From a virus: a stretch of 49,881 nt of DNA. The notes under the pieces were generated by a model. It made no database searches. It had not been told where the DNA came from and worked only from the letters and a program-made list of their open reading frames with translations. The stretch lies in IMG/VR virus record IMGVR_UViG_3300033145_000550, positions 1 through 49,881 of that record, one strand, 5' to 3'. The translations under genes were made by a program, and so were the position numbers. Below are positions 1 to 49,881 of the stretch, in pieces (the first letter of the stretch is position 1; each line of letters begins with the position of its first letter).

Positions 1-114
1 TATATGCAGATCGTCGCAGGATACGAACCGCAGGCATTCTTCGCAAAGGAATGTATGTACCTGGAATACCTTCCGACGTCCTCGCAGAATTATCCGATGG
101 TCCCTCTCGAAGCT
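1..114. repeat. Exact terminal direct repeat, left copy
   Basis: The first 114 bases recur without mismatch at 49768-49881. The repeat lies inside the portal gene, and joining the two copies keeps the portal reading frame open. This marks either a circularly permuted genome closed by assembly overlap or, less likely given that it is inside a gene, a short physical terminal redundancy. The unique unit is 49,767 bp. Confidence 0.95.
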
Positions 115-831
115 CTGATCAACAAGATCTCCGAGGGACTGCTCTTCGATCGGTTGATGGCAGAGCAGGCAGACGGGACAAAGCCTCCGGAAAAACTTGT
201 CATAGTCACGGACAATAAAGATGCATTCGGTAATTTTGATAAGGAACAGGAAGAACCATTGCCTCCGGACGAACAGAAGAGGATCGAGACAAAGCTCAAT
301 GAACCGAAGAAGAGCGCAGTGGTTACATTCACCGGGAACAACGCAACGGTCGTGGATCTTACCAGGGAAAACACGATGGGTGTGCAGAACCAGAGACAGA
401 AGGACATCCGGGAAGACGTCGCTCTGGTTTACAATATGTCGAACATGGAAGTGAACCTGACCGGATCAGATGGAACGTCCGGCCGGTCGACAAGCGAAAC
501 GCAGGAAGAGATCGAGCAGGGCAAAGGGATCACACCGATTCTGCGGATCATCGAACAGGGAATCACGAAGAACATACTGCCGTTCCGTTTCGGATACGGA
601 TATCAGCTCGAGTTTGAAAAGAGCAAAAATGAGATGGACAAACAGAAGCTCAACCAGATCCGGCTGGGCAACGGAGAGATCACGATCAACGAACTCCGAG
701 AAGAAGAGAACCGGCCGACTTTCGAGGGAGACGAGTTCAACAAACCTAAAGGATCAGGACAGCCAGGACAACCAGGAATGACAGAGGGCGAGCCACTGTT
801 CATGTCCGAGGTTGGAAAGAATGGCAGATGA
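1..831 (+). CDS. Portal protein, C-terminal part (gene continues from the right end)
   Basis: This is the 3' half of the portal gene; the 5' half is at 49141-49881 in the same frame once the 114-bp overlap is joined. The portal is the dodecameric ring at the capsid vertex through which DNA is packaged and to which the neck attaches. The assignment rests on position directly after a recognisable terminase large subunit and before MuF-like and protease genes, and on typical portal character: a long mixed alpha/beta protein with a central acidic and helical segment and a proline/glycine-rich tail. The last residues before the stop are of the usual disordered type. The joined protein would be about 540 residues, normal for this family. 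No catalytic motif is expected. Confidence 0.8.
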   Translation, partial: YMQIVAGYEPQAFFAKECMYLEYLPTSSQNYPMVPLEALINKISEGLLFDRLMAEQADGTKPPEKLVIVTDNKDAFGNFDKEQEEPLPPDEQKRIETKLNEPKKSAVVTFTGNNATVVDLTRENTMGVQNQRQKDIREDVALVYNMSNMEVNLTGSDGTSGRSTSETQEEIEQGKGITPILRIIEQGITKNILPFRFGYGYQLEFEKSKNEMDKQKLNQIRLGNGEITINELREEENRPTFEGDEFNKPKGSGQPGQPGMTEGEPLFMSEVGKNGR

Positions 832-1015
832 TAAGATCCCTACAGCTGAAGCAGAGGATCTAGTCGAGGGTTTCGCTCTTGACATGACTGCAATCTTCCG
901 GATGATCGAAGACGATCACATGGCAATCATAAAAAAAGGAACAGCAGAAGGCTGGACTCCTGAAAAACTTATCCAAGAGCTGGAGGGAATACTCGATGGT
1001 GAAGATCTTCTCTAG
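821..1015 (+). CDS. Small acidic protein between portal and cargo genes
   Basis: A 64-residue acidic, helical protein with no recognised domain. It overlaps the end of the portal gene by 11 bases, and ATG at 821 is preferred to an upstream TTG at 812. It then overlaps the next gene by about 20 bases, so the three are probably translationally coupled. A small gene here is common in myovirus head operons, but no function can be assigned. Confidence 0.55.
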   Translation: MADDKIPTAEAEDLVEGFALDMTAIFRMIEDDHMAIIKKGTAEGWTPEKLIQELEGILDGEDLL

Positions 1016-1337
1016 AATCAAGAGATTTTTCAATACCACATTTCGTGGATGGAAATACACAAACCTTGAAGAGTTCACGCAGTACTGGCGAGCGAAAGGC
1101 AAGAAAGATATTATCAGAAAGATCGTCGACCTCGCAGGCCAGATCCAGGGAACACCCGGTATCATCGCTCCTGAGTATTACAAGGAACTCCGAGAGGCTG
1201 GAAAAAGAAAGCTAATGAAGACACTGACAATACTACAGATCGCATACACAAACAAACTGACCGGAGGCAAGAATGCTAATCGAAATAAAACCGGGAGAAA
1301 AGCAGGACACGTTCATCAGCCGGTGCATCAGCACTGA
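996..1337 (+). CDS. Hypothetical basic protein of the head operon
   Basis: A 113-residue lysine/arginine-rich protein without a recognisable domain. ATG at 996 follows a GGAGGG-like ribosome site. Its C-terminus, rich in His, Asn and Lys, overlaps the following gene by 65 bases, so the last 20 or so residues may only be the consequence of a shared coding stretch. Its position between portal and the InPase-like gene suggests a head-associated or cargo-associated role, but this is inference. Confidence 0.5.
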   Translation: MVKIFSRIKRFFNTTFRGWKYTNLEEFTQYWRAKGKKDIIRKIVDLAGQIQGTPGIIAPEYYKELREAGKRKLMKTLTILQIAYTNKLTGGKNANRNKTGRKAGHVHQPVHQH

Positions 1338-2268
1338 GGTCCGGTCCGGGAAGAAGCAGGACCAGGCCGTAGCGATCTGCCATCGAGTCTGGGACAGCAG
1401 ACATAAGGTCAAGAAAGAGGATCCGGTCAAAGGTGTCGTTCCATTCGCTGGATTGAACATCTACCTCGAGTGGAAAGACGGCGAGACCAGGCAATGGGCA
1501 GGATGCCCGTACCGGAATCCCATGATCGGGACCAACTACGGATTCATAAAAGATACGATCGACGGCGACGGAGAAGGCGTGGACGTATATCTGGCCTCTC
1601 CGATTCACGAAGACTCTCCTGTTTTTATGATGAGCCAGCTGAAAAAAGAAGACGGAACGTTCGATGAGCACAAGTTTTTCCTCGGGTTCAAGACGCAGAA
1701 GGATGCAGAACAAGCGTACCTGAATGCCATGCCCGAAGAGATGATGGGCGGCTTCGACGAGATGACAATGGAGGACTTCAAAAACAAGATCCTCCATTTC
1801 CACTGGAGGGAGCGCATGAACAAGATTCAGAGAATAGATAAATCCATAGAATGCCTGAAGGAACTGCTCCGCAAAGCGGAACGGGAAGACGCAGTAGAAA
1901 AATACGCTCCCGAGATCTCCAGGGAATGCAGGAATTATTCTTTAGCTGGAGCGAAGGCATACAAAGATATATACTCCATGTGCAGATCCGATGGCCTGAC
2001 AGCAGAGAGTGCAATAAAGATATCGAAGTCAGCTGTTGGGAACGCCGGGTTCAAGAGCGTGAACAGGACGAAGGTTCTCAAAGCGATCGAGACAAACCTG
2101 CGGAAGCTCGTGGCGTTCCGGAGCGTCGGCAAGGCCCTTCCTCCTGGGACCACGAGAAAGAGAAAGGATGGAACGTATGTAAAACTACCGAGTGGTAGAT
2201 GGGCGAAGGTCGAGGATCCGGGAAAGAAAAAGCCTAGTAAAAAAAAACTAGCGAGTCAAAACCAATAA
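1273..2268 (+). CDS. InPase-like domain protein with effector linker (zero-frame product)
   Basis: A 331-residue protein. Residues about 50-175 match the pattern of the phage polyvalent-protein 'InPase' (inorganic-pyrophosphatase-like) domain: a G-D-G-E-G-V-D-V-Y-L-A stretch, then a Q-x5-G-x-FDEHK-F-LGF segment and a helical continuation. Residues about 190-285 are helical and of unknown fold. Residues 290-318 hold a linker of the form PPGTTRKRKDG-Y-K-P-G-W, shared with the next gene. The frame ends six codons after a run of nine A residues (2239-2247). A -1 shift there enters an open frame encoding a further domain (2241-2573). ATG 1273 is internal to the preceding gene. Membership in the polyvalent/MuF-associated cargo group is knowledge-based; delivery with the virion is inference. 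Confidence 0.65.
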   Translation: MLIEIKPGEKQDTFISRCISTEVRSGKKQDQAVAICHRVWDSRHKVKKEDPVKGVVPFAGLNIYLEWKDGETRQWAGCPYRNPMIGTNYGFIKDTIDGDGEGVDVYLASPIHEDSPVFMMSQLKKEDGTFDEHKFFLGFKTQKDAEQAYLNAMPEEMMGGFDEMTMEDFKNKILHFHWRERMNKIQRIDKSIECLKELLRKAEREDAVEKYAPEISRECRNYSLAGAKAYKDIYSMCRSDGLTAESAIKISKSAVGNAGFKSVNRTKVLKAIETNLRKLVAFRSVGKALPPGTTRKRKDGTYVKLPSGRWAKVEDPGKKKPSKKKLASQNQ

Positions 2269-2573
2269 AATCTAAAAAAATTGATATAAAAAATGTATAT
2301 TCTCTACAATCTTATAGAGATCCTAAAATTATTGAGGAAAAACGACAGGCCGAAGATTATGATGTTAAGGTAAAGATATTTCAAGATGATGGAAAAGATA
2401 TTCCTGTCATAGTAGACGGACATCATAGTTATGAAGCGGCTAAATTAGATGGAATTGCTCCTAATATTATTGTCGAAGATAATGATTGGCCATATAGTTT
2501 TGAAGAATATGTAACAGCTTTTGGAGATCTTTCTAATCCAATTACTTTAGAATCGGACAAGGAATTGTGGTGA
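2241..2573 (+). CDS. ParB/sulfiredoxin-like domain, -1 frame continuation of the InPase gene
   Basis: This frame is open from just after a stop at 2238 to TGA 2571-2573 and has no ATG at its beginning. It therefore needs a -1 shift on the A9 run at 2239-2247 from the preceding gene, or that run is one base off in the assembly. The encoded 100 or so residues contain I-P-V-I-V-DGHHSYEAAK, the nucleotide/metal-binding loop typical of ParB/sulfiredoxin-fold domains seen in phage polyvalent and polymorphic-toxin proteins. Base composition is strikingly AT-rich against the GC-richer code on both sides. The joined InPase-linker-ParB protein would be about 430 residues. A decayed remnant is the alternative. 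Confidence 0.6.
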   Translation, partial: KKTSESKPIKSKKIDIKNVYSLQSYRDPKIIEEKRQAEDYDVKVKIFQDDGKDIPVIVDGHHSYEAAKLDGIAPNIIVEDNDWPYSFEEYVTAFGDLSNPITLESDKELW

Positions 2574-2580
2574 AAATAAT

Positions 2581-3282
2581 ATGGCCAGAACAGACATAGA
2601 TTTCATTGAATTAAATAATTCAATTGTGCGCAAGATAAGACTTCTCGTATGCGAGGCACGGCTTACCGAGATGGTCGAGAAGGCCTATCCAATGGGGACG
2701 AAGCGCAAGCGTAAAGATGGGAAGTGGTATGAAAAGACTCCACAGGGATGGATCAACGTCCCTAAACCAGGACAAAAAAAACAGATACAAACACCGATCG
2801 GAAAGCCAGATTCCAGTAAATTATTGGAAGTTGAAAAATTAATGAAGGATTGGTGGTGGAAAGCAGATTCTTTTAGTAGAGATAAAGCAATAGGTATAAT
2901 AAAATCTAATCCTGAAATAAGAGAAAAATCTCTAGATAAAATTGACAATCTTTTTAATGAAGATGGATTCATGAAAGTGTATCAACATGAATCTCCAGAC
3001 GGTGATCTATCAACAAGTTATACTACAAGCAAGATAGTTGCAGAACAATTTGCAGAAGAATCAGGCGGGAAAGTTAGTGAATATGATGTTGAAAGAAATG
3101 AAATATTTTATTATACAGATAATTCGGAGAAAGAACTTTTTTTAACATGGGATTATAAATTGGAAGACGATGCATCCAAAAAATCATTCCAGCCATTCTT
3201 GAATCCTCCGCTGAACGAGTCGGCGACACTGGTAGCGAAACGGTTTGAAGAGATCCACAGACTGGAGGTCCTCGATGGGTAA
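2581..3282 (+). CDS. Putative ADP-ribosyltransferase-like cargo protein
   Basis: A 233-residue protein. Residues 36-68 repeat the linker of the previous gene (PMGTKRKRKDG followed by W-Y-K-P-G-W and a PGQKK basic end). Residues about 75-190 are AT-rich in sequence and resemble an ADP-ribosyltransferase fold: K-V-Y-Q-H-E at 132-137, an STSYTT turn at 144-149, an A-E-Q-F-A helix, and E-K-E-L at 183-186 where the catalytic glutamate loop falls. The usual first-motif Arg appears as Gln/His, so activity is uncertain. The last 30 residues return to the GC-rich style and overlap the MuF-like gene. The composite composition suggests a swapped central domain. Virion delivery is inferred from position and from the MuF neighbour. 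Confidence 0.5.
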   Translation: MARTDIDFIELNNSIVRKIRLLVCEARLTEMVEKAYPMGTKRKRKDGKWYEKTPQGWINVPKPGQKKQIQTPIGKPDSSKLLEVEKLMKDWWWKADSFSRDKAIGIIKSNPEIREKSLDKIDNLFNEDGFMKVYQHESPDGDLSTSYTTSKIVAEQFAEESGGKVSEYDVERNEIFYYTDNSEKELFLTWDYKLEDDASKKSFQPFLNPPLNESATLVAKRFEEIHRLEVLDG

Positions 3283-4090
3283 AATGGACCTCGACTACCT
3301 GGCAGAAAAGTACAAGGTCGACGAACGACTCCGAGGGATGCTGAAGCAGAAGAAGTATCGGGATATCATGACGACAGTATTCGACGTGAACATCCAGGAG
3401 CTGAACGAGAAGGTCGGTGTCCGGAGCCGGGAGAAGTGGAGAGGCATGATCGACAAGCCATCGATACCACCTGCGAAATACAAACTGCCGAAGGTCCAGG
3501 ACATTATACCGACCAGGCAGGCAGTCTACAATCGGGCATTCCAGAGAGCGTCCTCGGTCTCGAATAGGATCCGGGGAGACTTGGGGAAGAAGCTACGGAA
3601 GACCGTCGCAGAGTTTGAAGGCAAACACAGAGTCAAAGCATTCCTCAAAGGCAAGATCAATCCGAAGCTCGAAGAACAGATGACGAAACAGATGACCAGG
3701 TTCTTTAGCTCCTACACGAAGAAGCATCCTCGAGCAAAGAGACCAGCGAACGTCCAGGCCCTGGCCGTGACGGAGCTCCGGAGTTCAATCAACAATGCAA
3801 AGGCCTCGGTCGCACGGAAGGTCAAGGAAATGAATCCGGAACTTCAAGTCAAGAAGACCTGGAGACACAACGCACATCTGTCCCTGTCACGGAAAAACAT
3901 ACGAGTAGGCCATCAAGAGAAGGATGGCGAGACTCTGCTCCTGGAGGACCGGTTCACCGTACCAATCTACAGAGAGGTCGGAGGGATCCAGGTTCCGGTA
4001 GGGAGCACGGAAATGCTACATCCCCACGATCCGTCTGCTCCGGCCGTGCAGATAGTGTCCTGCCATTGCGATATCGAGTATAGTATATGA
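3275..4090 (+). CDS. MuF-like minor head protein
   Basis: A 271-residue basic, helical protein with a C-terminal MuF (phage Mu gpF-like) signature. It shows an A-V-T-E-L-R-S helix, K-K-T-W-R-H, a V-G-H-Q-E-K-DGE segment, then an F-T-V-P strand and a final L-H-P-H-D-P-S-A-P-A-V-Q-I-V-S-C-H-C motif with the paired cysteines seen in the family. MuF proteins are minor head components, often ejected with DNA or carrying C-terminal toxin domains. This one ends straight after the MuF core, and the effector-like domains lie in the two genes just upstream. ATG 3275 follows CTGGAGG. Confidence 0.8.
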   Translation: MGKMDLDYLAEKYKVDERLRGMLKQKKYRDIMTTVFDVNIQELNEKVGVRSREKWRGMIDKPSIPPAKYKLPKVQDIIPTRQAVYNRAFQRASSVSNRIRGDLGKKLRKTVAEFEGKHRVKAFLKGKINPKLEEQMTKQMTRFFSSYTKKHPRAKRPANVQALAVTELRSSINNAKASVARKVKEMNPELQVKKTWRHNAHLSLSRKNIRVGHQEKDGETLLLEDRFTVPIYREVGGIQVPVGSTEMLHPHDPSAPAVQIVSCHCDIEYSI

Positions 4091-4299
4091 AGACCGCAAA
4101 CGAAGAAAAAATAAAAAAGCTGAAAAATATTGACGGAGAGTCCCTAAGACAGTATCTTATAGACAGAGAAGTTCTAAAAGGAGAGCTGAAAGACCGGGCA
4201 ATGTTCCTGGCCTCGACTTACGGGGAAAACATCCAGATCGTAATTGATGTGAATCCTAAAGTACAGTCGGCCAAGCTCTCTGTTAAAGAATTTTTGTGA
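4087..4299 (+). CDS. Small hypothetical protein in head operon
   Basis: A 70-residue lysine- and glutamate-rich protein of unknown function. Its ATG overlaps the stop of the MuF-like gene as ATGA, which indicates translational coupling. The C-terminal half looks like a strand-rich piece. It ends in TGA immediately before the protease gene's ribosome site. Nothing in the sequence identifies a role beyond membership in the head operon. Confidence 0.6.
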   Translation: MKTANEEKIKKLKNIDGESLRQYLIDREVLKGELKDRAMFLASTYGENIQIVIDVNPKVQSAKLSVKEFL

Positions 4300-4319
4300 C
4301 TCTCCGGGAGGAGCGAACA

Positions 4320-5291
4320 GTGACGAAAACTGCTGATCAGAAGCGAACTCATATCCCGATATTCTTCCAGCCGAACATAGGCGACCAAGGAACATACGCC
4401 GTCGAGAAGGCCGAAGAAAACGGTACAAGAAAGCGGAGATATCTGCAGGGAATTTCTTCAGGAGTAAAACTCGATAAGCATTCAGAGCGGATGACGGATA
4501 AATGCGTGAAATCATTCATGAACCAGGCGAATTCTGGAGACGTTCTTCTTTACCCGGACATTCACGGAATCAAGGCAAGCGAGGACATCGGGGTCCTGGT
4601 GAAAGGCGAGATCCAACCGAGCGGAGATTGGTTCACCGAGTACAGGCTGTACGATGAATACGACGACATCGATAGGGCGTCTCTCGATACAGCAAACAAA
4701 ATCTGGAAACAGGTTAATGGACTGCCTCCGTACAAGACTCCGAAGCAAAAAGGCTTCAGCATCGAAGGATTCATCCCGGACGGCGGACTGCTTTCTGCGC
4801 AGAAAGATGAACTCGGAAACATGACAAACAGAGTAATAGACGAGATAGATCTGGACGGCGTGGTCGTCGTTCCCAGGCCTGCATACGCAAGCGTGGCGAC
4901 GGCCTGTTATAAAGCCCTGGGCGAAATGACACCGAATCACGTCAAGAAAATCCAGGGACTCGCACATGGTGTCTTCAAGTCGATCATGGAAGGCCAGCAA
5001 CTGAATAACCAGTATTACAAAATGCGCTGGGAGCTCGGAGACGTTCTGGAAAAATCAATCATAACTGTCATGCGGAGTTATAACCCGAACAAAGAACAGG
5101 AACTCCGCATCGTATTTAAAGAGTACACAAACGCATTAATACCTCTCGTCCTGAAGTCGACGCCTCTCTTTCAAGACAAAGATGGGGACTTGACTACAGG
5201 AACTCCCGAGACGAAAGTCGGTAAGGCGTCTAGATCAGATGTCCTGAAAGCTCTCCTCGGCGAGCTGGAAAAATTGCGGAAAACTATCTAA
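4320..5291 (+). CDS. XkdF-like prohead protease
   Basis: A 323-residue protein. Residues about 35-200 fit the XkdF/Clp-like prohead protease family of PBSX-type and many myovirus phages: Y-L-Q-G-I-S-S-G-V-K-L-D-K-H-S-E-R, a conserved D-I-H-G, then G-V-L-V-K-G-E-I and a G-D-W-F-T-E strand, with a G-F-S-I-E-G-F-I core strand. Its role would be to cut scaffold and capsid N-termini during head maturation. The C-terminal 120 residues are helical and may act as a scaffold-like extension. A GTG at 4320, 6 bases after GGGAGGAG, is chosen over GTG 4296. It sits between MuF and scaffold genes as expected. Confidence 0.72.
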   Translation: MTKTADQKRTHIPIFFQPNIGDQGTYAVEKAEENGTRKRRYLQGISSGVKLDKHSERMTDKCVKSFMNQANSGDVLLYPDIHGIKASEDIGVLVKGEIQPSGDWFTEYRLYDEYDDIDRASLDTANKIWKQVNGLPPYKTPKQKGFSIEGFIPDGGLLSAQKDELGNMTNRVIDEIDLDGVVVVPRPAYASVATACYKALGEMTPNHVKKIQGLAHGVFKSIMEGQQLNNQYYKMRWELGDVLEKSIITVMRSYNPNKEQELRIVFKEYTNALIPLVLKSTPLFQDKDGDLTTGTPETKVGKASRSDVLKALLGELEKLRKTI

Positions 5292-5304
5292 CGGAGGAAC
5301 AACC

Positions 5305-6132
5305 GTGGACAAAGTACAAAAAGCAGTTTCCCAAGAGGAAATGACAATTCTCAAAAACGTGCAGTCGCTCATCGGTGAGCTCATGACTGCATCCGGATCC
5401 GCTGTCGCCGAAGGTGGTGACACAACTGGAGCTCCTGTTATTGAAGAGCCGGATCAGATCTCTTCCAAAATGGAAGAGTACGACCTGACGGACGAAGAGA
5501 AGCAGATGCACGCTTCCAAGATGGAAGGCATGGACGACGAAGCCAAGAAGTCCTACATCGCCAAAATGGAAGAGGACGACAAAGCGAAGAAGGCCCTGGT
5601 CGCAAAGGACCAGGTCAGCACGGCTTCCGACGTGGCCACAGCCGGTGACAATGCCGAGGAACGGATCATTGATTCGCTCTCCGAGGTCAACGTCGAGAAC
5701 GTTCAGGAAGTGGCAAAGGCCATCGAGATAATCAAAGCTCTCAAATCGCAGAGACGGATCGAGAAGGCCGTCATCACTTCACCCGTGATGAAAGTTGTCG
5801 CTGATCTAGCGACAGTCGTCAAAAGCCTGAAAGATGAACAGAGTGTCACCCAGACAGCTTTTGAAAACATCCTTGAAGGACTCGGGATCACCGAGCAGAT
5901 CAAGAACCAGAAGGAAGTCAAGAAAGCTGAACCCGTCATCGCACAGGACAACGAGAGCGTGATGAAGTTCCTGCAGACGATCGTAAGCCAGGTGAAAAAG
6001 GGTGAGACCGGCGACGAGAAGAAAGTCGGAGAGACTGTCCTGAGCAACGGTGCAAAAGTCACGAAGAACTTGACGGAAGCTCTGCCTCTTATGTTTCAGA
6101 ACTATCCGAACAAGATACAGAAAAATAAATAA
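5305..6132 (+). CDS. Capsid scaffolding-like protein
   Basis: A 275-residue, strongly charged, helix-predicted protein rich in Glu, Lys and Ala with little hydrophobic core, lying directly before the major capsid gene. This is the character and place of a scaffold. Residues about 55-105 carry an imperfect internal repeat with K-M-E-x-x-D-D-E-A-K-K-x-Y-I-A-K-M-E patterns. The GTG start at 5305 follows an ACGGAGGAAC ribosome site, and the same site type recurs before the capsid gene. No enzymatic motif is seen. A decoration or internal protein is the alternative. Confidence 0.6.
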   Translation: MDKVQKAVSQEEMTILKNVQSLIGELMTASGSAVAEGGDTTGAPVIEEPDQISSKMEEYDLTDEEKQMHASKMEGMDDEAKKSYIAKMEEDDKAKKALVAKDQVSTASDVATAGDNAEERIIDSLSEVNVENVQEVAKAIEIIKALKSQRRIEKAVITSPVMKVVADLATVVKSLKDEQSVTQTAFENILEGLGITEQIKNQKEVKKAEPVIAQDNESVMKFLQTIVSQVKKGETGDEKKVGETVLSNGAKVTKNLTEALPLMFQNYPNKIQKNK

Positions 6133-6144
6133 CGGAGGAAATCA

Positions 6145-7563
6145 ATGCAACCAGCAATTCTTCACCAGTTCAATAAGTTTGCGGCTAACAACAAGTCGCT
6201 GATTCAGAAAGCTCTGACATCGGCGACTGGTGTCGGCGAAGCTCTGGTTCCGCAGAGTCTCGAAGAGCAGATCACGGATACAGTTATCCGGCTCTCTCCC
6301 GAGCTCGCTCTGCTGACCACGAAGAGCATCGAAGGCAAAACTCATGAGTTCAACAGGCTGACCACAAGGCCTGCACCTGGCGGAGCGATGGGCGAAAACG
6401 CTACCACGCCGGTAACGAACTCCAAGACAGCCAGGGCGGACGTCGCTCTGAAGATCATTCGCAGGAAAGGAAAGGTCACGAATTTCCTGAACGACACGTC
6501 CAGGAAGTATATCGACACGGCTAGCTATGAGATGCAGAACCATCTGCAGGCTCACGTCCTGGACCTTATCGCATACTCTCTCTACGGAAATAAGGATTCT
6601 AACACATACGAGTTCGATGGTCTGGACAAGTTCATCGCCTCCAATAGACTGGACTTTGGCGGAGTCGTTCCGACGAACCTGGACTTCCTGGATGCCATGA
6701 TCGATAAGAGCAATCGCAAAGGCGGAGCCAGACATCGCAGGGTCTTCGGAATGTCTCCGGAGATGCTCTCGAAAGTCAGCCAGCTCCTGACGAACGTCCG
6801 TCTGAATCAGGGCCTGGTCAGTGGCCTCACTCAGGTCGACATCGCAGGCGGATGGAGACTGAACGCATACAGGGACATCCCGATCGTTGAGACCACAGCG
6901 GTCACACCGATCGAGCAGATGAGACCTGTGATCACGCCGTCCACGACTACTACCGGAGGCGGACTTTCCGATGCTACTTATTATTTCCGTATTGCTCCGA
7001 TCACGTATGAAGGCGAACAGCAGGCTTCGACGGAAGCCAACATCGTTCTGTCGGCAGGCGGAGCAATCCAGTTGATCAAACTCTCTCTCGCGGATATCCA
7101 CAGGGATGCAGGCGGAGACATCAACGTTTATTCGTACAAAATCTATATGGGAACAACTACGGGACTTGCCAATACACCGCTAATCAAAATCGTTCCTGCT
7201 AACCTGTACGACGCTGAAGGATCCCCGAACGGCCACAACGGAGTAGGCGTAGGCAACGAGATCTTGATCTCCACGCTGGTTCCTGGCTTAGACGTCCCGA
7301 TTCATATGCAGAGCGATCTGGCCCTGGATATTACAGCCGGTGTACCGGATGAGACAACCTACCTCTGGGACCTGGATCCGATCCAGGGACTCGGGAAGCT
7401 CCCGTACACTAACACATCGGGCGATCAGTTCAACGGCCTCGTCACCACGAAACCGCTGGCGGAAGTGGATGACTACATCCAGTTCCTGGTCAAGAGCTAC
7501 ACGGCTTTGACCGATGCATTCGAGGCAACTTCCTGCTGGACACGCAGGATCCGGAAGGCATAG
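6145..7563 (+). CDS. Major capsid protein (HK97-like) with Ig-like insertion
   Basis: A 472-residue protein in the capsid position, preceded by protease and scaffold and by a strong ACGGAGGAAATCA ribosome site. Residues 1-260 read like an HK97-fold shell protein: an N-terminal helix-rich arm, E-loop segment around 60-115, spine helix at 120-145, and a P-domain with M-x-P-E-M-L-S. Residues about 262-380 look like an inserted Ig/fibronectin-type domain: Y-Y-F-R-I-A-P-I-T-Y-E-G-E, then V-Y-S-Y-K-I-Y-M-G-T-T. The capsid fold resumes after about 380 and ends in a short basic tail. Such domains project from the capsid surface and may bind glycans. Confidence 0.85.
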   Translation: MQPAILHQFNKFAANNKSLIQKALTSATGVGEALVPQSLEEQITDTVIRLSPELALLTTKSIEGKTHEFNRLTTRPAPGGAMGENATTPVTNSKTARADVALKIIRRKGKVTNFLNDTSRKYIDTASYEMQNHLQAHVLDLIAYSLYGNKDSNTYEFDGLDKFIASNRLDFGGVVPTNLDFLDAMIDKSNRKGGARHRRVFGMSPEMLSKVSQLLTNVRLNQGLVSGLTQVDIAGGWRLNAYRDIPIVETTAVTPIEQMRPVITPSTTTTGGGLSDATYYFRIAPITYEGEQQASTEANIVLSAGGAIQLIKLSLADIHRDAGGDINVYSYKIYMGTTTGLANTPLIKIVPANLYDAEGSPNGHNGVGVGNEILISTLVPGLDVPIHMQSDLALDITAGVPDETTYLWDLDPIQGLGKLPYTNTSGDQFNGLVTTKPLAEVDDYIQFLVKSYTALTDAFEATSCWTRRIRKA

Positions 7564-7569
7564 TCTTCC

Positions 7570-7887
7570 GTGGCAGTTCATTCGCATAAAGCGTATGAGC
7601 AAAAAAAGCGAAGCGACCGAAAACCATCTTCGCATAAATCAGGAACGGGGCCGGTCAAACGACCGGCTCCTCCTCCTGTTGTTGCTGTTTCTCCCGACAT
7701 TCTGTACGAGCTTCATGATCCCGAGACCAGAACCTTCTGCGATGTGATTGTGCTCCGCGGACGGGAAGTCAGGAGAGATTGCAGAAACGGAATGATAAAA
7801 ACAAGGGATTCGGAACTGGCTGATTTCCAGATCAGCAAAGGATGGATCCTTTTAAATAAACAGGAGGTCGATCATGGCAAAAAGTAA
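7570..7887 (+). CDS. Hypothetical protein after the capsid gene
   Basis: A 105-residue protein. The first 40 residues are basic and proline-rich; the rest (ILYELHDPETRTFCDVIVLRG onward) looks folded. A GTG at 7570 is the likely start, but it overlaps a small inverted repeat (7552-7570) and has no clear ribosome site. A second, strong hairpin (7647-7670) lies inside the N-terminal coding part, so a later start is possible. Position suggests a small head-completion or regulatory protein; no domain is recognised. Confidence 0.5.
   Translation: MAVHSHKAYEQKKRSDRKPSSHKSGTGPVKRPAPPPVVAVSPDILYELHDPETRTFCDVIVLRGREVRRDCRNGMIKTRDSELADFQISKGWILLNKQEVDHGKK
7647..7670 (+). terminator. Terminator-like hairpin just downstream of the capsid gene
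   Basis: A ten-base stem with an AAAC loop (GGGGCCGGTC against GACCGGCTCC, one G-U pair) ends 107 bases after the capsid stop. It is followed by a C/T-rich stretch rather than a clean T run, so it may be only a partial terminator or an RNA processing or stability element that raises capsid over connector expression. Confidence 0.4.
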
Positions 7888-8185
7888 AGCTGAAAAACAG
7901 GCAGAGACTCAGAAGAAGCAGGATGAGAAGGCCAGGAAAAAGACCGAGGAATCCAAACCCAGTAAGCCGGACCCGACAGACGAGGCCCAGGATTCGAATG
8001 AAAGCACAGACGGAGCAGGGAAGGCGAAAGGTAAGTTCAAATTCAAGACAGGAACGAAAGACTCCTACCAGGCCACAGTTCACATCAATGGAAAAGAGGA
8101 AAAGATCAAGTGCGTGAAGGGCCAGATTGCAACCAACAATGAGGGCCTTGCTGAAGTCCTGCGGAAAATGTATACAGAAATCTAA
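7874..8185 (+). CDS. Small charged protein, possibly structural
   Basis: A 103-residue protein with a low-complexity Lys/Glu/Ser-rich first half (about residues 1-50) and a small folded second half containing K-F-K-F-K-T-G and V-H-I-N-G-K-E-E-K-I-K-C-V-K-G-Q-I strands. ATG 7874 overlaps the end of the previous gene and follows CAGGAGGTCGATC, a very good ribosome site. The function is unknown. A head-decoration or connector accessory role is possible from the position. Confidence 0.6.
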   Translation: MAKSKAEKQAETQKKQDEKARKKTEESKPSKPDPTDEAQDSNESTDGAGKAKGKFKFKTGTKDSYQATVHINGKEEKIKCVKGQIATNNEGLAEVLRKMYTEI

Positions 8186-8210
8186 CAAGATCAACCGAAG
8201 GAATATATAG

Positions 8211-8459
8211 ATGGCAATAGAACTTAATTCAAAAATACTCAATCGTCCCCTGTTAGCCCAAGAAGCTATAGAACATGATTCTATAGAGGGGAAAAGTGGG
8301 AATTTTTCATTTGCTGTTACAGGTCCTAGGATGGCATTGTTAAAAATTAAAATTTCTAAAGAAGAATCTGTTCTCGTAAGAGTTACAGACAGGACAATCA
8401 AAACTAACAATGATATTCTTGCTGGAGAACTCAACAAAATATTCTCACCATTAATATAA
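8211..8459 (+). CDS. Hypothetical protein in an AT-rich insert
   Basis: An 82-residue protein with no recognised domain. It and the next gene are markedly more AT-rich and use different codons from capsid and connector genes, which suggests later acquisition. The ribosome site (CGAAGGAATATATAG) is ordinary. Pairing with the next gene, 10 bases downstream, implies a two-gene cassette inserted in the head-tail region. Confidence 0.55.
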   Translation: MAIELNSKILNRPLLAQEAIEHDSIEGKSGNFSFAVTGPRMALLKIKISKEESVLVRVTDRTIKTNNDILAGELNKIFSPLI

Positions 8460-8469
8460 TGGAGGCGTT

Positions 8470-9039
8470 ATGCTACAAGAACTAACAAAGGAACAAGAAA
8501 ACGTTATCAATAATTCTATGCCAAATCTTCAAAATACATTGCTTGGAACACGCCTCAACAAACTTATAAAAAAATCAAATTCTGGTGAAGGGCTTTTGGT
8601 TAGAACTATGCCATTATGGTCGGGATCTCAACAGCATAATCAACACGCATATAGCGAGATAGATTGGACTAAACGACTTGATACACCTGGAAGAATCCCA
8701 GGACTTCGAACCGATGAATCAGGTGATGCAATAACAGTTATTCAAGCTGTTGAAGTTTATGTTACCGGAACACCTGGTGCAAATAAATTTTACGTAAAAC
8801 CTTCCTGCCAGATATATGATGATGAGTGGAATACTGTCATAGAAATATTTGGAGAACCAGTCGAATGTGTAGTAGGTGGTTCTTTGATGGCAGATCTTTA
8901 TGTTGATATACCAGTCCAGTATGAAAGATCTCCTATAGAATTTCGAGTATGGGATTTGACTCCTTCAAACGCTGGTACTATTGATATTTATTCTGGGCCA
9001 TGTATGAGTGAACTTGTTTATTTACCAGCATCCACTTAA
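8470..9039 (+). CDS. Putative virion surface or accessory protein
   Basis: A 189-residue protein, beta-strand rich in its second half (Y-V-T-G-T-P-G-A-N-K-F-Y-V, P-V-Q-Y-E-R-S-P-I-E-F-R-V-W) with a D-I-Y-S-G-P-C end. This is consistent with a jelly-roll or Ig-like structural subunit, but no family is recognised with confidence. The gene is AT-rich relative to its neighbours. A TGGAGGCG ribosome site precedes ATG 8470. A capsid decoration protein is a reasonable guess from the location. Confidence 0.55.
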   Translation: MLQELTKEQENVINNSMPNLQNTLLGTRLNKLIKKSNSGEGLLVRTMPLWSGSQQHNQHAYSEIDWTKRLDTPGRIPGLRTDESGDAITVIQAVEVYVTGTPGANKFYVKPSCQIYDDEWNTVIEIFGEPVECVVGGSLMADLYVDIPVQYERSPIEFRVWDLTPSNAGTIDIYSGPCMSELVYLPAST

Positions 9040-9063
9040 TAATAAATGGAGCGTATAAAATAA

Positions 9064-9690
9064 ATGGCGTTACCAGTACCTGACGACATATGGGATGAAC
9101 TACAGGGATTCTGCTTGACAAGATCCATGTTCACCGAAGCGTTCGTACAGAGGAAAATCGATCTGGCCGTCAACCAGGTGGAGGATTTTACAAGATACTC
9201 CGTGTCCGGAGAAAAAGAGGTCACTGAATTATACAGCGGAATCGGAAAAGACCGACTGCTCTTGAATCGCAGGAACATAACCGAGCTGACGAACATCCGT
9301 CTGGTGTCCGGGAATGATATCGATACGACGATCAACCTGGACAGCGTTCTCCTGGTCTCGAAAGAAGGACTTATTAAGGTCCGATCCGGATTAAGCGAGT
9401 ATTATAATTACCGGATTTTCCCGAAAGGGAACGACAATATCCAGATCACGTACAAGTACGGCGTGGCCGGTGAGAACATTCCGGCCGATCTTTTCACGGC
9501 GATCGTCTACTTTGCTGTGATCCAGATCCTGGACCAGGCGGAAGCACGAACCGGAGGTGGACAGCTTTCCGGCCAATCGTACAGCAGGCAGTACGGAAAC
9601 ATGGGCAAGTGGTCCCATTATAGAACACGGATCGCTAACCAGGCGAGCAAGATCATGCGCAGATATAGCACAGCCGTAGTGGGGTCATAG
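9064..9690 (+). CDS. Head-tail connector (adaptor, gp6-like)
   Basis: A 208-residue protein that fits the head-tail adaptor family that docks under the portal. N-terminal helices (residues about 5-50, ending D-L-A-V-N-Q-V-E-D-F-T-R-Y) precede a beta-rich centre with V-T-E-L-Y-S-G-I-G-K-D-R-L-L-L and N-I-T-E-L-T-N-I. A strand I-Q-I-T-Y-K-Y-G-V-A follows, then C-terminal helices A-I-V-Y-F-A-V-I-Q-I-L-D-Q. The order capsid-adaptor-completion-tail terminator supports it. GC content returns to the head-gene level here. Confidence 0.7.
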   Translation: MALPVPDDIWDELQGFCLTRSMFTEAFVQRKIDLAVNQVEDFTRYSVSGEKEVTELYSGIGKDRLLLNRRNITELTNIRLVSGNDIDTTINLDSVLLVSKEGLIKVRSGLSEYYNYRIFPKGNDNIQITYKYGVAGENIPADLFTAIVYFAVIQILDQAEARTGGGQLSGQSYSRQYGNMGKWSHYRTRIANQASKIMRRYSTAVVGS

Positions 9691-9899
9691 TGGATAAAAA
9701 ACCTGAAGAATTTGTTTATAGTGTGGTCTGCCCTGCTTGCGGAAAACCATATACTCAGTGTCCGGGTCAGGGCGTTCCTTTAGATAAAACAAAAAAAATT
9801 AAATGCACTGACTGTGACAAAATGCTGAAGCCTACCAAGATCGTTAAAAGAGAAAAAAAGAATATCAAAATAGTTGAGACAGAGGTTCCAATAGAATAA
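9690..9899 (+). CDS. Small zinc-ribbon protein
   Basis: A 69-residue protein with two cysteine pairs, C-P-A-C (residues about 11-14) and C-T-D-C (about 34-37), plus a third Cys between, as in a zinc ribbon. The GTG start at 9690 overlaps the stop of the adaptor gene, and its TAA overlaps the ATG of the next gene. AT-rich composition ties it to the LamG-like gene that follows. The function is unknown. Confidence 0.6.
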   Translation: MDKKPEEFVYSVVCPACGKPYTQCPGQGVPLDKTKKIKCTDCDKMLKPTKIVKREKKNIKIVETEVPIE

Positions 9900-11020
9900 T
9901 GGCTCTTGAAGATAAAGTATCATTATGGTCTAAACTTAATGAAAGTCTAATTGCAGAAATTGGATCTGACGGAGCATGGGTCGGAACTGATAATTACGAA
10001 GACTGCAAATTTGAAAAGGGAGCCGATAATGATTCTGTAGCAAACTATCCCACCTTCCCTGATGATGCCATTATTGAAAATGCTTTCATGGTAGAGCAGT
10101 GGTTTAAGGGAGACGGCTGGAACTGTGTAAATGGTGATCCCAGCGACGGAGCGGACAAGGGTCTTTTTGGATGGTGGGCTGATTCAAGCAACTGGATTCA
10201 ATGCCATTTTTCTGCGAGTAGCAATGCGTTCTTTCTTCGGTTCAGAATAAACGGAGCTACCGTCAATTATATTAGCAGTGATCCGGCATTTACCTTTCTT
10301 TCCGGTGCGCTTCAGCATATCTTGATGGCGTTTAAACAATCAGGCATTGAAGGCGGACCGGATATTTGTAGGATTTATTTCAACGGCAATCTAGTTTTTA
10401 CATCTACCACTGCTCCGCTTGTTCAGCCAAATGGCCCTGGGATATTTTTACAGAATGTATATAAAGGAGCCTCTATTGCCGGAGCCTTTGAGGGATGTAT
10501 TGATAATATAAAAATCTATAATGTTGTAGACGATGAGACTATTGCCGAGGTTCTTGCGAACAGAGAGAACGAAGGGTTCGCTCGTATTATTGGATGCCGA
10601 ACTGTATTGGAAATGGATATATGCGCTGGCCTGACGGATATTAAAGAATTGATATACGAAAGAGGTGGTGCTGTAAAAATTATATTGCGAGACGAGGGAG
10701 ACGTTAATCGGGACGGATATAATTCGATAGAAAAAAGAGCTCAGAATTCTATTATGGAAATCTATGCGTATCCGGCTGATTTTTCTCCTTCGCAGAAACA
10801 AATAGAAAAAGCAGGTCTCAGCGAAAGATCAGATTTGATTATCTGGACTGCTATGCTGGATTGGAATAATAATGGTATCGCAAGTTTTGAAAATATAGAA
10901 TTTTCAGGGAAAAGTACCGTTATATATAACGGTGTGAATTATGATATCAAAGAAAAGAATGTTGTCAGTCAGTTAGGAAATACATACGGATATGTGACGC
11001 TCGGTCTATCCAGGAAGTAG
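9899..11020 (+). CDS. LamG/concanavalin-like domain fused to a neck or tail-completion domain
   Basis: A 373-residue protein. Residues about 40-225 resemble a LamG/concanavalin A-like glycan-binding jelly roll: F-M-V-E-Q-W-F-K-G, W-I-Q-C-H-F-S, H-I-L-M-A-F, I-Y-F-N-G-N-L-V, and the typical closing G-C-I-D-N-I-K-I-Y-N. Residues about 230-373 form a second domain ending in Y-D-I-K-E-K-N-V-V-S-Q-L-G-N-T-Y-G-Y-V-T-L-G-L, like head-closure/neck proteins of myophages. A sugar-binding domain on a neck protein could give the virion reversible adhesion. The gene is AT-rich unlike its neighbours, which suggests transfer of the lectin part. Confidence 0.55.
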   Translation: MALEDKVSLWSKLNESLIAEIGSDGAWVGTDNYEDCKFEKGADNDSVANYPTFPDDAIIENAFMVEQWFKGDGWNCVNGDPSDGADKGLFGWWADSSNWIQCHFSASSNAFFLRFRINGATVNYISSDPAFTFLSGALQHILMAFKQSGIEGGPDICRIYFNGNLVFTSTTAPLVQPNGPGIFLQNVYKGASIAGAFEGCIDNIKIYNVVDDETIAEVLANRENEGFARIIGCRTVLEMDICAGLTDIKELIYERGGAVKIILRDEGDVNRDGYNSIEKRAQNSIMEIYAYPADFSPSQKQIEKAGLSERSDLIIWTAMLDWNNNGIASFENIEFSGKSTVIYNGVNYDIKEKNVVSQLGNTYGYVTLGLSRK

Positions 11021-11022
11021 AT

Positions 11023-11661
11023 ATGGCAACCAGGAAAACAAACGTCAAAGCAGGCGTGAAGTTCTCCAATAATTACAGGACGATGATGAAAATGTTCCCG
11101 AGGCTCCCAGTGGAGACACAAGGAATATTCCTGTCGGCCGTAAAGAGAGACGCTCTGCGGTATATGAGGAATTTTAAACAAGGGATCCTGCTGAACACTT
11201 TCGGCCTGGATGCTTTGGAAGACGGAACGATCGTGCGGAAGCGCAGAGAAGGAATGTCTAACCCGGACTTCCCATTATACGGGATGGGAGACGAACGGGA
11301 ACGAGACAGCTATATGAATATGATGCGCATCAAGCCGATCCGAGAAGGATACCGGGTCTATCCATCGAAGGACCTGCATCACTCGGAACGAATAGAGCTG
11401 AATCGGCTCTTCAACGTTCACGAGAAAGGAATGATTATCACAGTCGGGAAAGGAAAGAAGAAGAGGTTGATCCGGATCCCGGCGAGACCTGCAGGACTTA
11501 AAGCATTCCGGCAGGCGATGCGACAGCGGAAGACAAGGGAGACGGCGGACCTATTGAAAATAGCGATCGTCCTCTACCTGAAGACGAAACAGAAATCAGT
11601 ATTGAGGAAGCTGGAAGATCATTTCCTCAAAGGTTTAGAAGAATATGAAGTCAGTGATTGA
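11023..11661 (+). CDS. Tail completion / minor tail protein
   Basis: A 212-residue, very basic protein (many Arg/Lys) in the position of gp10-like/tail-completion genes between connector and tail terminator. It has an N-terminal helix segment, R-N-F-K-Q-G-I-L and central strands G-Y-R-V-Y-P-S-K-D, then a helical basic C-terminus. No catalytic motif. The following gene begins 17 bases before its stop. The functional call rests mainly on order within the cluster. Confidence 0.5.
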   Translation: MATRKTNVKAGVKFSNNYRTMMKMFPRLPVETQGIFLSAVKRDALRYMRNFKQGILLNTFGLDALEDGTIVRKRREGMSNPDFPLYGMGDERERDSYMNMMRIKPIREGYRVYPSKDLHHSERIELNRLFNVHEKGMIITVGKGKKKRLIRIPARPAGLKAFRQAMRQRKTRETADLLKIAIVLYLKTKQKSVLRKLEDHFLKGLEEYEVSD

Positions 11662-12877
11662 CAATTTTGATTCATCGGTCGGCTGGTCCGGGAGCAGTGT
11701 GAAGGCGACGGTGCACGCAGAGAATGAGCTCAGGGAATACATAGCAGGCCTGAACAGCAAGAGCCTTATTTTCAAATTTGATACGGGCGCAAACGGAGAG
11801 TATGTCCAGAAGACTCTCTCCTTCGATCTGACAGGACACGACGAGATCGTGTTCCATTTCTGGAGCAGGAACAAAAAGAACTTCGGTATCGAATACAGTC
11901 TATCCGAAAATTTTGCTTATAAGATCGAATTTGGAGACGCAGGGAATACGGTTTTTTATATCCCGACATTTAGCACGTTTGGCGATATCACAATGAAGGT
12001 ATCTGGAATCGGAGCCTGCACAAAGATCCGGATCACGTGCCTCCACGATAACGAGGATTATATTATCGTCTCATACCTGGTTTCAGTCAAGGACGAACTC
12101 CCGAAGGATATCTTCCAGGCTGTGAAGGAACAGATCGAGTACGATCTCGGGTTTGTATATTCCAAGACTCCAGGAGGAGTAAACGGGAAAGGGATCCTGG
12201 TCGGGACAGTCAACGGGACCACAGGAAAGTCATCGATCATATTCCAGAACCCGGTGAATTTCCTGGAACGATACGCAGTGATCATGATCGAGGGAGGAGG
12301 GAACTCCGAGATCCACCAGATCGATAAGACGGACGAACTGGAATTTTTCTTTTTTAGCATATACGACGGAAAGACGCTGAAGAACAATTACACGGGAGCG
12401 AGCGTTTATCTGATTATACCGGTCGAATACGGATTGGGCGAAAAAGATATCCTTCTGCCAGGTATATCTCTCTGGGGAATGAACCCGGAAGAGGTCCTGG
12501 ACCAGCAGACGAAACTCGACTCGGTCCGGGATACGTTTAAGACGAACGAGACGGTATCGAGCAGGAACTTTGATACGCAGTTCCGATACATTGTTATGAT
12601 CGACTGCGAAGCGAGGCAGAACGAACTCGTGGCTTTTATGAGCCTGATTGCTCGATACTTTATTGCCAGGGAAGCCCTGTGGGTGAACGGCAAACTGATC
12701 GAGATCAAGAGCCAGGGACCATCCACATACGTCGAGCCAACGCAGGGATATAACCAGATCCCGAAAATACAATACACGCTAGACGTCACCATAAAAGAAG
12801 AAGTCGAGGACCGGGCCGAACTGGTCAAGACAATACAGAACACAAGAACATTCATAATTAGTCGGGAGGTGCTGTAA
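11645..12877 (+). CDS. Putative tail terminator with N-terminal carbohydrate-binding-like domain
   Basis: A 410-residue protein with two parts. Residues 1-145 look like a beta-sandwich carbohydrate-binding module: D-N-F-D-S-S-V-G-W-S-G at the start, then V-F-H-F-W-S-R-N-K-K-N-F-G-I-E-Y and a closing I-R-I-T-C-L-H-D-N-E-D-Y. The remainder has F-R-Y-I-V-M-I-D-C-E-A-R-Q-N-E and Y-T-L-D-V-T-I-K-E-E-V-E strands, compatible with a tail-terminator role immediately upstream of the sheath. The family is not recognised with certainty. Confidence 0.45.
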   Translation: MKSVIDNFDSSVGWSGSSVKATVHAENELREYIAGLNSKSLIFKFDTGANGEYVQKTLSFDLTGHDEIVFHFWSRNKKNFGIEYSLSENFAYKIEFGDAGNTVFYIPTFSTFGDITMKVSGIGACTKIRITCLHDNEDYIIVSYLVSVKDELPKDIFQAVKEQIEYDLGFVYSKTPGGVNGKGILVGTVNGTTGKSSIIFQNPVNFLERYAVIMIEGGGNSEIHQIDKTDELEFFFFSIYDGKTLKNNYTGASVYLIIPVEYGLGEKDILLPGISLWGMNPEEVLDQQTKLDSVRDTFKTNETVSSRNFDTQFRYIVMIDCEARQNELVAFMSLIARYFIAREALWVNGKLIEIKSQGPSTYVEPTQGYNQIPKIQYTLDVTIKEEVEDRAELVKTIQNTRTFIISREVL

Positions 12878-13140
12878 TGAAAAGGAAAAATGAAAAGGAT
12901 AACGAAGGTCAGGATCCAAAACAGGACTCCAAGAAAAAAACGACGAAGCGGTACAACGCATTGAATAAACAGAACGCTCCGATCGAGATCTTTATAAATA
13001 GAGAGATGATCAAATTTGACGCTCATGGATTAAATCCCGTGTATCCGAAAAGATACTCTGCCGGGATTCCTGCTGAGACTATTGAACATCCAGATTTTAA
13101 ATCAGTCAGCAAATATTTTTCCGTGACGGAAAAGAAGTAA
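12877..13140 (+). CDS. Small basic protein before the tail sheath
   Basis: An 87-residue protein: the first 30 residues are Lys/Asp/Gln-rich and disordered, the rest may be folded around P-I-E-I-F-I-N-R-E-M-I-K-F-D-A-H-G-L-N-P-V. Its ATG overlaps the previous stop (TAATG), and it sits 12 bases from the sheath gene, whose ribosome site (AAGGAGGACG) follows its stop. Unknown function; probably a tail-assembly accessory. Confidence 0.6.
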   Translation: MKRKNEKDNEGQDPKQDSKKKTTKRYNALNKQNAPIEIFINREMIKFDAHGLNPVYPKRYSAGIPAETIEHPDFKSVSKYFSVTEKK

Positions 13141-13152
13141 GGAGGACGTAAC

Positions 13153-14970
13153 ATGGGAACCAATCTTAGAAGGCTTGGTGTTTTCGGTAGAAATGCTCCG
13201 ACGAAGAAGTCCAGGACCGTTCAGCCATCCGATTTTTCGATAGCAGGAATCATCGGATTATTCGAGAGGAAGTTCGCAAAGACATTTCGGTGTCGGAGTC
13301 CGGTTGAGGTCCTCGAGATCTTCGGCCAGAACATCAGCGCAAACTGGTTCGGTCAGGATGTGGTGAAGACGTTCTGGGATAACCTGGCAGGACAATCCGG
13401 AACGCTTTATATTAAGTCGCACAAAGCGACGGATGCTGTGAAAGCATCATCCGACGTGGTCGACGGTCTGTCCGTCAACACAATCCGCCTGGATTCAGCA
13501 TACAAACAGGAACTCGACTACGGTACTAGCGGAAACCGGACCGGCAGAAAGATCGTGAGAGGGAACAGGTTCGTGACGGCCGTCGCCTCGCTAATAGGAG
13601 CATCGGACGAAGAAGCAGTTCTGGATTCGGTGATCGGCGTCAAGATCGGCGACATTATCCGGTTCATAGCGAGCGGAGGAACACCGGCTAACATCGATAA
13701 AAAGGTTACGGCCATAGACGAATCTCAGAAGAAGGTCTTCTGGTCTGGCGCATTCTCGGGAGGGCCAACGACAGGAGTGGTCGCAGACGTGGTCGAGATC
13801 CAGGGTTTTCAGATTAAGACTTACAGGAAATCAATCACCGGAATCGAACTCGAAGTCGAGACGGGCCTGGGAGAGATCTTCTGCACGATGGAACCAGAGG
13901 TCACGGACTTCTATGTTCAGAACGTGCATCAGGAGAACCGCTTGCTGAAGGTGACGGATCTGAGCTCAGTTTCAACGCTCCTGGATGTATTCCCTCCGAG
14001 TGATCCAAGCGTTGTGTATATGACAGGAGGCATGGACGGTACCGCACCGACCACATCGACACACTGGGCACCGGACCTGACAGCCTTCGACGGACTCCCT
14101 GTGCGGATCCTGGGCAACGTAGAGACCTCTGCAACGGACGTGAACAAAGCAGGCGAGACATACTGCAAGGGTAGGGCCGACACGCCGTTCTGGATGGGAA
14201 CAATGCCAAAGGACCAGACGCAGTCTCAGCTCGAGACGCTGGGATCCGGATACCAGAGAAGCGACGACGTGTTCCAGGTGAACGTGGCCGACTGGATCGG
14301 CGTCACGGACGTCTTCAACACATCGCCTCTTGCACCGGACCGGGACATCCCGAACATCGGTGCCGTGATGGGTGCCTGGATTCGTACGATTTCCACGCTC
14401 GGGATTCATTACATCCCGGCCGTCGACCAGATCACGTTGATCGGAATCAACAGCCTTGCGAACGATAACCTGAACGTCGTCTCAGACGATAACAGGACCA
14501 CGCTGGCGGAAGCCGGAATGAACCTGATCCAGCTCGTCGGTGGAGGAGCCTTCCGGATCCGGAACTTCTTCACGCCGTCGACCAGCCAGGATTTCCAGTT
14601 TGCCAACGGGCTCCTGATGCGGAACTTTATCAAGATTTCCTCAGAGGACTCTCTGCAGGCATCCGAGAATACACCGAACAGTTACAACAGGATCCAGGAA
14701 GACAGGAGTGCGATCGAAGCCTTTCTGTACCGGCTCTGGTTCAAAGGGACAACGAACAATGTGCCTGAAGGCGAAACGTTCGGGATCCAGGAGAATACGG
14801 ACGGGACGCTGACCACACCGGAGGATCATTTTGAAGTGGTCGCAGACGCTGTGAACAATCCCCTGGCGAGTATTAATGCAGGCGAGAGGAACATCCAGGT
14901 TTATTTTACGTATCCTGTACCGGCCGGTTCGATTCAGATCGACGTCGGGATTATGATACGGTCCTCATAA
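13153..14970 (+). CDS. Contractile tail sheath protein
   Basis: A 605-residue protein in the sheath position, directly before a tube-sized gene, which defines the phage as a myovirus. The N-terminal region carries the sheath-like F-S-I-A-G-I-I-G-L-F-E-R-K-F segment (residues about 28-41) followed by a P-V-E-V-L-E-I-F-G motif. The C-terminal domain has S-A-I-E-A-F-L-Y-R-L-W-F-K-G and a final strand ending in I-D-V-G-I-M-I-R. Size is in the usual 400-700 range. It contracts around the tube to drive penetration. Confidence 0.85.
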   Translation: MGTNLRRLGVFGRNAPTKKSRTVQPSDFSIAGIIGLFERKFAKTFRCRSPVEVLEIFGQNISANWFGQDVVKTFWDNLAGQSGTLYIKSHKATDAVKASSDVVDGLSVNTIRLDSAYKQELDYGTSGNRTGRKIVRGNRFVTAVASLIGASDEEAVLDSVIGVKIGDIIRFIASGGTPANIDKKVTAIDESQKKVFWSGAFSGGPTTGVVADVVEIQGFQIKTYRKSITGIELEVETGLGEIFCTMEPEVTDFYVQNVHQENRLLKVTDLSSVSTLLDVFPPSDPSVVYMTGGMDGTAPTTSTHWAPDLTAFDGLPVRILGNVETSATDVNKAGETYCKGRADTPFWMGTMPKDQTQSQLETLGSGYQRSDDVFQVNVADWIGVTDVFNTSPLAPDRDIPNIGAVMGAWIRTISTLGIHYIPAVDQITLIGINSLANDNLNVVSDDNRTTLAEAGMNLIQLVGGGAFRIRNFFTPSTSQDFQFANGLLMRNFIKISSEDSLQASENTPNSYNRIQEDRSAIEAFLYRLWFKGTTNNVPEGETFGIQENTDGTLTTPEDHFEVVADAVNNPLASINAGERNIQVYFTYPVPAGSIQIDVGIMIRSS

Positions 14971-14997
14971 CAAAAAGAAGAACCGGAGGTAAAAGAT

Positions 14998-15414
14998 ATG
15001 CAGAAAAATGATATGGCACTGAAAAGGAAAGTCCTCATTGATAATGAGGAAATTCCTGGACTGGTTTCGACATCTCCGCTCAAGGACGAAGAGGGAGTCG
15101 TGGAGGTCCCGTCTTTCAACAGGAAGCATCCGATTAAAGACGGAGTGAAAATGTTCGATCCCATAGATATGGTGTACAAGATCGCACGGGATACGAACAC
15201 GAAAAAATTTTACAGTGACTGGTTCAACAAAAACGAGTACCACGATGTCACGGTGATCAACACGGATGCAACGGGCTCGGAAATCGACCGATGGCTCCTC
15301 CGGGACTGCGAATGCAAAAAGTATGATGACCGGCCGTACAATGCAGGCGGAGTAGAATTTGCAGGAATAGAGGTGACGATCATCTGTACAGCAGTACCGA
15401 TCCATCGTATATAG
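14998..15414 (+). CDS. Tail tube protein
   Basis: A 138-residue protein immediately after the sheath, the standard place and size for a tube subunit. It has the short strand-rich layout of the family (R-K-V-L-I-D-N-E-E-I-P-G-L near the start, C-terminal V-E-F-A-G-I-E-V-T-I-I-C-T-A-V-P). An ACCGGAGGTAAAAGAT site precedes ATG 14998; an in-frame ATG five codons later is possible. It polymerises as hexameric rings on the baseplate hub to form the inner tail. Confidence 0.75.
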   Translation: MQKNDMALKRKVLIDNEEIPGLVSTSPLKDEEGVVEVPSFNRKHPIKDGVKMFDPIDMVYKIARDTNTKKFYSDWFNKNEYHDVTVINTDATGSEIDRWLLRDCECKKYDDRPYNAGGVEFAGIEVTIICTAVPIHRI

Positions 15415-15442
15415 AGAATACATAACGACATAGGAGGAAAGC

Positions 15443-16246
15443 ATGGGAGCAATCCAATTACCGATCCCCATCTTCTGCGAGGGTAAAATCTACAAAGAGG
15501 CTACACTGAAGCCGATCCAGGCTTCTATTATCGCAGACTCGAATAAAGAAGTCCAGAAAGGGAATAACTATCGGGCTATTCAGATTTTTTTGGCTGGTGG
15601 TATTGCCAGCATCGATGACGTCACCGACAAGCAAAGGATTAAATCCCTGGTCGGAAAGATGCCATTCAAGTCGGCGTGGCTGTTGGTCGTGAAGACGATT
15701 ATGGCTGACGAAAAAGACGACGGAGTGGAGGGACTATATGAATGTCCTCGATGCCATCAGGATAAAGTCTGCGAATACAACGAAGACGAATCCCTTGATA
15801 CCCGTGATTATATCAGCGACTTGGAAACTCGATACTACGAGGAAGACAAGGAGGTGCTGGAACTGAATCTGGAACATTTAGTCAAGATTGAGGACGCAGA
15901 CGGAGGAGAGCAGGCGGTCTCAAAGATCGAGCTTGTCTTCCCTTCACTGGATCATTGTGCGATGGCATATGAAAAGGTTGGAGGAGGAGACGAGATCCGT
16001 CTTCAGTTTGCTGTATACGTCCAGGCACTGCATTCGGTCGACGGAATAAAGATTGATAAAAAGTTCCGAAAACGATATGGAATGTCAATCTTTGAGCGGA
16101 TGGAAAAAAATGACTCGATAGAGATAGGACGCAGGATAGATGAGTACGGCCTGATCACGAAGGTCGAAAAGATATGCACCAAGTGCAATAAAAATTTTAA
16201 AGTCAATCTCAATACTGCGAATTTTTTCGTTTCAGCTCTCCAGTAG
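15443..16246 (+). CDS. Tail assembly chaperone, short (G-like) product
   Basis: A 267-residue protein lying between tail tube and tape measure, the place of the tail assembly chaperone (lambda G equivalent). It has two cysteine groups suggesting a zinc site: C-P-R-C with a further Cys at residues 101-110 and C-T-K-C at 245-248. Similar zinc-bearing proteins occur as T4 gp26-type hub or assembly factors, which is the main alternative. Near its 3' end is T TTT TTC at 16222-16228, read in frame as AAT TTT TTC. A -1 slip there produces the longer product listed separately. The ribosome site TAGGAGGAAAGC is strong. Confidence 0.75.
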   Translation: MGAIQLPIPIFCEGKIYKEATLKPIQASIIADSNKEVQKGNNYRAIQIFLAGGIASIDDVTDKQRIKSLVGKMPFKSAWLLVVKTIMADEKDDGVEGLYECPRCHQDKVCEYNEDESLDTRDYISDLETRYYEEDKEVLELNLEHLVKIEDADGGEQAVSKIELVFPSLDHCAMAYEKVGGGDEIRLQFAVYVQALHSVDGIKIDKKFRKRYGMSIFERMEKNDSIEIGRRIDEYGLITKVEKICTKCNKNFKVNLNTANFFVSALQ

Positions 16247-16479
16247 GCAGAGAGATCCTGTCTGGGGAGCGAGGCGGAATCTTCTGGCTCGAGTCCATAA
16301 GATATATTGATCTTAGTGAGGACGAACTTCTAGGCCTCGCATTATTAATAGGGCACGTTAGCAAGGGCGGAATAACGTACAGAGATATTAAACCTCTGAC
16401 TCCTGCCGTGCTAAAGACCCTGAAACAGAAGACGATTGAAATTGGAAAAAAACTCGGACTCGTGGAGAAAAACGCATAA
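16222..16479 (+). CDS. Tail assembly chaperone, -1 frame extension (GT-like)
   Basis: From the TTTTTTC heptamer at 16222-16228 the -1 frame is open to TAA at 16477-16479, adding 83 residues and giving a fusion of about 345 residues. It has no own start codon or ribosome site. The added part ends in K-L-G-L-V-E-K-N-A. The TAA shares one base with the ATG of the tape measure gene, exactly the layout known for lambda G/GT and its many relatives. The zero frame stops at TAG 16244-16246, 16 bases after the slip site. The T domain normally binds the major tail protein and tape measure. Confidence 0.8.
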   Translation, partial: FFRFSSPVGREILSGERGGIFWLESIRYIDLSEDELLGLALLIGHVSKGGITYRDIKPLTPAVLKTLKQKTIEIGKKLGLVEKNA

Positions 16480-17729
16480 TGGCAGAAGAAGCAGATGTAA
16501 CATTTACCTTCAACGCATCAGAATTCAAAACAGCAATGGAAGGCATTAGTAACGACATGAAGAACGTCGCCAAGAACACTGGCGGAATCTCCAAAAAGAT
16601 GGGTAAGGGAATGGGGAAGACGCTGACTGCAGTTGGCCTTAAATTCGGTTTGATCATCGGAGCGATCAAGGGCGTCGGAGCGATGGCCAAGAACTTCATC
16701 CCAGAAATCGGCACGGCTTTCCAGATCGCAGGGAACATCTTCATGAAGAATTTTCTCCAGCCATTGCGGATGCTCCTACTCCCAATCCTGAACAAGATCC
16801 TGAAATGGGTCCGGGAAAGCAGGCCATTATTCGTCAAGCTCGGATCCGTATTTTTGAACGTCCTGAAGTCGGTCGTCCAGATACTAAAAACAGTATTCAA
16901 TCTTTTGAAAAAAGCTCTCGAACCAATCATTAATGTGATTAAACAGGCTCTAGGAGGGACGGTCGACGAAATAAGCGATACGATAAACCTTCTCCTTGTA
17001 AAAATAACTGCATTTACTATTCTCTTGGAAGATCTTCTTGCTCCAGTATTTGGAGGGATAGCAGAATACATAGAAAAATTAATTACTCTTTACAAGAGAT
17101 TCGGTCAGGGTCTGGTCGATGGAATAAAAAAATATTTCCAGCAAGGTGCTGTCATGGAAACATTGGAAAATTTCAAATTACTTTTTCAAAATATTTTAGA
17201 AACTATGGAATTTTTGGCCCCAGCATTTGAAGTAATGGGAAAGGTAGTTGGCGTAGTTCTTGTTGGAGCTTTTAATATTTTGATTGATTCATTAAATATA
17301 CTAATAGCCGAGCTTATGCTTTTATTTGATCTTATGGACCCATCAAAACGAGAGGGAGCGTTTAAAAGGTTTGGTGAAGCCATGAATAAGGCCATCACTC
17401 AGGGTGGTACGGCAGGAATGTTTAATCAGATAAAACAGGAAACTGGAACTGGAAAAGGAGCTTTTGCTCGAGGACAGATGCCCCAGGAATATCAGGACGT
17501 GATCATAACCAAGAAAGGCGATATCATACGGACTAGTCCTGAGGACATGATCATGGCGACGAAGGGAGGCCTGCCAGGAGGCGGACCATCAGTCTCCGTG
17601 ACGGTCGGAGATATCCATGTGACGACGACCGAGGGAGACGCAAAGCAGGCAGGTATAAATTTCATGGAAGGCATAGAACAAACAGTCCGGAACAGCCTGC
17701 TGAATAGTCTGGCAAGCGAGGCGCAATAA
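16479..17729 (+). CDS. Tail tape measure protein
   Basis: A 416-residue protein following the frameshifted chaperone, rich in Ala, Gly, Leu, Ile and Lys with long hydrophobic helical stretches (about residues 55-270), typical of tape measures. The N-terminus has F-N-A-S-E-F-K-T-A-M-E-G-I. The C-terminal 80 residues are beta-rich and look like the piece left at the baseplate (S-V-S-V-T-V-G-D-I-H-V-T-T-T). At about 1.5 angstrom per residue the tail would be roughly 60 nm, short for a myovirus. The middle section 16980-17460 is more AT-rich. Confidence 0.8.
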   Translation: MAEEADVTFTFNASEFKTAMEGISNDMKNVAKNTGGISKKMGKGMGKTLTAVGLKFGLIIGAIKGVGAMAKNFIPEIGTAFQIAGNIFMKNFLQPLRMLLLPILNKILKWVRESRPLFVKLGSVFLNVLKSVVQILKTVFNLLKKALEPIINVIKQALGGTVDEISDTINLLLVKITAFTILLEDLLAPVFGGIAEYIEKLITLYKRFGQGLVDGIKKYFQQGAVMETLENFKLLFQNILETMEFLAPAFEVMGKVVGVVLVGAFNILIDSLNILIAELMLLFDLMDPSKREGAFKRFGEAMNKAITQGGTAGMFNQIKQETGTGKGAFARGQMPQEYQDVIITKKGDIIRTSPEDMIMATKGGLPGGGPSVSVTVGDIHVTTTEGDAKQAGINFMEGIEQTVRNSLLNSLASEAQ

Positions 17730-18331
17730 TGCCGAACCGGAAAAAACCATATAACCCAGTATGGCTCCCCTGGTATATGTTCGACCTGATGAACATCCAG
17801 CTCATCACAACCGTGACGATACCGACCGACATCACGGACACGAAAGATATAGTATTGAGTGAGACGCCGATACCAGGGCTGGCTTTTAATCCGATCAACC
17901 AGGGAGGATTCGGAAACCGGAAAGTTTCATTCACGATTCCGCTGGTCAAGAGGAACAACACGGTCGGCAACGTGACGATCCTGAAGCAGTTTGAAAATCT
18001 ACGCAACCAGGCATTCGGCCTGAACCCGACGAACATCTTCCGGCAGTCTTCGCAGTTCACACCGAACCCGAAAGTTTTATTTTATTGGGGAACAGGAAGC
18101 GGAGTACCGCTTGAATGGTATGTGAAAAAATGCGATCCGGTCCACAAATCTCAATTCGTTAACCGCTTCGGATATCCGCAATACTCCGAGATCCAGATCG
18201 AACTCTGGCTGGACGAGACCTCACCGTTATACAAAGCGGAGGAGACATTCCGGAAGCTGTCCTCCTTTACAGGAATGGTCCAGTCGGGATTTGATATCGC
18301 ACAAGGCCTGAAAGGGGAGGGCGTGTTTTGA
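17729..18331 (+). CDS. Baseplate-proximal protein (XkdP/LysM-position)
   Basis: A 200-residue protein directly after the tape measure, where contractile systems usually encode an XkdP-type hub-associated protein. It contains a beta-rich core (K-V-L-F-Y-W-G-T-G-S-G-V-P-L-E-W-Y-V-K-K-C-D) and a conserved-looking I-Q-I-E-L-W-L-D-E-T-S-P-L-Y-K-A-E-E segment, typical of tail proteins linking tube and hub. No LysM repeat is visible. ATG overlaps the tape measure stop (TAATG). Confidence 0.6.
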   Translation: MPNRKKPYNPVWLPWYMFDLMNIQLITTVTIPTDITDTKDIVLSETPIPGLAFNPINQGGFGNRKVSFTIPLVKRNNTVGNVTILKQFENLRNQAFGLNPTNIFRQSSQFTPNPKVLFYWGTGSGVPLEWYVKKCDPVHKSQFVNRFGYPQYSEIQIELWLDETSPLYKAEETFRKLSSFTGMVQSGFDIAQGLKGEGVF

Positions 18332-18612
18332 ACTTTGACAGAGTAGACATAATTTCTTTTGAGGACGAGAACAGCGTATCATTCCCGGTGAGAGATATCA
18401 AGCCATTAGGCGACTACCAGACCGGAATCTTTGTGGACGTACTGGAAGGAGCCTTCCTGGATGATATTATCAGCAGGACCATCTATTACGGCGACGGATC
18501 CGAGGACCTCTCCTACCAGATAGTCGAGCATAACAAGGTAGCATTCGCAGAGGCCCTGTTTAACCTGGACAAGATCAAAAATATAGATATACCGATCGTC
18601 AACGAGGATTGA
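18328..18612 (+). CDS. Small baseplate-operon protein
   Basis: A 94-residue acidic protein, read from TTG at 18328 that overlaps the preceding stop (TTTTGA). It may be the short LysM-like or connector protein that commonly lies between XkdP- and gpD-type genes, but no LysM motif is evident. The stop at 18610-18612 is embedded in the start region of the hub gene. Confidence 0.5.
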   Translation: MNFDRVDIISFEDENSVSFPVRDIKPLGDYQTGIFVDVLEGAFLDDIISRTIYYGDGSEDLSYQIVEHNKVAFAEALFNLDKIKNIDIPIVNED

Positions 18613-19933
18613 TGAAACTCATGAAAAAAGGCAGGAAAATACAATCGAATTAACCTATAACAACGGGACCGCATTCTTCAACATTGAATCCGAGGATTTT
18701 ATTGGAGCGACAGCGGAGCTCAAGAACGTAAATCAGCTGATCGCAAAGGACGTGGTCTCTTTTTCGATCACAGAAGAAGTGGGCAAGCTCGTGACCGGAT
18801 CACTTACAATGCGAGACAACACTGGAGTTTATTCCAGAATCCTGCGCAATGGTTTGAAATTTTCCCTTTCCTGGGGATACAAGTCTTGGAATCAGAACAC
18901 GCTTCTGCTGGGAGCAAATGCGACGACCTCCAGAGGGATCCGGCAGAACGTGCAATGCCTCATCCAGACGCCGTCCGGGAACTGTGACGAGAACGGCCAG
19001 GTCCTCTATACCGTTACATTCTACGGTCTGGAATTTCTGCACAAGAAGCAGAAGAGAGTCTTCGATCGAGGGACGGTCCGGTCCATGCTCCAAGATCTCC
19101 TGCAGGAATTGAACGTGCAGGATTCGATTATAGACTTCCCGGATATGCAAACAGTCCTCAAGACCAGCAATTCCATAAGGCAACGGGAGAACAACTTCCA
19201 GCTTCTGGCTATGCTGGCAGATCGCTATAAGGCATTTTTTCAGATCGGATACAAGCCGGATAACAGAAAGGTCGCTGTGTTTGTGGACCAGAGAAAGACA
19301 GACGGACCGGCCGTCAAGAGATTCCTGGCGTCGCTGACGAACGTCTCGGATACAATTAATTTATTCTATAACTCGGGACAGGCCTCAAATGTGAGGAGTT
19401 ACACCTGGCAAAATCACATAGGAGAGAACGGCCAGGGAGACGGAGCATCGATATCGTACGTCGGCGGAAAGCCGGTCGTTACCAGGTACACGGTTGAAGG
19501 CGGAAGCGTGATGACTTGGCGACTGAACAACGACAAGGTGAGACAATACCTCCGTGAATCAGGAACGCTCGGAGGAGAGACGCAGGCCTTTCTGAACATA
19601 GCGAACGCAAAGACATTCGAGGAAGTCAAACGATTCTTCGATCCGGTAGATACACCGCTGGCTCCGCAGGGTCAAGGATTCACGGTCCCATGCAAAATGA
19701 AAGGAGATCCCAGGCTGACGGGTCTCGCTAAAGTTATATTTAGAAGCGGATTCCCGGCTCCTCTATCCCAGGAAGACGGAACAGGATCTGTCATAAAGTT
19801 TTTTATCAGAAAAGTAACGCACGGCTTCAACAAGACAGACTATTCATGCGATGTGGAAGTCGTCGATACATACACGCTGACCGGATCCTACATAGCACCG
19901 GCAAGCCTAGAAGAGACGATCGGGACCAGATAA
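18612..19933 (+). CDS. Baseplate hub protein (gpD/XkdQ-like) with uncertain start frame
   Basis: The body of the gene is open in one frame from at least 18608 to TAG/TAA at 19931-19933. From the internal GTG at 18752 it gives 393 residues; including the upstream open stretch it would be about 440. Content fits late-control gpD/gp27-type hubs: a first beta domain (F-S-I-T-E-E-V-G-K-L-V-T-G-S-L-T), Y-T-V-T-F-Y-G-L-E-F-L, a V-R-S-M-L-Q-D-L-L helix, and a closing beta domain F-F-I-R-K-V-T-H-G-F. Good ATGs at 18612 and 18621 are in a different frame and read only 13 codons. A -1 change at the A6 run 18624-18629 would join them, so either a base is missing or translation starts unusually. Confidence 0.65.
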
Positions 19934-20583
19934 TGGACAAAGACCTATTGGCTTTAATTAGAAAGATCATCGCACAAGAAACGATCTGGCTCCGACATTA
20001 CATCGGGGAGGTCAAGAACACGCTAGATCCAGAACAGCTCGGCCGGGTCAACGTGACGGTACCGATGCTCGGATTCGACACGGAGGACTCGGGTTTCTGG
20101 TGTTATCCCAGGGACAAGAACGCTCTGCTCACACCGAAAGCAGGAGACTGGGTAGAGGTCTACTTCCTGAATGGCGACCGGGACCGGCCGGTCTACCTGG
20201 GGAAGGCGAACGAGATCGCCGGGATGCTTCCGAAGAACTACGATAAAATAGCGACAACGCAGATTCTATTCGAGGATCCGGATAACAAAATCATGCTCAG
20301 ATACGACGGAAAATTAAATGAACTAAGGATCGGCAAGAAGGATTTTCGAGAAACAGCCCGTAAAGAGGACGCTGTGGCCTCTACAGGGACAGAAGATCCA
20401 ACATACTGGCCGTGGTTGTCCGGATTTATTGCAGTATTTAATGCGTGGATAGTGGCCCCTGGTGACGGCGGAGGGGCCCTTAAATTGGCCCTGACAGCGT
20501 TCTTGACGGCTAACCCGACACCGACATCGATGACAGGTAAAATAACCGCTGGTAGCGCACAAATAAAGACCGGAGATCGATAA
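19933..20583 (+). CDS. Baseplate spike protein (gpV / gp5 OB-fold)
   Basis: A 216-residue protein with the OB-fold signature of gpV/gp5 spike proteins: V-K-N-T-L-D-P-E-Q-L-G-R-V-N-V-T-V-P at about residues 28-45, then a W-V-E-V-Y-F-L-N-G-D-R-D-R-P-V-Y-L-G strand pair at about 75-92. The C-terminal third has a low-complexity Thr/Ala/Gly-rich stretch that ends in an apparent trimeric needle-like tail. It forms the membrane-piercing tip together with the gpD-like hub just upstream. ATG overlaps the preceding stop. Confidence 0.75.
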   Translation: MDKDLLALIRKIIAQETIWLRHYIGEVKNTLDPEQLGRVNVTVPMLGFDTEDSGFWCYPRDKNALLTPKAGDWVEVYFLNGDRDRPVYLGKANEIAGMLPKNYDKIATTQILFEDPDNKIMLRYDGKLNELRIGKKDFRETARKEDAVASTGTEDPTYWPWLSGFIAVFNAWIVAPGDGGGALKLALTAFLTANPTPTSMTGKITAGSAQIKTGDR

Positions 20584-20585
20584 AA

Positions 20586-20993
20586 ATGGACTATGAAATA
20601 ACAGAATTATCAAATCTAGACGTATTTTTTTATTATGGAGAACCAGGATCGGACCAGCTCGTGGAGACGGAAAGCGATCTTCTGGCCGGAATCATCCAGC
20701 CAAAGAGGACGCTGTATTATAACAGGAGAGACAGCTCGGGAGTCCCGGAGAAGGAGAACTTCCCGAACAGCTTTGTCCTGGCGATCTCGACACGGTACGA
20801 TATAGCGAACTGGAACTCATACAGGAACACGCAGGTCTCGGATGGATCCAATGGGACACCGGATCGTCGAGTCGCCATAAGCCAGAACTCGATCGAGATA
20901 AATCAGGACCAGAAAGGCGAGATGGACGTGAAAATAGGATTCATCCCATTCGCAAGTTTTCAGCAACAGAGAACATTATCATTGCCGATATAG
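20586..20993 (+). CDS. Baseplate wedge protein (gp25/W-position)
   Basis: A 135-residue protein between the spike and the J-like gene, the normal place of gp25/gpW-type sheath initiators. It contains D-V-F-F-Y-Y-G-E-P-G-S-D-Q-L-V-E-T and Y-Y-N-R-R-D-S-S-G-V-P motifs and a C-terminal strand M-D-V-K-I-G-F-I-P. A classical gp25 E-P-R motif is not obvious, so the call depends on order and size. It probably starts sheath assembly or contributes to the wedge. Confidence 0.6.
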   Translation: MDYEITELSNLDVFFYYGEPGSDQLVETESDLLAGIIQPKRTLYYNRRDSSGVPEKENFPNSFVLAISTRYDIANWNSYRNTQVSDGSNGTPDRRVAISQNSIEINQDQKGEMDVKIGFIPFASFQQQRTLSLPI

Positions 20994-21002
20994 GAGAGTG
21001 AA

Positions 21003-22787
21003 ATGGCACACGGAAATCCAGTAAGATATACCAGCAGAACATTCCAGAGCATAATGAACGACATCAATTCGGACCAGGAACTCTACTCTAAGCCGAACTG
21101 GTGGAAGCGTCTCTGGGCCGGAGTCGGCGACGTGCTCTCCATATGGCTGAACGCAGTCGTCAATCTTTTATTTTTAAGGACGGCATACACCAGGAGCGCA
21201 GTCACGGATTTGTGCGAACTGATCGACTACACGCTTTCAGCGCAGTCGACGAGTTCCGGAAAGGCCTTTTTTTATGTCAAGACATCCCTGGGACCAGCAA
21301 TCTTCCCGTTCTCGGTACTGATAGCGGACCTGATTGCAAAGAGCGTAGGGACACTGCAGGTGGCCTCCAAGACATTCGAGTCCAGAACCGACGAAAATTT
21401 CACACTGGTACAGAATGCCAGTGTCACAGCGGACCATCCGAACGACCAGCTCGTGGTTACGCTTGATTTTGAATATACGGGCCACAAGGTCTGGCTCGGG
21501 ACCACCGGAATATTGCCTTCACCTCTGCAGATTAATACAGACTATTACGTGATCTACGACTCGGCGACCAGGATCCGACTCGCAGAGACGATCGAGGATG
21601 CATACGCAGGAAATGCGATCGACCTGACGGACAACGGATCTGGAAGTACAACGATCACATTGTACTCGAAATACGTGACGATCTACCAGCAGGAGACTAT
21701 CGCAGAGGCGAACATAATCGGTGCCAGTGACGGATCGACTGAATGGCAAGAGTTCGATCTGCCGAACACACTGGTCCTTCCGGAAACTGTGGCGATCGTG
21801 ATCAACTCCATCACATGGACAGCAGTCGAGACATTTATAGACAGCATAGGATCTGATACGCATTATAAGATCATACCGAAAGCAGACGGAACATTCTCAA
21901 TCAGATTTGGGAATGGAATATATGGAGCGATCCCACCGGCGTTCGATATCTTTGCAACGTACGCTACAGGCGGAGGCACGAATAGCAACGTGCCGGTCCA
22001 GAACCGTGTTAGCATTTATTCAGGAGGCGACAGCAATCTGACAGGAGTAAGCAACCTGGAAGGATTGGCCGGTGGAACCGATGAAGAGTCTCTGGAAAGC
22101 GCAAAGCGTCTGGGTCCATTACTGCTGAAAGCCAGGGATCGATTTATTACCACGCTGGATGGGGAGGCCCTGGTCCTGGCATATGGAGGAGTAGCGCAGG
22201 CGAGAGTAATCAAGAATTTTTACGGCGTACTTTCCAGTAAGATTGTCGGCGTAGCGTTTGGCGGAGGTGATCCGAGCTCCGCTCTTCGATTGGCGATTCA
22301 GGCCTTTTTGATCGATAGGACTATCCTGGAAAGCATCACAGTAATTTTTGACGGTGCGTCATTCATAACGATCAACGTGACGGCATCGGCGAAATTGCTT
22401 CCAGGATATACCTGGGCGAACGTCGAGCCATTCTTTGAACTGGCTTTTATTCTTTTCACTACAGAGACTGGCAACGAGATCAGAGCAGACTACCTGGCGA
22501 ACGGAATCGAATCGGCGGTAGATCTTATAAACTTGTATTTTTCAAAATCATTTCTACCAGCAGACTATCCAGACATTCAGCAACTGCTCGATCATTTAGA
22601 ACCACCGGTCGGTCCCAGAGCGTTCGGAGACACGATACAGGACTCTGATATTTCTGCTTACATCCAACCGAATGTCGAGGGAATAGACTACATGGCGGTA
22701 GCATCCTTCGGATCAGGCCTGCCTCTGAGCCTGGCAGACGACGAGATCACCAGGACTGGGACGTTAACATTGACGGAGATCCCATAA
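21003..22787 (+). CDS. Baseplate wedge protein J-like (gp6 family)
   Basis: A 594-residue protein of the baseplate_J family. The family's central segment is visible as F-S-I-R-F-G-N-G-I-Y-G-A-I-P-P (about residues 300-314) followed by G-G-G-T-N-S-N-V-P and a G-G-T-D-E-E-S-L-E-S-A-K helix. The C-terminal part has two V-x-A-L-P-x-W-type beta units. A TM-like helix L-N-A-V-V-N-L-L-F-L (about 50-60) is probably buried. The protein forms the baseplate iris together with gpI-like protein next to it. Confidence 0.78.
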   Translation: MAHGNPVRYTSRTFQSIMNDINSDQELYSKPNWWKRLWAGVGDVLSIWLNAVVNLLFLRTAYTRSAVTDLCELIDYTLSAQSTSSGKAFFYVKTSLGPAIFPFSVLIADLIAKSVGTLQVASKTFESRTDENFTLVQNASVTADHPNDQLVVTLDFEYTGHKVWLGTTGILPSPLQINTDYYVIYDSATRIRLAETIEDAYAGNAIDLTDNGSGSTTITLYSKYVTIYQQETIAEANIIGASDGSTEWQEFDLPNTLVLPETVAIVINSITWTAVETFIDSIGSDTHYKIIPKADGTFSIRFGNGIYGAIPPAFDIFATYATGGGTNSNVPVQNRVSIYSGGDSNLTGVSNLEGLAGGTDEESLESAKRLGPLLLKARDRFITTLDGEALVLAYGGVAQARVIKNFYGVLSSKIVGVAFGGGDPSSALRLAIQAFLIDRTILESITVIFDGASFITINVTASAKLLPGYTWANVEPFFELAFILFTTETGNEIRADYLANGIESAVDLINLYFSKSFLPADYPDIQQLLDHLEPPVGPRAFGDTIQDSDISAYIQPNVEGIDYMAVASFGSGLPLSLADDEITRTGTLTLTEIP

Positions 22788-23455
22788 TGCTACCAATACC
22801 GTTCAAGGATTTTATACCGAAGATTTTCCGCAAAGATCCTAAAGCAGACTCACTGGCGAACAAGGCAGACGATCACCTGAAGGAATGGCGAAAGGATATC
22901 TTTGATTTGCTCCGGCTGATCCGGCCGGACGAGATCCCGAGTCAATACCTTCCAGAACTCGGATTCCTTCTCGAGGCAGGGATCAAGAACGACGACAGCG
23001 ACAAACTGAAAAGACAGAAAATAAGAGATGCGGTCAAGGGACATAGATTCCGAGGAACATTCAACCTGGATGTGAAACTCCGGCTTGATGCCATCACCGG
23101 ATATTCGTCCAGGATCCTTGATGAGGACGAAGAGGAGATCTGGGGAAGCGATGACTGGATCATGCTTTCAGACGGCGGAGCGACCGACTCGCTCGTCGGT
23201 ACCAAGTACTGGGGAGCCCTGGGCGTGGATGGAATCGATGATAAGCTCGGAATAGCCCTGACAGGCGGAGACGAGGTCTGGGTCAAGGTGAACGTATACA
23301 TTGATCTGCACGAGGGCGTGACCACGCCGGTCCTAACGCAGGACATTATCGACAAATGCGTTCTCGAGATGCAGGACGTCGCACCGGCATACTTTAACGT
23401 ATACCTTGGATATGTTGATTCGCTTGATAGATTCCAGCTATATGCTATTGTTTAA
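22787..23455 (+). CDS. Tail protein gpI-like (P2 gpI family)
   Basis: A 222-residue protein placed directly after the J-like gene as P2 gpI is. It has a helical start (residues 1-45), a Y-L-P-E-L-G-F-L-L-E segment and the gpI-like helix pair K-R-Q-K-I-R-D-A-V-K-G-H-R-F-R-G-T-F. The rest is beta-rich. It connects the wedge to the fibre, the next gene. The start overlaps the preceding stop (TAATG). After its stop, the sequence turns AT-rich and a promoter follows. Confidence 0.7.
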   Translation: MLPIPFKDFIPKIFRKDPKADSLANKADDHLKEWRKDIFDLLRLIRPDEIPSQYLPELGFLLEAGIKNDDSDKLKRQKIRDAVKGHRFRGTFNLDVKLRLDAITGYSSRILDEDEEEIWGSDDWIMLSDGGATDSLVGTKYWGALGVDGIDDKLGIALTGGDEVWVKVNVYIDLHEGVTTPVLTQDIIDKCVLEMQDVAPAYFNVYLGYVDSLDRFQLYAIV

Positions 23456-23466
23456 AACAGGATAGA

Positions 23467-23495
23467 TTGACATGATAAATATTTTTTACTATTTT
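23467..23495 (+). promoter_or_regulatory. Sigma-70-like promoter of the tail fibre gene
   Basis: TTGACA at 23467-23472 and TATTTT at 23490-23495 are separated by 17 bases, followed after 8 bases by a GGAGG ribosome site for the fibre ATG at 23512. The stretch just upstream (AAAACAGGATAGATTGACATG) resembles the element at 27155-27175. It gives the fibre gene an own transcript inside the late operon. Confidence 0.6.
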
Positions 23496-23511
23496 ATATT
23501 CGGAGGCTATA

Positions 23512-25074
23512 ATGACGTTACGGAAATTTCATAATCCTAATTATACAGGTTCCTTGCCCGAAGCAGTTGGTGATCGTTATTACGGCCAGGATTTGATGAG
23601 GGATTTTAATTATCTTCGTGGCCGGGCTGGTCAAATCCCTTTAGATATGCCAGGTGGATTCACGCTACCGAATAGTAATGTTATTCTTACACATGGAACC
23701 GTTACGCATGGAGCCAACCCAGCAACCCAAATAGATATAGAACAGATTATCGCATATGTAAAAAAGGATGTGACGATACCGAATAACTGGGCAACACTTC
23801 CTCCCGGCATCACCACTGATGATATCGCCGTTAGATTGGAAATGCCTGCACAATCAGATACTCTTGTGGCTTCTCTTGGAATGACTCTCGACGGAACGAC
23901 TCACTTTTTGAAATTAAAATATGCCGAAATAGATATAGTTAATTCATCCAGAGGCAGAGCAAAAAAAGCAGGAACATATATTTCCGAAAGGCAAGAGTCG
24001 TACATATTATATATTGACAAAGTGGCTGTCATTAAAGATGAAATAGAAATTTGCAGGCTGGCCGGTGATGGCATCGCAGATTTGACAATTACGCATTTAG
24101 GTGGAGCGAGAGCAAAAACAATAGGATCCCTTGATCATTCCGCCGTCTGCCCTGATGTATTAAGTGTTAACGGATCATTTTCGATGTCTAACAACGACAT
24201 CTATAGCGTTTATTTTTTTGATGGAGGAATAATTGGAACGCTTGCCCTGATTCAATTGCCAAGTCCGATAAACTTAAAAGGAAGAAGGATTCTTTTGAAA
24301 TATATTGGGCTGGGAGCGAACGCTCGCTTTATCACTATTGATGAATTTGGGGAGGCCCTGGTCCTGGCATGGTTTGGAAAAAACGGCGATACCGTAGAAA
24401 TTCTGTCTGATGGAACCAAGTGGATTTTGACTCATGAATTTTTTGTTCCTTCCGATACAGGGTGGATTGCTAGAAGTTCATGGGCCAACTCCTGGATGGG
24501 TAGTGTCAATCTAACACTGACTGGCCTTGCTGGTGTTCCTATAATTGGCGAGACCGTAGTCGAGACAGTAACGAATACGTACGGTACGCTGGTTGCGATA
24601 AACGGTGGTAATTATATCATCAATGAAATGAGAGGAGCAAGTTTTATCACAGGCGGAGCAGGCCAATTCACATCTGGGAATGCTGTTGTGTTTCAAACAT
24701 CCGGGGCGACAGCTACAGTTGGAGCAAACACAAAAAATGTATCTACTCCGTTCTTTCACGGATGGCCTTCCCTTCATTCACAGCTTACGTGGGATTTTTT
24801 AATAGCTCCGCAGTCAGGACCAGTAGGACTCGGTGCTCCTACGATCCGTATTGAAGCAGGAAACCACGGAAGTAATAATGTCGGTTTAACTGTTTTCGGG
24901 GATGCTCTTGGTCATCTCCGTGCGGAATCATATGTACAACTTGGATCAAGTGTTTCTGCTGCTTTCGCATGGGTCGCAAAAGGAACAGGAACGACAACAG
25001 GAATTGGAACGCTTGATTATCATTATAGAGTAATAGCCAGTTTTAAAGGAGCGAGTGCGAGGAAAATATTATGA
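23512..25074 (+). CDS. Tail fibre / receptor-binding protein
   Basis: A 520-residue protein after gpI-like, the usual fibre position. It is AT-richer than the baseplate genes and has its own promoter, so it was probably acquired separately. Residues 1-60 likely attach to the baseplate; the centre is beta-rich and repetitive. The C-terminal 200 residues are Gly/Thr/Ala-rich with N-x-G-turns of a trimeric fibre (A-G-N-H-G-S-N-N-V-G-L-T-V-F-G). At 24348-24370 a 23-bp stretch is identical to the J-like gene. No endosialidase-type catalytic motif is seen. Confidence 0.65.
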   Translation: MTLRKFHNPNYTGSLPEAVGDRYYGQDLMRDFNYLRGRAGQIPLDMPGGFTLPNSNVILTHGTVTHGANPATQIDIEQIIAYVKKDVTIPNNWATLPPGITTDDIAVRLEMPAQSDTLVASLGMTLDGTTHFLKLKYAEIDIVNSSRGRAKKAGTYISERQESYILYIDKVAVIKDEIEICRLAGDGIADLTITHLGGARAKTIGSLDHSAVCPDVLSVNGSFSMSNNDIYSVYFFDGGIIGTLALIQLPSPINLKGRRILLKYIGLGANARFITIDEFGEALVLAWFGKNGDTVEILSDGTKWILTHEFFVPSDTGWIARSSWANSWMGSVNLTLTGLAGVPIIGETVVETVTNTYGTLVAINGGNYIINEMRGASFITGGAGQFTSGNAVVFQTSGATATVGANTKNVSTPFFHGWPSLHSQLTWDFLIAPQSGPVGLGAPTIRIEAGNHGSNNVGLTVFGDALGHLRAESYVQLGSSVSAAFAWVAKGTGTTTGIGTLDYHYRVIASFKGASARKIL

Positions 25075-25313
25075 CATTAACAGATATAGAATGCCAATTC
25101 GTAAAAGATCAAATAAGGATTGTACAGATCAAGAAGGAAATTCTCGCAAAAGAAGTGAAGATGTGGGAGGCTGTTAAAGAATTAAAGATAAGCGGTGCCA
25201 CTGATAAATGGGAGAAGGTTACTGCTACACAAAAAGCCTTTACAGTCAGCATAGAAGATTTGCAACAAGAAAAAGAGACCATCCTCGCCAAAACATACAA
25301 GGAGCCAGCATAA
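25071..25313 (+). CDS. Small coiled-coil protein after the fibre
   Basis: An 80-residue, Lys/Glu-rich helical protein, likely coiled coil through most of its length. ATG overlaps the fibre stop (ATGA), so it is coupled to the fibre gene. Small proteins here can be fibre-assembly chaperones. No other evidence for function. Confidence 0.6.
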   Translation: MTLTDIECQFVKDQIRIVQIKKEILAKEVKMWEAVKELKISGATDKWEKVTATQKAFTVSIEDLQQEKETILAKTYKEPA

Positions 25314-25627
25314 TGCCGACAGCAGTGAAACAGCTAGCATACAATCCGCTGACGATGGCAGTCATCGCCATTACATCACCGATCGTCCTGTCTTTTATTA
25401 TTTGGGTTTTGAACATGACGATCTTCAAAAAGATAGACGGCGTGGAAAAGAAGGTAACTGACGTCCAGGGAAAGTTCCAAGATTACCAGCTCGAGACAGC
25501 GAAGACAATGGCAACTAAGAAAGAGCTCTGCAAACTGGAGGAGACGGTAGAAAAGGGCGACGAGGACAACAAGGAATCGCATACCAGGCTATACGATAAG
25601 ATCGACGAGAAGGCGGACAAGCCATGA
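25313..25627 (+). CDS. Single-TM protein, possible holin
   Basis: A 104-residue protein with one clear transmembrane helix (residues about 15-32, M-A-V-I-A-I-T-S-P-I-V-L-S-F-I-I-W-V) and a charged coiled-coil cytoplasmic tail. It is the first of three membrane proteins around the amidase, which is the holin context. ATG at 25313 overlaps the previous stop (TAATG); a longer frame starting at 25208 overlaps the previous gene and is less likely. The end overlaps the amidase ATG. Confidence 0.6.
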   Translation: MPTAVKQLAYNPLTMAVIAITSPIVLSFIIWVLNMTIFKKIDGVEKKVTDVQGKFQDYQLETAKTMATKKELCKLEETVEKGDEDNKESHTRLYDKIDEKADKP

Positions 25628-26256
25628 AACAATGGGACGGCGCAGTCGTACACTGCTCTGCAGGCAAGGACACGGTCCACAGGGACTTCGATTCGATCAA
25701 GCGATATCATATGTCCTACCGGTACAATTATTCGATCGTGTCCGAGGAAGAGGCTCTCCGGCTGATCGCAGAGGGCAAGAAGGTCGAGCGTCCCTGGAGG
25801 GACATTGCATACAACTCCGTCCAGGAGAAGGTCGGCGAGCACCAGCAGGTGATCACCGGCCGGTCGACAGAGACGAGCGGAGCTCACACATCCGGATACA
25901 ATGGCCGGGACAGAGACAAGAAAGCGTTCCTGGGATACTGCGTGGTCGGTAACTTCGACGAGGAGACACCGACCGAGGAGCACTACCAGGTAGCCGGATA
26001 TGCCATCGGAGATTGGTGTAAGCGATACGGGTTCGGCGTCGATATGATCAAAGCGCATCGAGAATACGCAAATAAGACCTGTCCAGGAATAAACTTCGAC
26101 ATGGACCGGGTGCGGTACTATGCCAGCAAGAGGCTGGCAGAGCTCGAGACTCCGGCTCCGGTTCCTGGATCCGATAACGAATACAAGAGCATGGCGTCGA
26201 TCTCCATGATCGAAGTTCTGCTCCGGATCCTAGAAAAATTATTCGGGAGGAAATGA
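25624..26256 (+). CDS. N-acetylmuramoyl-L-alanine amidase (endolysin)
   Basis: A 210-residue type-2 amidase (PGRP/Amidase_2 fold). The zinc ligands are visible: H10 in W-D-G-A-V-V-H-C-S-A-G, H145 in A-H-R-E-Y-A-N-K and C153 in T-C-P-G. H88 (A-H-T-S-G-Y-N) and the G-Y-C-V-V-G-N-F-D strand complete the active cleft. It cuts the bond between muramic acid and the stem peptide to release progeny. No signal peptide, so it needs a holin. The C-terminus (about 180-210) adds a hydrophobic helix. Its ATG overlaps the previous stop. Confidence 0.88.
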   Translation: MKQWDGAVVHCSAGKDTVHRDFDSIKRYHMSYRYNYSIVSEEEALRLIAEGKKVERPWRDIAYNSVQEKVGEHQQVITGRSTETSGAHTSGYNGRDRDKKAFLGYCVVGNFDEETPTEEHYQVAGYAIGDWCKRYGFGVDMIKAHREYANKTCPGINFDMDRVRYYASKRLAELETPAPVPGSDNEYKSMASISMIEVLLRILEKLFGRK

Positions 26257-26513
26257 TGGCAGAAATACCACCGGTAGTCGTTAAGGTTAAAGTGAAGAAG
26301 CTGAACAAGCCCTGGCTGGCTGACATAGTTCTCTGGGGAACAGCGACAGGGTTCTTCGCAGGCGGAATGATCAATGAGTATGTCTGGGCCGGGATCTCGG
26401 TCCTGATTCTGGGATTTATTACGATCGGCAAAGTCCAGAAAATGAAATTCGGACACGGCGGTGTCGAAATACACGGAGTAGGCCATGACAACGGAACAGC
26501 CAAAAAAACATAG
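26253..26513 (+). CDS. Two-TM small membrane protein, holin candidate
   Basis: An 86-residue protein with two adjacent hydrophobic helices (about residues 22-37 and 42-58), separated by a short turn, and charged ends. This is the compact class of many phage holins. It overlaps the amidase by 4 bases (ATGATGG) and the next gene by 29 bases. It is the best holin candidate in the cassette, but the first TM protein at 25313 cannot be excluded. Confidence 0.6.
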   Translation: MMAEIPPVVVKVKVKKLNKPWLADIVLWGTATGFFAGGMINEYVWAGISVLILGFITIGKVQKMKFGHGGVEIHGVGHDNGTAKKT

Positions 26514-27069
26514 AACGCTCGGGACCATTCTCAAGGCGATCGGTGTAGCGATCATAGGAGTCCTGGCGTACATCTTTCTCGGGAAATGGATGAACGAGAA
26601 CGGCAAGATCAATAACGAGCGGATCGACCAGGCGGAGAAAAAGATCGACGACGAGAAGAAGAGGCTCGCTGGGATGCCGACCGACACTGACATCAAGGAC
26701 AAACATTCCAAGATCATCACTCCGGTCCTGATCCTGGCATTCCTCTTCACGTACGGCCTGAGAGCGGAATACGTCGTCTATGATAAGGAAGAGGGAGTCC
26801 ACAGGGACTACGGAACAGTAGAGAACTACGCAGAAGCGCAGAATGAATTATACATGACGAACAAGGCGAAGGTCCGGAGCCTCTCGGTGATCACAAACCA
26901 GCAGGCAATCGTGATCCACGAGCTGAAGGAAGACCTCAAAGAGGAGAAGCGAGAGCGTGCCAGGATCCACCTGAAGGCATATGCCACAGCCGTGGTCGCC
27001 GTCGTGGTCTTCATCGCAGGATGGTTCGCCGGAGAGAAAGCGAACAAGCTCCAGACAGCAAACCCGTAA
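26485..27069 (+). CDS. Membrane protein, spanin-like or holin accessory
   Basis: A 194-residue protein with three hydrophobic segments (about residues 15-31, 72-86 and 167-184) separated by charged helical regions, and a small C-terminal tail. The central part is periplasm-like and coiled-coil (E-D-L-K-E-E-K-R-E-R-A-R). An inner-membrane spanin or a second holin partner are the likely roles, judged by adjacency to amidase and holin candidate. No lipobox is seen. It is the last gene before the terminator at 27105. Confidence 0.5.
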   Translation: MTTEQPKKHRTLGTILKAIGVAIIGVLAYIFLGKWMNENGKINNERIDQAEKKIDDEKKRLAGMPTDTDIKDKHSKIITPVLILAFLFTYGLRAEYVVYDKEEGVHRDYGTVENYAEAQNELYMTNKAKVRSLSVITNQQAIVIHELKEDLKEEKRERARIHLKAYATAVVAVVVFIAGWFAGEKANKLQTANP

Positions 27070-27104
27070 CCAATACCCAGATTTCTTTTTTCCATGCCCG
27101 TCGT

Positions 27105-27141
27105 CCCTGCAGAGACCCAGTTCTCTGCAGGGATTTTTTTT
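27105..27141 (+). terminator. Strong intrinsic terminator ending the lysis cassette
   Basis: CCCTGCAGAGA at 27105-27115 pairs perfectly with TCTCTGCAGGG at 27122-27132 across a six-base loop, followed by eight T residues. It closes the long + strand late operon 36 bases after the last lysis gene. Confidence 0.93.
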
Positions 27142-27163
27142 AAAAAAAATGCCGAAAACAGGA

Positions 27164-27190
27164 CATTTTGACATGGACCATGCTTATATT
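27164..27190 (+). promoter_or_regulatory. Promoter-like element with 11-bp spacing (early region, copy 1)
   Basis: The pattern C-A-TTTTGACAT-GGACCA-x-CTTATATT lies just after the terminator and upstream of the early genes. TTGACA (27168-27173) and TATATT (27185-27190) are only 11 bases apart, too short for an ordinary sigma-70 promoter, yet the same layout recurs at 34432-34458. It may be an alternative-sigma or phage-specific promoter, or an operator combined with a promoter. Confidence 0.5.
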
Positions 27191-27219
27191 AATGGGCAGA
27201 GCGCAAAGAAAGAATTGTT

Positions 27220-27240
27220 TAAGAATTCAAATAATTCTTA
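27220..27240. repeat. Inverted repeat, possible operator
   Basis: TAAGAATT and AATTCTTA are perfect 8-base arms around CAAAT. It lies 30 bases downstream of the promoter-like element at 27164, which would place it where a repressor could act. Confidence 0.5.
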
Positions 27241-27360
27241 AATTACCGATAACTACTACGATCCGGACCAGGATTCAAGAAAAAAATCACTAAAAAAAGA
27301 CTTTTTTTTTACAGCCAGGAGAGAGGCCGTGTCGGGCCCGTGTGGGCTCCTGGAGGACCT

Positions 27361-27374
27361 GCCCAGTACTGGGC
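27361..27374. repeat. 14-bp palindrome, copy 1
   Basis: GCCCAGTACTGGGC is a perfect palindrome. The same 14 bases, preceded by CT, occur at 47270-47283 before the terminase gene. Both copies are in noncoding gaps between transcription units and are followed by a second inverted repeat. Confidence 0.85.
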
Positions 27375-27525
27375 AATGAATAGCCATTCATAAAACTTGA
27401 CTAGTATGCAAAAAAACATTACTATTGGTGCAGATTACAAAGGAGGTAAAAACATAAACGGAGAGGATCACAAGGCAACTAAAACCTTTCTGGAGAAAAG
27501 AATCAATCACAAGGAGGAGACTACA

Positions 27526-27720
27526 ATGAACGAGATGGTAATTAATCGCTGGGACAGCGTCAACGGAGGCTTCACGAGGACATTCAGGATAAATACGGAT
27601 CTGACAGAAACCCGGATCCAGGAAAGACTGGATGACTTTCACGAGAGAACCGGAATCGAATTATATCAGTGCACTCCTGAAGAACAGAAGGCATGGGAAG
27701 CTGATTCATGCGTGTCCTGA
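27526..27720 (+). CDS. Small hypothetical early protein
   Basis: A 64-residue acidic protein without a recognised domain. ATG 27526 follows AAGGAGGAGACTACA, a very strong ribosome site, and this decides it over the open frame upstream. The C-terminus overlaps the methyltransferase gene by 13 bases. First gene of the early run. Confidence 0.6.
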   Translation: MNEMVINRWDSVNGGFTRTFRINTDLTETRIQERLDDFHERTGIELYQCTPEEQKAWEADSCVS

Positions 27721-28337
27721 TAGCATGTGAGGAAAGCCAAGAAGTCTGCAAGGCATTCCGGGCAGAGGGACATGAAGCATTTTCTTGTGATTTTCAGGAT
27801 TGTTCAGGGGGGCATCCTGAATGGCACATTAAAGAAAATGTCCTTGATCATCTGAATGATGGATGGGACATGATGATAGCATTCCCGGAATGCACACATC
27901 TTGCCTGTAGTGGTGCTAGGCATTTTGAAATAAAAAAGAAGGACGGAAGGCAACAACAGGGAATTGATTTTTTTATGAAAATGATAAACGCCCCTATAAA
28001 TAAAATTGCTGTTGAAAATCCGGTGGGTATTATGTCTTCAATATATAGGAAACCAGATCAGATAATACAACCGTATTATTTTGGAGATCAAGCACAGAAA
28101 ACAACCTGCCTGTGGTTGAAAAACATACACCCATTAATGAGCCACCCGGAAGATGATATGTTCTATAAAAAAACCCATACATCAAAGGGTGATTTCCTTG
28201 AAGGAATTATGAAACAGGGCAAAGGAAAAGGGAAAAGATACAAGATGCCGAAATGGTATAGTGACAATAAGAATAGCAAAATAAAATCAAAGACATTTCC
28301 GGGCATTGCGGTGGCAATGGCAGAACAATGGGGATGA
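27708..28337 (+). CDS. C5-cytosine-methyltransferase-like protein
   Basis: A 209-residue protein of a common phage family annotated as DNA cytosine methyltransferase-like. An N-terminal M-R-V-L-I-A-C-E-E-S segment replaces the usual motif I. A possible catalytic loop is A-F-P-E-C-T (residues 58-63, Cys62), and motif VI-like E-N-P-V-G follows at 103-107. The remainder is basic. It is shorter than a typical C5 methyltransferase and lacks the target-recognition domain, so the activity is not assured. It may modify phage DNA to evade restriction. Confidence 0.6.
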   Translation: MRVLIACEESQEVCKAFRAEGHEAFSCDFQDCSGGHPEWHIKENVLDHLNDGWDMMIAFPECTHLACSGARHFEIKKKDGRQQQGIDFFMKMINAPINKIAVENPVGIMSSIYRKPDQIIQPYYFGDQAQKTTCLWLKNIHPLMSHPEDDMFYKKTHTSKGDFLEGIMKQGKGKGKRYKMPKWYSDNKNSKIKSKTFPGIAVAMAEQWG

Positions 28338-28366
28338 AATTTAAATCATTAACAAAGAGGAAGGCC

Positions 28367-28858
28367 ATGAACAAAGCTACAACACATATAACATTGGGAC
28401 AACTTCAAAGAAAAAATACTCGTTATGAGGAAATTTTTACAGGATTTGCTCCAGTCACTAAAAGAATAGTTGACAAAGTAAATAGGATTATTAATAAACT
28501 TGAAACAAGCAGAGACAACGAAAAGCCTGTTCCAGGTGATAGAATAATCTGTATAAGCGAGAACGGGAAAACTGAATATCCTAACGGGCATTTAGAAGAC
28601 ATGAATTATCTGGATGAATTCGGCTGTCATATTTGCGTACAACCTTATATTCCGCATTGCGGTTTGAGCGACGGCGACTATTTTTTTTCAACTTCTGGCG
28701 GATATTGGTTTCAGGAAACAGATATATCGAAATTTGAATACGTAGGAAAAGCGACTAAAGAATTCTGGACATGGGGCAATACGCCATGTGGGAATGGTGG
28801 TATTTATTTCCCTGCAACGGTCAATGTATGGAAATTAAAAAACAAATCAATATACTAA
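28367..28858 (+). CDS. Hypothetical AT-rich early protein
   Basis: A 163-residue protein without recognised domain, AT-rich relative to the genome. Several Gly, Trp and Cys residues in the second half (W-T-W-G-N-T-P-C-G-N-G-G-I-Y) may point to an extracellular or metal-binding fold, but this is weak. ATG 28367 follows AAAGAGGAAGGCC; an earlier ATG at 28328 lacks a ribosome site. The function is unknown. Confidence 0.5.
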   Translation: MNKATTHITLGQLQRKNTRYEEIFTGFAPVTKRIVDKVNRIINKLETSRDNEKPVPGDRIICISENGKTEYPNGHLEDMNYLDEFGCHICVQPYIPHCGLSDGDYFFSTSGGYWFQETDISKFEYVGKATKEFWTWGNTPCGNGGIYFPATVNVWKLKNKSIY

Positions 28859-28874
28859 GCAGGAGGAATAAAAT

Positions 28875-29186
28875 ATGAAACACACACCGGGACCGTGGAG
28901 AGTGGCTAGATTTAAATCAAAGACTTTGTTTGAAAATCCGTATCATATCGAGCATACAAAGACAAAGGAAATACTGGCAAAGATGGGTGAAAACAAACTT
29001 ATGTACAAGAACTGCGAGGCTAACGCCAGACTCATTGCCAGCGCACCGGAGCTCTTGGAGGCACTGAAAGATGCAACAAGAGAACTTCAATATCATGCTA
29101 AAGATGATACTGGCTTCCCTCGGCAAACAGTTCTTGAAATCATAAAAGATGCAGAAAAAGCAATCGAAAAAGTAGAGGGAAAATAA
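28875..29186 (+). CDS. Common small phage protein with HTPGPW and NARLIASAPELLEAL motifs
   Basis: A 103-residue protein. The H-T-P-G-P-W start and the N-A-R-L-I-A-S-A-P-E-L-L-E-A-L segment (residues about 50-64) are seen in a very widespread phage and prophage family of unknown function, often in early regions. An AAGCAGGAGGAATAAAAT site precedes ATG 28875. Confidence 0.75.
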   Translation: MKHTPGPWRVARFKSKTLFENPYHIEHTKTKEILAKMGENKLMYKNCEANARLIASAPELLEALKDATRELQYHAKDDTGFPRQTVLEIIKDAEKAIEKVEGK

Positions 29187-29197
29187 GGAGGGCGATC

Positions 29198-29569
29198 ATG
29201 GAAGGGAACCTGACAAGAGGGAATCTGAACGCAGAGCAGGCGGAGACATTCAGAAAGTTTGAAGAGGAGATCCACCTAGACAACGAGATCGCCAGAGACA
29301 TAATAGAAGACCTGGGCGATCCGGAGACGACACAAGCGATGGAAAAATTTTTCCAGTATATTAATATCCCTGAAGGATACAGAGGACTGGAGATGGTGAA
29401 CGTTCACAGCTCGAAAGATATAGCGAGTGCCTGCAGGTTTTTCTATAGGAAGACGATTGCTCGTATCAATGAAATCGCTCGGGCTCATTCAGGGACCCCG
29501 AAAAGTCAATCAGCAAGGAAGGCCCTGTGTATCCTACAGAAAAACTACGGAGGAGGGAACTGGCAATGA
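29198..29569 (+). CDS. Hypothetical early protein
   Basis: A 123-residue, mainly helical protein, unrecognised. ATG 29198 follows GGAGGGCGATC, and its TGA overlaps the ATG of the next gene, so the two are translationally coupled. It probably belongs to the early regulatory or replication set, but nothing in the sequence says which. Confidence 0.55.
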   Translation: MEGNLTRGNLNAEQAETFRKFEEEIHLDNEIARDIIEDLGDPETTQAMEKFFQYINIPEGYRGLEMVNVHSSKDIASACRFFYRKTIARINEIARAHSGTPKSQSARKALCILQKNYGGGNWQ

Positions 29570-30057
29570 AAAGATCATACGACCACAAGGCAGAGACAGT
29601 CTACGAGGCGTGTGGATTTTCTGCAGACGAAGCGAAATCGTTCAAGGAAGAGACGATGAAACTATCTAGGGAGCTCTTGAAAACACCGGGCCTGTCCCAG
29701 AAGGTCGAACGAACGGAGAAGTTCTGCAGAGGTCTACATCCCAGGATCATCGCAATGGTTATTGCCAGGTACTTTGAATCGATGAAAAACATGGTCGATG
29801 AAGAGAAATGTAGAGCACCATGCCCGATTCAAAAAATAGCACAGAGCTCTTCAGGAGACGACAAGCTCATGGAGAAAGCGATCCTAGCTCTTCTGGAGGC
29901 AATCAAGAATGATCCGTCCGCTCCGGTCGATGTTAAAAGAGCGATCGAGGCAGGGACATTCGAATTCGTTCACATAAGGAAAGAGGATCTGGGAGGGGAG
30001 ACGAAAATAAAGAAGGACCTGAAGAACATGAGACCAGCAAGCGACAGCGTCAATTAG
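29566..30057 (+). CDS. Hypothetical early protein, helical
   Basis: A 163-residue helical protein with an E-A-C-G-F-S-A-D-E-A-K-S-F motif near the start and four Cys. ATG 29566 overlaps the previous stop and follows GGAGGGAACTGGCA. Codon use matches the main genome. It ends before an operator-like cluster. Not recognised. Confidence 0.55.
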   Translation: MKRSYDHKAETVYEACGFSADEAKSFKEETMKLSRELLKTPGLSQKVERTEKFCRGLHPRIIAMVIARYFESMKNMVDEEKCRAPCPIQKIAQSSSGDDKLMEKAILALLEAIKNDPSAPVDVKRAIEAGTFEFVHIRKEDLGGETKIKKDLKNMRPASDSVN

Positions 30058-30094
30058 TATATACCTAATAGGGATATACTACTGGTAATATACC
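30056..30094. promoter_or_regulatory. Operator-like inverted repeats before the regulator genes
   Basis: AGTATATACC (30056-30065) and GGGATATACT (30071-30080) form an almost perfect inverted repeat around TAATA, and GGTA-ATA-TACC follows at 30084-30094. The half site T-A-T-A-C-C/G-G-T-A-T-A is repeated. It lies 17-55 bases upstream of the zinc-ribbon gene and about 200 bases before the XRE gene, so it may be the binding site of that regulator. This is inference. Confidence 0.45.
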
Positions 30095-30110
30095 AATCAG
30101 AGGAGGCGAC

Positions 30111-30272
30111 ATGGACGAAGAGGCAATCATGGAAAATTATTATGCAGATAAATACGATGAACCAAGAACGGATCGAAACGCTTGGTCGACCGGATATATT
30201 TGTCCAACGTGCGATTACGGAATGAAACCAGAGTGGAACGGCGTGTGTCCGGACTGCGGAAGGAAAGGATAG
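30111..30272 (+). CDS. Small zinc-ribbon protein before the XRE regulator
   Basis: A 53-residue protein with paired cysteines C-P-T-C and C-P-D-C at the C-terminus (about residues 35-38 and 47-50), the layout of a zinc ribbon of the rubredoxin type. ATG 30111 follows AGAGGAGGCGAC. It ends 20 bases before the XRE gene, whose ribosome site lies in the gap. Confidence 0.65.
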   Translation: MDEEAIMENYYADKYDEPRTDRNAWSTGYICPTCDYGMKPEWNGVCPDCGRKG

Positions 30273-30292
30273 AAAAAACAAAGGAGGTGCTG

Positions 30293-30505
30293 ATGAAAGC
30301 AAAAAAGAAAGCCGGGTTCAATCATTCTAAATTGAGGTCGGTGATGGCTGAGAAGAAAATATCCAATGTCTGGCTGGCGAAGAAGCTCAAGAAGAATGAG
30401 CACACGATCTCCAACTGGAAGCAGGAAGTTTCACAGCCGACATGGACCGGACTCCTGGCACTGGCAAAGGTGCTGGGGATGAATTACAAAGAATTTTTAA
30501 TTTAA
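30293..30505 (+). CDS. XRE/Cro-like helix-turn-helix regulator
   Basis: A 70-residue single-domain HTH protein of the Cro/CI family. The HTH core is L-R-S-V-M-A-E-K-K-I-S-N-V-W-L-A-K-K-L, then the recognition helix K-N-E-H-T-I-S-N-W-K-Q-E and the closing W-T-G-L-L-A-L-A-K-V-L-G-M. It is a DNA-binding repressor or switch protein, most likely of early genes, with possible operators at 30056-30094. ATG 30293 follows AAAGGAGGTGCTG. Confidence 0.85.
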   Translation: MKAKKKAGFNHSKLRSVMAEKKISNVWLAKKLKKNEHTISNWKQEVSQPTWTGLLALAKVLGMNYKEFLI

Positions 30506-30520
30506 AATCAGGAGGTTTCT

Positions 30521-31732
30521 ATGGAGAGAAAACAGACGGGCAAAAACGGAAAAAAGAAATCGGCTAAGAAGAAGACCGAGCGGAAGGAACCGGAGACCAA
30601 AGTGGTAGAACCGATGGAGCCGGGAGAACCAGGAGTACCTGCGGTCCGTGAATCACAGCAGGCTATGGTCCCGGTTCCGATCGGCGGAAAGGACCCGGTC
30701 GACCAGGTCAAGGCACGAGTTGCCATGATCGACAGACTCTACAAGGAAGTCTTGAAAGAGGGACTTCACTACGGCAAGATCCCAGGGACAGACAAGCCGA
30801 CGCTTCTCAAACCAGGAGCAGAAAAGATCGTCACGATGTTCCAACTCGCACCGAAGACGACGACAGAAAAAGAATGGCTCACGAACGGACACCTGAACGT
30901 TGATGCTACCGTCTCGCTCTACACGCCTGACGGAGTATTCGTGGCCAGCGGACAAGGATCATGCTCGACGTTGGAAAGCAAGTATCGATACCGATACGCT
31001 GACGGCGAGATCCTCGGACCGGTTCCAAGAGAGTACTGGCAGAGCGGTAAGGATAGAGGTACTTGGGACAACAGCCTGCTCCACGGTGGATATCCTAAGA
31101 AGACAGAGGACAAGGGCTGGGTGATCATGAAGCGAGGCAAGAAGGTCGAGAACGAGGACATCGCAGACCAGTACAACACCGTCAAAAAAATGGCGATCAA
31201 GCGTGCGCTGGTCGGTGCGACTCTCATGCTCGGAGCCTCCGACCGATTCACGCATGACATGGAGGACTTCAAGAAGGACAAGGGCGAAGACAACGGCGGA
31301 TCCGGAAAAGGAAACAAGAACGGCGGAGGATCCTCTGGCGCACAGCAACAGCAGAAGCCTCCACAGGGATCCGGAACGCAGGGACCAGGCGAGAATAGAA
31401 AGCTCAGTCTCGACATCGCATTCAATAACGTCAACGCCGGAGGAAAATTCAAAGGCAAGACTTTTGGTGAATGCCCGAACTGGTACTTAGAATGGCTGGC
31501 CTTGAACTGTGACACGCCGGAAGCAGTCGCAGACGTGCTCAACCAGAAGCTGATCAATGCGATGATGCAACTCGAAAAGGATTTGGGTATCGACGATGTA
31601 TACGTCCAGGGAAAGATGCAGGAGCTGTTTAAAATAAAGGAATGGAGCGATCTCAAATACGAACAGAAGAAAGAGATCCATCAGATCCTAGCGAAAGAGC
31701 TCAAAGCCAAGAAAGGAACTCCGAATGGGTAG
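30521..31732 (+). CDS. Single-strand annealing protein (Rad52/Erf-like) with extra C-terminal domain
   Basis: A 403-residue protein. Residues 1-60 are basic and Pro-rich. The centre holds D-R-L-Y-K-E-V-L-K-E-G-L-H-Y-G-K-I-P-G-T (72-90), Y-N-T-V-K-K-M-A-I-K-R-A-L-V-G-A-T-L-M-L-G-A-S (218-240) and the F-T-H-D-M end, the signature helices of phage annealing proteins. A Gly/Ser/Gln linker (255-292) leads to a small domain with G-K-F-K-G-K-T-F-G-E-C-P-N-W-Y-L-E-W-L (308-326), resembling DUF3820/exonuclease X C-terminal domains. It pairs with the nuclease gene next to it for recombination. Confidence 0.72.
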   Translation: MERKQTGKNGKKKSAKKKTERKEPETKVVEPMEPGEPGVPAVRESQQAMVPVPIGGKDPVDQVKARVAMIDRLYKEVLKEGLHYGKIPGTDKPTLLKPGAEKIVTMFQLAPKTTTEKEWLTNGHLNVDATVSLYTPDGVFVASGQGSCSTLESKYRYRYADGEILGPVPREYWQSGKDRGTWDNSLLHGGYPKKTEDKGWVIMKRGKKVENEDIADQYNTVKKMAIKRALVGATLMLGASDRFTHDMEDFKKDKGEDNGGSGKGNKNGGGSSGAQQQQKPPQGSGTQGPGENRKLSLDIAFNNVNAGGKFKGKTFGECPNWYLEWLALNCDTPEAVADVLNQKLINAMMQLEKDLGIDDVYVQGKMQELFKIKEWSDLKYEQKKEIHQILAKELKAKKGTPNG

Positions 31733-32339
31733 AGCCAATCGTAAAGATTATTTCAGAGTCACGGAGGCGTTGTCTGCTATTCATACTGGGCTTAATGAAT
31801 TCAGAGAGCGAGGCGGAGAACACGCAGAGTTTGTGATTGCAGAAAAAGGATTTTATGGCACGCAGGTACATTCACTTTGTGATGCGTACAATAAATCACG
31901 AATCGCAAAAGCCCCGATGCCAGAGATCGAAGAAGACAAGCTCTTCCCGGATGCGATCAAAACTTATCACCGATACATTGAATGGGTGAAAAAGAACGTC
32001 GTCCGGATCATGAAAAGTGAACTCACGGTGTACAATGATGAATACCGATATTGGGGACACCTCGACCAGGTGATGCTGATGAAAGGAGACGGCCTCCCTT
32101 CGGTGATTGATCTTAAAACACCTCTGCAAGCGAGTCCCACTTGGGATCCACAGATCGAGGCATACCGGCGAGCGTATGAATCGATGAACAAGAAGAACAA
32201 GACCGGCCGTGGATTCGCATTGAAGCTTGCGCCTGACAAGCCACCGAGAGTTTGTGAATCAGGATTGAGCAGAGACAGAGCATTCGCTTTATTTCTGTAC
32301 GCATTAAATTGGAAAAATTATATGACAAAAGGAGCATGA
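31725..32339 (+). CDS. PD-(D/E)XK exonuclease
   Basis: A 204-residue nuclease of the PD-(D/E)XK family used in phage recombination. Motifs in order: H49 in G-T-Q-V-H-S-L-C-D, E99 in K-S-E-L, D114 in G-H-L-D-Q-V, D129-L-K131 in V-I-D-L-K-T-P, and Q143 in Q-I-E-A-Y-R-R-A-Y. It would make 3' overhangs for the annealing protein, whose gene overlaps its start by 8 bases. Similar to Cas4/RecB-type phage nucleases in size. Confidence 0.8.
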   Translation: MGRANRKDYFRVTEALSAIHTGLNEFRERGGEHAEFVIAEKGFYGTQVHSLCDAYNKSRIAKAPMPEIEEDKLFPDAIKTYHRYIEWVKKNVVRIMKSELTVYNDEYRYWGHLDQVMLMKGDGLPSVIDLKTPLQASPTWDPQIEAYRRAYESMNKKNKTGRGFALKLAPDKPPRVCESGLSRDRAFALFLYALNWKNYMTKGA

Positions 32340-32340
32340 C

Positions 32341-32988
32341 ATGGAGAAAAAGAAAACCACTAACAAGAAAGACACGGGAGCGAACCTTGCAGATCCCAAA
32401 GGAATCGTGGCGAGCGATGCGGAAATCGTCGAACTGAAATCCGGCATCGCAATCGTAGCACATGATGTGAAAGAACTGGTCGTGGGCACGGACGAACAGC
32501 AGGCATACGCATCCGGCATCCGGTCTAAGATAAAAGAACTCCAGGAAAAACTGAAGACTCGGTTGAATTTTCTAATCGGGCCTGCAAACGATTATGTGAA
32601 ATCCATGCGGAAAATCTTCAAGTCCTATACCGGTGATCTGGATGATACGGACCAGATCATCGAGGACAAGATGATCTCGTACCATGACCAGAAGGAGGAG
32701 GAGGCCAGGAAGGAAGCCGAGAGATTGGAGAAGGACAATCAAAAACGGCTTAAAAAAGGCAAAGTGCCGATTCCAGCACCAGCCGTCCCCGTACAGAAAA
32801 CAGTGCGGACCGAAGAGGGACAGACCTCCTTCTCCAAAAAATGGACTTACGAAATCACGGATCCCAAACAGATATCCAGAGAGTTCTGCGAACCGGTTGG
32901 AAAGTTGTTACAACAGGCCGTCGACGAAGGACAACGGAACATTCCGGGATGCAAGGTTTTCCAGAAAACACTTAGCCGGAGGACTTAG
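32341..32988 (+). CDS. Recombination-associated coiled-coil protein
   Basis: A 215-residue protein with long helical, coiled-coil segments (about residues 45-140). Its C-terminal motif F-S-K-K-W-T-Y-E-I-T-D-P-K-Q-I-S-R-E-F then N-I-P-G-C-K-V-F is of the type common in phage proteins next to recombination nucleases. It directly follows the exonuclease and precedes the replication genes. A Gam- or nuclease-modulating role is possible but not shown by motifs. Confidence 0.55.
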   Translation: MEKKKTTNKKDTGANLADPKGIVASDAEIVELKSGIAIVAHDVKELVVGTDEQQAYASGIRSKIKELQEKLKTRLNFLIGPANDYVKSMRKIFKSYTGDLDDTDQIIEDKMISYHDQKEEEARKEAERLEKDNQKRLKKGKVPIPAPAVPVQKTVRTEEGQTSFSKKWTYEITDPKQISREFCEPVGKLLQQAVDEGQRNIPGCKVFQKTLSRRT

Positions 32989-32991
32989 AAC

Positions 32992-33525
32992 ATGGAAGAG
33001 CGAGAGGAAGTCCTGCACATCCTGCACAACAAGTCGCTCTCGTACATCGACCGAATTATCCAGATCGATAAAATGGTGTCCGGCGAGGACTGGGATGCAC
33101 AAAAGCTCGCAGACTCGCTGGACGTACCAATAGCGATCGTGGAAGCGGATCCAGAATACGTCACGAACGTCCAGGAACTGCCGAAAGCAAGAACGCCGGT
33201 CAAGATATACATCGAGGCGTTCTCGGACTGCTACCAGAAAATCAAAGGCCAGAAGTTTGTGTTCACGAAAATGGATATTGGTCAGTTGATTAACATCAAG
33301 AAGGTCTGCGACCTGGAGACGTTCGATAAGATCCTCAACTGCATCACTACGAGCGACCAGCACAAGGCATCGGTGAAGTTGGATTTTGAGATGGCGAATA
33401 TGATTCGAACGCTTACGCCGGTGAAAATCTACAAGAACCTGAACTACCTCCTGGAGAAGAGCAGTACATACAAGATGAAACCAGGATGGGGATACAGCTT
33501 CATAAAAAAGAAAGATGGGAGGTGA
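32992..33525 (+). CDS. Replication-associated hypothetical protein
   Basis: A 177-residue protein with no recognised domain. An N-terminal helix-turn-helix-like section (D-W-D-A-Q-K-L-A-D-S-L-D-V-P-I-A-I-V-E) could bind DNA, and it lies immediately before a DnaC-like loader, where many phages have a replication initiator. It overlaps the loader gene region at the 3' end. Calling it an initiator is inference from position. Confidence 0.5.
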   Translation: MEEREEVLHILHNKSLSYIDRIIQIDKMVSGEDWDAQKLADSLDVPIAIVEADPEYVTNVQELPKARTPVKIYIEAFSDCYQKIKGQKFVFTKMDIGQLINIKKVCDLETFDKILNCITTSDQHKASVKLDFEMANMIRTLTPVKIYKNLNYLLEKSSTYKMKPGWGYSFIKKKDGR

Positions 33526-33529
33526 TCTG

Positions 33530-34411
33530 ATGACGGGACAAGGCAAGATGTTTAATGAGTCCGGGAGTTCAAAGCTCCCGGACGGTGCGATCGAGAACGA
33601 ACAGGACGAGATCGATCACAAGGCGGAGATGAAAAAGATCCATGCGACGGCCGGAACTCTCCCAGAGAAGCCAGTCAATCCAGGAGCGATACAGATAACG
33701 AAATGTCCAGAACCTGGATGCGGAAAGCCGTACAAGTTTGAAGAGCGAAAGATCGGTGGCGCACCGATCTTATTCCCAATTTATCAGTGCGACTGCAGGG
33801 AGAAGAAGAGACTGGAATGGGAACGGGAAGAGAAAGAGCGTACTGACCGGGAAAGATTCGACAGCCTGATCGGGACCAGCCGGATTCCACAGCGATGCAA
33901 GGACCAGGAGTATGAGATCCCAGAGGAGGCAGAGTACCTGGAGGATAACAACGGCGACGTGATAACGAATCTGCAGTACGACATATTCTACCGGATGAAG
34001 AAAGATTTCGAATACTATATGCGGACATACCCTGGGATTTTTGTCCCAGGCAATCCAGGAACTAGGAAGACGACATACGTCTGCGAGATAGCAAAGCAGG
34101 CGATGCGACTTGGCAGGTCCGTGCGATACTATCAATGCGCAGAGATCATCACAAACAAGATCAACATCTGGGAATTAGTCCGGCCGTCGTTCCTCATACT
34201 CGATGACGTAGGCAATGATCCGGTAGAGAACCGGAACAACATAGTCTGGACTCTGGTGAATAAGCGGATCGACGAGAAGAAGTTCACGGCGATCGTGACG
34301 AACTTCTCCGAAGAGCATAACAAGGTAATCTTCGGAGAAGCCTTCATAGACCGGCTTAAACTGCTTCTCCCAATCGTTATGATCGGGGAGAGCTCGAGGA
34401 AAATAAAATAA
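33530..34411 (+). CDS. DnaC-like replicative helicase loader (AAA+)
   Basis: A 293-residue AAA+ ATPase of the DnaC/IstB group. An N-terminal zinc-binding part has C-P-E-P-G-C at about 59-64 and C-D-C at about 87-89. Walker A is G-N-P-G-T-R-K-T-T (about 174-182), with Arg where Gly is usual; Walker B is F-L-I-L-D-D-V-G (about 221-228), followed by N-N-I-V-W-T-L-V-N-K-R and the sensor I-V-T-N-F-S. It loads the host or phage DnaB-type helicase. ATG 33530 follows GGGAGGTGATCT; the ATG at 33515 is upstream without a site. Confidence 0.82.
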   Translation: MTGQGKMFNESGSSKLPDGAIENEQDEIDHKAEMKKIHATAGTLPEKPVNPGAIQITKCPEPGCGKPYKFEERKIGGAPILFPIYQCDCREKKRLEWEREEKERTDRERFDSLIGTSRIPQRCKDQEYEIPEEAEYLEDNNGDVITNLQYDIFYRMKKDFEYYMRTYPGIFVPGNPGTRKTTYVCEIAKQAMRLGRSVRYYQCAEIITNKINIWELVRPSFLILDDVGNDPVENRNNIVWTLVNKRIDEKKFTAIVTNFSEEHNKVIFGEAFIDRLKLLLPIVMIGESSRKIK

Positions 34412-34431
34412 AAAAATTGCTGTTTTTTGGT

Positions 34432-34458
34432 CATTTTGACATCGGACCAACTTATATT
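34432..34458 (+). promoter_or_regulatory. Promoter-like element with 11-bp spacing (copy 2)
   Basis: C-A-TTTTGACATCGGACCA-x-CTTATATT, the same layout and length as 27164-27190: TTGACA 34436-34441, TATATT 34453-34458. It is upstream of the gene at 34468 and just after the helicase loader. TGGTC (34428-34432) and GACCA (34445-34449) also form an inverted repeat. Confidence 0.5.
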
Positions 34459-34467
34459 TAAATCAGA

Positions 34468-35091
34468 TTGGAGGAGACGGATATGACAGAAAAAAAGAAG
34501 ACTACGAATGTTATCAGCATCACTAAAGCTCAGAAGAGCTTCCAGGACCTGGCGGAGAAGACCTGGAACGTGGCGATCAACAGCTTACATCTTACCAGGA
34601 AAAATATGCTGGCCTTCGCAGGAGCAATGAAACTGATCCGGGACAAGGAGCTCTTCACGCATCGTAGTTATGATAACTTCGAACAAGCGTGCTGTTCTCC
34701 AGAGCTGAGTATTAGTCCGAAGACGGTAAATAATTACATCGCCATCTACGAATACTGGATCGAGAAGCAAAAGATCAAGATGGATGAACTAGCAGGGATC
34801 GAGTACAACAAACTCCTGCTCCTGAAGAAGGTTAAAAAGCCGATCGAATTCTTTGAAGAAGCGAAGACACTGGCTTATAAGGATTTTAAAAAGGTCATCC
34901 TGGAGAAGGAATTCAAACTAGAGCCAGACGAGAGTAGCGAGATCAATAATTATATAAAAAAGAATTCCCCGTGTCCATTCTGGACCGGCGAGTCCTGCAC
35001 GCAGGGAGTCCCGATGGAACCGAAAGGTCCTGACGGGAAGAAGGCAGGGAAGAAGTCGGGCAAAAAGAAAAAAGACGACGGTCTTATTTAA
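34468..35091 (+). CDS. Hypothetical protein after promoter-like element
   Basis: A 207-residue helical protein, basic at the C-terminus (a long Lys-rich tail) and possibly DNA-binding through I-S-P-K-T-V-N-N-Y-I-A-I-Y-E-Y-W (about 80-95). It is the first gene of its transcript. An internal ATG at 34483 (residue 6) follows GGAGACGGAT and is the better start. It is followed by two hairpins and a terminator. No function is recognised; a replication or regulator role is a guess. Confidence 0.5.
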   Translation: MEETDMTEKKKTTNVISITKAQKSFQDLAEKTWNVAINSLHLTRKNMLAFAGAMKLIRDKELFTHRSYDNFEQACCSPELSISPKTVNNYIAIYEYWIEKQKIKMDELAGIEYNKLLLLKKVKKPIEFFEEAKTLAYKDFKKVILEKEFKLEPDESSEINNYIKKNSPCPFWTGESCTQGVPMEPKGPDGKKAGKKSGKKKKDDGLI

Positions 35092-35098
35092 GTCTCCG

Positions 35099-35123
35099 CC
35101 ACGACGAATGCCTTGCGTCGTGG
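35099..35123 (+). repeat. Hairpin between genes
   Basis: CCACGACG and CGTCGTGG form a perfect 8-base stem across AATGCCTTG. It lies just after the stop of the preceding gene and before the terminator at 35137. It could protect the 3' end of the transcript or be part of a small RNA. Confidence 0.5.
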
Positions 35124-35136
35124 TCAACCTGATTAG

Positions 35137-35191
35137 AAGGGAAGCGCAAGACCACGCAGGGGAGTGATTCCCCCTGCCTTCCCTTTTTTTT
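35137..35191 (+). terminator. Intrinsic terminator with nested stems
   Basis: AAGGGAAG (35137-35144) pairs with CTTCCCTT (35178-35185) around a second hairpin GCAGGGG/CCCCTGC (35156-35162 / 35171-35177); a run of eight T residues follows. It ends the transcript of the 34468 gene before NinG. Confidence 0.82.
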
Positions 35192-35214
35192 AATACAAGG
35201 CGAGAGGAGAACGG

Positions 35215-35685
35215 ATGCAGGTCAGGAAGAAAAAACCTAAACGGAAGAAAAAAATTTCCGGGAAAAAAGCCGAGGAGAAAAAGGTCAAGACGATCCTGGG
35301 CAACGCCTGGAATTACCAGAGCAAATACATACGTGTCCATGCGAAAGGGATCTGCAGGACCTGCGGAAAGCAGGAAGAACCTCTGGCAAGAAAAATGAAT
35401 GCAGGACACACGATTCATACCGGGAAGGGATACAGCCTGATCGATTTTAACTACACTCTCCAAAAGATTAAACTACCTCCGAACATCTACTGTCAATGCG
35501 TCAAATGCAACATGGAGGAGTCGGGCGAAATGCTTCGAGAGTTCCTGCGAGACGGGAACACGCTAGAACAGTACGATCAAATGCGGATCCTGAAGATGCA
35601 AGTCTGGAAACCATCCATCGATGAGGCGGAAGAAATCCGGGACCATTACAAGGAACTCTGCATTCAGGAGGGCATACCAATATGA
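35215..35685 (+). CDS. NinG/Rap-like recombination endonuclease
   Basis: A 156-residue protein of the lambda NinG family (Rap, Holliday-junction-type/HNH endonuclease). Signature: W-N-Y-Q-S-K-Y-I-R-V-H-A-K-G-I-C-R-T-C-G, then N-A-G-H-T-I-H and N-I-Y-C-Q-C-V-K-C-N. The two C-x-x-C pairs bind zinc. A basic N-terminus (about 25 residues) precedes it. It resolves recombination intermediates made by the annealing/nuclease pair. Start ATG 35215. Confidence 0.78.
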   Translation: MQVRKKKPKRKKKISGKKAEEKKVKTILGNAWNYQSKYIRVHAKGICRTCGKQEEPLARKMNAGHTIHTGKGYSLIDFNYTLQKIKLPPNIYCQCVKCNMEESGEMLREFLRDGNTLEQYDQMRILKMQVWKPSIDEAEEIRDHYKELCIQEGIPI

Positions 35686-35697
35686 CGGGAGGACTGA

Positions 35698-36123
35698 ATG
35701 TTTCAAGGCGACTACACGATGATACAGCAAGAGCTCCGATATTTAAAACGAGAAGTCAAGAGGATCACGTACATAATCCTCCGGGAAATGTTTAATGACT
35801 TTTCAATTTTCAACAGATTCTCAGAACTTAAGAAGAGCGGAGCTGGGATTAAAATACACGGCTCTTATTATAACGCAGATTATTATAACGATCTTCTGCA
35901 AGAAGCGAATACGGATTTTATCAAGGGCCTCTGTAGGCTCTACTCGATTAAGCATTCCACGTTCCTGCAGAAGTGTAAAACCATGAAAGATTCATTCGAG
36001 ATCGCCTCGGTGAAATTTCATGCGACCAGGCTCCGGAACGCATACTGCAAGACCGGACGAACAAAGATCAATAAAGAGATTCATGATAGATTGAAAAAGA
36101 TGAGAAAAGACACTAAATTATAA
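35698..36123 (+). CDS. Hypothetical early protein
   Basis: A 141-residue, basic, mostly helical protein. The second half has H-S-T-F-L-Q-K-C-K and a basic C-terminal helix that might bind nucleic acid. No family recognised. AT-richer than average. Coupled by proximity to NinG (12 bases) and the ParB-methyltransferase gene (17 bases), so likely in the same transcript. Confidence 0.5.
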   Translation: MFQGDYTMIQQELRYLKREVKRITYIILREMFNDFSIFNRFSELKKSGAGIKIHGSYYNADYYNDLLQEANTDFIKGLCRLYSIKHSTFLQKCKTMKDSFEIASVKFHATRLRNAYCKTGRTKINKEIHDRLKKMRKDTKL

Positions 36124-36140
36124 TTTTCGCCGGAGGAACT

Positions 36141-37487
36141 GTGGCAAAAAAAATAATAGATATTCAGGTGAAAGGAACGGACGAGATACCGCTGGACAAA
36201 TTGATCCGCTTCCAGGGAAAGCTGAAGAGACTGCCGGAGGAGAACAAACAGAAGCTCCGGAATTCGATCCTGAAGAACGGCTTCCGGATCCCGATCTTCA
36301 CATGGAACAAAAAGATCCTGGACGGACACCAGAGGCTGAAAGTCCTGGAAGAATTGAGACAGGAAGGATACGAGGTTCCGCCGATCCCGGTAGTCGAGCT
36401 CCCACAGAGCTCAGAGTCCGAAGCCAAGAAGACTCTCCTGCTTATCAATTCCAGATACGGCGTGATCCGACAGGAAGGATTCTATGATTTCGTAGAGGAC
36501 TTTGATCTGGCGGACCTCCGGGATGAGATCCACATACCTGAGATCGATCTGGATGGTTTGGACGAGAATGATATACCGGAGACAAAGGATGACGACAAAC
36601 TTCCGGAACAGATCGAGAGCATATCGAAGACAGGCGACATCTGGAAACTCGGTGATCACAGGATCCTCTGTGGTGACTCGACGAACAAGGATCAGGTCCT
36701 GGACCTGATCCGGACCAAGAAAGCGCAGTGCGTCTTCACCGATCCTCCGTACGGAGTCTCCTACAGAGGCGTGAACAATCCAAACGGCCGGAACTGGGGA
36801 GTGATGAAAGGCGACGAGCTCCGAGGCAATGATCTGTACAAAATGCTCCACAAAGCCTTCAAGCTTGCACACGCACACACGATAAACAATCCAGCGGTGT
36901 ACGTCTGGCACGCCAGCCCGACGCAGATCATCTACGAGACGGCACTGAACGAAGCAGGATTCATAGTCAAGGAACAACTGATCTGGAACAAGGGAATGAC
37001 GCTCGGGCACTCAGACTATCACTGGGCCCATGAACCCTGTTTTTATGCTAGGAAGAAGGATGCGAACAGCATCTGGTACGGCGACCGGGAGCACAAGACG
37101 ATCATGCGACAGGAGACAGTCGACTACACAAAGATGAAGAAGGAAGAACTCCTGCAGATCATCCTGGCGATCAAGGATGACTCGACCGTCTGGGAAATCA
37201 AAAAGAACTCGGCCATGTTTTATCTGCATCCCACGCAGAAGCCGGTGGACCTGGCAGTCAAGGCGATCATCAACAGCACGGAGAAGGGAGGGATCGTCCT
37301 GGATCTGTTCCTGGGATCCGGAAGCACACTGATCGCCTGCGAGAAGCTCGGTCGCCGGTGCTACGGCGTAGAGATCAGCCCAGCGTACTGCGACGTGATC
37401 ATCAAGCGGTACGTGGAGTTCTGCCAGAAGAACGCAAAGACGGTTCTCCTGCAGAGGAACGGCAAGCCGTACGAGCTGAAGGAATAG
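36141..37487 (+). CDS. ParB-like domain fused to DNA methyltransferase
   Basis: A 448-residue fusion. Residues 8-120 are a ParB/sulfiredoxin-like domain: I-P-L-D-K-L-I-R-F-Q, N-S-I-L-K-N-G-F-R-I-P-I, and D-G-H-Q-R-L-K-V-L-E at 61-70. Residues about 165-440 are an N6-adenine or N4-cytosine methyltransferase: motif IV D-P-P-Y at 201-204, H-P-T-Q-K-P at 363-368, motif I F-L-G-S-G-S-T at 390-396. Motif IV precedes motif I, so it is in the beta group. A GTG start at 36141 follows CCGGAGGAACT. It modifies phage DNA, presumably against host restriction. Confidence 0.85.
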   Translation: MAKKIIDIQVKGTDEIPLDKLIRFQGKLKRLPEENKQKLRNSILKNGFRIPIFTWNKKILDGHQRLKVLEELRQEGYEVPPIPVVELPQSSESEAKKTLLLINSRYGVIRQEGFYDFVEDFDLADLRDEIHIPEIDLDGLDENDIPETKDDDKLPEQIESISKTGDIWKLGDHRILCGDSTNKDQVLDLIRTKKAQCVFTDPPYGVSYRGVNNPNGRNWGVMKGDELRGNDLYKMLHKAFKLAHAHTINNPAVYVWHASPTQIIYETALNEAGFIVKEQLIWNKGMTLGHSDYHWAHEPCFYARKKDANSIWYGDREHKTIMRQETVDYTKMKKEELLQIILAIKDDSTVWEIKKNSAMFYLHPTQKPVDLAVKAIINSTEKGGIVLDLFLGSGSTLIACEKLGRRCYGVEISPAYCDVIIKRYVEFCQKNAKTVLLQRNGKPYELKE

Positions 37488-37497
37488 GGGAGGCGAC

Positions 37498-37653
37498 ATG
37501 GAAGAAGGACGGTGTGAAATATGCGGTTGTTTTTTGGAATGGATAGATAATAGTTATCTAGGGGAAGGCGGATGGATTGATGACATGGGCTGGAGCGGTT
37601 GCCATAACCCGAGATGCAAATCGAATCAGAATAGAGGAGGAGGCAAGGCATGA
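37498..37653 (+). CDS. Small zinc-binding protein
   Basis: A 51-residue protein with C-E-I-C-G-C near the start (residues 6-11) and C-H-N-P-R-C in the second half, which could hold zinc. ATG 37498 follows GGGGAGGCGAC. It overlaps the next gene as ATGA. It is AT-rich and unrecognised beyond the cysteine pattern. Confidence 0.6.
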   Translation: MEEGRCEICGCFLEWIDNSYLGEGGWIDDMGWSGCHNPRCKSNQNRGGGKA

Positions 37654-38072
37654 ATGAGATCCAGGAATTAGAAAAGAAAATCGCAGAGGCAAAGCAAAAA
37701 CTGCATTCATCGGTCGAGCAGGATTCCCAGCCGGTGTTGGATTTGCTGGATGAATTTTTGGAGTACCGAAGAAGAACGCAGAGACGGATGATCTCCTGCA
37801 GAGTCCGAGACTATAAAGATAAGTACGGCCAGGACTGGAGGGAGCAGATCTTCCTGGACGACACGAAGGAACAGGTCGAGTGGATGAACGTGGAGTCCCA
37901 CATACGTCAAATGGAGACACTGCGAGCGTTCTCTTCAAACGGATTGAAAAAGATCGCTGATGAGATCCAGAAGGAAATCGACCGGCGACCAGGCCCGAAC
38001 CTGGGAAAGCAGGGATGCTTGAAGCTGGCATACCCAGAGGTCGAGACGGATCCAACGGACAAGATCGGATGA
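37650..38072 (+). CDS. Hypothetical coiled-coil protein
   Basis: A 140-residue charged helical protein. Its N-terminal 25 residues (N-E-I-Q-E-L-E-K-K-I-A-E-A-K-Q-K-L) form a coiled coil; the rest is unrecognised. Coupled to the previous gene by ATGA and to the next by overlap. Part of the dense run of small early genes. Confidence 0.55.
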   Translation: MNEIQELEKKIAEAKQKLHSSVEQDSQPVLDLLDEFLEYRRRTQRRMISCRVRDYKDKYGQDWREQIFLDDTKEQVEWMNVESHIRQMETLRAFSSNGLKKIADEIQKEIDRRPGPNLGKQGCLKLAYPEVETDPTDKIG

Positions 38073-38266
38073 ACCGGCCGAACAAGTACATCCGGATCCG
38101 GAAGGTCGAGAAGGAGACGGCCAGGGCCAGACTAATCGTGTTCAATAACGGACACGAGGCGTGGTGCCCGAAGAGCAAGACGAAGACAAAGGTACTGAAT
38201 GATATCCTGTACCTGGTCGGCGAGGCATGGATCATGGAAAAGATCGAGAACGAGGCAGGAGTATAA
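38069..38266 (+). CDS. Small basic hypothetical protein
   Basis: A 65-residue basic protein with one Cys. ATG 38069 overlaps the preceding stop (ATGA). Beta-strands alternate with charged turns (Y-I-R-I-R-K-V-E-K-E). No recognised domain. Confidence 0.5.
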   Translation: MNRPNKYIRIRKVEKETARARLIVFNNGHEAWCPKSKTKTKVLNDILYLVGEAWIMEKIENEAGV

Positions 38267-38279
38267 TCCAGGAGGCGAG

Positions 38280-38642
38280 ATGAATAGTGTTGAAATTCCA
38301 TTTGTAATAATTGATCAGAACAAACCATTTCTTATAAATGCAATGAGGGATGAAACCTGGATGTTTTATTGGCATCCTGATAAGAAATGGGTGACGTTGA
38401 AAAGGCTCCGGTTTGACGAAATTGCATTGTTATCAAAAAGGGCTATTCCCAGAGAGCAGGCTGAAGTCTACGGGCCAGAACGGATATGGAAACAGGAAGC
38501 AATTGTGATAAATAAAACTCGGGCAATGGGCCCATCGGAAATCGGAATGGGCGGAAGGATAGAGAAGAGTCACAAGGAAGGCGACGTCACCGTCATAGAT
38601 GAAATGAGCCTGGACCACGTATCAATGGGGAGGAAACAATAA
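38280..38642 (+). CDS. Hypothetical protein
   Basis: A 120-residue protein, unrecognised. ATG 38280 follows CCAGGAGGCGAG. The N-terminal half looks folded (W-M-F-Y-W-H-P-D-K-K-W-V-T-L-K-R-L), the C-terminal half is charged. The 5' half is AT-richer than the surroundings, so it may be a recent acquisition. The stop overlaps the next ATG. Confidence 0.5.
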   Translation: MNSVEIPFVIIDQNKPFLINAMRDETWMFYWHPDKKWVTLKRLRFDEIALLSKRAIPREQAEVYGPERIWKQEAIVINKTRAMGPSEIGMGGRIEKSHKEGDVTVIDEMSLDHVSMGRKQ

Positions 38643-38830
38643 TGGATACAGCATGGCTGGAATCACAGAGATGCATGGCCCTGGCAGTCGAGGCAGAGAT
38701 CCAGGGCATGATCGCAGAGAACAAACACTATGAATTCGAAAGGCATGAAGTGAAATACCGGGAAAAGGATTTCCAGAATAAATCCAACGAATTGAGATAC
38801 ATCCACGACTGCATCATGCAGAACAGGTGA
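38642..38830 (+). CDS. Small hypothetical protein
   Basis: A 62-residue helical protein without recognised domain. Its ATG is the last A of the previous stop (TAATGG), giving coupling. Nothing more can be said. Confidence 0.5.
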   Translation: MDTAWLESQRCMALAVEAEIQGMIAENKHYEFERHEVKYREKDFQNKSNELRYIHDCIMQNR

Positions 38831-38839
38831 GGAGACGAC

Positions 38840-39202
38840 ATGAAATGTCCGTACTGCGGAACAGAAGCGATCTGGACAGAGAACAAGATTATATACGGAA
38901 GGAACTACGGCCGATCGTATATGGTCTGGTACTGCCAGAACTGCGGAGCATTTGTCGGATGCCATAACAATACCAGGGATCCGCTGGGAACAATGGCGAA
39001 CGCTGAATTGAGAGAATGGCGGAAGAAGGCTCATGCGGTCCTGGATCCATTGTGGCGATCAGGAGGCTGGCAGAGAAAGGCAGTCTACAGTAAACTGAAA
39101 TACATATTCGGACACGAGATCCACATAGGGGAAAGCGACATCCAGAAGTGCCAGAATATTATCGGGGTGCTGAAGTTGAAATTTGTGAAGGAGGAAGCAT
39201 GA
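38840..39202 (+). CDS. Zinc-finger protein of the DUF3268 type
   Basis: A 120-residue protein that follows the DUF3268 layout found in phages and prophages: M-K-C-P-Y-C-G at the start, Y-G-R-S-Y-M-V-W-Y-C-Q-N-C-G-A-F-V-G-C-H-N, then P-L-G-T-M-A-N-A-E-L-R and K-K-A-H-A-V-L-D-P-L-W. The C-x-x-C pairs and C-x-H bind zinc. The function of the family is unknown. Confidence 0.75.
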   Translation: MKCPYCGTEAIWTENKIIYGRNYGRSYMVWYCQNCGAFVGCHNNTRDPLGTMANAELREWRKKAHAVLDPLWRSGGWQRKAVYSKLKYIFGHEIHIGESDIQKCQNIIGVLKLKFVKEEA

Positions 39203-39843
39203 TCCAGGAACAGTGGAAAGAGATCACGGGATCTAGAGGATCGTACTTTGCCAGCGATCAGGGAAGGATCAAATCCCGAGCCAACGGAGGGAACAGGATC
39301 CTGAAACCTTACACGAACAAACAGGGATACCTGGTTCTCGGAGTCCGGTATAAAGATGAAAGGAAGACCATGCGAGTCCACAGGCTGGTTGCCATATGCT
39401 TCCTGGAGAAGACTGGACCGGACGTGAACCACAAGAACGGGATCAAGACGGACAACCGGCTGGAGAACCTGGAGTGGGTGACGAAGAGAGAGAATCAACA
39501 GCACGCCATCGCAAACGGATTATTCAAGACCAGGACAATCGATATGCTCAGTCTGGCCGGAGAGCACCTGCGGACATTCATCTCCTCGAGGGAAGCGGAA
39601 CGGGTGATGGGGATCCACAACTCAACGATCAATCGGTGCTGTAGAGGAGAGAGGAAGACGGCCTCGGGATATAAGTGGGCATTCGTGGAGTCTGATATGA
39701 GTGAATTGAAAAAGGCTTTGGAGGGACCAGATCCTAAGCCAGGAGATTGTGGAGTTATTATTCCGGAATCTTTGGTAGATGACGTTGTGGAAGTAAAAAG
39801 GATTCCGGGCTCTAATCAATGCAGTATTATTTCTAGGAGGTAG
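39199..39843 (+). CDS. HNH homing endonuclease (NUMOD4-type)
   Basis: A 214-residue protein, starting at ATG 39199 four bases before the previous stop. An N-terminal NUMOD4 domain reads W-K-E-I-T-G-S-x-G-S-Y-F-A-S-D-Q-G-R-I-K-S. An HNH core follows: R-V-H-R-L-V-A-I-C-F-L, V-N-H-K-N-G-I-K-T-D-N-R-L-E-N-L-E-W-V-T, E-N-Q-Q-H-A. A C-terminal helix-turn-helix (A-E-R-V-M-G-I-H-N-S-T-I-N-R-C-C-R-G) recognises DNA. It is free-standing, with no intron evident. The last 70 bases turn AT-rich. Confidence 0.85.
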   Translation: MIQEQWKEITGSRGSYFASDQGRIKSRANGGNRILKPYTNKQGYLVLGVRYKDERKTMRVHRLVAICFLEKTGPDVNHKNGIKTDNRLENLEWVTKRENQQHAIANGLFKTRTIDMLSLAGEHLRTFISSREAERVMGIHNSTINRCCRGERKTASGYKWAFVESDMSELKKALEGPDPKPGDCGVIIPESLVDDVVEVKRIPGSNQCSIISRR

Positions 39844-39844
39844 T

Positions 39845-40003
39845 ATGAGCGAAGCACAGGATTATCAGGAACTGGCGGATGCGAGATCGGGATTGGAATC
39901 AGCAGTCGAAGCCATGAAAAAAGCGTGTGATCTGAACGAAGCGGACGCCAAAGAGGAAATACTAAACATACTGCATGACTGCGATATCGAGATGGAGGAG
40001 TAG
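39845..40003 (+). CDS. Small acidic hypothetical protein
   Basis: A 52-residue helical protein ending D-I-E-M-E-E. ATG 39845 follows TAGGAGGTAGT, a strong site, and its stop abuts the next ATG (TAGATG). No domain is recognised. Too short for reliable classification. Confidence 0.5.
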   Translation: MSEAQDYQELADARSGLESAVEAMKKACDLNEADAKEEILNILHDCDIEMEE

Positions 40004-40534
40004 ATGACACGGAGGAAAGACGGAACACCGGCGAAGGGAAAATGCACGGATATCGAGCACGCACGGAGACTGGTCCATGTGGCTGATTTGCTCTGTGATG
40101 GCCTTGGACTGCAAGAGATAAGTAAAGATAAGTCGATTATTACCTGGGGAGTAGAGCGGATCCAGATAGGCAGATACATCAAGGAAGCATGGAAAGAGAT
40201 CCACGACTACATGAAAATGAACCAGAAGGAGAAGGTCACGAAGGCTGTGGCGGAGAGGGACCGGCTGAAGGTTCGCGCAATCCTGAAGAAGGATTACAGC
40301 ACAGCATTGAAAGCGATGGACAGCAGGGACAAGATCGAGGGAATACTCAGGGAACGGGAACCGGGATTCCTATTCTCATTCAAGGCAGAGAGCCTGACAC
40401 CACAGGCAAGAGGCAGACTCGAGAAGGAAATGAGTATCGTGTTCGGAGACGACAAGGCAACCGGGACCAGGAAGCCCAGGAAGAAGCCAGCGAAGAAGAA
40501 GGCCAGGAAAAAATCACAGAGGAGGAGACCATGA
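40004..40534 (+). CDS. Putative terminase small subunit
   Basis: A 176-residue protein with an N-terminal helix-turn-helix region (L-L-C-D-G-L-G-L-Q-E-I-S-K-D-K-S-I, then R-I-Q-I-G-R-Y-I-K-E-A-W-K-E-I), followed by a charged helical section A-V-A-E-R-D-R-L-K-V-R-A-I-L-K-K-D-Y-S-T-A-L-K-A and a very basic tail. The layout resembles small terminases that bind packaging sites. It sits 7 kb upstream of the large subunit, unusual but known. A regulator is the alternative. Confidence 0.5.
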   Translation: MTRRKDGTPAKGKCTDIEHARRLVHVADLLCDGLGLQEISKDKSIITWGVERIQIGRYIKEAWKEIHDYMKMNQKEKVTKAVAERDRLKVRAILKKDYSTALKAMDSRDKIEGILREREPGFLFSFKAESLTPQARGRLEKEMSIVFGDDKATGTRKPRKKPAKKKARKKSQRRRP

Positions 40535-40719
40535 AAATAACCGATGAAGAAAAACAGGAGGTAAACAGGGTTCTTACAGAAGCGGAGATGGAATTGCATT
40601 CTATCCTAGAAAGGCATGTTGAGCGTAGAAAAATAGCAAATACCTGGATTGAGGACGAAGATGAAACAGCAAAGGCTTTGCAGGATATTGGTATGGAAAT
40701 TGGGAATCTGAAATTATAA
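40531..40719 (+). CDS. Small acidic hypothetical protein
   Basis: A 62-residue acidic helical protein. ATG 40531 overlaps the previous stop (ATGA) after AGAGGAGGAGACC. A longer frame from 40189 in the same phase runs through the upstream gene in a different frame and is not considered real. AT-richer than neighbours. Unrecognised. Confidence 0.5.
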   Translation: MKITDEEKQEVNRVLTEAEMELHSILERHVERRKIANTWIEDEDETAKALQDIGMEIGNLKL

Positions 40720-40738
40720 TTTACAAAGCGGAGTCTTG

Positions 40739-41038
40739 ATGAGCCGAAAGAGTCTGACAGTGGAAGAGATCAGAGAACGGATCCAGGAGTACGAAGAGAA
40801 GCTCCAGGCTCCGGACCTGACACCAGCGAAGCGGAACTCGGTGAGGACATACCTGAGTATCCTGTGCAAGCGCATAGGCGAGACGAGGACAACGAACCAG
40901 GAGAAGGATCCGGTCCCAGAGGATGATGATGAGGAACAGCCGAAGAAGGAATACATCGGATGCGTCGCACCGGCCAGGAAGAGCAGACACGAGATGATCC
41001 AGGACCTGTGGAAAGACGAGAGGAAGAAGGGATGCTGA
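40739..41038 (+). CDS. Hypothetical acidic protein
   Basis: A 99-residue protein starting at ATG 40739, with an N-terminal S-R-K-S-L-T-V-E-E-I-R-E-R-I helix and an acidic middle with D-D-D-E-E. It overlaps the PAPS-reductase-like gene by 7 bases (ATGCTGA), so the two are coupled. The C-terminus has R-K-S-R-H-E-M-I-Q-D-L-W. Unrecognised. Confidence 0.5.
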   Translation: MSRKSLTVEEIRERIQEYEEKLQAPDLTPAKRNSVRTYLSILCKRIGETRTTNQEKDPVPEDDDEEQPKKEYIGCVAPARKSRHEMIQDLWKDERKKGC

Positions 41039-41805
41039 AAGAGGCAGGATTATTCCAGGACATCGACAAGGTCAAGGAAGCGATCCAGGCTCTCCGGGAC
41101 CATGAGCCGAAGGAAGGATACTACCTGGCGTTCTCGGGAGGGAAGGACAGCATAGTGATATATGATCTGGCGGAGAGAGCAGGCGTAAAGTTCACGGCCT
41201 GGTTTCATTTATCGACAGTGGATCCACCGGAGCTCCTGCGGTACCTCCTGAAGTATTATCCATACCCGAGGATCAGGAGAGTGGTACCGAAGATGACCAT
41301 GTGGAACCTGATCGTGAAAAAGCGGATGCCTCCGACCAGGCTGGCCAGGTACTGCTGTGAGTATTTCAAAGAGAACGGAGGAGAAGGCGGAACAGCGGTC
41401 ACGGGAGTCCGGAGAGCGGAGAGCTCCAAGAGAAGGAAGAGGGAATTATACGAGGAAGCATATGGCGGAAAGCGGATGATCCTGAATCCAATTATCAGCT
41501 GGACGGACCAGGATGTCTGGGAGTACATTCGGACATACAAGATGCCGTACTGCGAACTCTACGATCAGGGAATGAAACGGATCGGATGCATAGGATGCCC
41601 GATGGGACATCCGGACCGGGACTTCAACCGATACCCGAAGTTCAAGAAGTTATACATCCAGGCATTCCAGAGAATGATCGAGAAGAGGAGGGCGGACGGA
41701 TTGAAGACTCAATGGGAGACCGGCCAGGACTGCTACAACTGGTGGGTGAAGAAAGTAGTCAAAGAACCGGACCAGCTCTGCTTCGGATACGGGATGGAGA
41801 ACTGA
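41032..41805 (+). CDS. PAPS/APS-reductase-like PP-loop protein with CC/CxxC cysteines
   Basis: A 257-residue protein of the PAPS reductase/DndC-like family. The PP-loop S-G-G-K-D-S is at 35-40. W-F-H-L-S-T-V-D-P-P-E-L and R-M-P-P-T-R-L-A-R-Y-C-C (C108, C109) follow, then G-V-R-R-A-E-S and C-I-G-C (C186, C189). The CC...CxxC pattern coordinates a 4Fe-4S cluster in APS reductases and DndC. The role could be sulfonucleotide reduction or a DNA modification; phage homologues are common but poorly understood. ATG 41032 overlaps the preceding stop. Confidence 0.82.
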   Translation: MLKEAGLFQDIDKVKEAIQALRDHEPKEGYYLAFSGGKDSIVIYDLAERAGVKFTAWFHLSTVDPPELLRYLLKYYPYPRIRRVVPKMTMWNLIVKKRMPPTRLARYCCEYFKENGGEGGTAVTGVRRAESSKRRKRELYEEAYGGKRMILNPIISWTDQDVWEYIRTYKMPYCELYDQGMKRIGCIGCPMGHPDRDFNRYPKFKKLYIQAFQRMIEKRRADGLKTQWETGQDCYNWWVKKVVKEPDQLCFGYGMEN

Positions 41806-42182
41806 TGAACTGGAAAGACTACAGCAAACACAAGCCGGACCGGGACGGAGAGTATCTGGTCTACGATGGAACATTCGTCCGAGTGGATACCTGGTACGAG
41901 AAAGCACAGGAGTGGATCGATCAATCAGGATACGCAGATCAGGTAACCTACTGGATGCCGTTCCCGGAACCTCCGACGAAGAAGAAGAAGAAGGCAGGAC
42001 CGGAAGGCGGATGGTATCTCTGCCACTTCTGTCACAAGCCGGTGAAGAACGGAGAGCACTGCACCTGCATTGATCAGGGAAGGAGCAAGGGACCGAACTG
42101 CGAGTACAACAAAGAGACGATCTGCTCGATCGAGAAAGAGTATTGTTCCAACGTTAAAATCTGTCCGGCTGGGAGAGTTTAA
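41805..42182 (+). CDS. DUF551-like protein with zinc cysteines
   Basis: A 125-residue protein. The first 65 residues follow DUF551: W-K-D-Y-S-K-H-K-P-D-R-D-G-E-Y-L-V-Y-D-G-T, then V-T-Y-W-M-P-F-P-E-P-P. The C-terminal half has C-H-F-C and C-T-C pairs and six further Cys, likely zinc sites. ATG 41805 overlaps the reductase-like stop as ATGA. Family function unknown; frequent in phage early operons. Confidence 0.68.
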   Translation: MNWKDYSKHKPDRDGEYLVYDGTFVRVDTWYEKAQEWIDQSGYADQVTYWMPFPEPPTKKKKKAGPEGGWYLCHFCHKPVKNGEHCTCIDQGRSKGPNCEYNKETICSIEKEYCSNVKICPAGRV

Positions 42183-42184
42183 CA

Positions 42185-42472
42185 ATGCCGATGATCATGA
42201 GCAGATACCCGAAGGACTGGAACGAAAGACGAGCGATCGTCCGGAAGCGATCAGGGAACCGGTGCGAGCTCTGCAAAGCCAGGAACGGGAAACCTCATCC
42301 GATCACCGGCTCGAAGGTGGTCCTGACCTGCGCACACATGGACGACGAGATGGAATACGGCGAGTACATCTGGAACGATCCGAAGGACCTCCTGGACCTT
42401 TGCCAGAGATGCCATAACAAGATCGACGGACCGAAGAGACGGCATAGGAGAAAGAGGAGGAACAATGGCTGA
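42185..42472 (+). CDS. Small HNH endonuclease
   Basis: A 95-residue HNH protein: R-C-E-L-C-K-A-R, H-P-I-T-G-S-K-V-V-L-T-C-A-H-M-D-D-E, W-N-D-P-K-D-L-L-D-L-C-Q-R-C-H-N-K-I-D. The two C-x-x-C pairs bind structural zinc and the H-N-H core the catalytic metal. In many phages such a nuclease aids terminase or DNA processing. It is followed by a basic tail. Confidence 0.82.
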   Translation: MPMIMSRYPKDWNERRAIVRKRSGNRCELCKARNGKPHPITGSKVVLTCAHMDDEMEYGEYIWNDPKDLLDLCQRCHNKIDGPKRRHRRKRRNNG

Positions 42473-42641
42473 CGTCAAGAGGAGACTGCGTGCACTGGTC
42501 CGGATCCTGCTGGCCAGGAACGCTAGAGCGAACAAGCGGATAGAAAGGATCCTGGATCGGGTGAAGGAACGGCGGATTAAAATAAAGAAAATCCAGCAGG
42601 CGGTGACGGAGATCATGAAAGAGGAGGGACGACGTGGCTGA
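42465..42641 (+). CDS. Very basic small protein
   Basis: A 58-residue, Arg/Lys-rich helical protein starting at ATG 42465, which overlaps the HNH gene end by 8 bases. Ribosome site AGAGGAGGAAC is strong. Likely nucleic-acid binding by charge. Ends overlapping the next GTG start. Unrecognised. Confidence 0.55.
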   Translation: MADVKRRLRALVRILLARNARANKRIERILDRVKERRIKIKKIQQAVTEIMKEEGRRG

Positions 42642-42837
42642 GAAATTATTCTGTGAGGACTGCAAGCACTTCTGTGTGTGCCCTGCGAAGGGAAACACGA
42701 AAGAGAAGATCTGGTGCGAGACACCTGGCGGAAAGGATACCTGGAGGAAGAGAGCGGAACCGATCATCGGGGATCCGTCTTCCAAGAACAAGAACAACGA
42801 CTGCGAGGACTACGATGCCGAAACAAAAAAAGCATAG
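42634..42837 (+). CDS. Small Cys-rich protein
   Basis: A 67-residue protein with C-E-D-C-K-H-F-C-V-C near the start and two more Cys later, likely a zinc-binding fold (H-F in the typical F-C-E-D-C-K-H-F pattern of small phage proteins). Read from GTG 42634 behind GAGGAGGGAC, overlapping the previous stop. Function unknown. Confidence 0.6.
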   Translation: MAEKLFCEDCKHFCVCPAKGNTKEKIWCETPGGKDTWRKRAEPIIGDPSSKNKNNDCEDYDAETKKA

Positions 42838-43024
42838 GCATAACTGGAAAATGTTCCTGCCTCCGAGGAAGAACGATCCGGAGTCCTTTATCATCTGTGC
42901 AGTAAAAACCTGCCAGGAAATCGCATACCTGGGAGCGAAGGACACGGCGAAATTTCTCAAATGGACTGCAGAGGGAACAAAGGGAACCGAGATGAAAGTA
43001 AGCCCAGTCGAGAAAGTATCATAA
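42815..43024 (+). CDS. Small basic hypothetical protein
   Basis: A 69-residue protein starting at ATG 42815, overlapping the preceding gene by 23 bases. It has two Cys (C-A-V-K-T-C) and a Lys-rich start. No recognised domain. Part of the run of coupled genes. Confidence 0.5.
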   Translation: MPKQKKHRHNWKMFLPPRKNDPESFIICAVKTCQEIAYLGAKDTAKFLKWTAEGTKGTEMKVSPVEKVS

Positions 43025-43035
43025 CGGGAGGGATC

Positions 43036-43434
43036 ATGAAAAAATATACCAGGGAAGAGCTGGTCCAGATCTGCAAAGACGCAGTGGTCCCGTGCGAGAA
43101 ATGGGACGACCGGGATTCGTACATGGCCCAGTTATCCATTTCACACATCCACGCTCTGCTGATGGCAGGAGCCAAGTTCGTAGTCGAGAAGGATAAGGGA
43201 TTCCCGGATACGCTCCATGTGAAGTTCCGGAACCTTACCCAGGAACAGAAAGAGAAGTTCAAAGAGCACCAGCTTGAAATCGATAGCAGAAAGGATTATT
43301 TTACAAAGATGGATCCGGAGTACGAGACAGAAATGTTTGACGGGATCGGCATCGACGTGGAGAGCGACTACCTCCGGAGTTATATGCCGACACGGAAAAG
43401 GCTCGACGAGAAGAAAGGGAACGACTGGTACTAG
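43036..43434 (+). CDS. Hypothetical protein
   Basis: A 132-residue protein with M-K-K-Y-T-R-E-E-L-V-Q-I-C-K-D and two further Cys, helical first half and charged second half. ATG 43036 follows CGGGAGGGATC. It ends 11 bases before the transglycosylase gene. Unrecognised. Confidence 0.55.
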   Translation: MKKYTREELVQICKDAVVPCEKWDDRDSYMAQLSISHIHALLMAGAKFVVEKDKGFPDTLHVKFRNLTQEQKEKFKEHQLEIDSRKDYFTKMDPEYETEMFDGIGIDVESDYLRSYMPTRKRLDEKKGNDWY

Positions 43435-43445
43435 AGGGAGGGACG

Positions 43446-44816
43446 ATGGCGACTCAGATACCGAACCTATGCAATAACCCAGAACTGCTGATCAGCATCG
43501 CAGAGAACATGAAGAAGCACGGCGGATCATTCGTCCAGGCCCTGGCACGGAAACTCGAAACAATGATAGACGAGATCGTCGACAGTAAAAAGCGCATGGC
43601 CGGACATCATGGACCGGTACCATCCGGCACGATGGCCTGGAGGAGGAGCGTGAAAATTAAGATCAGCAAGACAGCCTGGACCGCTCTGCTCTGCGTGCAT
43701 CTGGTGACGACAGCCGTGCTGACGATCGGATGGGTAATGTCAAATAGATACGCACGGAAACTCGAAACAATGATAGACGAGATCGTCGACAGTAAAAAGC
43801 GCATGGCGAAAACAGACGAGGACTTCTACCAGGTTTTTAATTACAGGATGACAGTAGGGCGATCGGTCTACCAATGGCGATGGTACCAGCCGTTCGCCAC
43901 ACGGCTCGGAACCCTGTACCTGGACTCGCACTATCCGATGACGGACGAGGAGTACGACGGGATAGTGAAATTGTCCTGGAGGCTGAACCGGTACCTCTGC
44001 ATCCCGAAGGACGACGAAAAGAACTTCGTTCCGCTCGGGGATCTGATCCAGGAGTCTGCGCTGTACCCGGAAGTGAAACACAAGACCGGAGAGTACCTGG
44101 CTCTCGCAGGATTTATGAAGAGCACGACCGACGAAGCGATCAAGATCTACAACAGGGAAGTGAAGCCGATCCGAGGATCAGATCTATACATCGAGGGACT
44201 GAACAGAGCGGACCCGAACCTGAAGGAAATCTTCAAGGATCCGGAGAACGTCGTCCGGCTCTGGTACGTTTACTTCCGCTGGCTCCTGGAGAGGTATGAA
44301 TACAACTGGGAGTTCGCGCTAACGGCGTATCATTTCGGACCAGGGAAGACGGACTACTGGTGGGCGATCGGACTGCGGACCATCCCTCGATATGGATACA
44401 GGCGCATGGGGAAATGGGAGTTCCACTTCATGAAAGGATATTCCAGGAACGTCTTCGAGATAGCGCACAGCCTCTGGCTTGGCGAGAGCAGACCGAGCAG
44501 AGGACTGCACAGGAACGTCGTGGCCTTCCGGAAGGTGAACGAACACCGGCAAGGATTTGTGGATTACCTGAGAATAGAGGTGGAGCATTTCAACGAAGGC
44601 GAAGAGCTGAAGCAGGAAATAAAAGAGCTCAATGAAAAGCACACACACTTCGAGCAGACTACAGAGAAATTACTAGCGACGGCCGGAAAGGGAATGAACA
44701 TGATGCTCGATGCTGAATACTACCAGAAGCGGAAAGCCCTGGAACCGTACAGAAAGATCCGGAACTTCTTCCGGGATGCATGGCGTAATTACCAGGACCA
44801 GAAGGAGGAGGGATGA
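43446..44816 (+). CDS. Membrane-anchored lytic transglycosylase with duplicated N-terminal segment
   Basis: A 456-residue protein. Residues 10-33 (N-N-P-E-L-L-I-S-I-A-E-N-M-K-K-H-G-G-S-F-V-Q-A-L-A) belong to a very common short phage family, here cut off. A 19-residue segment A-R-K-L-E-T-M-I-D-E-I-V-D-S-K-K-R-M-A then appears twice (34-52, 103-121), encoded by an exact 56-bp repeat. A TM helix lies at about 75-97. The C-terminal domain looks like a lysozyme-type transglycosylase with probable catalytic E203 in L-I-Q-E-S-A-L-Y-P-E-V and A-L-T-A-Y-H-F-G-P-G at 291-300. An internal ATG at 43632 would begin just before the TM helix. It may remodel the cell wall during infection or release. Confidence 0.65.
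   Translation: MATQIPNLCNNPELLISIAENMKKHGGSFVQALARKLETMIDEIVDSKKRMAGHHGPVPSGTMAWRRSVKIKISKTAWTALLCVHLVTTAVLTIGWVMSNRYARKLETMIDEIVDSKKRMAKTDEDFYQVFNYRMTVGRSVYQWRWYQPFATRLGTLYLDSHYPMTDEEYDGIVKLSWRLNRYLCIPKDDEKNFVPLGDLIQESALYPEVKHKTGEYLALAGFMKSTTDEAIKIYNREVKPIRGSDLYIEGLNRADPNLKEIFKDPENVVRLWYVYFRWLLERYEYNWEFALTAYHFGPGKTDYWWAIGLRTIPRYGYRRMGKWEFHFMKGYSRNVFEIAHSLWLGESRPSRGLHRNVVAFRKVNEHRQGFVDYLRIEVEHFNEGEELKQEIKELNEKHTHFEQTTEKLLATAGKGMNMMLDAEYYQKRKALEPYRKIRNFFRDAWRNYQDQKEEG
43545..43600 (+). repeat. 56-bp direct repeat, copy 1
   Basis: Identical to 43752-43807 without mismatch, third codon positions included, and in the same frame 207 bases apart. It flanks the TM segment of the transglycosylase gene. 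Confidence 0.95.
43752..43807 (+). repeat. 56-bp direct repeat, copy 2
   Basis: Second copy of the 43545-43600 repeat. Encodes A-R-K-L-E-T-M-I-D-E-I-V-D-S-K-K-R-M-A immediately before the soluble catalytic part. Confidence 0.95.
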
Positions 44817-44819
44817 ACA

Positions 44820-45017
44820 ATGAAAAAGATAAAACTGTGGCAAGCGATTCTGGGACTTATCCTGACAGTGCTGACGATCGCAGGAATGATCATCGGTCAC
44901 GTAAAAAGAGAAAACAAGATCGAAAGGTCGGTCCCAGAGGGAGCGGTGGTGATCGAGCAAACAGTTATCGGCAGTCCAGGAACGACAATAACAAAAAGTA
45001 TCACGGTGCCTGAATGA
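44820..45017 (+). CDS. Small single-TM protein
   Basis: A 65-residue protein with one TM helix (residues about 7-26), basic turn and a small beta-rich C-terminal part outside the membrane (V-V-I-E-Q-T-V-I-G-S-P-G-T-T-I-T-K). N-in topology would put the tail in the periplasm. Its stop overlaps the ASCH gene start as ATGA. Function unknown, envelope context. Confidence 0.55.
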   Translation: MKKIKLWQAILGLILTVLTIAGMIIGHVKRENKIERSVPEGAVVIEQTVIGSPGTTITKSITVPE

Positions 45018-45424
45018 AAGTTATATCCATACGACAGCCCTGGGCGGATGCGATCATACACGGAGGCAAGGACATCGAGAACAGGAACTGGGCCACGAAG
45101 TTCCGAGGCCGGATCCTGATCCATGCCAGCAAGAAGGTAGACTACAATGCGCCGGACGATCTGCTCCTGGACTTTCTGAAACCAGGCCGGATGGTGGTGG
45201 GCGGAATGATCGGATCCGTAACGATCACGGACTGCGTGGAGAAGAGCAAGAGCAAATGGTTCGATGGACCATACGGCTTCGTCCTGAAGGATCCAGAGCC
45301 GATGAAATTATATCCATGCAATGGACAACTCGGGATCTGGGAATTTGTAGACGAACATTGTCAATTAATAACAGGAGGACAGCATGAACAAAACACTGCT
45401 GAACGAACTGATCCAGCCAGGTGA
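45014..45424 (+). CDS. ASCH-domain protein
   Basis: A 136-residue protein with the ASCH fold: M-K-V-I-S-I-R-Q-P-W-A-D-A-I-I-H-G-G-K-D-I-E-N-R (start), then F-R-G-R-I-L-I-H-A-S-K-K, and closing G-P-Y-G-F-V-L-K-D-P and G-Q-L-G-I-W-E-F. ASCH proteins bind RNA or modified nucleosides and some hydrolyse N4-acetylcytidine. Its 3' end overlaps the following gene by 41 bases. Confidence 0.82.
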   Translation: MKVISIRQPWADAIIHGGKDIENRNWATKFRGRILIHASKKVDYNAPDDLLLDFLKPGRMVVGGMIGSVTITDCVEKSKSKWFDGPYGFVLKDPEPMKLYPCNGQLGIWEFVDEHCQLITGGQHEQNTAERTDPAR

Positions 45425-46019
45425 CTGGATCCTCTCTATGCCGACCAAGAGAGGGATGCGATCGGCGAAACTTTGGAGACGGATCAAGTACTCGGTCACG
45501 TTCTTTTTTATCCGGATGGTCTCGGCCTGCCGGTGGATCCACGTGTCGCACGCAGACCGGACCAAGAAGGGCCTGGTCTTCTTCTCGACGGAACCACCGA
45601 AGGCAAAGGACCTGACCTTCGAGGATTACATGGACGCTGACATCCTGGTGATGCGCAGAGTCCGGCCGGACACGAAACAGCTCTGGCCCTGGACTGCAGG
45701 ACAACAGAAGAAGGCGAGAGACGAGTGGAAGAAGAAGTACAGAGGGAAGAGTTACGACATACCTCAACTGCCAGCCATGCTCGGGAACTGGCTCCTGGGA
45801 ATCAAGCGGAGCAAGATGTACTTCGATCTGCAACCGAACAGATTCGTCTGCTCGACATCGACGGCCGGACTCGAGAGAGCGACTGGCGTGAATACCTTTG
45901 GCAAGATCCACGAAGGCCGGATCAATCCCGGAGACATCCTGCGGAACAAGTCCAGGATGAAAGCCTGCCGGATCAAGAACGGCAAACTCATCTTCATGGA
46001 TGCCAGGGCGTACCGGTGA
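45384..46019 (+). CDS. YiiX-like permuted papain-fold protein (NlpC/P60 relative)
   Basis: A 211-residue protein resembling permuted NlpC/P60 (YiiX/DUF830) enzymes. N-terminal P-G-D-W-I-L (12-17) and W-I-H-V-S-H-A-D with H53/H56 carry the His side of the active site. The Cys lies C-terminal at F-V-C-S-T-S-T-A-G (C156), the order expected of a circularly permuted papain fold. A hydrophobic stretch (about 38-48) could be a membrane contact. Possibly a cell-envelope amidase or a thioesterase; activity not proven by sequence. Confidence 0.62.
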   Translation: MNKTLLNELIQPGDWILSMPTKRGMRSAKLWRRIKYSVTFFFIRMVSACRWIHVSHADRTKKGLVFFSTEPPKAKDLTFEDYMDADILVMRRVRPDTKQLWPWTAGQQKKARDEWKKKYRGKSYDIPQLPAMLGNWLLGIKRSKMYFDLQPNRFVCSTSTAGLERATGVNTFGKIHEGRINPGDILRNKSRMKACRIKNGKLIFMDARAYR

Positions 46020-46207
46020 GCCAGGGTGGAATGTTCTCGACGACCTGCAGGTGGACACCAGCAGACGGCCAGGCCGATGTCTGGCTGACGGACTGCAAAA
46101 ACATCCAGGACGACACGAACGGATATCCGGGACTGCATCTGCACCGATGTCCGGACTGCAAAAAGCAGATAGAACTTGTGCCGATCGACTGGGAGAAAAT
46201 AGCTTGA
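46016..46207 (+). CDS. Small zinc-ribbon protein
   Basis: A 63-residue protein read from GTG 46016 (or ATG 46031), overlapping the previous stop. It has T-T-C-R-W, D-C-K-N and H-R-C-P-D-C-K-K, forming a probable zinc site. No other domain. The promoter at 46204 begins within its last codons. Confidence 0.5.
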   Translation: MSQGGMFSTTCRWTPADGQADVWLTDCKNIQDDTNGYPGLHLHRCPDCKKQIELVPIDWEKIA

Positions 46208-46232
46208 CACCGGTGAATTTTATGAGTATATT
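46204..46232 (+). promoter_or_regulatory. Sigma-70-like promoter
   Basis: TTGACA at 46204-46209 and TATATT at 46227-46232 with the ideal 17-base spacing, 30 bases before the ATG of the secreted-peptide gene at 46262. It drives the envelope genes upstream of terminase. Confidence 0.75.
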
Positions 46233-46261
46233 AAAACCAGTAGTAACTACAGGAGGAACGT

Positions 46262-46591
46262 ATGAAAAAATTCACAGCGATCGCATTCGTCTTGCTCTTA
46301 ATGCTTGCTGTCGGGATCTCGACGGAAAATCTGTTCATTCAGTCGGGGCCGGAACTCGGGACCATATCGGAAACGATCATCCTCGAGGACCACAATGAAA
46401 TCCAGATCTGCATCGAACAGGAACTCCCGATCGCCGAAGCGGACTTGTCCGTCGAGGCTCTCCACGACAATTCCGAAAATCACCAGAACTCGGAAGACGT
46501 CTACGCAAGCCACAGCACATTCGGAATCGAGGATGGATGCCCAGGGATCACAGCCCCGAAGCATTTGTTCTATCCGCACATCGACATCTAA
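46262..46591 (+). CDS. Secreted or membrane-anchored peptide
   Basis: A 109-residue protein with an N-terminal signal-like hydrophobic segment (residues 4-20, F-T-A-I-A-F-V-L-L-L-M-L-A-V-G-I) and an acidic remainder with two Cys (I-C-I-E, D-G-C-P). An AGGAGGAACGT site precedes ATG 46262, and a terminator at 46620 follows. A small exported protein expressed from its own promoter; a role in superinfection exclusion is conceivable but only inferred. Confidence 0.6.
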   Translation: MKKFTAIAFVLLLMLAVGISTENLFIQSGPELGTISETIILEDHNEIQICIEQELPIAEADLSVEALHDNSENHQNSEDVYASHSTFGIEDGCPGITAPKHLFYPHIDI

Positions 46592-46619
46592 CAGTAAGAT
46601 AATAAATCTCCCACATAAG

Positions 46620-46651
46620 AGCCGACCAGTACAAGCTGGTTGGCTTTTTTT
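46620..46651 (+). terminator. Intrinsic terminator
   Basis: AGCCGACCAG (46620-46629) pairs with CTGGTTGGCT (46636-46645, one G-U) across TACAAG and is followed by a T run. It ends the transcript from the promoter at 46204. Confidence 0.85.
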
Positions 46652-46669
46652 ATGTCCAGAGGAGCGAGC

Positions 46670-46825
46670 ATGAACGAAATATGGAATCAATTCATGGACG
46701 ACTACATAGCAGGGAAGCTGAAGGGAGAACCGTACGAGGGACTGAACACTACGAACACACGCAGACTACTCCGGGCCTTCTGGTTCTATCTCAAAGAGAA
46801 AGGCCTGACGAAGGAGGACACATGA
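46670..46825 (+). CDS. Small hypothetical protein before the lipoprotein
   Basis: A 51-residue helical protein, ATG 46670 after GAGGAGCGAGC. Its stop overlaps the lipoprotein ATG (ATGA). No domain is recognised. With the terminator immediately upstream, its transcription must depend on read-through or a promoter not seen. Confidence 0.5.
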   Translation: MNEIWNQFMDDYIAGKLKGEPYEGLNTTNTRRLLRAFWFYLKEKGLTKEDT

Positions 46826-47265
46826 AAAGGATTTTAAGAATCTTTGCTCCAAGCATTATAGCGTTGATTTTCATGCTGACTTTAATAGCTAGCGTTTCTT
46901 GTGATTTATTTCAAGGCGAGGAAGGACCAATGGGACTGATGGGCCCGACCGGTCCTGGAGGATTATCTTCGAACTTTGAGTGGTCGGGGAATCTGGAGTT
47001 CAGCCATTTTGAAAGTGGCGTGCTTACTTATTTTACTAATTGCATTTATGATCCCCGATTGACATATACAAATATTATAGTTTTAAATGTGTATATCAGG
47101 ACGAATGAGGAATGGGAACAAGACGGATGGTTATTCTGGGGAGAGTCGCCTATCCATTTCGAGGAGAATAAAGCTAGGCTCATTGCATATGCGTGCCAGA
47201 GCAATCCATCATATAGGACACTGAGACCGCACTGCCTAGTCCGAGCGGTCCTGTACGAAGATTGA
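46822..47265 (+). CDS. Phage-encoded lipoprotein with collagen-like triplets
   Basis: A 147-residue protein with a classic lipoprotein signal: K-R-I-L-R-I-F, a hydrophobic core and the lipobox I-A-S-V-S-C (Cys27). Directly after it comes G-E-E-G-P-M-G-L-M-G-P-T-G-P-G-G, a collagen-like Gly-x-y stretch, then an AT-rich, beta-rich domain of about 100 residues with three Cys. It would be exported and anchored in a membrane of the host. Phage lipoproteins often block receptors and exclude other phages. Lipobox and G-x-y pattern occur in spirochaetes and Bacteroidota. Confidence 0.7.
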   Translation: MKRILRIFAPSIIALIFMLTLIASVSCDLFQGEEGPMGLMGPTGPGGLSSNFEWSGNLEFSHFESGVLTYFTNCIYDPRLTYTNIIVLNVYIRTNEEWEQDGWLFWGESPIHFEENKARLIAYACQSNPSYRTLRPHCLVRAVLYED

Positions 47266-47269
47266 ATCT

Positions 47270-47283
47270 GCCCAGTACTGGGC
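47270..47283. repeat. 14-bp palindrome, copy 2
   Basis: GCCCAGTACTGGGC as at 27361-27374, again in a gap between transcription units, 10 bases before the terminase ATG. A TGCAT-TT-ATGCA inverted repeat follows directly. Confidence 0.85.
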
Positions 47284-47293
47284 TTATGCATTT

Positions 47294-48913
47294 ATGCAAA
47301 AAAAGATAATGAGAGCAAGGATGACAACGAAAGACCTAGACCAGCGGAACGACTACCTGAAGGAAAACTATCCCGAGATGTACGTCGGGATGAACTTCCA
47401 CCACACGCACAAAAACGAGATGCTGTCCTTCGACGGGATGCGATACCTGCGGAACATCTACATGGACAAGAGCGACTACATAGTATTCAGGAAATGCACG
47501 CAGGTCGGTATCAGCGAGTACCTGGTCGTCCGAGCGATCACTGCCAGTGCAAACGGCCGTGGTGTTTTTTATGTCATGCCAACGCAGGAATTGATAAGAC
47601 GATTCGTTAAAAACAGAGTCGACCGATCGATTGAGTTCACGCCTTTCTATAGGAACCTACTCAAATATAATCCGAGCAGATCAGCAGAGAACATCTCACT
47701 GAAACACATCGGCAAAGGAAGCATAGCATTTCTAGGAAGCAACGCATCGGCAGGCTTCACGGAATATCCTGCAGACGATTTGATAATCGACGAGATGGAC
47801 GAGTGCGACCAGGAGAAGCTGGCGATGGCCGTCGAACGTTTATCGGCATCGAAGAACAAGAGGATCATCAAGATCGGTAACCCGACGTTCCTGGGAATCG
47901 GGATAGACGCAGAGTATAACAAGAGCAACCAACAGGTCTGGGAAGTAAAATGTCCGCACTGCGGACTCTGGCAGACACTGGATTTTTTTAAGAACATCGT
48001 GAAGGAAGTCGAAGCTCGGGAATACGTGATCATAGACAAAGGCTGGGAGAAGGGATGCGGACGGGATATCTACGTGCTCTGCATCAAGTGCAAGAAGCCG
48101 GTGGACCGGCACGCAGACGGACGATGGGTGAAGAAGAACCCGAGGTCCGACATATCCGGATACCAGGTTAATAAGATCTTCGCAAAGCACATAAAAATTA
48201 CAGAGCTGATCGATCGGTTTGAGGAAGGCCTGGTAGACGACACAAAGCTCCAGAGGTTTTATAACGGAGACCTCGGTCTGGCATTCACAGCAAGCGGAGC
48301 GAAGGTCGACTACTCGATGCTCCAGGAATGCATGGGCGATTATTCATTCCAGACCGGATGCAAGAACCCGTGTGTCATGGGCATCGACGTCGGGAATAAA
48401 CTCCACACGGTGATCGGCGAGATGATCCCGGGTGGAAAGATCAAGACGATCTACGCAGGGATGCTAAAGGATCCCGAGGACATCCTGGACCTGGCCAGAC
48501 GGTTCAAAATCCGCTTCGGAATCATCGACGCTTTGCCGGAAAAAAGAATGTCGAAAAAGCTGGCAGGCAAGATACGAGGATTATTCCTCTGCTACTACGG
48601 AGACGTGAAAAAGATTCAGTCGAACATCCAGGAGCGGTTTATCACCGTCGATCGCACGGCGTCTCTGGATGCGGTCAAAGAGGCAGTCCTGACGAAAGGG
48701 ATCCTGTTCCCGAGGAACGCTGATAAGATGATGCCCCTGGCCTCTGACGGCTATTCAGAACTGTTCTACGAGATGACGACAGCGACCAGGATCCTGAACG
48801 AGAGAAGGAAAGCATACGAGTGGATAGAGGGAGGAAACCCAGATCACTATTTCCACGCCGTCTGCTATATGCTCCTGGCACATAGATTATTTGTACGGGC
48901 CATGAATCGGTAA
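47294..48913 (+). CDS. Terminase large subunit (GpA-like)
   Basis: A 539-residue packaging ATPase/nuclease. A Walker-A-like R-K-C-T-Q-V-G-I-S-E lies at 66-75 and Walker B D-L-I-I-D-E-M-D-E at 162-170, with I-K-I-G-N-P-T (192-198) as the coupling motif. A zinc ribbon inserted between the domains has C220-P-H-C223 and C263-I-K-C266, typical of GpA-type terminases. The nuclease acidic residues are D365 in G-I-D-V-G-N, D412 in G-I-I-D-A-L-P and an Asp in G-N-P-D-H-Y-F-H-A (about 525). It powers DNA entry and cuts the concatemer. The ATG at 47294 lacks a good ribosome site; 47321 is possible. Confidence 0.9.
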   Translation: MQKKIMRARMTTKDLDQRNDYLKENYPEMYVGMNFHHTHKNEMLSFDGMRYLRNIYMDKSDYIVFRKCTQVGISEYLVVRAITASANGRGVFYVMPTQELIRRFVKNRVDRSIEFTPFYRNLLKYNPSRSAENISLKHIGKGSIAFLGSNASAGFTEYPADDLIIDEMDECDQEKLAMAVERLSASKNKRIIKIGNPTFLGIGIDAEYNKSNQQVWEVKCPHCGLWQTLDFFKNIVKEVEAREYVIIDKGWEKGCGRDIYVLCIKCKKPVDRHADGRWVKKNPRSDISGYQVNKIFAKHIKITELIDRFEEGLVDDTKLQRFYNGDLGLAFTASGAKVDYSMLQECMGDYSFQTGCKNPCVMGIDVGNKLHTVIGEMIPGGKIKTIYAGMLKDPEDILDLARRFKIRFGIIDALPEKRMSKKLAGKIRGLFLCYYGDVKKIQSNIQERFITVDRTASLDAVKEAVLTKGILFPRNADKMMPLASDGYSELFYEMTTATRILNERRKAYEWIEGGNPDHYFHAVCYMLLAHRLFVRAMNR

Positions 48914-48933
48914 TAAAAAATACTGCTGAAACA

Positions 48934-48962
48934 TTGACGCAGATAAGAAAAAGGTGTATATT
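48934..48962 (+). promoter_or_regulatory. Sigma-70-like promoter before portal
   Basis: TTGACG (48934-48939) and TATATT (48957-48962) separated by 17 bases. A transcript would begin near 48969, directly at the portal leader, about 50 bases upstream of the hairpin at 49019. Confidence 0.65.
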
Positions 48963-48967
48963 TAGTT

Positions 48968-49237
48968 ATGACTGCAAAAAAGCGGACTACGAGAACAGCA
49001 ACAACATCCCACAGGATCAAGAAGGCCTCTGTCACCCGGAGGCCTTCTTCTGTTTCCAAGTCTGCTTTACCAGCAAAGGTCGAGAAAGTTCTCTCACAGC
49101 CGGACGGCCAGAACAAGATTAATACGACATACACGAATGAACCATATCGGAGTCCGATGGCCGGACAGGGAACACCGGAAAGGGCGAAGACGGGAAATAT
49201 ATTACCTGGGGAATCGAACAGCCGTACTTCTTTCTAA
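48968..49237 (+). CDS. Possible portal N-terminal peptide (frame differs from portal body)
   Basis: Open from ATG 48968 for 89 residues; basic, Thr/Lys/Arg-rich start, as portal N-termini often are. It ends at TAA 49235-49237 while the portal body is in the -1 frame, open from 49141. GGGAAAT at 49192-49198 is read as G GGA AAT in this frame and would allow a -1 slip into the portal frame. A one-base error in the assembly is the simpler reading. A hairpin with an 11-base perfect stem (49019-49049) lies inside this stretch, so it could also be an untranslated leader. Confidence 0.45.
   Translation: MTAKKRTTRTATTSHRIKKASVTRRPSSVSKSALPAKVEKVLSQPDGQNKINTTYTNEPYRSPMAGQGTPERAKTGNILPGESNSRTSF
49019..49049 (+). 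terminator. Hairpin in the portal leader (terminator or attenuator-like)
   Basis: AAGAAGGCCTC (49019-49029) and GAGGCCTTCTT (49039-49049) form a perfect 11-base stem around a nine-base loop, 50 bases after the expected start of the promoter at 48934. It is followed by CTGTTTCC, only a weak T stretch, so it may act as an attenuator or stability element. Confidence 0.5.
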
Positions 49238-49881
49238 CAGCTGAACAGCGAAATCAGATCTTTAAACTTTCCACACCAGTGTTCGGAGTTGTCACCAGCA
49301 GGATGAATAGAATCTCGGCCGTCGACTTCGGCGTCGTACCGATCAAACATCGAGAGGACCAGATCGCAGACGACCTTAAAATGATGAAGCAGGTCTATGA
49401 CGAATATAAAGATACAATGGAACTGAAATACGTAACGGTCCGGAGCCAGATGTCCCAGCGTATCCGGCAAACACTTCCGGACGTCCTTCCCGATCTATCC
49501 AACTTCGACCGATCGCTTCTGCGCTGGAAGAAAATAATCCAGAACAAACAACTGCAGACCGGCGAGGAAATAAAAGAATGGCTTATGGAGCCGAACAACG
49601 GAGTGACTTGGACGGACTATATCAAGAAGACCGTATACGCTCTGATGATCCACGGATGCGAAGCGACATATAAACAATACGAGGCGAATAGACTCGAGAA
49701 CTTTGACAGCCTCCCTGGAGGAACAGTATATAAATTCAAGTCTTCACATTTCTCCGGAGTCGATGGATATATGCAGATCGTCGCAGGATACGAACCGCAG
49801 GCATTCTTCGCAAAGGAATGTATGTACCTGGAATACCTTCCGACGTCCTCGCAGAATTATCCGATGGTCCCTCTCGAAGCT
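49141..49881 (+). CDS. Portal protein, N-terminal part (continues at base 4)
   Basis: The frame opens after TGA 49138-49140 and runs through the right end, resuming at base 4 after the repeat. No ATG occurs until 49302, well inside the folded part, so the start must lie upstream in the other frame (ATG 48968) or the assembly has a frame error. The first recognisable portal-like piece is Y-I-T-W-G-I-E-Q-P-Y-F-F followed by helices L-T-A-E-Q-R-N-Q-I-F-K-L, S-P/V-F-G-V-V and the R-M-N-R-I-S segment. See the portal entry at 1-831 for the rest. Confidence 0.75.
49768..49881. repeat. Exact terminal direct repeat, right copy
   Basis: Identical to bases 1-114. Joining the ends keeps the portal frame intact. 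Confidence 0.95.

Follow-up and report, generated by a model that had tools for sequence, protein, structure and literature searches.

What does a perfect palindrome do when it stands, unchanged, at both major gene-run heads of a phage? The question is raised by the window, the whole 49,881-nt stretch analyzed here (IMG/VR record IMGVR_UViG_3300033145_000550, positions 1 to 49,881). Judged from its sequence, the source of the record is a myophage whose structural genes are related to those of the Leptospira phages LE3 and LE4. Because it bears a direct terminal repeat of 114 bp (1-114 identical to 49768-49881), we treat the record as a circular map of 49767 bp and probably a complete genome. 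The genes are apparently on the plus strand throughout and tightly packed, and most have a good Shine-Dalgarno (SD) sequence. The heads of the gene runs were deduced from the gene layout and the terminators. The late run starts with terL at 47.3 kb, crosses the record ends and continues to 27069, just before a strong terminator; it contains portal, capsid, sheath, tape measure, baseplate and endolysin genes. The early/middle run spans about 27.4 to 47.27 kb. The landmarks are as follows.

27103..27140, plus strand: strong intrinsic terminator that lies ahead of site 1 and closes the late run
27359..27375, no strand: site 1, CTGCCCAGTACTGGGCA, a perfect dyad of 16 bp heading the early run
27406..27720, plus strand: first ORF of the early run, from ATG 27406 or from ATG 27526 with AAGGAGG
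30293..30505, plus strand: Cro/CI-type helix-turn-helix (HTH, XRE) protein of 70 aa, candidate cognate regulator
46617..46648, plus strand: intrinsic terminator, some 620 nt ahead of site 2
47268..47283, no strand: site 2, CTGCCCAGTACTGGGC, a perfect dyad of 14 bp heading the terminase/late run, 4 nt beyond the preceding stop codon
47321..48913, plus strand: terL (large terminase), start set by alignment to relatives, without a good SD sequence

A sequence-only reading had reported a 16-base word at 27359 and 47268, placed it in noncoding gaps where the early and terminase units begin, and considered a chance repetition of its 14-bp palindrome very unlikely. All three points were confirmed. 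The word CTGCCCAGTACTGGGC occurs at 27359 and 47268, with no third copy in the genome, and the palindrome within it, GCCCAGTACTGGGC, occupies positions 27361-27374 and 47270-47283 exactly. No further copy with up to two mismatches was found genome-wide, and the one variant with three mismatches, at 23201, is ordinary. Noncoding gaps are scarce in this genome, and both copies fall in such gaps, one heading the early run and the other the terminase/late run. The dyad is longer at site 1 (16 bp, TGCCCAGTACTGGGCA) than at site 2 (14 bp), and at both sites it is carried on by the central 4 nt, GTAC; a single such central continuation has a chance of 1 in 16. GCCCAGTACTGGGC is the sole 14-bp perfect palindrome that recurs in the genome; among 1000 order-4 Markov genomes, there was none with a recurring one. 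Single 14-bp palindromes numbered 7, against a mean of 3.7 per Markov genome. Since 16-mers occurring twice are not rare here, the length of the word alone is unremarkable; what makes it unusual is its palindromy and its placement. A search of IMG/VR with the 14-mer gave 78 loci, mostly within ORFs and unrelated to the window, which corresponds to the chance level. The composite CCCAGTACTGGG-N{5,35}-ATGCAAAAAA had no match in IMG/VR, and CCCAGTACTGGG had none in the literature searched. An intrinsic terminator was rejected for either copy: no T run follows either palindrome, and the real terminators, at 27103 and 46617, lie upstream of each.

Several smaller elements follow the two palindromes.

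27376..27391, plus strand: second inverted repeat at site 1, ATGAAT-AGCC-ATTCAT, weak alone
27397..27425, plus strand: promoter-like TTGACT-17-TACTAT, a consensus match only; the palindrome centre would be at -64.5
27405..27416, plus strand: TATGCAAAAAAA, 30 nt past the site-1 palindrome, containing a possible SD-less ATG at 27406
47287..47298, plus strand: second inverted repeat at site 2, TGCAT-TT-ATGCA, weak alone
47293..47304, plus strand: TATGCAAAAAAA, 9 nt past the site-2 palindrome, containing ATG 47294 in frame with terL
47305..47310, plus strand: -10-like GATAAT, from the sequence, with no recognizable -35; the palindrome centre would be at -40.5

The second inverted repeat described earlier after each palindrome does exist, but it is weak support, because about 3% (site-1 type) and 12% (site-2 type) of the AT-rich 30-mers in the genome contain one as good. 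Another perfect interrupted inverted repeat, TTTAAGAATT-CAAAT-AATTCTTAAA, is found at 27218-27242 in the same gap as site 1. The block TATGCAAAAAAA had been overlooked. It has exactly two copies in the genome, both on the plus strand, and two AT-rich 50-nt segments had a 12-mer in common in 9 of 20000 random draws. Its distance from the palindrome differs between the two sites by 21 bp. This equals two helical turns of B-DNA and fits an element acting at the DNA level.

We favor, with a probability of roughly 0.55, the reading that the palindrome serves as a dyad operator through which a single dimeric regulator, possibly the phage XRE protein, ties early and late transcription together. The regulator would bind the perfect dyad in the control region of each run, and the same protein would set the timing of early and of terminase/late transcription. 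What we infer is a phage-encoded protein that binds the dyad and acts on transcription. An operator coupling early and late genes had been suggested before, and this proposal was partly supported. The identical dyad and TATGCAAAAAAA, in the same order and on the same strand, stand at both run heads, so that the control regions of at least two transcription units have the same dyad. A Cro/CI-type HTH gene is present in the site-1 run, and a different shared dyad stands at run heads in LE3 and LE4, the late one included (see below). The continuation through GTAC argues for a DNA-binding dimer over an RNA hairpin, because a dimer needs symmetry there and a hairpin loop does not.

The XRE protein at 30293 (Pfam HTH_26, 7.6e-08; PDB matches 3omt and 3bs3) would be the first candidate, and site 1 would then form part of an autoregulatory loop. 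Its gene lies inside the run headed by site 1, with promoters possible in between; no palindrome copy is found directly before it, which weakens the operator reading. As to the mode of action, class I and class II activators of the CAP type bind with centers near -64.5 and in the -40.5 region. An activator is slightly preferred to a repressor: provided that the -10-like boxes are real, the predicted palindrome centers match these two positions, and site 2 lacks a -35. The start sites used for this comparison are guesses. The promoters, being guesses from the consensus, also weigh against the operator. In the 900-nt region around site 1, two promoter-like matches were found against a shuffle mean of 1.2, which is near expectation; at site 2, no full match to a promoter was found. 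In addition, the site-1 promoter is incompatible with a start at ATG 27406, as it would sit inside the ORF, and the segment 27406-27525 does score as coding. Its score in that frame is 0.17, compared with a 5% quantile of 0.07 for real segments and a 95% quantile of -0.11 for out-of-frame ones.

This coding score also speaks for an RNA element, in which a GCCCA/UGGGC hairpin and a second hairpin upstream of SD-less starts (AUGCAAAAAAA) would act on how the first gene of each run is translated or how its mRNA is processed. It is the main rival, because both TATGCAAAAAAA blocks surround SD-less start codons; we regard it as possible and rather unlikely. The ATG in each block is in frame with the following ORF and lacks an SD sequence, whereas most genes of the genome have a good one; for terL, ATG 47321 is the start that best fits the alignment with relatives. 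Tandem hairpins form the minimum-energy fold at both sites, but the folding barely beats that of shuffled sequences (z of -1.3 and -1.6), the dyad carries on through what would be the loop, the distance from hairpin to ATG is unequal (31 versus 10 nt), and no Rfam family matched in the window. It is doubtful that the dyad, an in-phase spacer and an SD-less ATGCAAAAAAA start make up one composite element coupling transcription with SD-independent translation of the first genes of both runs. If true, this would be a phage-wide timing signal.

The operator reading can be compared with known systems. XRE (Cro/CI-type) phage operators, such as those of 434 and P22, are 14-bp dyads. As in these phages, the window combines a short perfect dyad in control regions with a Cro/CI-type HTH gene. 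Their operators are clustered, whereas the candidate operator here has one site per run, and no divergent lysogeny switch was seen. In staphylococcal phages, the site of the RinA/Ltr regulator lies just before the terminase-led late operon; the Ltr sites are direct repeats, in Phi13 three perfect ones of 18 bp plus a partial one, and they serve one promoter, with the regulator gene directly upstream (PMC13123087). Site 2 is likewise just ahead of a terminase-led late operon, but it is a dyad shared with the early run. No direct-repeat array of the Ltr/RinA kind was found in the sequence at site 2, where a single dyad is present.

To look for the palindrome in equivalent gaps, as had been suggested, relatives were collected from MCP and terL alignments. 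All were distant, the nearest being 60% identical in the terminase or 73% in the capsid. The capsid relatives were IMG/VR contigs at 73, 62 and 58% identity, LE3/LE4 at 50% and a contig in a Clostridia MAG at 45%. No relatives were obtained with single-sequence terL, with an early protein or by DNA similarity of both gaps. CCCAGTACTGGG, even CCAGTACTGG, and TATGCAAAAAAA were absent from 109 loci of the distant relatives (1.24 Mb), so that no conservation in equivalent gaps was seen among them. This absence has little refuting force, because only distant relatives were compared and because a gap before terL is missing in nearly all of them: of the 37 relatives examined, nearly all have a preceding ORF that overlaps or abuts terL. 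The closest terL relative (L110, 60%) does have a gap of about 30 nt before terL, without the palindrome. The missing sequence in the relatives, the L110 gap and the mere two copies weaken the operator reading. In the window (46822-47330), no small terminase gene was recognizable before terL, and the preceding gene has a collagen-like Gly-X-Y stretch; most relatives have an ORF that overlaps terL.

LE3 and LE4 have a different dyad, GTTTACAAAAANTAAAC (GTTTA-N7-TAAAC), with five matches in each genome against 0.2 expected. In LE3 (L085) it lies at 7700, 33878, 34340, 36295 and 47135, with a sixth match across the record start; in LE4 (L086), at 7090, 33284, 33746, 35873 and 46713. The matches are mostly at the heads of gene runs: in LE3, the one at 7700 lies before the terL-containing run, and those at 33878 and 34340 come after the late run; others are ahead of gp61 and gp80. 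The dyad overlaps a TTTACA -35-like box. The paper on the LE3 and LE4 genomes (PMC6078989) does not speak of promoters, operators, palindromes or repeats, and the shared dyad has apparently not been described before. As the same dyad is found at late and early heads in these phages, the arrangement of one dyad at several run heads recurs in the lineage with another sequence. Unlike the palindrome of the window, GTTTACAAAAANTAAAC is interrupted and AT-rich, lies over a -35-like box and has five to six copies. For the palindrome of the window, the proposed regulatory idea is familiar and the sequence new. The palindrome provides a concrete, testable target for expression timing in a myophage lineage that has hardly been studied and has the few Leptospira phages known so far as relatives, and the analysis led to the shared dyad of LE3 and LE4, which infect the culturable saprophyte L. 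biflexa.

Three other explanations were considered. The two copies exactly bracket the 19.9-kb early region, and the relatives have the structural module in common and almost no early genes, so the words might be boundary sequences, kept or spread as recombination swaps early modules. We give this little credence: 16 bases are short for homologous exchange, the word is in no relative, early genes commonly diverge faster, and no site-specific recombinase gene was recognized among the proteins scanned. An operator for a host regulator instead of a phage one would have an identical site architecture, but the word is at the chance level in other viral contigs and mostly inside genes, which makes this quite improbable. 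Palindromes are known in some cos and origin regions, and site 2 adjoins terL; however, the packaging or replication signal proposed earlier is very improbable, because two identical cut signals would be expected to break the genome into 20- and 30-kb pieces, and neither iterons nor a GC-skew switch was found at either site. Genome ends near 47268 had been suggested for mapping; the 114-bp end overlap lies inside the portal gene instead, and the record maps circularly.

Some further features of the window were observed. Two promoter-like stretches, 27161-27192 in the site-1 gap and 34429-34460 before the lone gene 34483-35091, share CATTTTGACAT, GGACCA and CTTATATT, with an unusual TTGACA-TATATT spacing of 11 nt; the AlphaFold model of the product of gene 34483 was poor (pLDDT 42). 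At 48934-48970, the predicted start of a promoter TTGACG-17-TATATT coincides with the ATG of gene 48968, which suggests that this gene is likely leaderless. Directly 3' of the pyrophosphatase-domain gene 1273-2268, an AT-rich open frame of about 100 codons (2236-2573) has no start codon and is near a run of nine A; a frameshift, a sequencing error or a decayed gene is possible. Within the SLT-domain gene 43446-44816, an exact repeat of about 55 to 60 bp is found at 43545-43606 and 43752-43813, 207 bp apart.
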